NCBI GenBank assembly: GCA_009692425.1
Contig: SHZF01000037.1
Location: 1-45,396 of the forward strand
Source of the DNA: Myxococcales bacterium
GTDB taxonomy: Bacteria > Myxococcota_A > UBA9042
Direction: 5' to 3'
DNA: 45,396 nt
Positions 1 through 45,396 of the stretch are shown here, piece after piece. The notes under the pieces are model-generated. The model saw only the letters and a list, made by a program, of their open reading frames with translations. It ran no database searches and was not told the DNA's origin. How positions within the stretch are numbered: the stretch's first letter is position 1; the number at the start of each line of letters is the position of its first letter. A program made the translations under genes and the position numbers.

Positions 1-2
1 GC

Positions 3-92
3 GAGCCATTGGTCGCGATCTTGGCGCTGATCCACCAGCAACCGTCGGTGTTGAAGCGGGTTGAGGCGATGTGGGAGCGGCCGGCAGCGTGA
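3..92 (+). CDS. C-terminal tail of an unknown gene (5' end outside window)
   Basis: An open frame enters from the left edge and ends at TGA 90-92, encoding 29 residues that begin EPLVAILALIHQQ and end ERPAA. The length is too short to assign a family. It is called coding only because the frame is open to the edge and the composition (hydrophobic stretch followed by a charged helix) is protein-like. The diverged direct repeats begin 1 bp after its stop codon, so it may belong to the same inserted unit as those repeats. Another frame could be the real one. Confidence 0.35.
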   Translation, partial: EPLVAILALIHQQPSVLKRVEAMWERPAA

Positions 93-93
93 A

Positions 94-177
94 CGACCGC
101 AACGGGGACAAAACGGGGAAACCACCTGTAACTACATGAAATCACAAGCATCTGAAACATCGGTTTAATGTTTAGGG
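94..177 (+). repeat. Diverged direct repeat, copy 1 (84 bp)
   Basis: Aligns without gaps to 216-299, with about 58 of 84 positions identical by hand count. Conserved blocks are the start (CGACCGC), an AAACGGGGAA block, an AATCAC block, and a TCGGTT-AATGT-TAG block at the end. The copies are 122 bp apart, start to start. Confidence 0.6.
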
Positions 178-215
178 GCCTGCGGGCCGACCCCGACCGA
201 AGCCCGACGACCGGG

Positions 216-299
216 CGACCGCGAAGGGGATGAAACGGGGAAGATGACCGCAAGTGCAGGGAATCACTAGGCGGCGAGACTTCGGTTCAATGTGTAGCG
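216..299 (+). repeat. Diverged direct repeat, copy 2 (84 bp)
   Basis: Second copy of the element at 94-177, in the same orientation. The sequence between the copies (178-215) is GC-rich and unrelated to either. No long ORF runs through either copy. The block-wise conservation would suit a structured RNA or a recombination/attachment element, but neither is shown. Confidence 0.6.
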
Positions 300-331
300 C
301 ATCCGTCCGCGCCCCTGACCCGCGTGCCCCG

Positions 332-360
332 TTGCCCCGCCTGTCGGCGTCGTATAGAAT
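332..360 (+). promoter_or_regulatory. Sigma-70-type promoter of vapBC
   Basis: A -35-like TTGCCC (332-337) is separated by exactly 17 bp from a -10-like TAGAAT (355-360, five of six consensus bases). Transcription would begin near 367, about 20 nt before the chosen vapB start. The fit and position are good for a short-leader toxin-antitoxin promoter. Confidence 0.55.
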
Positions 361-365
361 TACGA
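350..365. promoter_or_regulatory. Inverted repeat over the vapBC -10 box (probable autoregulatory operator)
   Basis: TCGTA (350-354) and TACGA (361-365) form a perfect 5-bp inverted repeat with a 6-bp centre that is exactly the -10 hexamer TAGAAT. VapB or VapBC complexes of this family usually repress by binding short dyads in their own promoter. A dyad centred on the -10 box is what that model predicts. Binding is inferred, not shown. Confidence 0.5.
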
Positions 366-387
366 TGGATTGCTAGACGAGGCTCCC

Positions 388-642
388 GTGGCCCTGAGCA
401 TCAAGAGCGACGCCGCAGATCGCATGGCCCGCGAACTCCGTGCGCTTACGGGCGAGACGTTGACGGAGGCCGTCGTCGTATCGCTGAGCGAGCGGTTGGC
501 GCGCAAGCGGGCGGAGCAGGACAGGCGCCCAATGGCCGACCGCCTGGACGACATTGCGAAGCGCTTCCATCGGCATGCACGTGGGGACGGACGGACGCTC
601 GATGAAATCGTTGGCTACGACGACAGCGGCTTGCCGACGTGA
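388..642 (+). CDS. vapB: VapB-type antitoxin
   Basis: The 84-aa protein should neutralise the PIN-domain ribonuclease encoded immediately downstream and repress the operon. It opens M-ALSIKSDAADRMARELR and continues with TGETLTEAV, the typical start of Rv0623-like VapB transcription factors (small DNA-binding N-terminus, then a toxin-binding helical tail ending near DEIVGYDDSGLP). GTG 388 is chosen over TTG 370 because the family starts at the ALSIK segment and a GAGG sits 6-7 nt upstream of 388. The stop overlaps the toxin start by 4 nt (GTGA, 639-642), implying translational coupling. The pair looks complete and functional, unlike the toxin-antitoxin remnant at 28.8 kb. Confidence 0.85.
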   Translation: MALSIKSDAADRMARELRALTGETLTEAVVVSLSERLARKRAEQDRRPMADRLDDIAKRFHRHARGDGRTLDEIVGYDDSGLPT

Positions 643-1040
643 TCGTCGATACCTCGGCGGTATTCGCTGTCCTGTTGCGCGAACCCGAGGCGGCTGTCTT
701 TCGACACGCCTTGCAGATGGCGCCGATCCGGTGGATGTCGGCGGGTACGCTGGTCGAGACCAGCATCGTGGCGGCCCGCCTGGACGGCGTGCGGGGCGTG
801 ACCGAACTCGACCGGTTTCTGGCCGAAGCTTGCCTGGAGATCATTCCCGTCACCGCCGACCACGCGCGCATCGCCCGCGACGGCTTCCTGCGCTATGGCA
901 AGGGCCGCCATGCCGCCGCGCTGAACTACGGAGACTGTTTCAGCTATGCTCTGGCCAAGGCGACTGGCCAGCCGCTCCTGTGCAAGGGCGACGACTTCCA
1001 GCGGACTGACATCGAACTCGTCGCAGTCCTGCAGCCGTGA
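639..1040 (+). CDS. vapC: VapC-type PIN-domain ribonuclease toxin
   Basis: A 133-aa PIN-domain protein, predicted to be a Mg2+-dependent RNase acting on tRNA or rRNA in the cytoplasm until bound by VapB. The four acidic residues expected of a PIN active site are visible: D4 (MIVDTSAV), E40 (GTLVETS), D99 (NYGDCFSYALA) and D118 (LLCKGDDF). The segment HAAALNYGDCFSYALAKATG and the C-terminal KGDDF-TD are typical of VapC. The start codon is GTG 639, inside the vapB stop. Length is normal for the family. All catalytic positions are present, so an active toxin is expected. The RNA target cannot be read from the sequence. Confidence 0.88.
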   Translation: MIVDTSAVFAVLLREPEAAVFRHALQMAPIRWMSAGTLVETSIVAARLDGVRGVTELDRFLAEACLEIIPVTADHARIARDGFLRYGKGRHAAALNYGDCFSYALAKATGQPLLCKGDDFQRTDIELVAVLQP

Positions 1041-1082
1041 CGCCTGTGGCATCCCCACAACCTGGCAGCGCACGCACTCCCA

Positions 1083-1907
1083 CTACCCCAACCCCACCAC
1101 GCCTGGCGCCGCCGCGCCGACCTCGACGCCCAGTTGCACCACCCGGCCGTCGCGCCACACCGCCATCACCGCAACGCACGCCGCATCGCCCGGCGCGTTC
1201 AGGTCGTCGCGAAAACCGCGCGCGTCGGGCCCCAGAGTGAAGCGGGCGAGCGGGTTGTCATCGACCGCCTCGTCGTCCCACATGGCATCCTGCGCCAGCA
1301 GCGGCGGCTCCGCGGTGCCGAGCCACACCGTGTAGTGGTCGATGGGCCCGGCGAAGGAGTCCGCCAGTTGGAACGTGGCGGGTGCCGTGTAGCGCAACAA
1401 TCCGGCGGGGCGCAGGTCGCGGCGCACGGGCGGTGGTTGGCTCGCGGCGAGCAACCCGGCCTCGATAGCGGGGACGGGGACGCCAGGCTGCAGCACGACA
1501 TGGCGGCGCCCGCGCAGCCGCGAGTCGGGTGGCCCCACCTGCAGATCGGACACCGGCGCGAGCGTGCCGTCGGCCCGTTGCGCGAGCACCCAGTAGCCCA
1601 TCACGGTGGCGCCGCGGACCTCGAAGTCGTCGAGCACGACGCCGACCTGTTCGCCGACCACGAAATGCTGCACCGCGTCGGCCAGGCCTCCCGCCCACAG
1701 TTGGGCGATGCGGCGGGCTCCCAGCCGGCGCACGACGGCGCTGCGAAAAACGTGGAATCCGACGGCGCCCGGGCACGGCGGCCACCACAGGCAGAATGGT
1801 GAACCAGCGGGGACGCGACCGGTGACGAATTGGGCCCGCGTCGGACGCGCGCTGGCAGGCGGCGGCATCGGTCGGCCGAACTGCGCGGGCGAGTCGAACC
1901 ACGACAT
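1083..1907 (-). CDS. Hypothetical protein, no recognised family
   Basis: I do not recognise this 274-aa protein. ATG at 1907 is chosen over the longer open frame (back to 2024) because a GGGGGGAG sits about 7 nt upstream and the first residues (MSWFDSPAQFGRPMPPP) read as a natural N-terminus. There is no signal peptide or membrane segment. The centre contains an HFVVGEQVGVVLDDFEVRG-like beta-rich stretch. The C-terminal third has a WLGTAEPPLLAQDAMWDDE acidic region and a beta-strand-like VAVMAVWRDGRVVQLGVEV. The gene is convergent with vapBC (42 bp between stop codons), and its promoter would lie in the lower-GC region 1908-2100. Codon use matches the neighbours. It could be a lineage-specific orphan. 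Confidence 0.6.
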   Translation of the reverse strand: MSWFDSPAQFGRPMPPPASARPTRAQFVTGRVPAGSPFCLWWPPCPGAVGFHVFRSAVVRRLGARRIAQLWAGGLADAVQHFVVGEQVGVVLDDFEVRGATVMGYWVLAQRADGTLAPVSDLQVGPPDSRLRGRRHVVLQPGVPVPAIEAGLLAASQPPPVRRDLRPAGLLRYTAPATFQLADSFAGPIDHYTVWLGTAEPPLLAQDAMWDDEAVDDNPLARFTLGPDARGFRDDLNAPGDAACVAVMAVWRDGRVVQLGVEVGAAAPGVVGLG

Positions 1908-2452
1908 CCGGACGCTCCCCCCGACGAGGCCGCAGCCTCCCCCTGAGGTGATTCTTACCTTGGCGCAGGCGCGACTGGCAATGGCTCCGGTCGGCACGGC
2001 GCCGGCAGTGCGGGGCCCGTCCACCGGACCGCTTGCTTCGATCCACGCGAACCGACATCTGCATGACGGATTGATCTGACTACGAAATCCTCCTTGATCG
2101 AGTGCGTGATCAAGATTCGGGCAGATTCGCCACTAGCGAACACAACACCATGCCATTAAAAGCAATATTTCGAACAGCCACCCACTTCGCTCTGCGCCCA
2201 TCGATGGGATGTTCGTGGTCGCAGGCACGTCCTGCCTCGGCAATCCCGCCCGGCAGGTCGATTCGGTCGCAACATAAAGTACTGCAACTAAACAATATTG
2301 TGTTTTCGCGGCGCGTTGTGAATTTTGACGCCACGACCCCTCTTGCAATCGTGCATTTTGGCGACAATCGGAAGTTTTTTTGATTCTCTCGGCGCCTGTC
2401 CTACGTTGATCAAGGAGGAGGCGCGCAGTGTCGCGCCAAGGTCCGCACCGCC
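1908..2452. other. Lower-GC divergent intergenic region
   Basis: About 545 bp between two divergent genes, visibly richer in A+T than the rest of the window, especially 2100-2385. It carries a CTTGATC-N8-GATCAAG inverted repeat (2093-2114), a TTGATCAA palindrome (2406-2413), an ACAATATTGT palindrome (2292-2301) and a T7 run (2375-2381). A weak promoter-like pair, TTGATT (2380-2385) N16 TACGTT (2402-2407), precedes the L,D-transpeptidase. Short open frames on both strands overlap each other and have no family signature. I take this as regulatory DNA rather than genes. Confidence 0.45.
2093..2114. promoter_or_regulatory. CTTGATC-N8-GATCAAG inverted repeat (possible operator)
   Basis: A perfect 7-bp inverted repeat with an 8-bp spacer in the lower-GC region between two divergent genes. 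The half-site TTGATC recurs at 2071-2076 and in the palindrome TTGATCAA at 2406-2413, next to the Shine-Dalgarno upstream of the L,D-transpeptidase. The repetition suggests a regulator-binding motif. No T-tract follows, so a terminator is less likely. Confidence 0.35.
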
Positions 2453-3919
2453 ATGCCCCGCTGGATGCAGGAAGCACCGCACCCGACAAGTCCCGCCGCG
2501 CCGCGCCGCGCCGCCCGGCCGCTCCGGTTCGTGCGGAGCGCCGCGATCGTGGCGAGCGTGTTCTCGGCGCTGCCGCTGGCCTGGGCCGTCGAGGTCCCGG
2601 GCACGGCGGCGCCTGCGACGATTGCCGCGAACGCCAGCCCCAGCGCTGGTGATCCCGGAACCGCAGACAGCGCGCCAGCCGAGTCGCCGGTGCCAGATGT
2701 TGGACCTGTGTCGGCCACCGCCGGCGCAGCACTGGCCGGCAAGCCCATGTGGCCTGCAGCGCCGTTCGGCGCCTGGGTCGGCCTCGACACCGTGTACATC
2801 CGCGTCAAGCCGCGCGTGCCGTCGAACCTGCAGGGCGTACTGCGGTTCGGCGACACGGTCACGGTGACGGCATGCCTCCCCGACTGTGCCGCTCCCAAGG
2901 CATGGGCGCTGCTCGCGCCGTGGCAGGGGGCCGTCAAGCTTGCCAGCCTGCGCCCGCTGCCGGTGGCGCCCCAAGCGCTGGGCGAATCGTCCGCCGCGCG
3001 CTACGTCTATGGCAAGGTGCCGCGCCCGAAGACGCCCGTTTTCGCGCGGCCCGACGCGCGCTCGAAGGTGCTGCGCAAGGAGAAGGCCGAATTTCGCCTG
3101 GCTTTCGTGCCCGACGAGGCGCTCTACACGCAGGGCTGGCTGCAGCGCCCCGATGGTGGCTACATGCGCTTGAAGGACGTGCCGATGTTCAAGCCGTCGA
3201 AGTTCGAGGGCTTCGTCAACCCGCCGGACCGCGTCGCATTCGTGCGCCGCAAGCTGAAGTTGAAGGGCCTGCCGAAAAAAGCCGAGCCGATCCTGTTCCA
3301 ACGCTACGACCGGCCCGAAGTGCTGGCCGTCAAGGGCGCCAAGGTGTTCGTCGCGGGCACTCCGGCAGGTACGTGGCTGTCCAAGGACTTCGTTCGGATC
3401 GCGCAGCGCCAGCGGCGCCCCAAGGAGGTCAAGGCGGGCGAGCGCTGGCTCCACATCGACCTCGGCCAGCAGGTGCTGACGACCTACGAGGGCGACGACC
3501 TCGTATTTGCGACGCTGATTTCCGCCGGCAAGGGCGACCGACGCTCGACGCGCACGACCGATGGCGTGTTCCGCATCTACGCCAAGACGATCCACAGTTC
3601 GATGCGCGGCAAGCCGTGGGACGACTACTACGCCGAAGAAGTGCCGTACGTCATGCACTTCAAGGCCGGCCAGGCGCTGCATGGCGCGTACTGGCACGAC
3701 CAGTTCGGCATCGCGAAGTCGCACGGCTGCGTCAACCTCTCGCCTGCCGACGCGCGCCGGGTGTTCGAGTGGATGCCGCCCGAACTGCCCGCGGGCTGGC
3801 ACGGTGTCCTGCCGGTGAGCGCGAAGCTGCCCGGTGTCTACCTGGCGATCGAGAAGCCGGGCCGCAAGACGCGCGCCAAGGCGCAACTGGCGGCGTGGCA
3901 GCCGGCGCTCCCGCACTGA
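2453..3919 (+). CDS. L,D-transpeptidase (YkuD domain), secreted
   Basis: A 488-aa envelope enzyme expected to cross-link peptidoglycan peptides or attach proteins to peptidoglycan through a catalytic cysteine. After a basic N-terminus there is a hydrophobic segment (about residues 25-44, ending in PLAWA) that fits a signal peptide or anchor. A region at about 100-170 (FGAWVGLDTVYIRVKP) resembles a bacterial SH3 fold. The YkuD domain runs from about 325 to 470, starting RWLHIDLGQQVLTTY. Its active-site block HGAYWHDQFGIAKSHGCVNL has H424 and catalytic C426, and the DAR that follows the motif is present. ATG 2453 is the only good start in frame, yet the strong AAGGAGGAG (2412-2420) is spaced for a GTG in another frame (2428). 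Longer than a minimal YkuD protein because of the N-terminal domain. Confidence 0.85.
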   Translation: MPRWMQEAPHPTSPAAPRRAARPLRFVRSAAIVASVFSALPLAWAVEVPGTAAPATIAANASPSAGDPGTADSAPAESPVPDVGPVSATAGAALAGKPMWPAAPFGAWVGLDTVYIRVKPRVPSNLQGVLRFGDTVTVTACLPDCAAPKAWALLAPWQGAVKLASLRPLPVAPQALGESSAARYVYGKVPRPKTPVFARPDARSKVLRKEKAEFRLAFVPDEALYTQGWLQRPDGGYMRLKDVPMFKPSKFEGFVNPPDRVAFVRRKLKLKGLPKKAEPILFQRYDRPEVLAVKGAKVFVAGTPAGTWLSKDFVRIAQRQRRPKEVKAGERWLHIDLGQQVLTTYEGDDLVFATLISAGKGDRRSTRTTDGVFRIYAKTIHSSMRGKPWDDYYAEEVPYVMHFKAGQALHGAYWHDQFGIAKSHGCVNLSPADARRVFEWMPPELPAGWHGVLPVSAKLPGVYLAIEKPGRKTRAKAQLAAWQPALPH

Positions 3920-3962
3920 CCCGACCGGGCACACCCTTGCCAAGCGTGGCACGCGCGTCCAC

Positions 3963-3986
3963 CCTCCCGGCGGATTTTTCCGGAGG
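3963..3986 (+). promoter_or_regulatory. Hairpin that can sequester the VOC-gene Shine-Dalgarno
   Basis: CCTCCCGG (3963-3970) can pair with CCGGAGG (3980-3986), with one bulged C and a 9-nt loop CGGATTTTT. The right arm contains the first bases of the Shine-Dalgarno GGAGGAG (3982-3988), which lies 8 nt before ATG 3997. In mRNA this would occlude ribosome binding. The T5 run is in the loop, so it is not an intrinsic terminator. Confidence 0.35.
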
Positions 3987-3996
3987 AGACGGACCG

Positions 3997-4773
3997 ATGA
4001 GCGCAGCCCGCAGCTACTTCACTTGGTACCAACTGATGTCGAGCGATCCGGCCGGGTCGATGGCATTCTACCCTCCGATCACCGGCTGGACGACGCAGAA
4101 GTTTGACGGCCCCACGGACTACACGATGTGGGCCAATGGCGGCGAGCCCTTCGGCGGCCTCATGCAACTGCCGGAAGCAGCCGTGAAGATGGGAGCGCCC
4201 ACGCACTGGCTCGGCTACGTCAATGTCGCGAGCGCCGATGCCGCTGCGGCCCGCGCCGTCGAGTTGGGGGCCCAGTCGCTCGTGCCGCCGACCGACATTG
4301 CTGGCGCCGGTCGTTTCTCCGTGTTGGCCGATCCGACCGGCGGCATGTTCGCCGTGTGCCAGTCGGCCCAGACCGACATGGCGGCGCCAGCGCAACTGAC
4401 ACCCCACGGCGGCATGTCGTGGCATGAGTTGTACACGTCGGATCTCGAGGCGGCGTGGTCGTTCTACAGCACGCTGTTTGGCTGGCAGAAGATCGACGAG
4501 ATGGACATGGGCCCGTTGGGACCCTACCGCCTGTTCGCGCCCGCTTCCGGCGCGCCCATCGGTGGCATAATGAAGCGCCCGGCCGAGATGCTGAGGTCGG
4601 CGTGGCTGTACTACGTCCACGTCGATGATCTGGCAGCGGCGATCGAGGCGGCCCAGCAGGCGGGCGGCACGGTGGTGAGCGGGCCGAAGCACGTGCCAGG
4701 CGGCGACCGCATCGCCCAACTCATGGACAAACAGGGCGGGATGTTCGCCCTGCACGCCAAGCCACCTTCGTAG
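3997..4773 (+). CDS. Two-domain VOC (glyoxalase/bleomycin-resistance fold) protein
   Basis: A 258-aa cytoplasmic protein made of two vicinal-oxygen-chelate modules in tandem, residues about 1-130 and 138-258. Each starts with a short strand and a D-x-x-x-x-x-x-FY segment (SSDPAGSMAFYPPITGW; TSDLEAAWSFYSTLFGW) and ends with a DPTGGMFAVCQ or DKQGGMFALH strand. This layout matches the CFP30B-like hydroxylase/glyoxalase-type family, whose substrates are mostly unknown. The start is fixed by GGAGGAG 8 nt upstream. Upstream L,D-transpeptidase ends 77 bp earlier. The downstream BIG2 gene is convergent, with 12 bp between stop codons. Metal ligands cannot be assigned confidently, so no reaction is claimed. 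Confidence 0.8.
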   Translation: MSAARSYFTWYQLMSSDPAGSMAFYPPITGWTTQKFDGPTDYTMWANGGEPFGGLMQLPEAAVKMGAPTHWLGYVNVASADAAAARAVELGAQSLVPPTDIAGAGRFSVLADPTGGMFAVCQSAQTDMAAPAQLTPHGGMSWHELYTSDLEAAWSFYSTLFGWQKIDEMDMGPLGPYRLFAPASGAPIGGIMKRPAEMLRSAWLYYVHVDDLAAAIEAAQQAGGTVVSGPKHVPGGDRIAQLMDKQGGMFALHAKPPS

Positions 4774-4790
4774 CGGAACCAGGCGCTACG
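4769..4790. terminator. Inverted repeat spanning two convergent stop codons
   Basis: CGTAGCG (4769-4775) and CGCTACG (4784-4790) form a perfect 7-bp stem with an 8-nt loop. The left arm contains the TAG stop of the VOC gene, and the right arm contains the TAG stop (CTA on this strand) of the convergent BIG2 lipoprotein. The symmetry suits a bidirectional terminator, but there is no U-tract on either side, so activity is uncertain. Confidence 0.4.
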
Positions 4791-7700
4791 GCGCGGGCAC
4801 GCTCAGAACGGCCTTGGCGCTGATCGGGCCCTTGACGGCCTTGATTTCGCAGTTGCCCGGCCCGAGCGCCTGCGCCTTGCCCTTGCCGTCGAGCGCATTC
4901 GAGACCTGGCATACGGTGGGCGCGGCCGACAGCCAGGTGACGTCCTGGGTCACGTCGAGCAGCAGGCCGTCGGCAAAGCTGCCGGCCGCGGTGAACGCCA
5001 CAATCTTGCCCACGGTCGCGCTCGACTGCGCGGGCTGGACTGCTAGCGACGCCAGCTTCGCGTCGGTCACCGTCACGGTCGCCGCACCCGTCTTGCCGCC
5101 CCACGTCGCCTGCACCAGCACCTTGCCGGCGCTGACTGGCGTGAACGCGCCCTTGGTCGGCCACGCGGACGACACGGTGCCCAACGCTGGTGCCGAGGTC
5201 GTCCACGTCGCGAGTTGCGTCAGGTCTTCGGTCGTGTCGTCCGAATAAAGCGCCGTCGCCTGGAACGGCCGCGAATAGCCCAGCGGCAGCGTCAGCAGGA
5301 ACGGCGTCACCTGCACTTCGCTCAGTGCGGCCGCGGTCACCGTCACAGTCGTCGTGCCCGACTTGCCGCCCCACGCCGCCGACACCGTCGTCGTGCCCGC
5401 TGCCACGGCCTGCACGAGGCCCTTGCCGAAGCCGACGCCATCGACGGCGGCCACGGCCGGATTCGACGACTGCCAGGTCGCGCCCCAGGTCACCTGCTGC
5501 GAGGTGCCGTCCGTCATCAGCGCGACGGCCTGCAGGCCGAACCACGTGCCCTTGGCCACCTTCGGCTGTGTCGGCGTCACCTGGATCGACGACACCACGG
5601 CGTCCGTCACCGTCAGCTTGGCCTTGGCGATCAGCCCCGCGTACACGCCCTGGATGGTCACCGTGCCCGGCTTCAGCGTCTGCGACCAGCCGGCGGAACC
5701 AAACGCATCGGAGACCGCCGCCACGCTCGGATCGGTCGATGTGAACGTCGTCGCCCAACTCACGTCCTGGGCCTGGCCGTCAGACCACACCGCGAGCACG
5801 TCGAATTTTACCGGAACGCCTTTCGACACCGTGGCCGTGCCCGGCGAAATCTGGATGGATTCCAGGGTCGCGGGCGTCACGCTGAACGTCGCCGCGCCCA
5901 ACAGGCCCTGGTAGTTTGCGGTGATCTTTGCGGTGCCGGGACCGACCGCCTTGGCCAGTCCCTTGTAGCCCGCCACGCCGCCGAACGCGTTGCTGACGAG
6001 CACCACCTTGGGGTCGCTCGACAGCCAGGTGGCCTGAAACGTCACGTCGAGCGAGGTGTTGTCGGTGTAGAGCGCCTGGGCCGAAAACGCGCGGTACATG
6101 CCTTGCGCGGCCGTCGCCACCGCCGGGAACAGATGGATGCCCGCCAGCAGCGCCGGCGTCACGGTGACGAGCGCCTTGCCGGTCATGCCCTGGTAGGTCG
6201 CCTTCAACTCGGCCTGGCCGGGCTGGATCGCCGTCACCCGACCGCGCGCGAAGATGGGCGTGTTCTGCACGGCGGCGACGGCCTGATTGCCGCTGACCCA
6301 ATCGGCCTGCCACGTCACGTTCTGGCTCGTGTTGTCGCTCCACAGCGCGACGGCCTGGAAGAACTGCACGATGCCCGCCGGCATCGCGAACACCACCGGC
6401 GTCAACTGCACGTCGACCAGCACGGCGCCCGACACCGTAAAGCTCGTCTTGCCGATCTTGCCACCCCACGCCGCTGCGATGTCCGCCTTGCCGACTCCGG
6501 TCGCCTTGAACAGGCCGGTCTGGTTGCCGGTCCCGGTCGCGTCGGCAATGGTAGGATCCGTGCTGCTCCAGATCGCCTGCTGTGTCACGTTCAGCGTCGT
6601 GTTGTTCGTGTAGATGGCCGTCGCCGCGAACTGGACCTGTTGGCCCGCGTGGCGCTCCGGGTGAGGCGGCGTCACGACCACGTCCACGAGTGCCGGCGCC
6701 GTCACCTTGACCGTCGCGCTCGCCGTCTTGCCTTGGACCGTCGCGGTCAGCGTCGCCGATCCGGGCCCGAGTGTCGACACGATGCCGGCCGCGCCGCCGA
6801 CGTTGGACACCGAGATGACCTTGTCGTTCGACGCTGTCCACACCGCGAGCGCGGTCAGGTCGGCGGTGGCCGCGTCCGTGTAGGTGCCGACGAGCTTGCA
6901 CTTGTGCTTCTGGCCGACGGCGAGTTCGAGCGGGTTCGGCTCGATCTGCACCTGGGTCAGCGTTGCCGGCGTCACCGTCACCGTCGTCGTCGCTGCCACG
7001 CTGCCGATCGCCGCCGAGACGGCCGATTGCCCAGGTTCGAGCGCGGTGATCACGCCCTTGCTGGCGCCAGCGTTCGAGACGGCGACGACCTTGGCGTCGG
7101 CGACCTGCCACACGACGTCGGCCGTCACGTCTTTCGAGGCGCCGTCGGAGAAAAAGCCGAGCGCCTGCAACGGCAGCGTCGTCGCCTTGGGCAGCGCTGG
7201 GTTCTGGGGCGCGATTGCGAGCTTCGTCAGCGTCGCCGCCGTAACCGTAATGGCCACGCCGGCGGCCTTGCCCGCAAACGTCGCCGTGACCGTCGCCGTG
7301 CCCGCATGGACCGCATCGACCTTGCCTTTCTTGCCGGGAGCGTTCGCGACTGTGGCCACCGCCGGCGACGACGACGTCCACGCGACGGATTGCGTCAGAT
7401 CCGACACCGACTTGTCGCTCCACGTGCCCTTGGCGACGAGCGCGGCCGACGTGCCGGCGGGCAATTGCAGCGAGGCTGGCTCGACGGCGAGGCTCGTCAA
7501 GTGAATGGGCAGCACCGTCACTGCCGTCGTGCCGGTCTGGCCGCCGAAGCTCGCCGTCGCCAGGCTCGACCCCGCCGCCAGCGCCGTCGCCAGGCCCGCC
7601 TGGACTCCCCCTTGCACGATCGCGAGCACGCCGGGGTCCGACGCGTTCCACAGCGCCGCCCCCGTGACGTCGGCGACCTTGCCGTCTTCGTAGGTGGCGA

Positions 7701-8613
7701 TGGCCTGCAGGGCGAGCTTCATGCCAACAGCGAGCGTTGGCGAAACCGGGCCCACCGCGATCGAGACCACCGGCGCAGGCAGCACGGTGACGCTGGCCGA
7801 CGCCTTGACGGCACCGAGGCTCGCCGTGACGCTCGTCGAACCGGCCGCCACGCCGACGACCGCACCTTGGGCGATCGTCGCGACTTCGGGCGACGCGGTC
7901 GTCCACACGGCGAGCGCCGTCGCATCCTGCACAGAGCCGTCTTCGAGCGAGGCCAAGGCGGCGAATTGGGCCTTGCCGCCCACGTTCAGGTTCAGCGCGG
8001 CTGGCGCGATCGCCAGCGCCTTGACCGCGCTCTGGCCCACCGTGATCGCGAGCTTGGCCTGCAGCCCCAGGTGAACGGCCGTCAGCGTCGCCTGGCCTGG
8101 CGCGAGCGCGGTGACGAAGCCGTGGGTGGCGGTCGCGACGTTGGCCAGGTCGATGCTCCAGTTGGCAAGCGTGGTGACGTCTTCGGTCGTGCCGTCGGTC
8201 CACGCGAGCATCGCTTGCACCTGCGCGGCGGCGCCCAACGGCATGGCGAGCGCGGCCGGCTCCAGGGTCAATGCGGTGGGCACGGGCACAGAGACGTCGG
8301 GCGGCGGGCGCACCGTGGTGTCCAGCCCGGCTGCGACGTCGGCATCGGTCGCCGTGCCAGGAGTGCCCGGGTTGGTCGGCTTGGCGTCGATGCCGACCGC
8401 AACCGAGTCGAGCGAGCCATCGGGCCCATGGGAGTCCGCTGCGGCTGCGTCCGCCGTCGCCCCGCTGACGGGGGCGTCGGTACCGCACGCCGTCGCCGCG
8501 ACCGTGACGAGCGCGCACAGAATCGACGCCAGAGAAGGACCACCGCGGCGCGTGGCGCGTCTCACCGGATCGGGTGCCCACCTGAGCGCCGGGAGGTCGT
8601 CGTGTCGATTCAT
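4786..8613 (-). CDS. Giant lipoprotein with 13 tandem BIG2 (bacterial Ig-like) repeats
   Basis: The 1275-aa protein has a signal-like segment (SLASILCALVTVAATAC, lipid-accepting Cys about 43) and a low-complexity D/A/G/S/P linker to about residue 130. Thirteen repeats of about 88 aa follow and fill the rest. Each opens with a strand like I-x-V-x-P, has an A-x-x-x-D-G-x-x-x-D-V-T centre, a W-x-S-x-x-P-x-V-A segment, and closes G-x-A-T-V-T-A-x-W-G-G-K-x-G-x-x-x-V-T-V-T, the pattern of BIG2 (PF02368). Such proteins form rigid surface stalks or adhesins. No catalytic or binding head is present beyond the repeats. ATG 8613 is chosen because GAGGAAG lies about 6 nt upstream. A GTG at 8565 is possible but lacks a ribosome site. 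The start overlaps the divergent broken gene by 12 bp. Confidence 0.85.
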   Translation of the reverse strand: MNRHDDLPALRWAPDPVRRATRRGGPSLASILCALVTVAATACGTDAPVSGATADAAAADSHGPDGSLDSVAVGIDAKPTNPGTPGTATDADVAAGLDTTVRPPPDVSVPVPTALTLEPAALAMPLGAAAQVQAMLAWTDGTTEDVTTLANWSIDLANVATATHGFVTALAPGQATLTAVHLGLQAKLAITVGQSAVKALAIAPAALNLNVGGKAQFAALASLEDGSVQDATALAVWTTASPEVATIAQGAVVGVAAGSTSVTASLGAVKASASVTVLPAPVVSIAVGPVSPTLAVGMKLALQAIATYEDGKVADVTGAALWNASDPGVLAIVQGGVQAGLATALAAGSSLATASFGGQTGTTAVTVLPIHLTSLAVEPASLQLPAGTSAALVAKGTWSDKSVSDLTQSVAWTSSSPAVATVANAPGKKGKVDAVHAGTATVTATFAGKAAGVAITVTAATLTKLAIAPQNPALPKATTLPLQALGFFSDGASKDVTADVVWQVADAKVVAVSNAGASKGVITALEPGQSAVSAAIGSVAATTTVTVTPATLTQVQIEPNPLELAVGQKHKCKLVGTYTDAATADLTALAVWTASNDKVISVSNVGGAAGIVSTLGPGSATLTATVQGKTASATVKVTAPALVDVVVTPPHPERHAGQQVQFAATAIYTNNTTLNVTQQAIWSSTDPTIADATGTGNQTGLFKATGVGKADIAAAWGGKIGKTSFTVSGAVLVDVQLTPVVFAMPAGIVQFFQAVALWSDNTSQNVTWQADWVSGNQAVAAVQNTPIFARGRVTAIQPGQAELKATYQGMTGKALVTVTPALLAGIHLFPAVATAAQGMYRAFSAQALYTDNTSLDVTFQATWLSSDPKVVLVSNAFGGVAGYKGLAKAVGPGTAKITANYQGLLGAATFSVTPATLESIQISPGTATVSKGVPVKFDVLAVWSDGQAQDVSWATTFTSTDPSVAAVSDAFGSAGWSQTLKPGTVTIQGVYAGLIAKAKLTVTDAVVSSIQVTPTQPKVAKGTWFGLQAVALMTDGTSQQVTWGATWQSSNPAVAAVDGVGFGKGLVQAVAAGTTTVSAAWGGKSGTTTVTVTAAALSEVQVTPFLLTLPLGYSRPFQATALYSDDTTEDLTQLATWTTSAPALGTVSSAWPTKGAFTPVSAGKVLVQATWGGKTGAATVTVTDAKLASLAVQPAQSSATVGKIVAFTAAGSFADGLLLDVTQDVTWLSAAPTVCQVSNALDGKGKAQALGPGNCEIKAVKGPISAKAVLSVPAP

Positions 8614-8999
8614 CAGTTCTTCCTCAAGGGCGGCTGGGGCATGTGCCCGACGCTCGCGCTGGGTCTGGCCGTGCGCCACGCGGTGCGGCCAGCGCCCCAC
8701 GTGTTGCCCCTCATCGTCGGCACCGGATTGGCGACGCTGTTCTCGGGCCTGCTCGGTATGATCACGGGCTTCATCTCGACCTTCAAGTACGTCGAGGCCT
8801 GCCGCTCGAGCGCCAACCCCCTATCGTATTGATCTGGCTGGGCGAGTCCATGACAAACGTCGTCCTCGCGCTCGTGTTCGCGACGCTGATCGCGACCGTC
8901 GCCGGGGTCGGCAGTTCGCGCGGGCGCCTGGTCGAGGCGTCCGGTGGCTGCGGCGCTGTCGGACCTGGCGGCCGGATCAACGCGCCCGCAGCGGGTTGA
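8602..8999 (+). pseudogene. Small membrane-protein gene broken by a -1 frameshift
   Basis: GTG 8602, preceded by GGGAGG (8591-8596), opens a frame reading FFLKGGWGMCPTL, then two hydrophobic segments (LPLIVGTGLATLFSGLLG and GMITGFISTF), and stops at TGA 8830-8832. The next frame, entered at the C5 run 8817-8821, continues as IVLIWLGESMTNVVLALVFA and further hydrophobic residues to TGA 8999. Adding one C to the run would join the halves into one protein of about 130 aa. From memory, the combined pattern (GG-GMYPT, a G-E-S-x-x-N-V-x-L-A-L helix) resembles small MotA/TolQ-like membrane proteins common in myxobacteria. Sequencing error, true pseudogene and ribosomal slippage are all possible. The 5' end overlaps the start of the BIG2 gene on the other strand. 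Confidence 0.6.
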
Positions 9000-9076
9000 G
9001 CGCAGCGACGGCGCGGCATTCCGGAAGCACGCCGCCGGCTTTTCAAACGACCGGACGGGGTCTAGGCTCCCCACTC

Positions 9077-10423
9077 ATGGTGGACCCCCGCGGATCGCTC
9101 GTCTCCGCCGCCCAGGCTGACCTCATCGACCGGCTCGGGCGCGAGCGGGTGGCGCTGGGTGAGGCGGCGCGGCGCTTGGCGGGGTTCGATCCGGCGGCAC
9201 GTGACGGACCGCTCGCAGTGGTGCGGCCCAACTCAGCGGAGCAGGTCGAGCACGTGCTCAAGACCGGGCGCCTGCGCCGTGTGCCGGTCGAGGTACGCAG
9301 CCGGCTGCCCGCGTTGTTTCCCGACGACCTGAAAGACGTGCTCGTGCTCGACACGACCGGCCTGCAACGCCCGCCATCGATCGACATCGGCCGCCGGGTG
9401 GTCACGGTGGGAGCGGGCGTTGACGTCGCACTGGTCGATCGCGCTGCACGGCAGGCGCGCCTGTGCCTGCGCGGCGTGCCGGCGGTGCTGACGGGCGAAA
9501 CGGTGGGCGCCGTGCTGGCGGCCGGTGACCCGGGCGAGATCGGCATCGGCGAGGGCGCGTTCAGCGAAGACCTCGTGTCGGCGCTGGTCGTCACCGGCGG
9601 CGGTCGAACGCTGCGGCTCGGAGGTGCAGACCTGCTCGGCCTGCCGCCAGGGCTGCGCGGCGGTGCCGCCGACCCGCTCGGCCTGCTCGTCGCGAGCGAA
9701 GGGCGCATGGCCGTGCTCATCGAGTGCACGGTGCGGCTGCAGCGCGCGCCGTTTGCGGCATGGGGCGGCGCGGAACTGTGGAGTGGCCGTCCTGCGTTGC
9801 TCGCCGCGCTGTCAGCTGCCCGCGCGGCCCTGTCAGAGCGCGTGGTCGACACCGTGCTGGTGCGCGAGTCCGACGTCGGGGTGTCCGTTCACCTGCGTGC
9901 GGTCTCGTGGCGTGACGAAGCCGACGTGAAGATCGCGGGCGGTCGCGCCACCGCGCTTTTCAAGTCGCACGGCGTCGATCTGCGCCCGTTTCGCGCCGAA
10001 GACCGCCGCGTGCGCCTGGGCCACGTACCGGGCGAGTGGCCGCGGCCGGCGATCGCAGCGCAGCCCGCCCGCCTCGACCTCAAGGTGGCGTGGACGGACA
10101 TGCCAGCACTGCTCGATGTCTCCGATGCCCTGTTCGCTGAGGCAGAGACTCCGCCGCACCGGACATGGGCGGCGGGCCCCGACTACCTGCGCGTCAGCCT
10201 CGACCTCGGCGACCAGCGGCCCGACGTGCACCCGTTGATCGTGCGCGGCGGCTCGCTGGTCGAGGCGGGCGGCTTGCCGATCGGGCCCGGTGCCCGCCTG
10301 CGCCGCTCGGTGCAGGACCGCACGACCCCTGGCGCCAAGGTGCTGCTGCAAGGGCTCGGGCGCGCGTTCGACCCCGAGGGCGTGCTCGCCGTGCGCGGCG
10401 CTGCGTTCGGCTCCGTGGCGTGA
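9077..10423 (+). CDS. FAD-binding (PCMH-type) oxidase/dehydrogenase-like protein
   Basis: A 448-aa cytoplasmic protein resembling the GlcD/lactate-dehydrogenase group of FAD flavoproteins. The N-terminal half has the order of a PCMH domain: PLAVVRPNSAEQVEHVLK at about 45-65, the VVTVGAGVDVALVDRAAR strand-helix, then GETVGAVLAAGDPGEIGIG and LVSALVVTGGGRTLRLGG at about 140-190. The C-terminal part has FAD-oxidase cap features (DLKVAWTDMPALLDVSDALF). The usual glycine-rich GG-x-I-A-x-N-A-G-G stretch is altered to GAVLAAGDPGE, so cofactor binding may be weakened. ATG 9077 is chosen because residues upstream look untranslated. The ribosome site is poor. It stands alone between the broken membrane gene and the convergent sixA. 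Confidence 0.7.
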   Translation: MVDPRGSLVSAAQADLIDRLGRERVALGEAARRLAGFDPAARDGPLAVVRPNSAEQVEHVLKTGRLRRVPVEVRSRLPALFPDDLKDVLVLDTTGLQRPPSIDIGRRVVTVGAGVDVALVDRAARQARLCLRGVPAVLTGETVGAVLAAGDPGEIGIGEGAFSEDLVSALVVTGGGRTLRLGGADLLGLPPGLRGGAADPLGLLVASEGRMAVLIECTVRLQRAPFAAWGGAELWSGRPALLAALSAARAALSERVVDTVLVRESDVGVSVHLRAVSWRDEADVKIAGGRATALFKSHGVDLRPFRAEDRRVRLGHVPGEWPRPAIAAQPARLDLKVAWTDMPALLDVSDALFAEAETPPHRTWAAGPDYLRVSLDLGDQRPDVHPLIVRGGSLVEAGGLPIGPGARLRRSVQDRTTPGAKVLLQGLGRAFDPEGVLAVRGAAFGSVA

Positions 10424-10456
10424 TCTGTGGCGCAGGTGGGGTGATCTGTGGCGCAG
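10420..10456 (+). repeat. 21-bp tandem duplication at a gene end
   Basis: GTGATCTGTGGCGCAG occurs at 10420-10435 and again at 10441-10456 (period 21 bp). The first copy contains the stop codon of the FAD protein. Confidence 0.7.
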
Positions 10457-10466
10457 TGAGCCAGCG

Positions 10467-10967
10467 CTACTTCGGTCGGCCGAGCGCGCGCAACGCCTTG
10501 GGCTCGTAGACCCCCAGCAGGCGCGCCCGATTCGACGTGAACTTCCATTCGAGAACGGCGCAGCCCGCTTTCTTGAGCCGCGTGACGGGCTCCGGCACGG
10601 CCAGCAACGCGGCCACCAGGTCGTCCAGTAGCGGCGCATGGCCGACGACGAGCGTGCTGGCTACTTCGAGCGCCCGAATGGCCGCCGCCGTCTCTTCGGC
10701 CGGGGTCTCGGGTGCCAGCCAGGCGACCGTCTCAATCTGCATCTTTGGCACCGACAACGCCTCGCCGGCCAGTTCCGCTGTCTGCTGCGCGCGCAAATAT
10801 GGGCTCGTGTGGATGCAGTCGACGCGCGTGCCCAGCGTCACCAGACCGTGCAGCGCCATGCGCGTGCGCTCGACCCCTTCTGGCGTCAGCGGGCGCTCAG
10901 GATCGACCGGGCACTCCGGGTCCTCGCGCTCGATCGCGATGCCGTGGCGCAGGACATACAACCGCAT
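10467..10967 (-). CDS. sixA: SixA-type histidine phosphatase
   Basis: A 166-aa member of the histidine phosphatase (phosphoglycerate-mutase-like) superfamily. The catalytic R-H-G motif is at residues 7-9 (MRLYVLRHG). The HTSPYLRAQQTAELA block supplies the second arginine, and the VVGHAPLLDD block supplies the second histidine. SixA removes phosphate from phosphohistidine in HPt domains and thereby tunes multistep phosphorelays. Length and lack of extra domains fit SixA rather than phosphoglycerate mutase. ATG 10967 has GGGAG about 7 nt upstream. The gene is convergent with the FAD protein and divergent from the Cys-rich lipoprotein gene. No partner histidine kinase lies nearby. Confidence 0.85.
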   Translation of the reverse strand: MRLYVLRHGIAIEREDPECPVDPERPLTPEGVERTRMALHGLVTLGTRVDCIHTSPYLRAQQTAELAGEALSVPKMQIETVAWLAPETPAEETAAAIRALEVASTLVVGHAPLLDDLVAALLAVPEPVTRLKKAGCAVLEWKFTSNRARLLGVYEPKALRALGRPK

Positions 10968-11149
10968 GGCAAACTCCCGCAGACCGGGGCGGTCCGGGCC
11001 GACGCAGCGTGCCGCAACGCGGAAGCGCCGACAATCCGTCTCCAAGCACCGCCGGCCGAGTTGGTGTCCCGGCCACACGCGGAACAACCACGTGGGGAGT
11101 CTCCACCCCGCCGCAGCTAAGCGATCGCACCCGTTGGTATTTTTTTCGG

Positions 11150-11179
11150 TTGACTTGGCGGCGTGCTCTGCAATTCTAC
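11150..11179 (+). promoter_or_regulatory. Possible promoter of the lipoprotein operon
   Basis: A good -35-like TTGACT (11150-11155) is followed after 18 bp by a weak -10-like TTCTAC (11174-11179), just after a T-rich stretch (11140-11146). It lies about 85 bp before ATG 11265 of the first gene in the three-lipoprotein block. The -10 match is poor, so the exact site is uncertain. Confidence 0.35.
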
Positions 11180-11264
11180 CTTTGGACGAGTAGTCGCCGC
11201 GGCCAGCCTAGGCTGCATCGTGGCGGTTCAGATGCACTGCAAGCCCTTATGGCCGGGGGACGCG

Positions 11265-14200
11265 ATGACAGGAACACAGAAACTCCGCAAAGCCACCCAG
11301 ACGTCGCCCTCGATCTGGACGACCGCCGCGCGGCAGTTGGCAACGCTGCGATGGGCAACGCTGCGATGGGCAACGCTGCGATGGGCAACGCTGCGATGGG
11401 CAACGCTGCCGTTGGCGGCGCTGCTGTTGGCGGTGCTACAGCTGGCAACACTGTCGGGCTGCGCGCAGATGACCGACGACGGGTTGGACAAGGCAGCTGG
11501 CGGTGGCAACGGCGCCGCCGGCAAGGGCGACGGCAGCGCAGGCGGTGGCAATGCCGCGGGCATGGCGGCCAACGGTGCAGGCGGCAAGGGCGCTGCCATG
11601 GCGACCGAAGGCGCGGGCCAGGGCGGCGGCATGTCGTCTGGCGGCGGCAGCGGCACGACCTGCAAGACCGACAAGGACTGCAAGAACGGCCAAGTGTGCA
11701 CGAAGTCCGGCTTCGCGAAGGCATGCGGCCCCAAGGGTGGCAGTTGCGTCGGTGCGGCCGAAGTCTGCAATGGCAAAGACGACGATTGCGACGGCCAGGT
11801 CGATGAGGGCTCGCCGTGTTCCGATGGCAATGCCTGCAACGGAGCCGAGAGTTGCCAGGCCGGCGCGTGCGTGGCAGGCGCGCCGCCCGCCTGCGCCGAC
11901 GCAGACGCTTGCACCTTGGACTCGTGCGATCCGGCCAAGGGCTGCCAGTACAAGCTGTTGGCGGGCGCGACGTGCGACGACGGCAACGCGTGCACGGGCT
12001 GCTCGCTGCCCGCGGGCGTGCAGTCGATGTACGCGGCTACGGTCGCCGCGAACTGCCCGGAGGAGAAATGGGTCGGCTGCAACGCGCTGTGGCTGCCCGG
12101 ATTCTACGACGGCATCGACAAGCACATCGCACGCTTCGACATTGCGCCCGGCGCCCGGCTCGACTGGAACGCCGACGGTACCGCACACCTGCACGGCCGC
12201 GTGACGTCGTACCACGTGACGGGCGGCCCGCAGACGCTCGGTGAGGCATGGGATCTGTCGATCGGGCTCCAGTACCGTGGCCAGGGCGCGGCCGGCGTGG
12301 GGTCGGGCGGGCCGAAGCTCGACGACGGGTGGGTCGTGCCGAAGTCGATCACCGACACATGGCACTATTTCGATATGATTCCAGGCAAGGCGACGCTGCA
12401 GAAGGTGGGCGGCGGCGGCGCGGTGGCGATGACGCAGAAGCCGGCCGGCTCCGTGTTCCCCTTCCAGATCGGCAAGGGTGCCAACGGCAAGACGATGGCG
12501 TTCGGGTCTTCGGCGTGGTTCGACTACGTCAAGACGACGCCCGACGGCGTGATCCAGGGCCACGGCGACGTCAACGTCGACCTTGAGAAGCTCAACATTC
12601 CCGATGACTGCGACACCTGCAAGGAGGGCACGTGCGCGCCCGGCAGCAAGAAGTCGTGCGACGACAAGAACGGCTGCACGGTCGATGCCTGCGATGCGAA
12701 GACGGGCACTTGCTCGAACGCCCCGCAAGACGCGGCGAGTTGCGACGACGGCCTGGTGTGCACGACTGGCGACGCGTGCAAGGGCGCGTATTGCCAGGGC
12801 GGCCCCGCCGACGACAAGGCGTGCGATGACGGTGAGCCATGCACCAAGGACAAGTGCACCCATGGCATCGGCTGCCAGAACCAGGGCGCCTTGCCGCACG
12901 TACCCTGCGACGACGGCAACGCGTGCACGGCCGGCGACGAGTGCTTCGGCAAGAAGTGCAAGGGCAAGGAGCCGACCGGGTGCGACGACCAGAATCCCTG
13001 CACCGTCGACAGTTGTGACGACAGCGCGGGGTGCCAGCACGCTCCCGTCGACGCGCCGGAGTCGGGCGCGGGCGTCCCGTGCGAAGATGGCGACGTCTGC
13101 ACCAGCGGTGAGGCGTGCGTAGGCGCGGCCTGCAAAGGCGGCACGCCCACGAGTTGCGACGACCAGAACGCGTGCACGGTCGATGCGTGCAACAAGCTGA
13201 CGGGCTGCACCCACACGGCCAAGGCCGGCGCCTGCGACGACGGCAATGCGTGCACCCAGGGCGACGCGTGCGGCAAAGGCCAGTGCGTGCCCGGTGCTTC
13301 GGCGGTCTGCGACGACGGCAGCCCGTGCACGAAGGATTCCTGCGACTTCAAGCAGGGCTGCCTGCACGCCCCCCTCGACGGCAAGTGCGACGATTCGTCA
13401 CAGTGCACGAGCGGCGAAACGTGTCAAGGCGGCGCGTGCGGCGGCGGCGCGCTGGTCAATTGCGACGACGGCAACCCGTGCAGCCAGGATTCGTGCCTGG
13501 CGGCGCTCGGTTGCATGCACGAGGGGCTGAGCGGGTCGGCGTGCGAAGACGGCGACGCATGCACCCAACAGGACGCGTGCGCCGCGGGCAAGTGCAAGGC
13601 GGGCAGCGCCACTGCGTGCGACGACGGCAGCGCGTGCACGGCCGACACGTGCAACCCCGCCAAGGGATGCGTGTTTGTTCCACTCGACGGCAAGCCGTGC
13701 AACGACGGCAACGCGTGCACGCCGGCCGATGTGTGCAACGGCGGCGCTTGCGTAGGTGGTGGGGCGACCGACTGCCACGACGGCAATCCGTGCACGACGG
13801 ATGCCTGCGACGCCAAGAAGGGCTGCTTCGCGGTGTCGGCCGATGGCAAGCCGTGCAACGACAAGAACGCGTGTACGAGTGGTGATCTCTGCAAGGCAGG
13901 GTCGTGCGTCGCCGCCGGCAAGATCGACTGCGACGACGGCAACGCGTGCACCGGCGAGGCATGCGAGCCGAAGAAGGGCTGCGTGATCACGCACCTCGAC
14001 GGCAAGGCGTGCAACGACAACAACGCCTGCACTACGGAAGACGCGTGCAAGGCTGGCCAGTGCACGGGCAAGACGCCGATGGCGTGCAGCGACGGCAACC
14101 CTTGCACGACAGACAGTTGCGAGGTCAAGGGCGGCTGCAAGTTCGTGCCTGCCGATGGCGCGCCGTGCAGCGACGGCACCGCTTGCACGGTCGGCGACTC

Positions 14201-16301
14201 CTGCCACGCCAGCGCGTGCAAGCCAGGTGGCGCGGCCGAGTGCGACGACGGCAACCCGTGCACGGCCGACGCCTGCGATGCCAAGGCCGGCTGCACGAAC
14301 AAGAACAGCGACGGCAAGCCGTGCTCCGACGACGACGCATGCACGGCGGACGACACCTGCCAGGGCGGGGCGTGCGGTGGCAAGTTCCCCGCGTCGTGCG
14401 ACGACAAGAACGCGTGCACGACCGACGGCTGCGACAAGCAGGGCGGCTGCTGGCACAAGCCGAAAGACGGCGCGGCCTGCTCGGACGGCAACGCGTGTAC
14501 GGGAGCCGATGTCTGCCTGTGGTCGAAGTGCGTGGCCGGCGCGGCGGTCGTGTGCAACGACGGCAATCCGTGTACGGCGGATGCGTGCACGGCCGACACG
14601 GGCTGTGGCGCGGTACCGATCGGCGGCGCGTGCGACGACGGCAACGCGTGCACTCAGGGCGATTCTTGCGGCGGCGGCGCGTGCAAGGGCGGGTCGGCAC
14701 CGGCGTGCGACGACGGCAACGCGTGCACCGCCGACACCTGCGATGCCAACGCCGGCTGCCAGCACGCCGACAAGAACGGCGCGGCGTGCGTAGACGGCAA
14801 CCCGTGTACCGCCAACGACACCTGCCAGGGCGGACAGTGCAACGGCGGCAAGGTGAACTGCGACGACGGCAATCCGTGCACGGTCGATGGCTGCGACAAG
14901 GCCAGCGGCTGCACGCACGAGGGCCTGACGGCAGGGGCGGGCAGCATCGACATCGTCAGCGACGCGGCCACGAGCGCAGGTGGCAAGCCGAGCGTGGCGA
15001 CGTGGAGCTTCCACAAGAGCTGGACGGCGCAAGTGCCGGGTGCCACCTGGATCTGGAGCGAAGTGCTGGTGTCGAACCCGGCGGTCGATGCAGTGGTGAC
15101 GTTCGAGCGCTCGTTCAACGTGTCGCCGGCCGCCGAGGGCCTTCAGGGCACGCTTGTCGTCGCCGCCGACAACAGCTACGTGTGCACGCTCAACGGCGTC
15201 AAGGTCGGAGAGGATGCCACCGAGTTCAACTACTTCGAGTCGTCGAAGGACACCTGGGCGCTGGGCACGGCACTGCAGCCGGGTGCGAACAAGTTGGTGT
15301 GTACGGTCAAGAACTGGGCGCAGTGGTGGGGTACGGCGTACACGAATCCGGCCGGCCTGCTGTACCGCTTGCAGGCGCAATGGACGGCCAAGGTGCCGTG
15401 CAGCGACGGCAACGGCTGCACGGTCGGCGACGTGTGCCAGGCCGGTGCGTGCAAGCCCGGGGCGCTCAAGACGTGCAACGACGACAACGTGTGCAGCGCT
15501 GACTCGTGCGACCCGGGCTCGGGCCAGTGCCTCGCCAAGCCGCTGTCGGGCCAGCCTTGCAACGACGGCAATCCGTGCACAGGCGTCTGCTTGAAGCCCG
15601 GCGTGAGCGCGTCGTACGAACTGTCGGGCGCGACGGGCTCGGGTGGGCACGGCTTCTGGCTCCCAGGCTTCTCTGGCGCCGGCACGGAGCGCATGGTGTT
15701 CAACCAAGATGCGCGCTTCGATGTGCTGGCCGGCAAGGGCCACATGTACGGCACGGCGACCGTGTTCGATGCCGGCGGCGGCTGCTGCGTCGGCGACGAG
15801 TGGAAGTTCGACTTCTGGTTTGCGTACCGCGGCCAGGGTCCTGCGGGCCAGGGCTCGGGCGGGCCGAAGTATGGTGTCATCAAGACGGTGCCCAAGGCGG
15901 TGACCGATACCTGGAAGTACTTCGACATGATCCCGGGGCAAGCCACCATGGTTCGCGTCGGCAATCCAAAGGAGTGGGCCGCGATCGGGCAGGCACCGGC
16001 GGACAGCATGTTCCCGTTCCAGTTGGGGCTCGGCGCGAACTACTTCTCGATGGTGCTGGGCGCCTCGTCGTGGCTGGTGTACGAGCGCCATGCCGAGAGT
16101 GGCAAGGTGTGGGGCGGCAAGGGTGACGTGAACATCGACATGACGCCGGCCAATCCGCCCGCGACCTGCGATGCGTGTCAGAACGGCCAGTGCACCGGCG
16201 GCAAGGTCAGTTGCGACGACGGCAACCCGTGCACCCTCGACGCCTGCAACCCGGCCAACGGACAGTGCTCCCATACAAAGATTCCAGGCTGCGATTGCTG
16301 A
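11265..16301 (+). CDS. Giant Cys-rich repeat lipoprotein with duplicated unassigned domain
   Basis: A 1678-aa predicted surface lipoprotein. The signal peptide contains a tandem A-T-L-R-W repeat and ends LATLSGC (lipid Cys about 66). A G/A-rich linker follows, then 36 copies of a C-x-D-x-x-x-C motif (mostly CDDGNACT or CDDGNPCT), in alternating types of about 20-25 aa each. Three non-repeat modules interrupt them: A (about residues 244-443), C (about 1224-1378, beta-sandwich-like) and B (about 1441-1632). A and B are clearly homologous: both have WLPGF, YRGQG-AG-GSGGPK, TDTW-YFDMIPG, FPFQ-G-GAN and GDVN-D. The repeats are presumably disulfide-bonded and may bind Ca2+ through their acidic loops (inference). 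ATG 11265 has GGGGGA 4 nt upstream. A longer frame from GTG 11163 is less likely. It ends 5 bp before the Kelch-like lipoprotein start. Confidence 0.8.
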   Translation: MTGTQKLRKATQTSPSIWTTAARQLATLRWATLRWATLRWATLRWATLPLAALLLAVLQLATLSGCAQMTDDGLDKAAGGGNGAAGKGDGSAGGGNAAGMAANGAGGKGAAMATEGAGQGGGMSSGGGSGTTCKTDKDCKNGQVCTKSGFAKACGPKGGSCVGAAEVCNGKDDDCDGQVDEGSPCSDGNACNGAESCQAGACVAGAPPACADADACTLDSCDPAKGCQYKLLAGATCDDGNACTGCSLPAGVQSMYAATVAANCPEEKWVGCNALWLPGFYDGIDKHIARFDIAPGARLDWNADGTAHLHGRVTSYHVTGGPQTLGEAWDLSIGLQYRGQGAAGVGSGGPKLDDGWVVPKSITDTWHYFDMIPGKATLQKVGGGGAVAMTQKPAGSVFPFQIGKGANGKTMAFGSSAWFDYVKTTPDGVIQGHGDVNVDLEKLNIPDDCDTCKEGTCAPGSKKSCDDKNGCTVDACDAKTGTCSNAPQDAASCDDGLVCTTGDACKGAYCQGGPADDKACDDGEPCTKDKCTHGIGCQNQGALPHVPCDDGNACTAGDECFGKKCKGKEPTGCDDQNPCTVDSCDDSAGCQHAPVDAPESGAGVPCEDGDVCTSGEACVGAACKGGTPTSCDDQNACTVDACNKLTGCTHTAKAGACDDGNACTQGDACGKGQCVPGASAVCDDGSPCTKDSCDFKQGCLHAPLDGKCDDSSQCTSGETCQGGACGGGALVNCDDGNPCSQDSCLAALGCMHEGLSGSACEDGDACTQQDACAAGKCKAGSATACDDGSACTADTCNPAKGCVFVPLDGKPCNDGNACTPADVCNGGACVGGGATDCHDGNPCTTDACDAKKGCFAVSADGKPCNDKNACTSGDLCKAGSCVAAGKIDCDDGNACTGEACEPKKGCVITHLDGKACNDNNACTTEDACKAGQCTGKTPMACSDGNPCTTDSCEVKGGCKFVPADGAPCSDGTACTVGDSCHASACKPGGAAECDDGNPCTADACDAKAGCTNKNSDGKPCSDDDACTADDTCQGGACGGKFPASCDDKNACTTDGCDKQGGCWHKPKDGAACSDGNACTGADVCLWSKCVAGAAVVCNDGNPCTADACTADTGCGAVPIGGACDDGNACTQGDSCGGGACKGGSAPACDDGNACTADTCDANAGCQHADKNGAACVDGNPCTANDTCQGGQCNGGKVNCDDGNPCTVDGCDKASGCTHEGLTAGAGSIDIVSDAATSAGGKPSVATWSFHKSWTAQVPGATWIWSEVLVSNPAVDAVVTFERSFNVSPAAEGLQGTLVVAADNSYVCTLNGVKVGEDATEFNYFESSKDTWALGTALQPGANKLVCTVKNWAQWWGTAYTNPAGLLYRLQAQWTAKVPCSDGNGCTVGDVCQAGACKPGALKTCNDDNVCSADSCDPGSGQCLAKPLSGQPCNDGNPCTGVCLKPGVSASYELSGATGSGGHGFWLPGFSGAGTERMVFNQDARFDVLAGKGHMYGTATVFDAGGGCCVGDEWKFDFWFAYRGQGPAGQGSGGPKYGVIKTVPKAVTDTWKYFDMIPGQATMVRVGNPKEWAAIGQAPADSMFPFQLGLGANYFSMVLGASSWLVYERHAESGKVWGGKGDVNIDMTPANPPATCDACQNGQCTGGKVSCDDGNPCTLDACNPANGQCSHTKIPGCDC
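11340..11408 (+). repeat. 15-bp tandem repeat (4.6 copies) inside a lipoprotein signal peptide
   Basis: GCAACGCTGCGATGG is repeated perfectly four times (11340-11399), followed by a 9-bp partial copy. In frame it encodes A-T-L-R-W per unit. Change in copy number would lengthen or shorten the signal peptide by five residues without shifting frame. Confidence 0.9.
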
Positions 16302-16306
16302 CCGGC

Positions 16307-17860
16307 GTGGGCGAGTCAAGCGGTCGATGGGCGAACGCGGCGGCGCTGCGAGCGGTTTCTCGGTTGCGCGCGCTGCCGCTGGGTCGCTGGTCAGGTGTGG
16401 TTCTGGCCGTTGGGGTCGTCGCGTGCGCGGGGCCAGAAGCACCCGACGCGGCTGCGCCCGCTGCGGTGGTGCCAGACTGCGGCTGTGCGGCTGCGGACAC
16501 AGCGGTTGCCACGGATCTCGCCGGTGCGGTACTCGACGCCGGGCGCGCACCCGATGCCGCCCCGGCCGCCCTCGAAGCGACGCCCACGTGCAGCCCAGCC
16601 TGGCTGGAGTTGGCCGCGAGCCCGACAGCGCTCGTGCCGCCGCCCGGCGAGGTGACGCTGACGGCCACCGTGGGCGGCGTCGATGTCAGCGCGGCGTGCC
16701 GGTGGGAAGTCGGGCCGGCATCGGTCTGCCAGCCTGGCCCGGTTGCCGGCAGCGTGCGGCGCGCCGGGCTGGGCACGTGTACGGCCGTGTGCCGGCTGAG
16801 CGGCGGCAAGTGCGGGCTGGCGACGTTGCGCGCGGTGCCGCAGACGGTGCTGTACGTGGTCGGCGGAGAGTCGCCGCAGTTTCCGCCGCCGTCGAGCGCT
16901 GCGGCCGAGGCCGTGCGCGTGCAGCGGTTCCGCACCCTTGACCGCCAGTGGGACAAGGCGGTCGCGTGGCTGCCGGAGTTTCGCATCCAGCCGGTGGTCG
17001 CCGCGCGCGGGCCGTGGCTCTATGTACTCGGCGGCGAAACCGGAGGCGACGCCTCGACGGCGGAGTTCTGGGACGTGTTCTTCCCGACGTGTGCCGAGTC
17101 GATCATCACGCCGACCCAGCTCAAGACCGAAGTCGGCTGTCGCGGCGTGCGGCGGCTCGACCTGCGCAGTGGCACGTGGGACACCCCGTTTCAGTGGCTG
17201 CACCCGCGCGTCGATGCCGGGTTCGCGCAAGACGGCGACACGCTGTGGGTCGTCGGCGGCCAGCGCGCCAAGACGATCGTAGTGCCTGCCCTGCCCGAGG
17301 TGCTGCACCGCATCGATCTGGCCACTGGCTCGGTCGCGCCCGGCGCCGCGCCGCCGCCGCCCGGGTTCGAAGTCAACAATCCCAAGCTGCGCTGGCCGCG
17401 CTGGGACCCGATCGTGCGCGACGGGGCGCCGACCGTGTTTGCGGCCCACGCGACGTGGACGTTGGCGCCGGACGGCAGCGCATGGCTCAAGGACGAACTC
17501 GGCTGGCCATGCCCGGAGAACCAGCCGCGCGCCGTGTTCGCTTTCCCAGGGCACGACGACGTGTTCGTGTTGCCAAGCCCGCAGGCCGAGGGACCCCTGT
17601 GCCCGCAATGCCCACAGCCCGTGGCGCGCCCCGACGGCACCCTGGCAGAGGTGTGCGCGCCGTGGCGGCTGCGCGACGGCAAGTGGACGGCGGCCGAACC
17701 GATGCCGTACGTGCAGCCGATCGCGGCCCATGATGGGCTGTACGCGCTGGCGTCCGATGGCGTGTACCGGCTCGCCACGCCGACGGGCAGTTGGCAGCGC
17801 GTGGGGCCGCCATTGCCGGCGGAGCGCTTTGGCGCAGCGGCTGTCGCGGTGGAGCAATGA
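16307..17860 (+). CDS. Kelch-like beta-propeller lipoprotein
   Basis: A 517-aa predicted lipoprotein. The hydrophobic segment GVVLAVGVVAC puts the lipid Cys near residue 40. A D/A-rich linker and a Cys-containing beta domain follow (about 65-170). From about 180 there are propeller-type blades with Kelch hallmarks: VLYVVGGE, LYVLGGETGG and LWVVGGQRAK, each followed by a variable loop and a W-containing strand (TWDTPFQWL, KWTAAEPMPYV). Kelch propellers bind carbohydrate or protein. The ligand here is unknown. The start is GTG 16307, 5 bp after the preceding stop. TTG 16364 is an alternative that gives a shorter n-region. The stop overlaps the next gene by 4 nt, so all three lipoproteins are probably co-translated. 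Confidence 0.72.
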   Translation: MGESSGRWANAAALRAVSRLRALPLGRWSGVVLAVGVVACAGPEAPDAAAPAAVVPDCGCAAADTAVATDLAGAVLDAGRAPDAAPAALEATPTCSPAWLELAASPTALVPPPGEVTLTATVGGVDVSAACRWEVGPASVCQPGPVAGSVRRAGLGTCTAVCRLSGGKCGLATLRAVPQTVLYVVGGESPQFPPPSSAAAEAVRVQRFRTLDRQWDKAVAWLPEFRIQPVVAARGPWLYVLGGETGGDASTAEFWDVFFPTCAESIITPTQLKTEVGCRGVRRLDLRSGTWDTPFQWLHPRVDAGFAQDGDTLWVVGGQRAKTIVVPALPEVLHRIDLATGSVAPGAAPPPPGFEVNNPKLRWPRWDPIVRDGAPTVFAAHATWTLAPDGSAWLKDELGWPCPENQPRAVFAFPGHDDVFVLPSPQAEGPLCPQCPQPVARPDGTLAEVCAPWRLRDGKWTAAEPMPYVQPIAAHDGLYALASDGVYRLATPTGSWQRVGPPLPAERFGAAAVAVEQ

Positions 17861-18789
17861 TGCGCGGGCGACCTCCTGCGCCGGGCCACGGCGCGTGGGC
17901 CCCGTGCGTCGCGACCACAGGGACTCCGTGGGTGGCGTGGGTGGCGTGGACGGCCGCGCTGGCATCCTGTGGGGAACTCGAGGCCGTCGACCGGGCCGAT
18001 GCCGCACCTGCTGCCAAGGGGGCCGACAGCGCGCGCTCCGGGGCCGATGCGAGCGCACCGGCAGATGCCGGCGAACTGGCTGACAACACGGGCCTTGCCG
18101 ACAACAACGGGCTTGCTGACAACGCCGCAGGTGCCGACGCCACCGGACCCGCGCCACGCACCGCCGTCTACGCCCACACCGCGTGGGGCCCGCCGTGCCC
18201 GGACGTAGCGGGCGCCGCGCCGAAGGCCTGCTTCACCGCGTGCGAGCCCACCGCGCAGTCGAAGGTGACGGGCGCCGGGCCCGTCCCCGACCCCAAGCAA
18301 TGCACCTTCGACCCCGGCCTGCTGTGGCCCAAGGGCCCGACGCCGCCGCCCACGTTGACGGTCGAACTCGGTGCGGTCCATCCGAAGACCGGCGCGTTCG
18401 TGCCGTACCAGGATGGGCAGTGGGCACCGATCGTGCACGGTGTTCAGGGCGGCATCCACGTGTGGACGGCGCTGCGCACGACGCTGCCGGGCTTTCAGGG
18501 CGCCAAGGCGACGCTCGAAGTGGGCGCCAACAGCTACCTCGACTGCAAGAACGTCGCCACCGAACTCGCGCGCAAGCCGATCGCGTTTGCCGACCCGAGC
18601 CAGCCGGGCACCTGGACCACGGCGTCGCTGCTGCTGCCGCCGACGCCGGTGGCCTTCGACGAAAACGTGCCGGGGCCGTATTGCGGCAAGTGGATCGTGC
18701 TGCGCGCCGAAGTGCGCCTGCCCGGCACCCAGCAGTGGGGCCACGCCGTGAAAGTGCTGCGGCTGTACGACCTCGCCAATCCGCTCTGA
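17857..18789 (+). CDS. Putative lipoprotein with beta-rich domain (third gene of block)
   Basis: A 310-aa protein of no recognised family. The N-terminus has a hydrophobic segment TPWVAWVAWTAALASC whose L-A-S-C fits a lipobox (Cys 38). A low-complexity linker follows, carrying a three-fold six-residue repeat (LADNTG, LADNNG, LADNAA; residues about 74-91). The remaining roughly 200 aa look like a beta-sandwich: Cys residues near CPDVAGAAPKACFTAC, a TLTVELGAVHPKTGAFVPY strand pair, and GGIHVWTALRTTLPG. The start ATG 17857 overlaps the Kelch-gene stop (ATGA), with GGTGGAG just upstream. Given this coupling it likely acts with the two preceding lipoproteins at the outer surface. Function unknown. 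Confidence 0.65.
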   Translation: MMRGRPPAPGHGAWAPCVATTGTPWVAWVAWTAALASCGELEAVDRADAAPAAKGADSARSGADASAPADAGELADNTGLADNNGLADNAAGADATGPAPRTAVYAHTAWGPPCPDVAGAAPKACFTACEPTAQSKVTGAGPVPDPKQCTFDPGLLWPKGPTPPPTLTVELGAVHPKTGAFVPYQDGQWAPIVHGVQGGIHVWTALRTTLPGFQGAKATLEVGANSYLDCKNVATELARKPIAFADPSQPGTWTTASLLLPPTPVAFDENVPGPYCGKWIVLRAEVRLPGTQQWGHAVKVLRLYDLANPL

Positions 18790-18934
18790 CGCCTCCAGTG
18801 CAGCGGGTGGCGCGCGCAGGCGAGCAGACCGGGAACGCTGCCGCTGAATGCGGGGCTGCTGGGGTGTGCGGTGTAGACTGAGGGGGATGCGCCAGGCCCT
18901 GGCCGGACGCCGGCGTCACGCGGTGGTGGTCGGG

Positions 18935-21064
18935 ATGGCCTTCGATGACCTACACTCCTTGCACCGGCAACTGTCCATGACTCCGCCCACCGAGCCCGAG
19001 ATCCTGGCCGTCCTGCGCGACCGCTTTGGCTTCGCAGGTTTTCGCCCTGGCCAAGGCGAGGCCATCGCGGCGCTCTTCCACGGTGGTCGCGTGCTGTGCA
19101 TCCAGCCGACCGGTCACGGCAAGTCGCTGCTGTACCAACTGCCGGCGGCGCTGCTGCCGGGCATGACGCTCGTCATCTCGCCGCTGCTGGCGCTGATGCG
19201 CGACCAGTTGGGGCACCTCAAGCACCGCTTTGGCATCGCCGCCGCCAGCCTCAATACCGACCAGACCGACGCGGAGAACGACAGCGCCCGCGACGCCGCG
19301 CTCGCCGGCACGCTCAAGATCCTGTTCGTGGCACCCGAGCAACTGGACAACCTGCACACCCAGGCGCTGCTGGCCCGGCTGGCGGTAGACCTGCTGGTGG
19401 TGGACGAGGCGCACTGCATCTCGACTTGGGGCCACGACTTTCGCCCGAGCTATCGCCAGATTGTGCGCGCCGTGCGGGCGTTTGCCGAGCGGCGGCCGCA
19501 GTTGCGCGTGTTGGGCCTGACTGCGACGGCCGATGCGCGCACCGAAGCCGACATCGCCGCGCAACTGACTGAAGGGCTGGGCAAGCCAGTCCACATACTG
19601 CGCTCGGGCATGGACCGGCCCAACCTGGCGCTGGCGGTGGTGCGGGTGCGCGGCCACGCCGAGAAACTCGATTGGCTCGCCGGGCAGTTGCAACAGTGGC
19701 AAGGCAGCGGCATCTTGTACTGCGCGACGCGCGAAAACACTGAGTTGGTGGCCGATTGGCTCTCGCACCGCGGGCTCCACGTCGCCGCCTACCACGCGGG
19801 GTTTGCACCCGAGCGCAAGCGTGACTTGCAGGCCAAGTTTCTCGCCGGGGCTTTTCAGGCCATCGCCGCGACGAATGCGCTGGGCATGGGCATCGACAAG
19901 CCCGACGTGCGCTTCATCGTTCACGTCGATGTGCCGGGATCCATCACCGCCTACTATCAGGAAGTCGGCCGCGCCGGCCGCGACGGACTGCCTGCGCGCG
20001 GCGTCTTGCTGTTCGACCCCGGCGACGCGCGCATCCAAGAGCACTTCATCCGCTCCGCGCAGCCGACCGCCGAGGAGTTTGACGGCGTGTTGGCGACGCT
20101 GCAGCCCGACCCGGCGGGTGAGTGGCCCGGGCTGACGGCGGTCAAGGTGCGCACCGGCTTGCACCCGACCAAGGTGGCGGTCATTCTGGCCGAACTGGAA
20201 GAACAAGGGCTGGCTGAAAAAGTGCTGGTCCAGCGCAAACAGGTGTACCAGCGCACCCAGGTGAAGCGCGGGCCGGACCTCGGCCGCTACCAGCGCCAAC
20301 TCGAGGTGCGCACGCGCGAACTGCAGGCGATGTTGCGCTACGGTCGCGGCGCGGTCAGTTGCCTCATGCAGACGCTGCGTCAGGCGCTGGGCGACGGGGA
20401 CGCCGGGCCGTGCAACCGCTGCAGTCAGTGTGTAGCCGCGCAGACCGACGCGGTGCAGTCGCCGCCCGCCCACGCCACCGCCAGCACCTGGTTGCAAGCG
20501 CGGCCGGTGTCCATCGCGGGTTCGCAGCGGCCGCTGTTGGCCGATGGGCTGGCGGTGTTTGACAGCGTGCAACGCGCCGCCGGGTTTGTCGCGTTCATGC
20601 GCCAGCGCTCTTTGGTCGACCAGTCGGCGTTGGCCCCCGAGGTTCAGCAGGCGTTGGCCACCCGCGTGGCACTCTTGTGCAGCCAGCACGCGTTTGGCGC
20701 CGTGGTGTGTGTTCCTTCGCAGACGTGGACGCAGCGCGCGCACACCGCGGCGTGGGTGGCGGCCTGTGCGCAGGTGCCGTGGTGGCAGCAGGCGCTGGCG
20801 TGGCGGCAGGTGCCGGTGGCGCGCCAGGGCACGCTGTTGAACAACGACCAGCGTCGCGAGAATGTGCACGAAACGATGGCGGGGGAGCGCGGCACGTTGT
20901 TGGCGACGCAGGCGGTGTTGTTGCTGGACGATTACACGGGCTCCGGGGCGACGCTCAAAGAGGCGGTGCGCGCGCTGCGCAAAGAGGGTGGGGTGGCGGG
21001 GCCGATTGTGCCGCTGACGGTAGCGAAGGTGCGCTGGCAGTTGGGGGCTGTGGGGATGGTTTGA
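18935..21064 (+). CDS. recQ: RecQ-family DNA helicase with C-terminal phosphoribosyltransferase-like domain
   Basis: A 709-aa superfamily-2 3'-5' helicase. Visible motifs are FRPGQGEAI (motif 0), PTGHGKS near residue 60 (Walker A), VDEAHCISTWGHDFRPSY near 157 (DEAH box plus the RecQ aromatic-rich loop), GLTATAD (motif III), ATNALGMGIDKPDVRF and YYQEVGRAGRDG (motifs V-VI). A Cys cluster CNRCSQC marks the RQC zinc site. The HRDC domain is missing. Instead, about 150 aa end in LLLDDYTGSGATLKEAVRALR (about 662-682), the acidic PRPP-loop motif of type I phosphoribosyltransferases. A similar fusion occurs in some actinobacterial RecQ proteins (recalled, not checked). ATG 18935 is chosen, with ATG 18887 and ATG 18977 as alternatives. 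Role: DNA repair, possibly linked to nucleotide metabolism. Confidence 0.88.
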   Translation: MAFDDLHSLHRQLSMTPPTEPEILAVLRDRFGFAGFRPGQGEAIAALFHGGRVLCIQPTGHGKSLLYQLPAALLPGMTLVISPLLALMRDQLGHLKHRFGIAAASLNTDQTDAENDSARDAALAGTLKILFVAPEQLDNLHTQALLARLAVDLLVVDEAHCISTWGHDFRPSYRQIVRAVRAFAERRPQLRVLGLTATADARTEADIAAQLTEGLGKPVHILRSGMDRPNLALAVVRVRGHAEKLDWLAGQLQQWQGSGILYCATRENTELVADWLSHRGLHVAAYHAGFAPERKRDLQAKFLAGAFQAIAATNALGMGIDKPDVRFIVHVDVPGSITAYYQEVGRAGRDGLPARGVLLFDPGDARIQEHFIRSAQPTAEEFDGVLATLQPDPAGEWPGLTAVKVRTGLHPTKVAVILAELEEQGLAEKVLVQRKQVYQRTQVKRGPDLGRYQRQLEVRTRELQAMLRYGRGAVSCLMQTLRQALGDGDAGPCNRCSQCVAAQTDAVQSPPAHATASTWLQARPVSIAGSQRPLLADGLAVFDSVQRAAGFVAFMRQRSLVDQSALAPEVQQALATRVALLCSQHAFGAVVCVPSQTWTQRAHTAAWVAACAQVPWWQQALAWRQVPVARQGTLLNNDQRRENVHETMAGERGTLLATQAVLLLDDYTGSGATLKEAVRALRKEGGVAGPIVPLTVAKVRWQLGAVGMV

Positions 21065-21134
21065 GGTGGTCTGGGTCGCGCCGGGCGATGGCGCGTTGGA
21101 CTTCTTTCCAGCACCGATCCGATTCAGCGGGATT

Positions 21135-21143
21135 TGGTATAAT
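21135..21143 (+). promoter_or_regulatory. Extended -10 promoter of the MFS gene
   Basis: A perfect TATAAT (21138-21143) is preceded by TG-N (21135-21137), giving a full extended -10 element TGGTATAAT. No good -35 lies 16-18 bp upstream, as is usual for extended -10 promoters. Transcription from about 21150 would leave a leader of about 30 nt before ATG 21182. Confidence 0.65.
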
Positions 21144-21181
21144 GTTCATTGCGTGTGCGGGAGTCCGCATAGGCATCTCCC

Positions 21182-22438
21182 ATGAAGCCCTCGATCGAAC
21201 CATCCCTCGGCGGGCGCCTGCGCCGGCTGTCGCGCGACGCCCGGCTCTACCTGCTCGGGTCGGCGCTCATGGGCGTCGGTCACGGCGCGCTGTGGGTTCA
21301 CATGAACCTGTGGTACCGCGCGCTCGGCCTGCGCGAAGAGGCGATCGGCACCTTGCTGGCGCTGACGTCGTTCGGCGCGATGGCGACTGCGATCCCGGCC
21401 GCGATGTGGGTCGACCGCGTGCCGGCAGGGCGTGCGTTCGCGTGGTCGGCCACCGGGTTTGCGCTCAGCCTCGGCGCCCAGGTCGCGTGGCCGCAGCCGG
21501 CGTTGCTGTGGACGGCGTCGCTGCTGTGCGGCGCCACGTTTACGGTGCACTGGGTCGCTGCGGCGCCGTTTTTCATGCGGACGGCCGCGCCCGCAGACCG
21601 GCCCGACCTGTTCGGCTACGCCCACGCCGTCGAGACCCTGTCGATGCTGCTGGCCGCCGCCGGCGTCGGTTGGCTGGCAAGGCTGGGCACCGAGACGCTG
21701 GGTTCGGAGCGCGCCGGCATGCAGATGGGCATCGCGGCGGCCGCGGCGACGGCGCTCCTGGCAGTGCCGGTGCTGGGTGCGATTTCGAGCCAGGCCGACC
21801 CGGTTGTGGGCGCAACCCCGCAGACCGGCTGGCGCGACCACCTGAAGGCGCGCGACTGGGGGCTCGTCGGGCGACTGCTGGCCCCGGCGGCATTCATCGG
21901 GCTGGGCGCGGGGCTCATCGTGCCGTTCCTGAACCTGTACTTTCGCGACCGTTACCACCAGACGCCCGAAGCGATCGGCACACACTTTGCCGTGGCGCAG
22001 GTGCTCATGACGCTGGGGTTCCTCGTCGGGCCGGCGATGGCGCGCCGCGTTGGCACGGTGGCGGCGGTCGTGACGACGGAACTGGCGTCGATCCCGTTCT
22101 TCCTGCTGTTGGCGTTCGCGCCGACGCTCGGCTGGGCGCTGGTCGGGTTCTGGTGCCGGGCCGCGCTGATGAACATGAACCAACCGATTTCGTCGGCATT
22201 CGCGCTGCAACTCGTGCCGGCGGACCAGCAGGCGGTTACGAATTCCCTGCGCCACCTGGCGTGGAACGGCGCGTGGTTCGTCTCGACCCAGATCGGCGGC
22301 GGCTGGATCGAGCGGTCGGGCTATACCCCGCCCATTCTTGCGGCAGTCGGGTTCTACCTGGCCGGGTCGCTGTCGTTCTGGTGGTTTTTCGGGCGGGCAG
22401 GGCGGCGACAAGGGCTGCAGGCGGCGCCGGCAGCATGA
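21182..22438 (+). CDS. MFS-family membrane transporter
   Basis: A 418-aa polytopic inner-membrane protein with the major-facilitator layout of about 12 hydrophobic helices in two halves. These are separated by a hydrophilic loop near residues 205-225 (SQADPVVGATPQTGWRDHLK). The first half carries GALWVHMNLWYRALGL-type helices and the loop WVDRVPAGRAFA, which stands where the MFS motif A (G-x-x-x-D-R-x-G-R-R) sits, though degenerate. A matching ARRVGTVAAVVTTE loop occurs in the second half. The substrate cannot be predicted. ATG 21182 lacks a strong Shine-Dalgarno, but the promoter and the first helix position support it. It appears to be a single-gene unit between recQ and the CHAD gene. Confidence 0.8.
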   Translation: MKPSIEPSLGGRLRRLSRDARLYLLGSALMGVGHGALWVHMNLWYRALGLREEAIGTLLALTSFGAMATAIPAAMWVDRVPAGRAFAWSATGFALSLGAQVAWPQPALLWTASLLCGATFTVHWVAAAPFFMRTAAPADRPDLFGYAHAVETLSMLLAAAGVGWLARLGTETLGSERAGMQMGIAAAAATALLAVPVLGAISSQADPVVGATPQTGWRDHLKARDWGLVGRLLAPAAFIGLGAGLIVPFLNLYFRDRYHQTPEAIGTHFAVAQVLMTLGFLVGPAMARRVGTVAAVVTTELASIPFFLLLAFAPTLGWALVGFWCRAALMNMNQPISSAFALQLVPADQQAVTNSLRHLAWNGAWFVSTQIGGGWIERSGYTPPILAAVGFYLAGSLSFWWFFGRAGRRQGLQAAPAA

Positions 22439-22469
22439 TTGCGGTCACGGACCCTGGCAAAGAGCCGTC

Positions 22470-22498
22470 TCGCCAAGGCACATCTCGCGGCGTAGACT
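22470..22498 (+). promoter_or_regulatory. Possible promoter of the CHAD gene
   Basis: TCGCCA (22470-22475) N17 TAGACT (22493-22498): four of six matches in each hexamer with ideal spacing, 36 nt before ATG 22535. The gene has no clear Shine-Dalgarno. Confidence 0.3.
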
Positions 22499-22534
22499 CT
22501 TGGCGACCTGCCGCAACCGGCAGCCGTGTGACTC

Positions 22535-23971
22535 ATGGCCCTCGACGGCCCCGCGTTGTCCCCTTCTGATGCCGAAGCCGGTGCTGCTGCCGCCGGGACT
22601 GGCGACCCCGCACTGGCCGACCCCGCACTGGCCGACCCCGCACTGGCCGACTCTGGGGCGAGCGATCCCGCATCGATCGACCCTGTTTCGACCGATCCTG
22701 CTTCGACCGATCCCGCTTCGACCGATCCCGCGCCAGATCGCCCCCGCGGCCTGCACCTCGACACCCTCCTGCCCCTGCGCGATGCCGTCGCCGCCGCCTT
22801 CCGCCGCGAAATCGAAGGCGCCTTGAACGCCGTTTCGCGCGCACCTTTGGAGCCGGCCGACGCCGTCCACGACTTTCGCCGGGCCGTGCGCCGCTCGCGG
22901 GCCATCGTGCGCTTGGTGCGCGGTGCGTTGGGGCAGGCGACCTACGAGGGACTCGACCGTACTCTCGCTGAGCTGGGCCGTGCGAGTTCCGGCCTGCGCG
23001 ACGCCGAAGTGTTGCCGGCCGCCCTGCGCGCCATCGAGCCGCGCCCGAAACGGCGCCTGACGATCCTGCTCGAAGCACTCGAACAGAAGCGGGAACAGGC
23101 GTATGCCACGGGGACGGCCGCGCGCGTCCTCGGGGCGGCAGAGATGCGTCTGGCGCCGCTCGCCGAGGCGCTGCACGGAGGGCTGCCGCCCGAACTCAGT
23201 TGGGACGACCTGGTCGAAGGCCTGCGCCTTGCCTACCGCCGGGCTCGCAAGGCGCGCGACCTTGCGAAGAAGCGGCCGCACCATGTGCTGATCCACGACT
23301 GGCGCAAGCGGGTCAAGGAAGTGCGCCACCAACTCGAACTCCTGACGCCCGGCCAGGCCAACCACGCGGCCCAGGCCCGCGTCGATGCCTTGCGCGACCT
23401 GGGGCGCAGCCTCGGCGACACGACCGACGTGCTCGCATTGCGGCAGTGGCTCCAGCGCCAGAGCGGGCACGGCGAACTGCGCGCGACGTTGATGAAGGCC
23501 GCCAAGGCGCGCATCGTGGCCGGGTTCGATGCCGCACTGACGGCCAGTCGCGACGTGTTTCGCAGCAAGGCGCGGCGGTTTTCAGCCGAAGTGGCTGCAG
23601 ACGCCGAGGAGGCCTCCGACGACGCCCAACTGGCGCGCGACCTTGCGAGCATCATCGCGCGGGGGTCCGAGCCTGTTGCGGCGGCCGAACTCGTGGCCGA
23701 TGCCGAGCGCCCGCCCGCCGAAGCGGCAGGGCCGGAACGCGCCGAAACTGGACAGGCGGCGCCTGTAGCATTTCCGACAGCACGCCCCAAGACGCGGCGG
23801 ACGCGGCCGGCTCGCCCCAGCGCAGCGCCAAACGGAGCCGGTGCTGCACAGGAAGCGAGCCCAGCGGAAGCGAGCCCAGCGGAAGCGAGCCCAGAGGCGG
23901 CGAGGGCGTCACGCGACGACAGTGCCGGCCGCGAAGCCGACGAGGACGCGGGCCTCAGCGAGTCACCCTGA
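22535..23971 (+). CDS. CHAD-domain protein with low-complexity repeat termini
   Basis: A 478-aa protein. The central part (about residues 70-350) is a CHAD domain, an alpha-helical module rich in conserved basic residues that binds inorganic polyphosphate and associates with polyphosphate granules. Supporting blocks are VHDFRRAVRRSRAIVRLVRG (about 109-128) and its internal-symmetry partner VLIHDWRKRVKEVRHQLELL. These are the two copies of the H-x-x-R-K/R-x-x-R-x-x-R pattern. The N-terminal 65 residues are D-P-A-L-A and D-P-A-S-T pentapeptide repeats. The C-terminal 110 residues are A/E/P/R-rich with S-P-A-E-A repeats. Both tails are probably disordered. There is no fused CYTH/ppx domain. The window also has phaR, so storage-granule biology is a reasonable context (inference). 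Confidence 0.85.
   Translation: MALDGPALSPSDAEAGAAAAGTGDPALADPALADPALADSGASDPASIDPVSTDPASTDPASTDPAPDRPRGLHLDTLLPLRDAVAAAFRREIEGALNAVSRAPLEPADAVHDFRRAVRRSRAIVRLVRGALGQATYEGLDRTLAELGRASSGLRDAEVLPAALRAIEPRPKRRLTILLEALEQKREQAYATGTAARVLGAAEMRLAPLAEALHGGLPPELSWDDLVEGLRLAYRRARKARDLAKKRPHHVLIHDWRKRVKEVRHQLELLTPGQANHAAQARVDALRDLGRSLGDTTDVLALRQWLQRQSGHGELRATLMKAAKARIVAGFDAALTASRDVFRSKARRFSAEVAADAEEASDDAQLARDLASIIARGSEPVAAAELVADAERPPAEAAGPERAETGQAAPVAFPTARPKTRRTRPARPSAAPNGAGAAQEASPAEASPAEASPEAARASRDDSAGREADEDAGLSESP
22604..22648 (+). repeat. 15-bp tandem repeat, three perfect copies
   Basis: GACCCCGCACTGGCC three times, encoding D-P-A-L-A units in the CHAD protein N-terminus. Confidence 0.9.
22664..22738 (+). 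repeat. Degenerate 15-bp tandem repeat, five copies
   Basis: Five 15-bp units related to GATCCCGCTTCGACC encode DPASI, DPVST, DPAST, DPAST and DPAPD in the CHAD protein. Copies differ by a few bases each. Confidence 0.8.
23852..23894 (+). repeat. 15-bp tandem repeat near the CHAD gene 3' end
   Basis: GAAGCGAGCCCAGCG twice, plus a 13-bp third copy, encoding E-A-S-P-A units in the disordered C-terminal tail. Confidence 0.85.
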
Positions 23972-24031
23972 CACGGCGCTGCGCTGCCACACTCAGGCGA
24001 GTACCGACGCGAACGCAGCCGAGTCCGTCCC

Positions 24032-24361
24032 CTACGCGGGCGGGGCCGCGGCCGCCTTGATCATCGGCTCGAGTTCGCCGCGCTGGTACAGTTCGCGGGT
24101 GATGTCGCAGCCGCCGACCAGCTTGCCGCCAACGTAGAGCTGCGGAATCGTGGGCCAACTTCCGTAGAGCTTGACGCCTTCGCGCAGGTCCGGGTCAGCC
24201 AGCACATTGACCGTCTCGTACGGCACCCCGCATGCCTGCAGGATCGACGACGTCTGCGCCGAGAACCCGCACATCGGAAAGGATGGCGTGCCCTTCATGA
24301 ACAGGACCACCGGGTTGGCCTTGACGAGTTGATCGATCTCGGCCTGGACATCGCGGGACAT
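24032..24361 (-). CDS. grxD: Monothiol glutaredoxin, Grx4/GrxD type
   Basis: A 109-aa CGFS monothiol glutaredoxin. The active site M-C-G-F-S has its Cys at residue 31. The preceding VVLFMKGTPSFP, the WPTIPQLYVGG (cis-Pro region) and the GGCDITRELYQRGEL segment complete the glutathione/[2Fe-2S] binding set. Proteins of this type dimerise around a [2Fe-2S] cluster, or pair with BolA, to deliver clusters and signal iron status. ATG 24361 is chosen; a GTG two codons earlier is possible and both share the AAGGCGAGG upstream. It lies 68 bp downstream of bolA on the same strand, matching the known functional partnership. Confidence 0.93.
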   Translation of the reverse strand: MSRDVQAEIDQLVKANPVVLFMKGTPSFPMCGFSAQTSSILQACGVPYETVNVLADPDLREGVKLYGSWPTIPQLYVGGKLVGGCDITRELYQRGELEPMIKAAAAPPA

Positions 24362-24429
24362 GGACACCTCGCCTTCGCAATTCGCACGGGCGTCGCGGTC
24401 CCCGCCATCGGGTGACCCTCGACGTCGAT

Positions 24430-24651
24430 TCAGGGCACCCGGGTGCGCAGGCCGAGCGCGTGGATTTCGTAGCCGACCTTGTCGCCGAGCGCGGCGTAGA
24501 CGAGGCGGTGCTGTTCAAGCATGCCGAGGCCGACGAATTGACTTGCAAGGACATCGACTTCGAAGTGGTCCCCGCCGCCCGTCGTATCGGTGACGCGCAC
24601 GACGGCACCCGGCAGCGCGCGTGCCAGCGTTTCTTCGATCCATGCTTGCAT
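24430..24651 (-). CDS. bolA: BolA-family protein
   Basis: A 73-aa BolA/IbaG-type protein (class II KH-like fold). Recognisable features are the N-terminal helix MQAWIEETLARALPGA, the strand DHFEVDVLASQFVGL, and the C-terminal LEQHRLVYAALGDKVGYEIHALGLRT, where the conserved histidine acts as cluster ligand with glutaredoxin. BolA proteins form heterodimers with CGFS glutaredoxins to bind [2Fe-2S]. The grx gene follows directly on the same strand. ATG 24651 fits the usual BolA N-terminus. The open frame extends much further upstream but with no BolA-like sequence. The ribosome site is weak. Confidence 0.9.
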   Translation of the reverse strand: MQAWIEETLARALPGAVVRVTDTTGGGDHFEVDVLASQFVGLGMLEQHRLVYAALGDKVGYEIHALGLRTRVP

Positions 24652-24695
24652 CGTCACGACGGCTGCGCCTCGACCCGGACACCCCGGGCCAAGCA

Positions 24696-24723
24696 AGGAT
24701 AGGTGGCGGCTGCCGTCGCGCAA
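24696..24723 (-). promoter_or_regulatory. Possible promoter of bolA-grxD
   Basis: Read on the minus strand: TTGCGC (complement of 24718-24723), 16 bp, TATCCT (complement of 24696-24701). The predicted start of transcription is about 40 nt before the bolA ATG. Matches are moderate. Confidence 0.35.
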
Positions 24724-24918
24724 GGGGGCCGTGTCCAACACGCCGTGGTGCCGGGCATTTCTGGCGACGGCCGGGGATGGGAGTCGGTGGTGGACCTTGG
24801 GTGGAACGACACGGCTGGCACGTTGGACCCGCGTCCGCCAGACTCCGCATGTCTCGGTGCGGGTCGGCTTGCCCCGCACGCGTCCTCGGCGCCGTCACCG
24901 GCTCGCCTGGAGACCAGG

Positions 24919-26301
24919 ATGTCTCTCTCTGTCGCCCCCGCCAGCCAGGATGCACCCGCGCTGCTGCGCTGGCGGCGCGACCAGATGCGACGTCGCCAGC
25001 GCGCGCGGCTGGGGTTCTGGCGTTCGCTCGGCCGCTCGAACCGCCTGTTCCCGCGCAAGTTGGTCGTGACGCGCGAGGGCAAGTGGATCATCGCGATCGC
25101 CTTGCTGCTCGGTGCGGGCGCGGTCAACACCGGCAACAACCTGCTCTATCTCGTGTTGTCGTTGACGTTCAGCGTCATCGCGGTGTCCGGCATCCTGTCG
25201 GAACGGAACCTGCAGCACGTCAGCGTGCGCCGGCGCTACCCGCGCGAGGTCGACGTCGGTGCGGTGACACCGCTGCGCATCGAGGTCAAGAACGCCAAGC
25301 AGCGCCCCGCGTTGCATATCGAGGTCGGCGAGGTGTCCGACGACGAAGACGTGCACGTACGCAACGGCTACCTGCTGCATCTCGCCCCACAGGAAGGCGG
25401 CCACGCGTTTGCACAGGTGCGTGTGCTGCGCCGCGGCCCGGTGCAGACGGCGGCGTTGCAGGTCGTGACCGGCTATCCCTACGGTTTTGCCCGCAAGGCC
25501 CGGCTGTGGATCGAGCCCGCGTGGTTCGTCGCGCTGCCCAACGTCGCCCGCGTCACGCTGCCGTGGCAGGGCGCGCCGGCCCGCGATGGCGAGTTGCAAC
25601 AACCGCGCCTTGGGCACGGTGACGAGTTCCGCGGCCTGCGCGATGCCCGGCCGGGCGACCCGCCGCGCGACGTGCATTGGAAGGTGTCGGCGCGGCGCGA
25701 TCGCCTCATCGTGCGCGAATGGGAGGCCCAGGCCACCCGCGCAGCCGTCGTGCGGTTCGCCCATGTCGCGCCGACCCCTCCGGGGCAGCGGCCGCGCGGC
25801 AGCACAGGAGCGCCGGAAGTTGATCCGCGCACCCTAGACGCCGCGTGCGCCACCGTCGCGGGCCTGTGCGCGGCCCTGCTGGCCGACGGCCTCGCCGTGG
25901 GTTTGCAGACCCTGCAAGGTGCGGTGGCTCCCGTGGCCGAACCCACCGCCGCGGGGCGCGCGGGCGCCGACGGGACGGACCAGTTGCAACGCATCCGCCG
26001 CTTGCTCGCCGACCTGCTGCCTGCCGATGGCCGGCCGCCGGCGTATTGGCCTCTCGACGACGACAGATGGCTTGCGGCCTGCCGCGCCGCCGATGCCGCC
26101 TCGCGCACCGTTGGCGACGGCCTGCCGCTGCGCTGGACGTCGCTGCCTCTGCAGGTCGCGTGCGAGCGGTTCGACGTCGCGTTCGAGGGCCGCGCCGATG
26201 TTGCGACCGACGGCGAACCCGACGTGCGCGTGCGCCTCGATGGTTCCGGCGCGATCGTGGCGATCGACCGCACCCAGCGGCCGCTTGGGAGGGCGGCGTG
26301 A
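24919..26301 (+). CDS. DUF58-domain membrane-associated protein
   Basis: A 460-aa protein. Two adjacent hydrophobic helices occur near the N-terminus (GKWIIAIALLLGAGAV and NLLYLVLSLTFSVIAVSG, about 55-98). A beta-rich region follows, then the DUF58 core: HGDEFRGLRDARPGDPPRDVHWKVSARRDRLIVREWE (about 233-270), in which the D-x-R-x-Y/W-x-P-G-D and the I-x-W-x-x-x-A-R patterns are the family signature. DUF58 proteins are usually encoded with MoxR ATPases and TgpA-type transglutaminases and may have a vWA-like fold. GGAG six nt before ATG 24919 fixes the start. The stop overlaps the transglutaminase start (GTGA, 26298-26301). No moxR lies upstream here. Confidence 0.82.
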   Translation: MSLSVAPASQDAPALLRWRRDQMRRRQRARLGFWRSLGRSNRLFPRKLVVTREGKWIIAIALLLGAGAVNTGNNLLYLVLSLTFSVIAVSGILSERNLQHVSVRRRYPREVDVGAVTPLRIEVKNAKQRPALHIEVGEVSDDEDVHVRNGYLLHLAPQEGGHAFAQVRVLRRGPVQTAALQVVTGYPYGFARKARLWIEPAWFVALPNVARVTLPWQGAPARDGELQQPRLGHGDEFRGLRDARPGDPPRDVHWKVSARRDRLIVREWEAQATRAAVVRFAHVAPTPPGQRPRGSTGAPEVDPRTLDAACATVAGLCAALLADGLAVGLQTLQGAVAPVAEPTAAGRAGADGTDQLQRIRRLLADLLPADGRPPAYWPLDDDRWLAACRAADAASRTVGDGLPLRWTSLPLQVACERFDVAFEGRADVATDGEPDVRVRLDGSGAIVAIDRTQRPLGRAA

Positions 26302-28706
26302 ACGCGACGCCCTCTCATTCCACCGTACCCGAGCGCGTCGGTCCGTTCGGCGTCGGTCGCAGCCTCGACCCGCGCCGGATGCTGGTGGGGGTCACGTACA
26401 GTCTCGTGTTCTTGGCCTTTGTGCCGATCTGGCAATCCGGAGAGGTGGGCGGGTGGGCACCCGTCGTGTTCGTCGCGGCCGCACTGGCCAGCCTCGTGCG
26501 CGACGCCCACGGCTCGGTGCCGCGCCCATGGACGGCGGTGGTCTGGACCCTCGCTTTGCTGGCGACCTTCGCCGGCCTCGTCGCATGGTCGCTGAGGGAC
26601 GGCAACTGGCTTCTGCACGCGCTCCAGTTTGCGCTGCTGATGACGGCGAGCCGCTTTTTCCAACGGCGCTGGTCGCTCCACTACCTGCAGTTGCAGGCGC
26701 TGTCCTTCATCTTGCTGCTGGTCGCCGCGATCGTGAACCCGGGGCCCGCCTTTGCCGTGTGCTTCCTCGGCTATGCCGTCGGCACGATCTGGGGCCTTAC
26801 GCTGATCCACCTCGTGCGCGAACTCGAAATCCACCAGCGCAGCGGGCCGGAGCACACGCCCGCGCCCCCGCCGCCGCGCTGGTGGCCGTTCGGCCGCGGT
26901 CGCCGCGCCGCCCAGCTTTTCGACGACTGGCCGAGCGCCGCCCCGTCAGACAGCGTGTTGCAGTGGCGCAGCCGGCAACTCATCGGCGCCCGCTTCCTCA
27001 TCGCAAGTTCGGCGTTGGCGCTGGTCGTGCTGTTTGCGTCCGCGTTGTTTTTCTTTCTGTTTCCACGCCTGGGAATGGGTTTTTTCTTCGCCCAGACGCG
27101 CGGCACGCAGAACGTGGTCGGCTTTGGCACCGACGCCGAATTGGGGCGCTTCGGCGCGCTGAAGACCTCGGCCGAGGTGGTGATGCGGCTGCGTTTCCCC
27201 GGCGACCCGGCCCGCATCGAAAGGCCCGTGCGCCTACGCGGTCTTGCATTCGACGACTTCGTGGGCACCGGCTGGCAGCGCTCCGACGCGGACACGCGCA
27301 CGCTGCCGAACGAAATGGGGCACTCCAAGCCTTGGAATGCCGAGGAGGTCGAACCCGGCCGTTCGCGCCAGTACCGCATCGACATCTACCTGGAGCCTCT
27401 CGGCGTCAGTCCGCGTGTGCTTTTCGCTCCGCCCGGCGTGGCCAGCGTCGAAATCCTCGATGCTCGCTTCGACTACCTGCGCGGTCGGCGCCGGCGGGTG
27501 GCCCAGACGACAGGAGGCGACCTCACGTACGTGTTCCACTCCGAGGGCAAGCTCACGATGACGGCGGGCACTGGGCCGACGGACACGGCCATCCACTACG
27601 GCGTCGATGTCGTCGAGGCGATCCGCGAAACGACGGACATCGCAGACATGCAGGGTTCGACCGGCGAGCCGCCCGAGCGTATCGCGCGGCGCTGGACGGG
27701 CCTGCCGGCGGCGCTCGACCCGCGCATTACCGCGCTGGCCTTCAAGCTGGCCGGTGGCGCCACCACGCTCTACGACCAGGCCATCAACATCGAGAACGCG
27801 CTGCGCAACGGCTGGCAGTACTCGCTGGCGGGCGACCAGGACCCGGACAGGCCGCTCGAGGACTTCCTGTTCGGCAAGCGGCGCGGCCATTGCGAGTACT
27901 TCTCGACCTCGATGACCCTGATGATGCGCGCACTCGGCCACGCGGCGCGGCCCGTTCACGGGTTCGCGGGCGGCGTGCTGAATCCGTACGGCGGCTACCG
28001 CATGGTGCGGCAGGCAGACGCGCACGCCTGGGTCGAAGTGTTCTTTCCCCGCGTCGGCTGGCGTACGTTCGATCCGACCCCGCCTGCGGGCCAGTTGCCG
28101 CCCGCAGAAGACAGTTCGTTCGTCGCGCTGCGTCAGTTGGCCGACAGCGCGGCGCTCGTCTGGTACCAATGGGTCGTCGAGTATGACCTCGAGCGGCAGG
28201 TCGAGGCGATGCGCTCAATCTACAGCGTGTTGCAGGCGATGAAGTCGGCCTCGGGCTTCAAGGGCCTCGTTTTCGCGTCGTCGTCTGCAGCAACGGATCC
28301 CACGCCCGACTCGTCGAAGAAGCTGCCGGCCGTGCCGTGGCCCTGGGTATTGGGCGCCCTCGGTGGGCTTGCGCTCGTGGCGGGGGTTGCAGTGTGGCGG
28401 CGGCGCCAGCCTGTGCCGGAGTTCGATCGCGCGCTGGCCCGGCGCACGCGACGGCTCGAGCGCCGACTCGCCAAGTTGGGCATTCCGCGGCAGCCCCACC
28501 AGACGTGGCGGATGGTGGCGCTGCGGGTCATCGGGCAAGATGGCAACGCCGGGCGCGCGGTGCTCGATTTTGCCCACGCCTACGACGGCGCACGCTACGG
28601 GCGGCAGTCGACGCAGCGGGAGAAGGTGGCGGCGCGGGTGGCGGCGGACGGGGCGCTGGTGGCGTTGCAACGGTGGGGGCAGGAACGGCGCCCTGCGACG
28701 CGGTGA
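26298..28706 (+). CDS. TgpA-type transmembrane transglutaminase-like protein
   Basis: An 802-aa inner-membrane protein. The N-terminal third has about six hydrophobic helices plus one near residues 235-255 (LVVLFASALFFFLFPRLG). A large extracytoplasmic region follows, with the transglutaminase core (about 470-600). Its Cys-His-Asp triad reads RGHCEYF (C532), DAHAWVEV (H576) and TFDPTPP (D592). One further helix near 680 (WVLGALGGLALVAGVAVW) is followed by a basic cytoplasmic tail resembling DUF4129. This matches the TgpA/DUF3488 family known in Pseudomonas. The substrate is unknown. GTG 26298 overlaps the DUF58 stop, so the two are translationally coupled. Confidence 0.87.
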   Translation: MNATPSHSTVPERVGPFGVGRSLDPRRMLVGVTYSLVFLAFVPIWQSGEVGGWAPVVFVAAALASLVRDAHGSVPRPWTAVVWTLALLATFAGLVAWSLRDGNWLLHALQFALLMTASRFFQRRWSLHYLQLQALSFILLLVAAIVNPGPAFAVCFLGYAVGTIWGLTLIHLVRELEIHQRSGPEHTPAPPPPRWWPFGRGRRAAQLFDDWPSAAPSDSVLQWRSRQLIGARFLIASSALALVVLFASALFFFLFPRLGMGFFFAQTRGTQNVVGFGTDAELGRFGALKTSAEVVMRLRFPGDPARIERPVRLRGLAFDDFVGTGWQRSDADTRTLPNEMGHSKPWNAEEVEPGRSRQYRIDIYLEPLGVSPRVLFAPPGVASVEILDARFDYLRGRRRRVAQTTGGDLTYVFHSEGKLTMTAGTGPTDTAIHYGVDVVEAIRETTDIADMQGSTGEPPERIARRWTGLPAALDPRITALAFKLAGGATTLYDQAINIENALRNGWQYSLAGDQDPDRPLEDFLFGKRRGHCEYFSTSMTLMMRALGHAARPVHGFAGGVLNPYGGYRMVRQADAHAWVEVFFPRVGWRTFDPTPPAGQLPPAEDSSFVALRQLADSAALVWYQWVVEYDLERQVEAMRSIYSVLQAMKSASGFKGLVFASSSAATDPTPDSSKKLPAVPWPWVLGALGGLALVAGVAVWRRRQPVPEFDRALARRTRRLERRLAKLGIPRQPHQTWRMVALRVIGQDGNAGRAVLDFAHAYDGARYGRQSTQREKVAARVAADGALVALQRWGQERRPATR

Positions 28707-28744
28707 CCGGCGTCTTCCTGGCCTGATCGTGCTTGACGCAGCGA

Positions 28745-28776
28745 CCAACTGAACTAGAGGAAGTTCAACCAGTTGG
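28745..28776. promoter_or_regulatory. Imperfect dyad upstream of a toxin-antitoxin remnant
   Basis: CCAACTG (28745-28751) and CAGTTGG (28770-28776) form a 7-bp stem, with an inner AACT/AGTT pairing (28752-28755 with 28762-28765). The dyad ends 10 bp before the lost antitoxin start at 28787, where the operator of a Phd-type antitoxin would lie. It could alternatively be a terminator for the transglutaminase gene, but has no T-tract. Confidence 0.4.
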
Positions 28777-28786
28777 GAGCCGCGGC

Positions 28787-29095
28787 ATAAACGCCGTCAA
28801 CATCCACGAAGCGAAGACACACCTGTCGCGCCTCGTCGAGCGCGCCGCGGCTGGCGAGGAGAGCGTCATCGCGAAAGCCGGCAACCCGCATCCTGCTCTG
28901 GGCGCTGGCTGAGCCTGAGCGGTTGCCCGCCGACGTGCGCGCCATGCTGCAAGATCCGACGGTGGACGTGCAGTTCAGCGCCATGACCCATTCGACCGCC
29001 TCCTGGTCGCCGAGGCGCTCAACGAGCCGTCCGTGCTGGTGACGCACGATGCTGTGCTGACCAGCTATCCGATCCACGTGCGGCGCGTCTGGTAG
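28787..29095 (+). pseudogene. Remnant of a Phd-type antitoxin / PIN toxin locus with two internal deletions
   Basis: From ATA 28787 (probably a mutated ATG) the frame reads NAVNIHEAKTHLSRLVERAA, continuing GEESVIAKAGNP. This is the typical N-terminus of Phd/YefM antitoxins. At about 28887 it breaks into a second frame with ILLWALAEPERLPADVRAML and VDVQFSA, a PIN toxin missing its MRLLLDTH start. At about 28983 a third frame starts DPFDRLLVAEALNEPSVLVT and ends HVRRVW with TAG 29095, the C-terminus of the same PIN family. Two deletions therefore removed the antitoxin tail plus toxin start, and the toxin middle. No functional product is expected. Confidence 0.75.
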
Positions 29096-29099
29096 GTTG

Positions 29100-29822
29100 C
29101 TACCCCCGCAACCCCGCCGCCTCCACCGTCCGGCCCGTCGCCGCCCGGTCGAACGCCAATCGCGCCAACGCTTCGGCCAGGCTGGCCGGATCGTGCGAGT
29201 GGAAGCGCGCGCGCAGCCCCACGCCGCCAAGCGCGCCCAGCAGATCGAGGCCAGCGTCGGCAATCGCCGCTCCCACCTTCTCGCCCGGCCGGCTGTCGTC
29301 GCGCTCGCCCACGATGAACGACGGCCGCGCGATCGTGAACGCGACGCCGGCCTTCCGCACGGCCTGCTCCGCCTTCCAGCGCACTTGCAGGTAGGCCCCG
29401 CGCGCGTCCGGAGACGCCCCGATCGACGACAGGTACACGAAGCGTTCGACCCCGCCGGTGGCAGCACACGCACCGGCCAGCAGCCGCGCCAGGCCAAAGT
29501 CGACCGCTTCGTATTCGGCCAGCGCCGCGTGCCCGGCCTGCTTGGCGCGCGCTGCTGTCGTACCGATGCAGCAGAACACGTGTGTCACCCTCTGCCGCGC
29601 GAGGCTTGCCGTCACGTCGGCGAGTTGCCAGGGCGTCGCATCGACCGTGGCCCCGAGCGCATCGAAACGCTGGGTCCACTGCGACAGGCGGGCCGAGTCG
29701 GGCCGCACGTGGGCGACGACGGCGACCGACCGCCTGGCGAGCGCTTCGACGAGGTGGCGGCCGACGAGACCGGTGGCGCCTGCGACGAAAGCGACGGGTT
29801 GGGGCGCGGCGGGGTCTGGCAT
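29100..29822 (-). CDS. NAD(P)-binding (atypical SDR / NmrA-like) protein
   Basis: A 240-aa cytoplasmic Rossmann-fold protein. The cofactor loop is at residues 11-21 (VAGATGLVGRHL, the G-x-x-G-x-x-G pattern of atypical short-chain dehydrogenases). A HVFCCIGTTAARAKQAG strand-loop follows, then VERFVYLSSIGAS, then AYLQVRWKAEQAVRKAG, where Y-x-x-x-K would supply catalytic residues but the motif is altered to Y-L-Q-V-R-W-K. The pattern FTIARPSFIVGERDDSRPGE fits oxidoreductase HTATIP2-like or NmrA-like families. Length is typical. It is last in a minus-strand run after the CaiB gene (51 bp gap, which holds a 24-bp tandem duplication). Substrate unknown. Confidence 0.8.
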   Translation of the reverse strand: MPDPAAPQPVAFVAGATGLVGRHLVEALARRSVAVVAHVRPDSARLSQWTQRFDALGATVDATPWQLADVTASLARQRVTHVFCCIGTTAARAKQAGHAALAEYEAVDFGLARLLAGACAATGGVERFVYLSSIGASPDARGAYLQVRWKAEQAVRKAGVAFTIARPSFIVGERDDSRPGEKVGAAIADAGLDLLGALGGVGLRARFHSHDPASLAEALARLAFDRAATGRTVEAAGLRG

Positions 29823-29844
29823 GGTGGGGTCCTGGTTTGCAATT

Positions 29845-29892
29845 GCGCGCTACGCCGCGATACCGGCCGCGCGCTACGCCGCGACACCGGCC
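29845..29892 (-). repeat. 24-bp tandem duplication at the CaiB-gene 3' end
   Basis: Two copies (29845-29868 and 29869-29892) of a 24-bp unit beginning GCGCGCTACGCCGCGA differ at one base. The second copy contains the stop codon of the CaiB-type gene (29874-29876). Confidence 0.85.
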
Positions 29893-31049
29893 GCGCGCAG
29901 TCGTTCGATCTCCTCGGCGTCGAATCCCGCGGCGGCGAGCACGGCATCGGTGTCGGCGCCCGGCTTGTGCGCTGCCTCACCCATGACCGTGGGCGTCGCC
30001 GACAGCCGGAAGGGCGCGGCGACCTGCCACTGCAACCCGCCTGCCGCCGTGGCGACGTGGGCCACCTGGGCCCGGTCGCGGTAGACGGGGTGGCGCACGG
30101 CTTCGGCCGGACTCAGCACGGGCTCCACGCAGCAGGGGAGCGCGGCGAACATTGCCCGCCAGTGCGCCAGATCGCGGCTGCCGATCACGTCGGCGAGCCC
30201 CTGCTGGACGGCGCAGATGGCCACGGCGTCGGTCGGGTCGAGGTCGATCCAGTCGGGCCGGTCGAAGGCGGCGCACGCCATGGCCCAGAACTTCGGCTCC
30301 AGCGCGCCGACCGCCAGCCAGCCGCCGTCGCGCGTGCGGTAGTAGCCATAGACGCCGCCTCCCGTCAGGGCACCGGGGGCCGGGCTCGCGGCGGCGGCTC
30401 CCGCCAAGGCACCGGCAGCAGCCACAGCGTTCAGGAACAGCGCGCCGTCGCCCATCGCCACATCGACAAGCTGCCCCTGCCCGGTGCGTTCGCGGTACAG
30501 CAGCGCCGCGAGGATGCCCGCGACCGCCGGCCAGGTGCCGCCCGCGATGTCGCCGACGAGCGCACCCATGGGATGCGGACCCGCAGGATGCTGTGTCGCC
30601 GCGAGGCCCGCCGTTGCCAGAAAGCCGTTGTCGTGGCCGGGCCGGTCGCGCCAGGGTCCCGTCTGGCCCCACGCCGTGATCGCGCAGTAGACGAGCCCCG
30701 GGTTCACGGCCCGCAGCGCGTCGTAGCCGAGGCCGAGACGGTCCATCACGCCGGGGCGGAATTGCTCCACGACCACGTCCACATCGCGCACCAGGCGCTT
30801 GACCAGATCGACGGCGCCGGGCGCCTTGAGGTCCAGCAGGAGCGACTTCTTGCCGCGGTTGGCCATGCGCCACGCGGTGCCCTCGCCGTCCTGATCGAAC
30901 GGCGCGAGGTAGCGCAGCAGGTCTGGGCGGTCGGGCCCGTCGATACGCACGACGTCGGCGCCGAGGTCGGCCAGCAGCATCGTCGCGAACGGCCCCGGCA
31001 CGAGCCCGGTGAAATCGAGCACGCGCACGCCCTGCAGCGCTCCCGCCAT
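29874..31049 (-). CDS. CaiB/BaiF-family CoA-transferase or acyl-CoA racemase-like protein
   Basis: A 391-aa member of the class III CoA-transferase family. The N-terminal VRVLDFTGLVPGPFATMLLADLGADVVR is the family hallmark, followed by NRGKKSLLLDLK (about 64-74) and VVEQFRPGVMDRLGLGYD. The active-site region GHDNGFLATAGLA (H139, D140), VGDIAGG (D167) and DVAMGDGALFL resembles alpha-methylacyl-CoA racemase. The residue usually Glu in M-x-E-G is Asp here (D201). It starts 3 bp after the FAD oxidoreductase stop, so the two are probably cotranslated. The substrate is unknown. Racemase is favoured over transferase because of the GHD and VGD motifs, with moderate certainty. Confidence 0.87.
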   Translation of the reverse strand: MAGALQGVRVLDFTGLVPGPFATMLLADLGADVVRIDGPDRPDLLRYLAPFDQDGEGTAWRMANRGKKSLLLDLKAPGAVDLVKRLVRDVDVVVEQFRPGVMDRLGLGYDALRAVNPGLVYCAITAWGQTGPWRDRPGHDNGFLATAGLAATQHPAGPHPMGALVGDIAGGTWPAVAGILAALLYRERTGQGQLVDVAMGDGALFLNAVAAAGALAGAAAASPAPGALTGGGVYGYYRTRDGGWLAVGALEPKFWAMACAAFDRPDWIDLDPTDAVAICAVQQGLADVIGSRDLAHWRAMFAALPCCVEPVLSPAEAVRHPVYRDRAQVAHVATAAGGLQWQVAAPFRLSATPTVMGEAAHKPGADTDAVLAAAGFDAEEIERLRAAGVAA

Positions 31050-31052
31050 GAT

Positions 31053-32417
31053 TCAGACCGCCACGCGAGAATCGACAGCGAGCTTGCCGGCGGCGAGGTC
31101 GCGGGCGTAGGTGAAGCCGTCCCACATCGCGTCCTCCATCGACGAATAGACCCAGGCGCCATAGCGGCCGAGGCTGTGCACGCGCTGGGCGGCGAGGTGG
31201 GCGAGGATCGTGTCTTTCGCGCCGAAGTAGGGCTGATCGAACACCACGTAGCCATAGCGAATGTGACGCACTTCTTCGACCTCGACCTCGCGGTCGTCGC
31301 CCAGCCAGCCGCGCTCGCGCAGGAACGCACGTACCGAGCCCTTGACCTCGTCGTCGCTCGCAGCGACGTTGTTCGCGACCTCGACATACAGCGATGCACC
31401 CCCCGGCGGCGCGAGGCTCGGCACGGCGTTGCTGAAACTGCCGATGCGGTAGAACGGGTACTTCGGCTCCGGCACGTACAGCCACTGGATGTCGTCGAGC
31501 ACGCCGGGGCGCGCGATGCCGTACACGAGGTAGCGCAGGCTCGTGCAGCGCAACTGGCGGCCCGCTTCGGCCACCGCCGCGGGCAGGTGGCGGCACACGC
31601 GCAAGAAGGCAGGCAGCGGCACTGACGATACCAGGCGCTCGAAGTCGACCACGCTGCCGTCCGACAGTTCAGCCGTGTGCGCCGCGAGGTCGATGACCAC
31701 GGGTTGCGTGCCGAGCCGGACCTTGAACGCAGGCAAGCGGTCGATGATGCGGCGCGCGAACGCTTCGATGCCCCCTTGCCGCGGATAGACGAACGTCGCG
31801 TTGTAGCCGGCCTGATCGTCGACGAGGCCGAGCGCGCCCGCAGTCACCTGTTCGAGCTTTGGGCGTGGCAAGAAGCGGCTGCACCAGTCGGCCGTGATGT
31901 CTTCGGGCGCGCAGCCCCACAGCTTCGTGTTGTACGGCACCATGAAATGGCGCGTGATGCCGGCGCCGAACGTCTGCTGGCAGAAGTCGAGAAAATGCGC
32001 CGGCGCCGGTTGGCCGCCGCGCGCGTGGGCCAGCGCCGCATCGATCACGCCCTGCAGACACTCGTGGACGATCGGCAGCGGCAGGCCGTGCAGGTTCTGC
32101 TGGAACGGGAAGTGCGTGAGGCTCCCATGCGACCAGATGCGGCTCTTGCGCGCGACGCGGATCATCAAATCGCCGGCCACCTCGTCGACGAACGCCTTCA
32201 TCTCAGGGTAGCGCAGGTGGAGCCAGTGGCCGGTGTGGTCGAACTTGTAGCCGCGCACGTCTTCGGTGCGCGTGAGCCCGCCCAGGCGCGTGTCCTTTTC
32301 GACCAGCAGCCAGTTGCCGAGGCTCGCGTCGCCCGTCTGGCGCGCCTGATCGTCGAGGTGATAAGCCGCGGACAGGCCGGTCAGGCCGCCGCCGAGGATG
32401 AGCGTCCGGACGTGCAC
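31053..32417 (-). CDS. FAD-dependent oxidoreductase of the amine-oxidase / UDP-galactopyranose-mutase-like group
   Basis: A 454-aa flavoprotein. The dinucleotide-binding start TLILGGGLTGLSAAYHL (about 5-21, G-x-G-x-x-G-L-x-A) and the second FAD contact LLVEKDTRLGGLTRTE are clear. YKFDHTGHWLHLRYPEM corresponds to the region that in UDP-galactopyranose mutases and protoporphyrinogen-oxidase-like enzymes reads D-x-G-x-H. YNTKLWGCAPEDITADWCSRFLP and the C-terminal SLGRYGAWVYSSMEDAM (third FAD contact) fit the same group. It may act on a sugar nucleotide or lipid-linked substrate (inference). It lies 57 bp after ribBA and 3 bp before the CoA-transferase gene on the minus strand. Confidence 0.78.
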   Translation of the reverse strand: MHVRTLILGGGLTGLSAAYHLDDQARQTGDASLGNWLLVEKDTRLGGLTRTEDVRGYKFDHTGHWLHLRYPEMKAFVDEVAGDLMIRVARKSRIWSHGSLTHFPFQQNLHGLPLPIVHECLQGVIDAALAHARGGQPAPAHFLDFCQQTFGAGITRHFMVPYNTKLWGCAPEDITADWCSRFLPRPKLEQVTAGALGLVDDQAGYNATFVYPRQGGIEAFARRIIDRLPAFKVRLGTQPVVIDLAAHTAELSDGSVVDFERLVSSVPLPAFLRVCRHLPAAVAEAGRQLRCTSLRYLVYGIARPGVLDDIQWLYVPEPKYPFYRIGSFSNAVPSLAPPGGASLYVEVANNVAASDDEVKGSVRAFLRERGWLGDDREVEVEEVRHIRYGYVVFDQPYFGAKDTILAHLAAQRVHSLGRYGAWVYSSMEDAMWDGFTYARDLAAGKLAVDSRVAV

Positions 32418-32474
32418 GGGGGCCTCGATGCTGGGTCTCGGGTTGCGGAGCGCGGGACGGTATTCGGCGACGGG

Positions 32475-33851
32475 TCAGGTCTTCGGGTGCGCGGGGTCGG
32501 TCTGGGCCACGTCGAGTTGGGCGAGCAGGTGGCCCATGCGGTCGCGCTTGGTCTGCAGGTAGCGCTGGTTGTCGGGCGTGGCCGCGACCTCGAGGGGCTC
32601 GCGCGCGACGACGTCGATGCCGAGCCGCTGCAGCGCTGCGATTTTGTGGGGGTTGTTCGTGAGCAGGCGCAGGCGGGCAAAGCCGACGTCGCGCAGGATC
32701 TGGGCGGCCACCGCGTAGTCGCGCTCGTCGGGTTGGAAGCCGAGTTCGACGTTGGCATCGACGGTGTCCAAGCCGGCGTCTTGCAGCGCGTAGGCCCGGA
32801 TCTTGTGGACGAGGCCGATGCCGCGCCCCTCCTGGCGCAAGTAGACGACCGCGCCGTGGCCCGCCGCCGCCACCATAGCCATGGCCTGGCGCAACTGGGC
32901 CCCGCAATCGCAGCGGCGCGAGTGCAAGATGTCGCCCGTCAGGCATTGGCTGTGCAGGCGCACCAGCGGTGCCGCGGCCCCGGCGACGCCAGCAGGCGGG
33001 TCCTTGACTAGCGCAATGTGGCTCGTGCCGTCGTACTCGTGTGCGTAGACCCGGATGCGAAAGCGGCCTTCGAGCGTGCCGACCACCCCCTCGGACACGA
33101 CGCGCACCAGCCGCTCGTGGGTCGCACGGTAAGCGAGCACGTCTCCCGCGCGCACCACCGGCCAGCCACGCGGCCGGGCCCAGGCCTCGACGGTCGCCGC
33201 CGTCACCGCATCGACGGCGTCCAGCGCGTGGCAGAACAGGGCGCCGGGGTGCAGGCCCGCGAGTACGGTCAGGTCGTGGGCCGCCTCGGGTCCGAGGGCG
33301 CGGTCGAGCGTGCCGCGGGCGTTGACGATCACAGGCATGATGTGGCCCGGCCGCACAAAGTCGTGCGCGGTCGCCGCCGGGTCGGCGAGGCGCAGGGCCG
33401 TCTCGGCGCGGTCGGCCGCCGAGATGCCGGTGGAGACGCCGCTGGAAGCCTCCACGCTGACGCCATAGCGCGGCATCGTGGCGGGCGCCCGGCGGCGGTC
33501 GAGTTCGGGGCACTGCAGGGCCCGCGCGCGCGCCTCGGTCAGCGTGACGGCCAGGATGCCGCGCGCCTCGGTGGCGAGTTCGTTGACGAGGTCGGAGGTC
33601 GCGTGCGCCGCCGCCGCAACGGCCCACACGGTCGAGCCGGGGGCGAGGTCCTCGACAACGAGCACGGGGCGACCGGCACGCATGGCGGCGAGCGCAGCTT
33701 CGACGGCAGGCGTACCTGGACGGGGTGCGGGGGCCTGATCGCGGGGCGCGGGGGCGAATTCGCGGGGCGCGGGGGTGAATTCGCGGGGCGCGGGGGCGAA
33801 TTCGCCGGGCGCGGACGGGGCGGTGGCAGACATCGGTGCAGCGTGCAGCAT
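32475..33851 (-). CDS. ribA: RibBA-type riboflavin protein: degenerate DHBP-synthase half, intact GTP cyclohydrolase II half
   Basis: A 458-aa two-domain protein. The C-terminal half (about 255-440) has the full GTP cyclohydrolase II set: zinc ligands in HSQCLTGDILHSRRCDCGAQL, then RQEGRGIGL, then the DANVELGFQPDERDY loop. It should convert GTP to the first riboflavin intermediate. The N-terminal half aligns with DHBP synthase (VSVEASSGVSTGISAADRAE, DFVRPGHIMPV). However, the acidic D-D-E-D-R-E-N-E-G-D motif is replaced by VVEDLAPGST (65-74), the second conserved His region reads ALGPEAAHDL, and the C-E-x-x-N-E-D-G motif reads CHALDAVD. That half is probably inactive. The N-terminus carries 7-aa A-P-R-E-F-A-P repeats. 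The start ATG 33851 is tentative; the frame stays open to 34145. Confidence 0.85.
   Translation of the reverse strand: MLHAAPMSATAPSAPGEFAPAPREFTPAPREFAPAPRDQAPAPRPGTPAVEAALAAMRAGRPVLVVEDLAPGSTVWAVAAAAHATSDLVNELATEARGILAVTLTEARARALQCPELDRRRAPATMPRYGVSVEASSGVSTGISAADRAETALRLADPAATAHDFVRPGHIMPVIVNARGTLDRALGPEAAHDLTVLAGLHPGALFCHALDAVDAVTAATVEAWARPRGWPVVRAGDVLAYRATHERLVRVVSEGVVGTLEGRFRIRVYAHEYDGTSHIALVKDPPAGVAGAAAPLVRLHSQCLTGDILHSRRCDCGAQLRQAMAMVAAAGHGAVVYLRQEGRGIGLVHKIRAYALQDAGLDTVDANVELGFQPDERDYAVAAQILRDVGFARLRLLTNNPHKIAALQRLGIDVVAREPLEVAATPDNQRYLQTKRDRMGHLLAQLDVAQTDPAHPKT
33746..33808 (-). repeat. 21-bp tandem repeat, three copies, in the ribBA 5' end
   Basis: Three 21-bp units (33746-33766, 33767-33787, 33788-33808) around a GAATTC core, differing by one base each. 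On the minus strand they encode seven-residue A-P-R-E-F-A/T-P units in a Pro/Ala-rich N-terminal tail. Confidence 0.85.
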
Positions 33852-34311
33852 GGGCGGCGGCGACTCCCGGCTTCGGGAAGGGGCCGGGATTGTGCGGGCG
33901 GCGCGGTGGGGAGTCAAAGCGGGTGCAGGCCGACTCTGGGACGCGAGCCGCACATCTGTGGCGGGGTCGGGCGTAGGGAGCGCGCAGGTGGGCCCGCCGG
34001 CGAGGTCCGACGTCATTCCCGAATGCGCCTCCTCTGCTCTTGCCGCGCTTCGTAGTTGAAGGCCAAGCGTACTTGCTGCACCAGGGCTGCGCCCGTTGGT
34101 GACGGATCGTTTCGACAACGCCATCACAAAACCATTTAAGTTCAATGGAAATATGGTAATTTCAGTTTATTGGGCGACCAATCAGGGCAGAGTGGGTGTT
34201 TGGACCCGCTGGCAAACCCATCCACCCCTGCTACACTCCCGCCCCTTTCGCGCGCGCGCCCCGGCACCAGCCGTGCGCGCCCGCAGCCCCTCTCGACCTG
34301 GAGCGAAGCCC
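33852..34311. other. Divergent intergenic region between ribBA and yebC
   Basis: A 460-bp region. The left part (33852-34090) is GC-rich and stays open in the ribBA frame, so the N-terminus of that protein could lie further upstream. The part 34120-34170 is clearly A+T-rich, with an ATTGG-GCGA-CCAAT inverted repeat (34169-34182) and a CCATT-N7-AATGG dyad (34132-34148), likely regulatory DNA for one or both genes. The yebC promoter candidate is at 34209-34237. I see no small gene. Confidence 0.4.
34209..34237 (+). promoter_or_regulatory. Promoter candidate for the yebC-tyrS operon
   Basis: CTGGCA (34209-34214) N17 TACACT (34232-34237), with TG-C directly before the -10 box (extended -10). Transcription would start about 68 nt before ATG 34312. 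Confidence 0.5.
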
Positions 34312-35067
34312 ATGAGCGGCCACAACAAATGGAGCACGATCAAGCACAAGAAGGGCAAGGCCGACGCTGCCCGGGGCAAGATCTTCACCAAGTGCATCAA
34401 GGAGATCACGATCGCCGCCAAGCTCGGCGGCGGTGACGTCGGCGGCAACCCGCGGCTGCGCAAGGCCGTGCTCGACGCCCGCAGCAACAACATGCCGGCC
34501 GACAACATCGCGCGCGCCATCAAGAAGGGCACCGGCGAACTCGACGGTGTCGTCTACGAAGAAATCTCGTACGAGGGCTACGGGCCGGGCGGCGTCGCGG
34601 TGCTGATCGACGTCACGACCGACAATCGCAACCGAGCGATCACAGAAGTTCGCACGATCATGACAAAAAACGGTGGAAAAATGGCCGAGCCTGGTGCGGT
34701 CGGCTACTTGTTCCAGACGGTTGGCCAGATCGCCGTCGCCAAGGGCGCGCTGTCCGAGGACGCCATCATGGAGAAGGCCCTCGATGCCGGTGCCAACGAC
34801 GTGCAAGACGACGGCGACGACTGGACCGTCGTGACCGACTTCAGTGCGGTCTACGCGGTGCGCGAGGCGCTCGAAACTGCAGGCGTGCCGGTGCGCGATT
34901 CCAAGGTGGCCAAGGTCGCCTCGCTGTCGGTCGAACTGGCCGGCAAGGACGCGGACACGATGATGAAGCTGATGGACGCACTCGAGGAATCTGACGAAGT
35001 CCAGAATGTCTGGGCGAACTTCGAACTCGACGACGACACCGCGCGCCGGTTGAACGATGCGGCCTGA
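34312..35067 (+). CDS. yebC: YebC/PmpR-family regulatory/translation protein
   Basis: A 251-aa YebC/PmpR/TACO1-family protein. MSGHNKWSTIKHKKGKADAARGKIFTK at the start is diagnostic. NPRLRKAVLDARSNNMPADNIARAIKKG, YEGYGPGGVAVLIDVTTDNRNRA and GGKMAEPGAVGYLF continue the family pattern across three alpha/beta domains. Members have been described as transcription regulators and, more recently, as factors that help ribosomes through proline-rich stretches; the cytoplasmic role here could be either. ATG 34312 has GGAG 9 nt upstream. It heads a run of four closely spaced genes (yebC, lipoprotein, tyrS, Nudix). Confidence 0.95.
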   Translation: MSGHNKWSTIKHKKGKADAARGKIFTKCIKEITIAAKLGGGDVGGNPRLRKAVLDARSNNMPADNIARAIKKGTGELDGVVYEEISYEGYGPGGVAVLIDVTTDNRNRAITEVRTIMTKNGGKMAEPGAVGYLFQTVGQIAVAKGALSEDAIMEKALDAGANDVQDDGDDWTVVTDFSAVYAVREALETAGVPVRDSKVAKVASLSVELAGKDADTMMKLMDALEESDEVQNVWANFELDDDTARRLNDAA

Positions 35068-35095
35068 CCGGGCTCTGGCATCCGAGGCAACGAAC

Positions 35096-36184
35096 ATGGT
35101 TTTGTTCCGTCCAATTCGCGCTGCGTGGACCTTGCAGGGTCGCGCGGCGCCGACCCGTTCCGCCGCGCTCGCCGGCGTCGGATCGCTCACCCTGATTGCC
35201 CTGCTCGGCCAGACCGGCTGCAAGGGCTGCGACAAGCCCGAACCTGCGCCAGCGGGTGCAGAGACGCCGGCGCCGACCGCCGTGCCCGCCCTTGTGCCGA
35301 CGCCGGCCGTCGCGCTGGCGGAGCCCGCCACGGTCGATGCCCCGCCGAGCTATCCGGGGCCGCGCTCGGAGTCGATCGACGGCTGGCGCATCACCACAGG
35401 TTTTGCCACGGCCAAGGACGAGCCGCTGCCGCAGCCGCGCGCGCTGGACGACGTCCGCGTGTTCGTCACCGTGCTCGATGACCAGCAGCGGCCGGTGGGC
35501 AAGTTCGACCGGTTCGAGCGCGGCGAGATGCACGGCTTCCTGGTGGCGCGCGACCTGCGCCACGCGCTGTACTCGTTTGCCGAGGGTGCCGTCGCTGAAT
35601 ACGCCGATGCGCGGCGGCTGCAATTCCGCCCGCCCGAAGGCGGCGACCACGCGCTGCTCACGGTGTTCAAGCCCGCGGGCGGCACCGCCAAGATGGTATC
35701 GACGCCGCTGTCGGTGCAAGGTGCGCTGCCTGAGGTGATGGGGCCGGGCGTCGAAGGCATGACGAGTCGGGCGCGCAGCGGCACTGAAGAACTGCTGCTG
35801 TCGACCGAGCCCGCCGCCGCCGCCGCGGGCCAACCGGTGACGCTCGTGGTGCACGACCTCGACACCTCTGGCCAGCGCCGTGGCGTGGTGATGCTGCCGT
35901 TCGCGCTCATCGCCAACGCCGAAATGGGCTGGGGCAGCGTCATCGAGTGGACCGCAGGGGGGCGCGCGACGTGGACACCGAAGTGGCCGGGCACGTACCT
36001 CGTGCTGGCGCCGCCGACGCGCGGGGACCATGCGCTGGCGTTCCGGCTCGTCGTTCATCCGGCGGGGCGCGTTGCCGTTCCGCCTGCGGGGCTCGCTGTG
36101 CCCGCGGCCGCACCGGTCGCGCCGGAGCCGGCCCCGACCGTGCCGGCAAGCGTTGCCCCCGCGCCGCCGCCAGCGACCCCGTGA
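35096..36184 (+). CDS. Putative lipoprotein with Pro/Ala-rich tail
   Basis: A 362-aa protein of no recognised family. An n-region with Arg residues and the hydrophobic LAGVGSLTLIALLGQTGC give a lipobox (Cys 42) followed by a second Cys at 45. A Pro/Ala linker is followed by a beta-rich domain (about 95-335) with the strands DDVRVFVTVLDDQQRPVGKF, LYSFAEGAVAEYADARR, PVTLVVHDLDTSGQRRGVV and ATWTPKWPGTYLVLAPP. The repeated strand-turn pattern suggests one or two Ig-like sandwiches. The last 35 residues are Ala/Pro-rich. GAGG lies 8 nt before ATG 35096. It starts 28 bp after yebC and ends 19 bp before tyrS, so is probably in the same operon, though not obviously related to translation. Confidence 0.65.
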   Translation: MVLFRPIRAAWTLQGRAAPTRSAALAGVGSLTLIALLGQTGCKGCDKPEPAPAGAETPAPTAVPALVPTPAVALAEPATVDAPPSYPGPRSESIDGWRITTGFATAKDEPLPQPRALDDVRVFVTVLDDQQRPVGKFDRFERGEMHGFLVARDLRHALYSFAEGAVAEYADARRLQFRPPEGGDHALLTVFKPAGGTAKMVSTPLSVQGALPEVMGPGVEGMTSRARSGTEELLLSTEPAAAAAGQPVTLVVHDLDTSGQRRGVVMLPFALIANAEMGWGSVIEWTAGGRATWTPKWPGTYLVLAPPTRGDHALAFRLVVHPAGRVAVPPAGLAVPAAAPVAPEPAPTVPASVAPAPPPATP

Positions 36185-36203
36185 CCGCCCGAGGCGCCCA
36201 CCG

Positions 36204-37505
36204 ATGACGTCGGCCTTTCTCGCGGACCTGCAGTGGCGCGGCCTTTTGCACCAGGTCACCCACGCCGATCGCGCCCACGCCGCATTGGCCCGACCTGGCA
36301 CGCCGGCCTATGTCGGGTTCGACCCGACCGCGCCGAGCCTGCACGTGGGCTCGCTGCTGCCGATCACCGCGCTGATGCGCCTGCGCCAGCACGGGCTGGT
36401 CCCGATAGCGGTAGTCGGCGACGGCACGGGGCTCATCGGCGACCCGTCGGGCAAGACCGCCGAACGCAAGCTGCTCGATGCCGCCGACGTCGCGGCCAAC
36501 AGCGCCGCCATCGAAAGCCAACTGCGCGCGCTTTTTGGCAACGTCGGCCTGGCGCCGCCGACGTTCGTGCGCAACGGCGCGTGGCTGGGCGGGCTGCCGC
36601 TGGTGGCATTCTTGCGCGACGTCGGGAAGTATTTCAGCGTCAACACGATGATCCAGCGCGATTCGGTCAAAACGCGGCTCGAACAGCGCGATCAGGGCAT
36701 CTCTTACACTGAGTTCAGCTACATGCTGTTGCAGGCGTTCGACTTTCTCGAACTGTGGCGGCGCGCGGGCTGCGTCGGCCAGTTGGGCGGCTCGGACCAG
36801 TGGGGCAACATCGTCGCCGGTGTCGACCTGATCGAGCGACTGGAGCCTGCCAGTGCGACACCCGGTCGCGAGCCCTTCGGCGTGACGATGCCGCTGGTGA
36901 CGACGCGCGCCGGCCACAAGTTCGGCAAGACGGAAGCGGGCACGGTGTGGCTCGACGCCGCACGCACGACGCCGTGGCAATTCCTCCAGTTCTGGCTGGA
37001 TGCCCATGACGATGCCGCGTTGCAGTGGCTCGGCTTCTTCACGTTGCTGCCCCAGGCCGAGATCGAGGCCGTGCGCGTCCGCCACGCCGCCGCGCCGCAC
37101 GAGCGCCATGCCCAGAAAACGCTGGCGCGCGCGGTGACGGCGATGGTGCACGGCGCAGCGGCCACGGACGCGGCCGAAACGTGTGCGCGCATCGTGTTCG
37201 ACGGCGACCCGCGCACGGCCACTCCCGAAGTCCTCGCCGCGCTCGCCGCCGCCCTGCCCGTGCGCACGCTGGCCACCGCAGCCGGAGCGACGTTGGCGAC
37301 GTGCATCGTGGGCGGGGACGGGCTGTTTGCGTCGAACGGCGATCTGCGCCGGGCCCTCCAAGCGGGCGGGGTCCAGTGGAACGGCGAGCGCCTCGGCCCC
37401 GACGACCTGTTCGGACCGCTCGACGCCGCACGCTGGCTGCACGGGCAGTGGGCGCTCGTGCGGTTCGGCAAGAAGCCGTTTGTCGTGCGGTGCGGCCCGC
37501 AGTGA
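36204..37505 (+). CDS. tyrS: Tyrosyl-tRNA synthetase
   Basis: A 433-aa class I aminoacyl-tRNA synthetase charging tRNA-Tyr. Visible are YVGFDPTAPSLHVGSLL with the HIGH-type motif H-V-G-S (47-50), GDGTGLIGDPSGK, QGISYTEFSYMLLQAFDF, and the tyrosine-pocket block QLGGSDQWGNIVAG. The KMSKS-type loop is K-F-G-K-T (239-243), as in most bacterial TyrRS. The C-terminus (about 365-430) is an S4-like RNA-binding domain ending ALVRFGKKPFVVR. GAGGCG is about 7 nt upstream of ATG 36204. The stop overlaps the Nudix start by 4 nt (GTGA). Confidence 0.96.
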   Translation: MTSAFLADLQWRGLLHQVTHADRAHAALARPGTPAYVGFDPTAPSLHVGSLLPITALMRLRQHGLVPIAVVGDGTGLIGDPSGKTAERKLLDAADVAANSAAIESQLRALFGNVGLAPPTFVRNGAWLGGLPLVAFLRDVGKYFSVNTMIQRDSVKTRLEQRDQGISYTEFSYMLLQAFDFLELWRRAGCVGQLGGSDQWGNIVAGVDLIERLEPASATPGREPFGVTMPLVTTRAGHKFGKTEAGTVWLDAARTTPWQFLQFWLDAHDDAALQWLGFFTLLPQAEIEAVRVRHAAAPHERHAQKTLARAVTAMVHGAAATDAAETCARIVFDGDPRTATPEVLAALAAALPVRTLATAAGATLATCIVGGDGLFASNGDLRRALQAGGVQWNGERLGPDDLFGPLDAARWLHGQWALVRFGKKPFVVRCGPQ

Positions 37506-38158
37506 CGTCGGGCTCCGTCGCACTCGACCGCTGGGCCGACTGGATGCGGTGCGCGCTGCGCGAGCCGGCGCCGCTTTCCATCCCGCTGCACGCAACAGAG
37601 CGCCGCTCGGCGGTGCTGCTGCCGATCCTGGTGCGGGCCGACGGGCTGCGGCTGCTTTTCGTCAAGAAGTCCGAAAAACTGCGCCGCCACGCGGGGCAAG
37701 TCGCGTTTCCCGGCGGGGCCGTCGATGCCGCGGACGCCAGCGCCGAGGCCGCCGCCTTGCGCGAAGCGTTCGAGGAGGTGGGGCTGGCGCCGGACGCGGT
37801 CGAACTGCTCGGCGCGCTGGACGACGAGCGCACGTACGTGACCGGCTACCACATCCAGCCCGTCGTGGGCCTCGTGCGTGCGCCGCCGCCGGCGTGGACG
37901 TTGGATGCCCATGAGATCGAGGCCGTGCTCGAAATCCCGCTCGCCGTCATCGAAGCCGCCGAGCCGGTGCGCTGGTTGCAATGGGAACTCGAGGGGGCCG
38001 TCCACCGGGCGCCCGTGTTCGAACTCGACGGCACGACGGTGTGGGGAGCGTCGGCGCGCATCCTCTGGAACCTGCAGGTACGGTTGCGCCAAAGCGCATG
38101 GGCCGACGGCGACGACGCGCGCCCGCGACCGGTGCGATCGCCTCCGAGAACCGATTGA
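37502..38158 (+). CDS. Nudix hydrolase, CoA pyrophosphatase (NudL)-like
   Basis: A 218-aa Nudix protein. The Nudix box GGAVDAADASAEAAALREAF continues with EEVGL (G-x5-E-x7-R-E-x2-E-E-x-G). It is preceded by LLFVKKSEKLRRHAGQVAFPGG, the L-L-x-x-R/K...H-x-G-Q-x-x-F-P-G-G signature specific to coenzyme A diphosphatases. Those enzymes hydrolyse CoA to phosphopantetheine and 3',5'-ADP. GTG 37502 overlaps the tyrS stop. The basic tail after residue 195 looks unstructured. The phaR promoter begins inside its last codons. Confidence 0.87.
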   Translation: MTSGSVALDRWADWMRCALREPAPLSIPLHATERRSAVLLPILVRADGLRLLFVKKSEKLRRHAGQVAFPGGAVDAADASAEAAALREAFEEVGLAPDAVELLGALDDERTYVTGYHIQPVVGLVRAPPPAWTLDAHEIEAVLEIPLAVIEAAEPVRWLQWELEGAVHRAPVFELDGTTVWGASARILWNLQVRLRQSAWADGDDARPRPVRSPPRTD

Positions 38159-38182
38159 CGCACCGTGTCAACCTGCGACAAT
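38155..38182 (+). promoter_or_regulatory. Promoter of phaR
   Basis: TTGACG (38155-38160) N16 GACAAT (38177-38182): five of six and four of six consensus matches. The -35 overlaps the Nudix stop codon. Transcription would start near 38189, about 39 nt before the phaR ATG. Confidence 0.5.
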
Positions 38183-38227
38183 CTCCGCCGCCCGGCACTC
38201 CCTCTGCCCCCGCCGCATCGCCTGATC

Positions 38228-38959
38228 ATGACAGACACCCGCGTCATCAAGCGCTACGCCAACCGCAAAATGTACGACACGGCACGCAGTTGCTACGTGA
38301 CGCTCGAAGAAGTTGCCGACATGGTGCGTGCAGGCGCCGACGTCAGGGTCATCGACAACAAGACGAAGGAAGACCTGACCGAGGTCACGCTGACGCAAGC
38401 CCTGCTCGATTCCGAGCGCCGCAACCGCGGCACGGTGTCGCTGGCGGGCCTGCGCACGCTGATCTCGCACGGCGCGGAGTCCCTGTCGAAGCGCATGGCC
38501 GAGCCGGTGTCGCGGGTGCGCGAAGAGGCTGAACGCACCGTGACCGCTTGGCGCGACGAGGCCGAGCGCACGGTGTCGCTGTGGAAGACGGAAGCGGAGC
38601 GCCGCGCCGACTGGATGCTACAGCGCAAGGCGCGCGAGAGCGGCGCCGAGGGGGGCGGTGGCGCGGCGGGCGGTGCAGCGACCGGCCAGGGTGTCGCCGA
38701 TCTGTCGCCGGGTCGGGAAGCCGCCGCACAGGCCGCCGCTGCGGTCGAGGGTCCGGCGCCGAAGTTGGCCGCTTGGGTCGCCGAGACGCAGCGCAGCGTC
38801 GAGGAACTTCGGCACCGCATCGACGACCAAATCCGCCACGCGGTGGACGGCCTCGGCTCCCACGGCCCGAGCGAACGCGAACTCGACCTGCTGCGCCGTA
38901 TCGAGCGGCTCGAAGGGCGCATCCAGGCCCTCGAAGCTGCGCGCCCGCCGTCCCGATGA
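38228..38959 (+). CDS. phaR: PhaR-type polyhydroxyalkanoate synthesis regulator
   Basis: A 243-aa protein whose N-terminal 60 residues are the PHB/PHA accumulation-regulator DNA-binding domain: VIKRYANRKMYDTARSCYVT, LEEVADMVRAGADVRVIDNK, TKEDLTEVTLTQ. PhaR represses phasin genes and is titrated by binding PHA granules. The remaining part (about 95-243) is unlike short PhaR proteins. It has heptad-like helices with R-x-E-A-E-R-T-V repeats, a Gly/Ala linker, then coiled-coil segments ending IERLEGRIQALEAA, reminiscent of phasins. This suggests that regulator and granule-binding functions may be combined (inference). No phaC or phasin gene is in the window. Confidence 0.87.
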   Translation: MTDTRVIKRYANRKMYDTARSCYVTLEEVADMVRAGADVRVIDNKTKEDLTEVTLTQALLDSERRNRGTVSLAGLRTLISHGAESLSKRMAEPVSRVREEAERTVTAWRDEAERTVSLWKTEAERRADWMLQRKARESGAEGGGGAAGGAATGQGVADLSPGREAAAQAAAAVEGPAPKLAAWVAETQRSVEELRHRIDDQIRHAVDGLGSHGPSERELDLLRRIERLEGRIQALEAARPPSR

Positions 38960-39063
38960 CCGACGCCGAATCAAAGGCCCTGTCCCTGCGTCCGACATGT
39001 TGCGTTCCATCTGCGCCGCCCGGTCCGAACCCCCGCGCGCCGCCCTGTCCGAGGAGGAGAATC

Positions 39064-39591
39064 ATGAAAACTTCCCAGTCCCTGCGCTGCGCCGTCCGAG
39101 TCGTCGCCGCCCTGATCGCCGCCACGGGCGTGTGCACCGCGGGCGCCGTCGACGCAACCGCCCAACCGAAGACGAAGGCGAAAGGCGAAGCGCCGCCCGA
39201 ACCTGGCCAGTCGGTCGACGAGAGCACGATCCCCGGCGAGGTCCAGATCGGCACGAAGCACGAGTTCGTGAAGTTCACCGTCGACGGCAAGGAGTGGGAC
39301 AACTGCGATTACACCGACAAGAACAGGACGCTTGTCGTGCGCGGGCTCGAGCGGGCCGACGACCACGCGATCGTGATGACACCGCGCGAGGGCGGCTTCG
39401 AGCCCTACACGCTCATCGTGCAGGGTGCGCAATTCAAGAAGACGCTCGTGAAGCAGAAAGGCCGGACGAAGATCATTATCTTCCGCGCCACCCACAAGGT
39501 CGACTTCGCCAAGCCGCAGGCGCCCGCAGCGGACAAGGCCACGCCCGACAAGCCAGCTGCGGACAAGCCCAGCGCCGAACCGAAGAAATAG
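39064..39591 (+). CDS. Secreted PEGA-like domain protein
   Basis: A 175-aa protein with a signal peptide (MKTSQSLRCAVRVVAALIAA, cleavage likely around residue 28-34). The central domain (about 60-120) reads HEFVKFTVDGKEWDN, TLVVRGLERADDHAIVMTP and GGFEPYTLIVQGAQFKKTL, the alternation of strands typical of PEGA surface domains. The C-terminal 30 residues are a Lys/Ala/Pro/Asp tail (ADKATPDKPAADKPSAEPKK). GGAGGAG is 6 nt before ATG 39064. Its function is unknown; PEGA proteins are usually envelope-associated. It is the first of a string of plus-strand genes after phaR, separated by about 100 bp. Confidence 0.7.
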   Translation: MKTSQSLRCAVRVVAALIAATGVCTAGAVDATAQPKTKAKGEAPPEPGQSVDESTIPGEVQIGTKHEFVKFTVDGKEWDNCDYTDKNRTLVVRGLERADDHAIVMTPREGGFEPYTLIVQGAQFKKTLVKQKGRTKIIIFRATHKVDFAKPQAPAADKATPDKPAADKPSAEPKK

Positions 39592-39635
39592 CCTCACCGA
39601 CACCGATCGGTGCTTTGTTCGGCGCGCCCGACCGC

Positions 39636-39663
39636 TTGACCGCAGCGCCGGGCGTCCTACCCT
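39636..39663 (+). promoter_or_regulatory. Possible promoter of the BI-1 family gene
   Basis: TTGACC (39636-39641) N16 TACCCT (39658-39663): strong -35, weak -10. It lies 65 nt before ATG 39729. Confidence 0.4.
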
Positions 39664-39728
39664 TGCTACAGCGGTGCCCAAATTGGCGCACGCGACCGCC
39701 CGCACACCCCGGGCGACGAGGAGTGATC

Positions 39729-40493
39729 ATGGCATTCGATCCCGACCCGCTGTCTCCGCCCGCCAGTCGCGGCGGCAGTCGCTTTCGCACCGGCATCCGC
39801 GCGGGTGACGACGCGGTTCCAACCGTCTCGCCTGAGCGCGCCCTGGCCGCGTCGAAGTTCCTCACCCAGGTGTTCGGCTGGATGGCGGGCGGCCTCGCCT
39901 TGTCGGGCGGCATCGCCGCGGCGGTGCTTTCGAATGAGGTGACGCTCCAGTTCGCCGCCAGCTGGATGCTGCCGCTCGTCATCGTCGAACTGGTCACCGT
40001 CATCGCGCTGTCGGCGCTGCTGCACAAGCTGTCGACGGGCGCTGCGGCGGCCGGCTTCCTGTTCTACTCGGCGCTCAATGGCTTGACGCTCGCTCCGATT
40101 CTGGCGATGTACACCGGGGCGTCGGTCGCCAACGCATTCTTTGCGTCCGCGGCGGCGTTCGGTGGCATGGCCGTCCTCGGCGCCACGACGAAGCGCGACT
40201 TGAGCGGCGTCGGCTCGTTCCTGATGATGGGCGTGTTCGCGATCCTGGGCGCCTCGCTCGTCAACTTCTTCCTGGCGTCGGCAGCGCTCGACTGGGCCGT
40301 CAGCATCCTGGGTGCGCTCATCTTCACCGGGCTGGCTGCCGTCGACACCCAGCGCTTCAAGAAGCTCGGCTACGGTGGCTTTTCGTCGGACCGCGAGCAG
40401 GGCCAATGGGCGATCCGCGGCGCGCTCAACCTGTACCTCGACTTCATCAACATGTTCTTGTTCATCCTGCGCATTTTTGGTGACCGCAGGTAA
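39729..40493 (+). CDS. Bax inhibitor-1 (BI-1/YccA) family membrane protein
   Basis: A 254-aa inner-membrane protein with seven predicted hydrophobic helices between about residue 45 and the C-terminus. Family landmarks are FLTQVFGWMAGGLALSGGIA at the first helix, ANAFFASAAAFGGMAVLGATTKRDLSGVGSFL, and the conserved D-T-Q (VDTQRFKKL) with D-F-I-N-M-F-L-F-I-L-R near the end. YccA/YbhL-type members bind or modulate FtsH, and some conduct Ca2+ in a pH-dependent way. ATG 39729 has GAGGAG about 6 nt upstream. The extra 35 N-terminal hydrophilic residues are longer than in E. coli homologues. Confidence 0.9.
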   Translation: MAFDPDPLSPPASRGGSRFRTGIRAGDDAVPTVSPERALAASKFLTQVFGWMAGGLALSGGIAAAVLSNEVTLQFAASWMLPLVIVELVTVIALSALLHKLSTGAAAAGFLFYSALNGLTLAPILAMYTGASVANAFFASAAAFGGMAVLGATTKRDLSGVGSFLMMGVFAILGASLVNFFLASAALDWAVSILGALIFTGLAAVDTQRFKKLGYGGFSSDREQGQWAIRGALNLYLDFINMFLFILRIFGDRR

Positions 40494-40633
40494 ACCCCGA
40501 CCGCACCTCCAACGTTGTCTTGCCGCCGGTCCGTGGGCGCCCTGTCCATGGCCGGCGGCTGCACTTTTCCAGCCCTGTATCCCGCCCACCCGCTCCCACC
40601 CCGCGCGCCATCCCGCTCCGGCCCTTGAGGACC

Positions 40634-42448
<1,815 letters not shown>

Positions 42449-42744
42449 CCCGGATCCGTTGCGTTTGGCGTCCGCGGGAGGTTGGCCCGTGGTGACGCCG
42501 CACGGGTGCCGCAGCTACCGCAGCCGCCACAGAGGGGAACGGCGACCCCGGGACCGGCTGCCGCCATGGCAAACTGGCGGGTCGCCCCATCGACCAGCGC
42601 CATCGACCAGCGCCATCGACCAGCGCCATCGACCAGCGCCCCCCCCCGTCGGCGCAGGCCGCCAAGAGCGCGCACCCCAACGTCACGCCCCACGAGACTT
42701 CGGCCTGCCGCAGCAGACCGGCTTCGGCGGAGTCCACGGCGGCG
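42449..42744. other. Convergent intergenic region with 13-bp repeats and C9 tract
   Basis: A 296-bp region between the convergent bipA and glycosyltransferase-like genes. It holds four perfect 13-bp repeats (42589-42640) and a run of nine C (42639-42647). Short open frames cross it on the minus strand. One begins at ATG 42752 and has a Cys after a hydrophobic run (TLGCALLAAC), but it overlaps bipA by 250 bp, so I do not call it a gene. Confidence 0.5.
42589..42640 (+). repeat. 13-bp tandem repeat, four perfect copies
   Basis: ATCGACCAGCGCC repeated four times without mismatch, immediately followed by a C-tract. The 13-bp unit would shift any reading frame crossing it. Confidence 0.92.
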
Positions 42745-45396
42745 TCAGTCATCCAACGAACGGTCGCCACCGCGGCGGCCTTCGTAGCGGCACGGTGCTT
42801 GGGATCTGCGCAGCCAGACTTCGATGTCGAGCGCCTTCCAGTGTTTCAGCAGCGGGTCCTGGAACAGGGCGGCGCGCTGGAAGTGCTTCGCGGCGGTCGC
42901 GCGCTGGCCGATCGTCTGCGGCGCGAAGTACGACTGCGGGGCGACGACGATGGCCTTCAGCTTGTCGGCGCAAGCGCGGTCCCAGAACGCCTCGCGCGAC
43001 ACAGCGCCGGTCGAGAACACCTTGGAGTTCGTGTCGACCTGGTTGCCGGCCATGCGGCGGTTGGCGAGCAGCGCCAGCAGGGGCGTGTAGTCGCTTGCGC
43101 CCGTCACGGTCTCGTCGGGCGCCAGGTGGGCGGCCAGGTAGCGCGCGATCTCGTCGGCCGTCGAGAACCAGCGCTTCTTGCTCCACAGGTAGTGGTGCAC
43201 GCCGGATTCGAGACTGCCGCGCACCCGAAAGTCTTGCCAGAACACGGCCTGGGTGACATCGGCGAGCCACGGCGGACCCGGCGGCGACGTCCAGTCGAAG
43301 CGCAGCACTTCGCCCGGCCCGACTTCACCTGCGCCGGGGTCGAACTCCGACGGGTACGCCGTGTGGTTGGCGGCCATCGAGATCGGCACCCACAGCAGCA
43401 CGGCGACCAACGCCACGCTGGTCCATGCGACCAACCTCAGCGTCGGCGCTTGTGCGGCGGGGTCCACCGGCGGCAGTTGGATTGGCGGCGTCCCGGGCGG
43501 CGGCAGCGCGTGCACGGCAGCGAGAACGCATGTGCCCAGCGCGGCGAGGGAGCCAGCGGCCGCGACGCAGACCACCGGCAGCACAAGCGCCCAGTAGAAG
43601 TCGTAGCGCTCCTTGAACTGGGCGAACTCGACGACGAGGGCACCGACGCACACCCATGCGATGAGCAACGCGCCGCCGCGATCCGGCTCGCGCCACCACG
43701 CGCGCACGTTGACAGCGAAGCGCCACCACGGCTCCGGCAACGTGCCAGCCCGCGGAGCAGGCGCCCATCGCCCGAGTTGGCGCAGCACCAGCGCGGCGAC
43801 GGGGGCCCACAGGGCCAGCCAGAAGAGCGCGGCGTGGTGGTACAGCGTCACCGCGAAGTCGCGCGACGCGAGCATCGTGAAGAAGTTGGCCACGATCGCA
43901 TGCGGACCTTCGTCGAGTGCAACGAAGCCCTCGACCTTGGCCTTCTTGGCGAAGTGGTAGGCGTAAACCGCGTCCACGTAGGCGTCGCCGGCCAGCACCC
44001 AGAAAAACCCGGCGAGTGAGCCCCATACGGCGAGAAAGCCGACGCCGAGCAGGACGGTGGGGTGGCGTGCGAGCCGAGAGACGAGGGATTCGCCGGCACG
44101 CTTGGCCGCCGGCAGCGGTGCGAGCAGGGCGAGTCCGCCGAGCGTCAGCAGCATCCCGATCGCATAGAAGCCCGTGGACGCAGCGCCTCCCAGCAGCAGG
44201 CCAGCCAGGAAGAAGCGACCGGACAACGCAGCCCACAGGCCCCACGCCATCCAGCACGCGGTCAGGTTCACGCCGGTCAGGTTCGTCGACGCCAGCAGTA
44301 CCTCGGCCGCGAACAGGTCGAGCGCGAGCGTCGCCACGCCCGGCCAGATGCCGAGCCAGCGCCGGGCAATGCGCCACACGGCCACGGCAGCACCCAGGGC
44401 CGCGGCGGCAGACAGCACCTTGCCGATGAGGAAGTGGAAACCGAACACGGCATACAGCCCCGCCGGCACCGCGATGTGCAGCGGCGGATGCGAGAAGAAG
44501 AAGTCGCGGTACGGCACGAGGCCGTTGGCCCATTGGCGCGCAGCGAGGAAATACAGCGACTCGTCGGTGGTCGAATAGCGCAGCCCGTTGACCTTGAGCA
44601 CGGCGTACGAGGCGACAATGACACCGACGGCCACCCACTCGGCGCGCGGCGACACGGCCCGCCAGAAACCACCGCGGCGCCATCCTGCCAGGAGCGCCAG
44701 CGAACAGGCCACGGCGCCGACGCAGCCCGCGACGTGCAGCGCCGAACCGCCCGTGTCGATGCCGGCACGCAGGGGCCACGCGACGACGGGAAATGCGAGC
44801 GCTAGCCCGGCCACCAGTGCCAGGGGGCGGCGGTGCAGTCGCGGCAGTGCCAGGTACGCGAGGACGCCGAGCGCCAGCGCCGTGGACAGGAGCGCGGCAG
44901 TGGCGCCGGCCAGATGGGCTACTGGCGGGCCTCCGGTGTGCGCCGGGTCGAAGCCCGTCAGCGCGGCGACGGCGGGCACGAGGCTGCGACCGATCCAGCC
45001 GACAGGCTGCAGGTGCAACAAGGCAAGGCCGAGCGCCCCGGCCGCTGCCAGTCCCCGGCCGACCAAAGACGCGGGGCGCGCCACGAGGGCAAACAACCCT
45101 CCTATCGCGATGGCGCTCCACAGCGGCGCCGACAGCCCAGCCATGTGCTCCCGCAGGGGTGCCGTGGGCGGCGCGAACGGCAGCGGGTCGGCCCACTGGC
45201 GCAGTTGCAGGGCGGCGGCGGCAAGGGCAGCGACAGCGACGAGCCACGTCGTCGCGCGGTCCCACTCGGCAGGGACGGCAGAGCTCCGCAGCGCGCGAAT
45301 GGCCCCGACCGCAGCCAGCGCCAGCGCGCCGACCGCGACGACGGCGGCCTGCAGGAACCCCGGCCATGCGACCGGCACAGTGGCGGGCCCGAACCC
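42745..45396 (-). CDS. Polytopic membrane protein, PMT/ArnT-like (GT-C) glycosyltransferase candidate; 5' end may be outside window
   Basis: At least 877 aa, with about 14-16 hydrophobic helices. The N-terminal 230 residues are an extra set of helices. The GT-C-like part starts near residue 250: the loop YSTTDESLYFLAARQWANGL carries the acidic D-E expected at a GT39/GT83 active site in the first periplasmic loop. YRDFFFSHPPLHIAVPAGLY follows, as in dolichyl-phosphate-mannose-protein mannosyltransferase-like proteins. A soluble C-terminal domain (about 690-877) contains DETVTGASDYTPLLALLANR. It would transfer a sugar from a polyprenyl carrier at the membrane's outer face (inference). The frame is open to the window edge. 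GTG 45378 is the last visible start and has no ribosome site, so the true start may lie outside. Confidence 0.72.
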   Translation of the reverse strand, partial: GFGPATVPVAWPGFLQAAVVAVGALALAAVGAIRALRSSAVPAEWDRATTWLVAVAALAAAALQLRQWADPLPFAPPTAPLREHMAGLSAPLWSAIAIGGLFALVARPASLVGRGLAAAGALGLALLHLQPVGWIGRSLVPAVAALTGFDPAHTGGPPVAHLAGATAALLSTALALGVLAYLALPRLHRRPLALVAGLALAFPVVAWPLRAGIDTGGSALHVAGCVGAVACSLALLAGWRRGGFWRAVSPRAEWVAVGVIVASYAVLKVNGLRYSTTDESLYFLAARQWANGLVPYRDFFFSHPPLHIAVPAGLYAVFGFHFLIGKVLSAAAALGAAVAVWRIARRWLGIWPGVATLALDLFAAEVLLASTNLTGVNLTACWMAWGLWAALSGRFFLAGLLLGGAASTGFYAIGMLLTLGGLALLAPLPAAKRAGESLVSRLARHPTVLLGVGFLAVWGSLAGFFWVLAGDAYVDAVYAYHFAKKAKVEGFVALDEGPHAIVANFFTMLASRDFAVTLYHHAALFWLALWAPVAALVLRQLGRWAPAPRAGTLPEPWWRFAVNVRAWWREPDRGGALLIAWVCVGALVVEFAQFKERYDFYWALVLPVVCVAAAGSLAALGTCVLAAVHALPPPGTPPIQLPPVDPAAQAPTLRLVAWTSVALVAVLLWVPISMAANHTAYPSEFDPGAGEVGPGEVLRFDWTSPPGPPWLADVTQAVFWQDFRVRGSLESGVHHYLWSKKRWFSTADEIARYLAAHLAPDETVTGASDYTPLLALLANRRMAGNQVDTNSKVFSTGAVSREAFWDRACADKLKAIVVAPQSYFAPQTIGQRATAAKHFQRAALFQDPLLKHWKALDIEVWLRRSQAPCRYEGRRGGDRSLDD

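Follow-up and report, generated by a model that had tools for sequence, protein, structure and literature searches.

Two described systems lie closest to the locus considered here. In Myxococcus xanthus, TraA and TraB are encoded by overlapping genes, and according to the published proposal a Cys-rich tandem-repeat stalk carries a recognition domain at the myxobacterial cell surface (PMC3325183). In Dictyostelium, the Dicty_CTDC repeat (PF00526) is found in matrix proteins, among them EcmA/EcmB, PsiA and PsiF, according to two further reports (PMC4931340, PMC4406040). The present locus lies in a 45,396-nt stretch of DNA (the window; contig SHZF01000037.1) from the genome of a Myxococcales bacterium, which comprises 4.94 Mb in 137 contigs with about 70% GC. 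Three co-directional open reading frames of the + strand, A, B and C, follow each other there with two tight junctions in the window's ORF calls. This trio is made up of known domain kinds plus one unannotated family (C), and its operon is conserved over a narrow range of genomes.

The original prediction had described three lipoprotein genes, the first two 5 nt apart and the last two overlapping by 4 nt, each with a lipid-attachment Cys and a disordered linker, and both the coordinates and the motifs agree with that description (Table 1). The reading frame of A is open already from a GTG at 11163, ahead of the ATG at 11265, and the start codon of B is uncertain, with later in-frame TTG and GTG codons present. 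Upstream of the trio, on the opposite strand, is a gene of the histidine phosphatase family, and downstream is recQ; the latter was considered as a fourth member of the operon and rejected, being unlinked in 3/3 relatives, where it is found on other contigs. A promoter and terminator scan gave nothing useful, with one promoter-like site, located inside A, and terminators below the shuffled mean. Elsewhere in the window, a large lipoprotein-like ORF of 1275 aa (gene caller) occupies positions 4786-8613 of the - strand, opposite a listed + strand ORF.

Table 1. Features of the A-B-C trio in the window, with the distribution of their families, and loci pairing family C with other partners.
Feature	Location	Strand	Description and basis
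Gene A	11265..16301	+	Giant Cys-rich lipoprotein, 1678 aa from ATG; ORF; Dicty_CTDC PF00526, E 4e-88; same-place orthologues in three other genomes
Repeat in A signal region (ATLRW)	11339..11437	+	15-bp in-frame tandem repeat; TRF: 4.7 copies, 100% match, plus degenerate copies
Lipid-attachment Cys of A, predicted	11460..11462	+	LSGC, Cys 66; motif match
A domain D1	11997..12584	+	About 195 aa, predicted antiparallel beta-barrel; alignment; AF2 pLDDT 76, pTM 0.77; in 19/282 phylum genomes, 7/22 in f1
A main Cys-rich stalk	12657..14936	+	25/27-residue alternating repeats; Pfam, motif spacing
A domain GBD	14937..15392	+	About 152 aa, jelly-roll-like (galactose-binding-like) by inspection; 61% identity across genera; in 20/282 phylum genomes, 18/22 in f1
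A domain D2	15585..16142	+	Second copy of D1; 45% identity to D1
A/B gap	16302..16306	+	5 nt; A stop ends at 16301, B GTG start at 16307
Gene B	16307..17860	+	Kelch-type lipoprotein, 517 aa; Kelch_4/Kelch_1 above curated cut-offs; family B in 7/282 phylum genomes, all in f1, the window's family (7/22; four of them close)
Lipid-attachment Cys of B, predicted	16424..16426	+	VVAC, Cys 40; motif match
B/C overlap	17857..17860	+	4 nt, ATGA; C ATG at 17857, overlapping B stop
Gene C	17857..18789	+	Small beta-rich lipoprotein, 310 aa; AF2 all-beta, low confidence, pLDDT 61; family C in 28/282 phylum genomes, 20/22 in f1
Lipid-attachment Cys of C, predicted	17968..17970	+	LASC, Cys 38; motif match
C-family gene, Dicty_CTDC-type lipoprotein and metH-like gene	L039, L044, L048, L050-L053, L055, L056, L061, L067, L072

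The linkers that follow the three lipid-attachment Cys residues are of low complexity, with 78-93% of the next 40 residues being A/G/D/S/P/T/E/Q/N/K. A lipobox-like motif is present in 12/12 trio proteins of the four genomes that carry the trio, as called by motif matching, and with the starts used several signal peptides would be no longer than 9-16 aa. In E. coli, lipoproteins with an Asp directly after the lipid Cys stay in the inner membrane. Such an Asp is found in A of the relatives G021 and G014, which by E. coli rules would imply inner-membrane retention of these two proteins, the rule being that of E. coli and possibly not that of Myxococcota. The ATLRW repeat of the A signal region occurs at a single place in its own genome and is missing from the A proteins of G021 and G014; its copy number may therefore differ between strains and alter the A signal peptide. 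Short in-frame repeats seem common across the window's contig, and a CHAD-domain gene contains further 15-bp tandem repeats (window 22598-22731 and 23851-23894).

Conservation of the neighbourhood in other genomes was the main check that the original prediction had itself proposed, and its outcome favours the trio. A search of 36 genomes of relatives matched B in seven, own genome included, with close B proteins in three relatives (G010, G014 and G021) at 44-48% identity. In 4/4 genomes with a close B, the order A-B-C and the strand are kept, with A upstream and C downstream of B, and the junctions are tight: B and C overlap by 4, 4, 4 and 1 nt, and A and B are separated by the 5-nt gap in the window and overlap by 4 nt, at GTGA, in the relatives G021 and G014. 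The A/B junction of G010 was left unscored, since its A is split over several frames, perhaps through faulty assembly. Among these genomes, B and C proteins share 44-52% identity, and apart from the broken A of G010 the trio frames are free of stops, which is beyond what chance would give. When 23 window ORFs were compared with the trio loci, matches were obtained for A, B and C only; several of the other 20 are wrong-frame picks, and those of the near neighbours (the recQ, MFS, FAD and phosphatase genes) are in the right frames. Taken with the position of recQ on other contigs in 3/3 relatives, this indicates that the trio is kept and its surroundings are not. Within genus g8, G010, G014 and G021 have a close B together with D1, and G007, G017 and G019 have neither. 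The range is narrow, covering 4/22 genomes of the family and 4/282 of the phylum, in a sample of MAGs only and two genera only. In a tree of C, the four trio proteins form one clade (support 99/93), suggesting that the trio probably formed once; this tree used 40/44 C-bearing genes, matched stretches shorter than about 100 aa having been dropped. The proposal of three predicted exported lipoproteins as one coupled unit is thus borne out in the order and junctions of 4/4 genomes with a close B, and the three proteins probably do form one functional unit.

The component families extend beyond the trio. Outside it, loci bearing D1 have a B- or C-family neighbour in 0/13 cases and loci bearing GBD in 0/16, and the distant B genes, those of G002, G008 and G011, have no C or D1 nearby (the distant B at L013 was missed at a stricter gene-caller setting and seen at a laxer one). 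These A-like giants and distant B genes argue against a universal tie between the three families. Each of the 16 GBD loci (G000:C115 = L109:4429-10479, plus L110-L124) encodes a GBD-bearing protein of Dicty_CTDC type, with 1,792-2,284 aa in 15/16 and a call shortened to 752 in L114, and A therefore looks like a specialised relative of this core giant. Most genomes of the family carry a core Dicty_CTDC plus GBD giant, and its neighbours vary. The description of the locus as an undescribed system stands in part: a search of the open-licence literature found nothing on the A-B-C operon, but its domain types are known except for C, and the larger families of A and C are mostly found without B.

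Since each of the three families occurs alone elsewhere, the genes might be co-transcribed and encode exported lipoproteins that act independently, for example as structural components of the envelope or extracellular matrix, with shared regulation and no single complex. The presence of Dicty_CTDC repeats in Dictyostelium matrix proteins such as EcmA/EcmB, as described in PMC4931340 and PMC4406040, fits this possibility. Against it, tight junctions have been kept at 44-52% protein identity and A and B are jointly present or absent in g8, and independent action is considered possible but doubtful. The favoured reading is that of one operon-like unit in which three co-translated exported lipoproteins act together as a surface assembly for ligand binding or adhesion, to which about an even chance is given.

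The architecture of A is that of an extended repeat protein. It contains 164 Cys residues, compared with 15 in B and 8 in C, and has the CxDxxxC motif 37 times, for the most part with spacings that alternate between 25 and 27 residues. Dicty_CTDC scores 289 bits (cut-off 27) over 18 stretches, and a Pfam scan of A at E up to 0.1 detects this family alone. An N-terminal linker is followed by a few Cys-rich repeats, D1, the long stalk, GBD and D2. When the D1 model was examined for likeness to lipocalin/YceI/avidin-like barrels, Foldseek gave no match at E up to 0.001, and a PDB sequence match at E 0.056 was dismissed. D1 may resemble domains of PEP-CTERM proteins. As for B, the Kelch matches are weak and above the Pfam cut-offs (Kelch_4, 24.8 vs 21.6 bits, 2e-5; Kelch_1, 20.9 vs 20.1 bits, 2.5e-4), and no single stretch passes the cut-off alone; an Ig-like stretch was assigned by inspection, and comparison with PDB sequences gave no match at E up to 0.1. 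Judged from these profile scores, B is a predicted divergent Kelch-type protein. For C, no Pfam or NCBIfam match was obtained, and one chance-level match to PDB sequences was seen (E 2.1). Its low-confidence AF2 model (pLDDT 61) gave a best Foldseek E of 3.2e-4, to an adhesin repeat domain, and a best VIA Z of 7.9, and its structural matches are mostly Ig-like sandwiches.

In the proposed surface assembly, A would be held by its N-terminal lipid anchor, and its long disulfide-rich stalk would project outward, carrying the barrel-like D1 and D2 and the jelly-roll-like GBD. B, as an Ig-like stretch followed by a Kelch-type propeller, and C, as an Ig-like sandwich, would be anchored beside it and would bind either A or the same ligand as A, which could be prey or kin as well as a glycan or a matrix polymer. 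What the sequences themselves display is the gene order, the tight junctions, the lipobox motifs, the repeat architecture and the conservation of the three genes together; export to the outer surface, a physical complex, and adhesion or ligand binding are inferred, and the prey contact or glycan capture of the original prediction would likewise be putative functions. Against this reading, the family searches detected neither enzyme nor lectin families. Many glycan-binding proteins contain Kelch propellers or jelly-roll-like domains, and the predicted presence of such domains in the trio also agrees with a scavenging set, in which A or B would bind a polymer and pass it to enzymes or transporters for uptake or degradation. 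The D1 model resembles small-ligand barrels, with a best VIA Z of 10.3 to BcnB, but OmpA and designed barrels reach Z 8.2-9.7, and since such plain barrels score nearly as high as BcnB, the fold of D1 shows no ligand. Moreover, neither the window nor the relatives have a hydrolase or TonB-type gene next to the trio, and the MFS gene that follows recQ does not accompany the trio in the relatives; we regard scavenging as improbable.

Family C is also found in other settings. In 12/12 loci of one type (Table 1), a C-family gene and then a lipoprotein of Dicty_CTDC type stand ahead of a gene that is presumably metH-like; the Dicty_CTDC assignment of the partner was shown by Pfam for three of the 12 and made by motif count for the rest. 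Many of these loci have further conserved genes, serS-like ones among them. The C genes of the metH-like loci form no single clade in the C tree. Further C-family genes lie near FG-GAP/UnbV proteins (Pfam shown for three, the others by BLAST similarity only); in the window's own genome (G000, L037), one is located between two FGE-sulfatase/Ig proteins; in G023 (L074:8834-10345), a C-family domain and an FGE-sulfatase domain share one ORF; and in G002, C-family genes are close to Dicty_CTDC giants, one of them with a CotH domain. A general role of C as an adaptor for exported proteins was suggested by a first count of its neighbours (27/84 exported vs 43/252, p 0.003), and this signal was lost on recount. 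With C genes excluded as neighbours, 26/82 were exported, of which the metH-like loci contributed 13/24; without the 12 metH-like loci, the count was 13/58 vs 34/167 (p 0.44); and without both these and the trio loci, it was 11/50 vs 28/121 (p 0.64), i.e. no enrichment over background. All these counts depend on a lipobox pattern and on a gene caller that clipped some starts, that of B in the window included, and L065, where the gene caller made no C call, stands outside the neighbour and tree counts. The exported-neighbour signal therefore comes from the 12 metH-like loci, and only the metH-locus pair and the trio support the adaptor idea. It is a rather unlikely suggestion that C is a reusable small lipoprotein subunit paired with different Cys-rich giants (A in the trio, the metH-locus lipoprotein and the giants of G002), in a modular surface display to which the Kelch protein B would be a lineage-specific addition.

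As a defined and testable set of three genes, the trio is a candidate for the way in which an uncultured family of the Myxococcota may build its surface. In it, a giant stalk of Dicty_CTDC repeats, a type also present in matrix proteins of Dictyostelium, is linked to lipoproteins that are its dedicated partners. Two further things come to light with it, namely the lipoprotein family C, which is widespread and unannotated, and a giant stalk protein carried by most genomes of that bacterial family.

Compared with known systems, the trio differs from each in a particular way. The metH-locus pair resembles it in that a C-family gene is co-directional with a lipoprotein of Dicty_CTDC type, but the partner there has 620-740 aa and 2-4 repeat motifs, no Kelch gene is present, and the genes are separated by gaps of 49-478 nt and do not overlap. 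The core giant of the family, of about 2,000 aa, has the repeat stalk and GBD in common with A; unlike A, it has no detected D1, and in 16/16 loci it has no B or C neighbour. The Dictyostelium matrix proteins share with A the Pfam repeat in long exported arrays, a likeness of repeat family and not of established descent, whereas A is a predicted bacterial lipoprotein in an operon, with D1, D2 and GBD added. A receptor for kin recognition or for contact-dependent outer-membrane exchange like TraAB, with A as a homotypic stalk receptor and B and C as partners, would share with TraAB a translationally overlapping operon and a Cys-rich stalk presenting folded domains (PMC3325183), but it is judged very improbable, since A has no PA14 lectin-like domain in the Pfam scan at E up to 0.1, no TIGR04201 Cys-rich repeat (0 NCBIfam families at E up to 0.5) and no MYXO-CTERM tag, which does occur at 6 other places in the genome, and no OmpA-like partner is present, B having Kelch matches only and C no Pfam match. 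As these four sequence features fail, the trio was not filed as TraAB. Nonetheless, TraAB is the nearest to it in anatomy, by its overlapping genes, Cys-rich stalk and recognition domain; translational overlap is found for B/C in 4/4 trio genomes and for A/B in G021 and G014. What sets the trio apart from TraAB is that A is anchored by an N-terminal lipid Cys and that three genes are involved, with Kelch-type and C-family proteins as partners of the stalk.

Follow-up and report, generated by a model that had tools for sequence, protein, structure and literature searches.

What is the domain that occurs twice within a long Cys-rich repeat protein of a Myxococcales bacterium, how is it accommodated among the repeats, and what might it do there? 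These questions are raised by an ORF at positions 11265..16301 of the window, by which we mean the whole stretch of 45,396 nucleotides that was analyzed; this gene, its protein features, and the gene that follows it lie on its forward strand. A GTG at 11163 opens the frame upstream and the stop is at 16301; the likely start codon is ATG 11265, and translation counted from the GTG, on which the residue numbers given here are based, yields 1712 aa. From its sequence, the product is predicted to be a modular surface lipoprotein, in which a signal peptide and a Gly-rich linker precede 18 pairs of CTDC half-repeats that hold two nested modules and one further β-domain. The signs of secretion are a signal-like N terminus (signal peptide region 11265..11459, with cleavage placed by the lipobox) and the lipobox L-S-G-C itself, the predicted lipidation site (11451..11462, residues 97–100); the same kind of site is present in several relatives with a readable N terminus. 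As an alternative to exposure on the surface, the repeat array could be periplasmic. The signal-peptide region also contains a 15-bp minisatellite (11339-11409; 4.7 perfect copies, coding for ATLRW repeats), and other short tandem repeats, perfect or near-perfect, occur at 22598-22731 (15 bp, in a CHAD-domain ORF) and at 42587-42640 (13 bp × 4.2). Directly downstream lies a gene for a predicted kelch-like lipoprotein (16307..17860; VVAC lipobox, start codon tentative), which is kept beside the module gene in three relatives at 44–48% identity. In one of these, genome G075, the ortholog of the module gene is split over several ORFs, through either assembly error or decay.

The repeats could be assigned to a known family. 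A regular expression for C-x-D...C-[TSN] finds exactly the 36 motifs that the original prediction had counted, and the array (11817..16298) matches Pfam PF00526, Dicty_CTDC, with an E of 4.4e-88 over 22 stretches (score 289 bits, cut-off 27); this is the sole Pfam match of the protein up to E 10. The 36 half-repeats form 18 alternating pairs of type 1 (CDDGNACTxGDxCxxGxC, about 25 aa) and type 2 (CDDGNPCTxDxCDxxxGCxH, about 27 aa), and the alternation runs on across the inserts. Module A lies in the second of the 18 pairs and module B in the last. A third, different non-repeat domain of ∼155 aa (ATWIW...LNG...NPAGLLYRL; 14919..15398) stands between two complete repeats, ahead of the last two pairs; it too is unnamed, with homologs in four related loci (59–63%) and two paralogous copies in another CTDC gene of the same genome.

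The two modules, each ∼190–205 aa long, are homologous by direct comparison. BLASTP aligns them with 154 bits and 43% identity over 227 columns (43–45% overall), and the E of 1e-51 means that their likeness is not due to chance. The sequence motifs from which the relationship had been proposed (WLPGF, YRGQG, GSGGPK, TDTW, FPFQ, GAN, and GDVN) all occur in both modules and in the same order. The insert that constitutes module A, predicted to be an all-β domain, extends from Cys280 to Cys483 (12000..12611; modeled 188-aa core, 12072-12635) and that of module B from Cys1476 to Cys1669 (15588..16169). Each interrupts a single type-1 half-repeat, CDDGNACTG ... CDTCKEGTC for A (11973..12638) and CNDGNPCTG ... 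CDACQNGQC for B (15558..16193). What had been described as truncated repeats at the junctions is in each case a single type-1 CTDC repeat, cut in two by the domain that its loop holds. The motifs at the junctions need small corrections: the entry reads NACTG-C in module A and NPCTG-V-C in module B, and the exit is C-D-x-C-x-x-G-x-C instead of C-x-C-x-x-G-x-C.

This nesting is a consistent property of the domain in CTDC proteins. In all 23 copies examined, drawn from three CTDC-type protein families, the domain sits within a type-1 half-repeat, in the loop that leads from its second Cys to its third, starting after the repeat head, C-x-D/N-x-x-x-C-[TN], and stopping before the repeat tail, D-x-C...C. 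The insert itself contributes an invariant Cys at its start (position C10 in alignment A4) and, as a rule, another near its end. Among the 1548 strict repeat heads of this genome, those at modules A and B are the only two that are split by an insert of ∼200 aa after which the sequence resumes with a repeat tail. Two further long gaps begin at short, noncanonical heads, the remaining long inserts in this genome's CTDC proteins come after complete repeats, and where such a repeat seemed open, inspection by eye attributed this to a chance head within a repeat tail or to a different Cys-rich motif. A few type-1 repeats, in three proteins, carry 5–9 extra residues at the same position, from which it follows that the type-1 loop tolerates insertion. 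Placement within a repeat is limited to CTDC proteins; in MopE-type proteins, by contrast, the domain sits between motifs.

That one gene has two copies, with junctions that are alike, might be taken to reflect a recent tandem or cassette duplication, and the original prediction had the duplicated unit include its junctions. A copy that carried along its split repeat is consistent with what we observe, but the event is old. When 45 copies were placed in a maximum-likelihood tree, the A-type copies from seven genomes of the family, drawn from its genera (this one, G114, G221, G075, G138, G258, and G281), form one clade (support 100/99), and the B copies of this genome, G114, and G221 form a separate one (98/98). 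The identity of A and B is just 43–45%, and an extra Cys pair, NCPE...GCN, is common to the A-type copies and missing from B. A recent duplication within the gene is therefore very improbable, and the separation of the two clades led us to reject it; by their sequences, A and B are an ancient paralogous pair that has since diverged. Elsewhere in the tree, copies at matching positions pair up in G258 and G281, in two genes of G211, and in G214 and G058, and because same-position copies group together, they have been inherited position by position over a long time within a conserved architecture.

The distribution of the domain is rare and patchy. A search with module A against 379 sampled Myxococcota genomes, followed by retrieval of the loci and an iterated profile, recovered 43 copies, and a later profile search of the same genomes brought the set to 24 positive genomes and added three further, distant copies, making 46. 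A genome scan with one narrow peptide (alignment A3) returned nine loci, all from metagenome-assembled genomes with Proteobacteria, Deltaproteobacteria, Myxococcales, or bacterium in their titles, and a plasmid collection queried with three forms of the domain gave no match; the domain is hence documented here within the Myxococcota.

Within this phylum, the domain serves with several types of anchor, as judged from the sequence features beside it. It is found between MopE-type motifs (PF11617) at two loci and, by eye, at two others; with TIGR02232 Cys repeats and TIGR04215/PF20597 at three loci; and with TIGR04215 alone at a fourth. In addition, in three distant homologs the domain stands alone in an exported protein that ends in a PEP-CTERM-like tail (TIGR02595 above its cut-off in two of the three, PF07589 in one), which bears out the resemblance to PEP-CTERM exported proteins that the original prediction had mentioned. 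The module protein has no such tail in NCBIfam searches and ends in a CTDC repeat. Exosortases (PF09721) number four in each of the three genomes with PEP-CTERM forms, and none was found in the 11 CTDC-form genomes searched, namely, this one and 10 others (G281, also with the CTDC form, was outside this set); this pattern fits the anchor type of the host proteins. Collectively, the occurrence of the domain on varied anchors and stalks across the phylum suggests a reusable cell-surface binding module.

To which fold does it belong? The domain was predicted to be unnamed, and no match was found in Pfam (2025 copy) or NCBIfam 20.0: Searches with 42 copies gave just stray, weak matches of single members (best E 0.027), and the domain profile matched nothing among PDB sequences (best E 1.8), avidins included. 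A match to a well-characterized Pfam family, the result that had been named as telling against the proposal, was thus sought and not found, nor did unrelated folds for the two modules come to light: AlphaFold2, with a 42-row alignment, gives a confident all-β model for the 188-aa core of module A, the one module that was folded (pLDDT 92.3, pTM 0.86; 89.5 pLDDT with the flanking half-repeats), and B aligns in the same family. The models show a meander of long strands. This meander, and the frequency of avidins among the top Foldseek matches with both models, might point to a ligand-binding up-and-down β-barrel of the avidin or calycin kind. Yet Foldseek returned nothing significant in the PDB (best E 0.16 and 0.24 for the two models) or in BFVD (best E 0.31); the top avidin match has E 0.16, probability 0.60, and TM scores of 0.30/0.41, and the avidin matches in general have TM scores of about 0.3/0.42 (about 0.3 to the query), an rmsd of 7–9 Å, and E values that all exceed 0.1. 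Together with the lack of a sequence match to avidins, these values make a barrel of this kind improbable. Because nothing in either database was significant, we assign no fold, and on the models and alignments we treat the domain as a definable family that has no name.

As to function, the reading that we consider more probable than not, by analogy, is that the domain is a head that adheres or binds a ligand and is carried by a stalk rich in disulfides. It is proposed because the partners of the domain are parts used for surface display or adhesion (the lipobox with CTDC repeats, MopE-type PF11617, TIGR02232 with TIGR04215/PF20597, and PEP-CTERM-like tails) and because of the analogies with TraA and Dictyostelium proteins taken up below; as there is no significant structural neighbor, binding is suggested through guilt by association. 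The consistent nesting, the exosortase pattern, the confident all-β models, and the C-type lectin, NHL/teneurin-type propeller, and MAM-like domains of other CTDC proteins in this genome also speak for this reading. A lipid-anchored CTDC stalk, braced by disulfides and perhaps rigid, would present two copies of the all-β domain, with module A near the membrane-proximal end, module B at the free end, and the third β-domain ahead of the final two pairs. The all-β domain would be a mobile extracellular module; it plugs into the type-1 loop that follows the second Cys, and the terminal Cys residues of the insert (C280 and C483 in A) may close its neck so that the stalk continues through. The ligand would probably be a glycan, a prey surface, or self. 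A purely structural role, in which the domain has no ligand of its own and spaces or branches the stalk or the matrix, seems unlikely to us. Such a role would accord with the way in which the domain keeps the repeat array in frame, with a terminal Cys on each side, and with the fact that Dictyostelium CTDC proteins are mostly matrix proteins (PMC4931340), but the stand-alone anchored form with PEP-CTERM-like tails has no stalk to space, and the conserved polar and aromatic residues of the domain (R, W, Q, GAN, and GD) look, in our judgment, like more than packing.

The proposed head-on-stalk arrangement recalls several known systems while differing from each. In Myxococcus TraA, a PA14 head is carried on Cys-rich repeats that have been proposed to form a rigid stalk (PMC3325183); the module protein resembles TraA as a head on a Cys-rich stalk in the Myxococcota but differs in both anchor and head, having neither PA14 (Pfam up to E 10) nor the TIGR04201 repeats and MYXO-CTERM of TraA (NCBIfam up to E 10). 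The CTDC proteins of Dictyostelium (ecmA/ecmB, PsiA, PsiF), which are matrix and signal proteins (PMC4931340), belong by curated threshold to the same repeat family and likewise have long Cys-repeat arrays. They are secreted, as the bacterial protein may be too, and sometimes bear a PA14 head (3 of the 14 CTDC proteins of D. discoideum; PMC4931340, Table 4). The bacterial protein differs in its predicted lipid anchor and in its head, which is a domain other than PA14 and sits within a repeat. The PEP-CTERM exported proteins share with it the domain, in the three stand-alone homologs from genomes with exosortases, but the module protein lacks the tail and its genome has no PF09721 match. Finally, the domain lies upstream of the adhesive-like choice-of-anchor A domain (TIGR04215/PF20597 pAdhesive_15; putatively ice-binding-like) at four loci, while neither TIGR04215 nor PF20597 is present in the module protein.

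The repertoire of CTDC proteins in this genome is far larger in scale than that of Dictyostelium, with about 83 CTDC-array ORFs, read from 70 fetched stretches, against 14 proteins. These ORFs, 16 of which run to the edge of a stretch and a few of which may be fragments, comprise 1696 repeat heads and 108,759 aa, or about 326 kb, 6.6% of the 4.94-Mb assembly; by a simple rule, a lipobox-like site is present in 54 of the remaining 67. Other domains found in three of these proteins include C-type lectin, NHL/teneurin-type propeller, MAM-like, and plastocyanin-like domains. The expansion is shared by the family of this genome: a loose first-look count, with repeats unconfirmed, gives 799–2412 CTDC candidates in each of the same-family genomes, and where genomes of other classes have any match, the same loose count gives tens to about 280. 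In the open literature searched, a comparison drawn in the paper on TraA (PMC3325183) was all that we found on bacterial CTDC repeats.

With 46 copies and a confident model, the domain family is ready for a Pfam or NCBIfam entry and for structure work, and its nested position offers a case from nature in which a disulfide repeat has taken up a whole domain. A wider picture can be drawn, which we put forward as speculation and hold to be doubtful as a whole: the family would represent a new fold, a surface recognition module swapped between exosortase tails, MopE-type stalks, choice-of-anchor A, and lipidated CTDC stalks, which in one bacterial lineage was put into the loop of a Dictyostelium-type repeat, and the CTDC lipoprotein repertoire would serve a multicellular matrix, self-recognition, or prey capture, in parallel to social amoebae. 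CTDC repeats were named after Dictyostelium, where they are tied to matrix and signaling; here they are expanded, to a scale for which the open literature searched has no report, in a Myxococcota family that is represented in this analysis by metagenome-assembled genomes.
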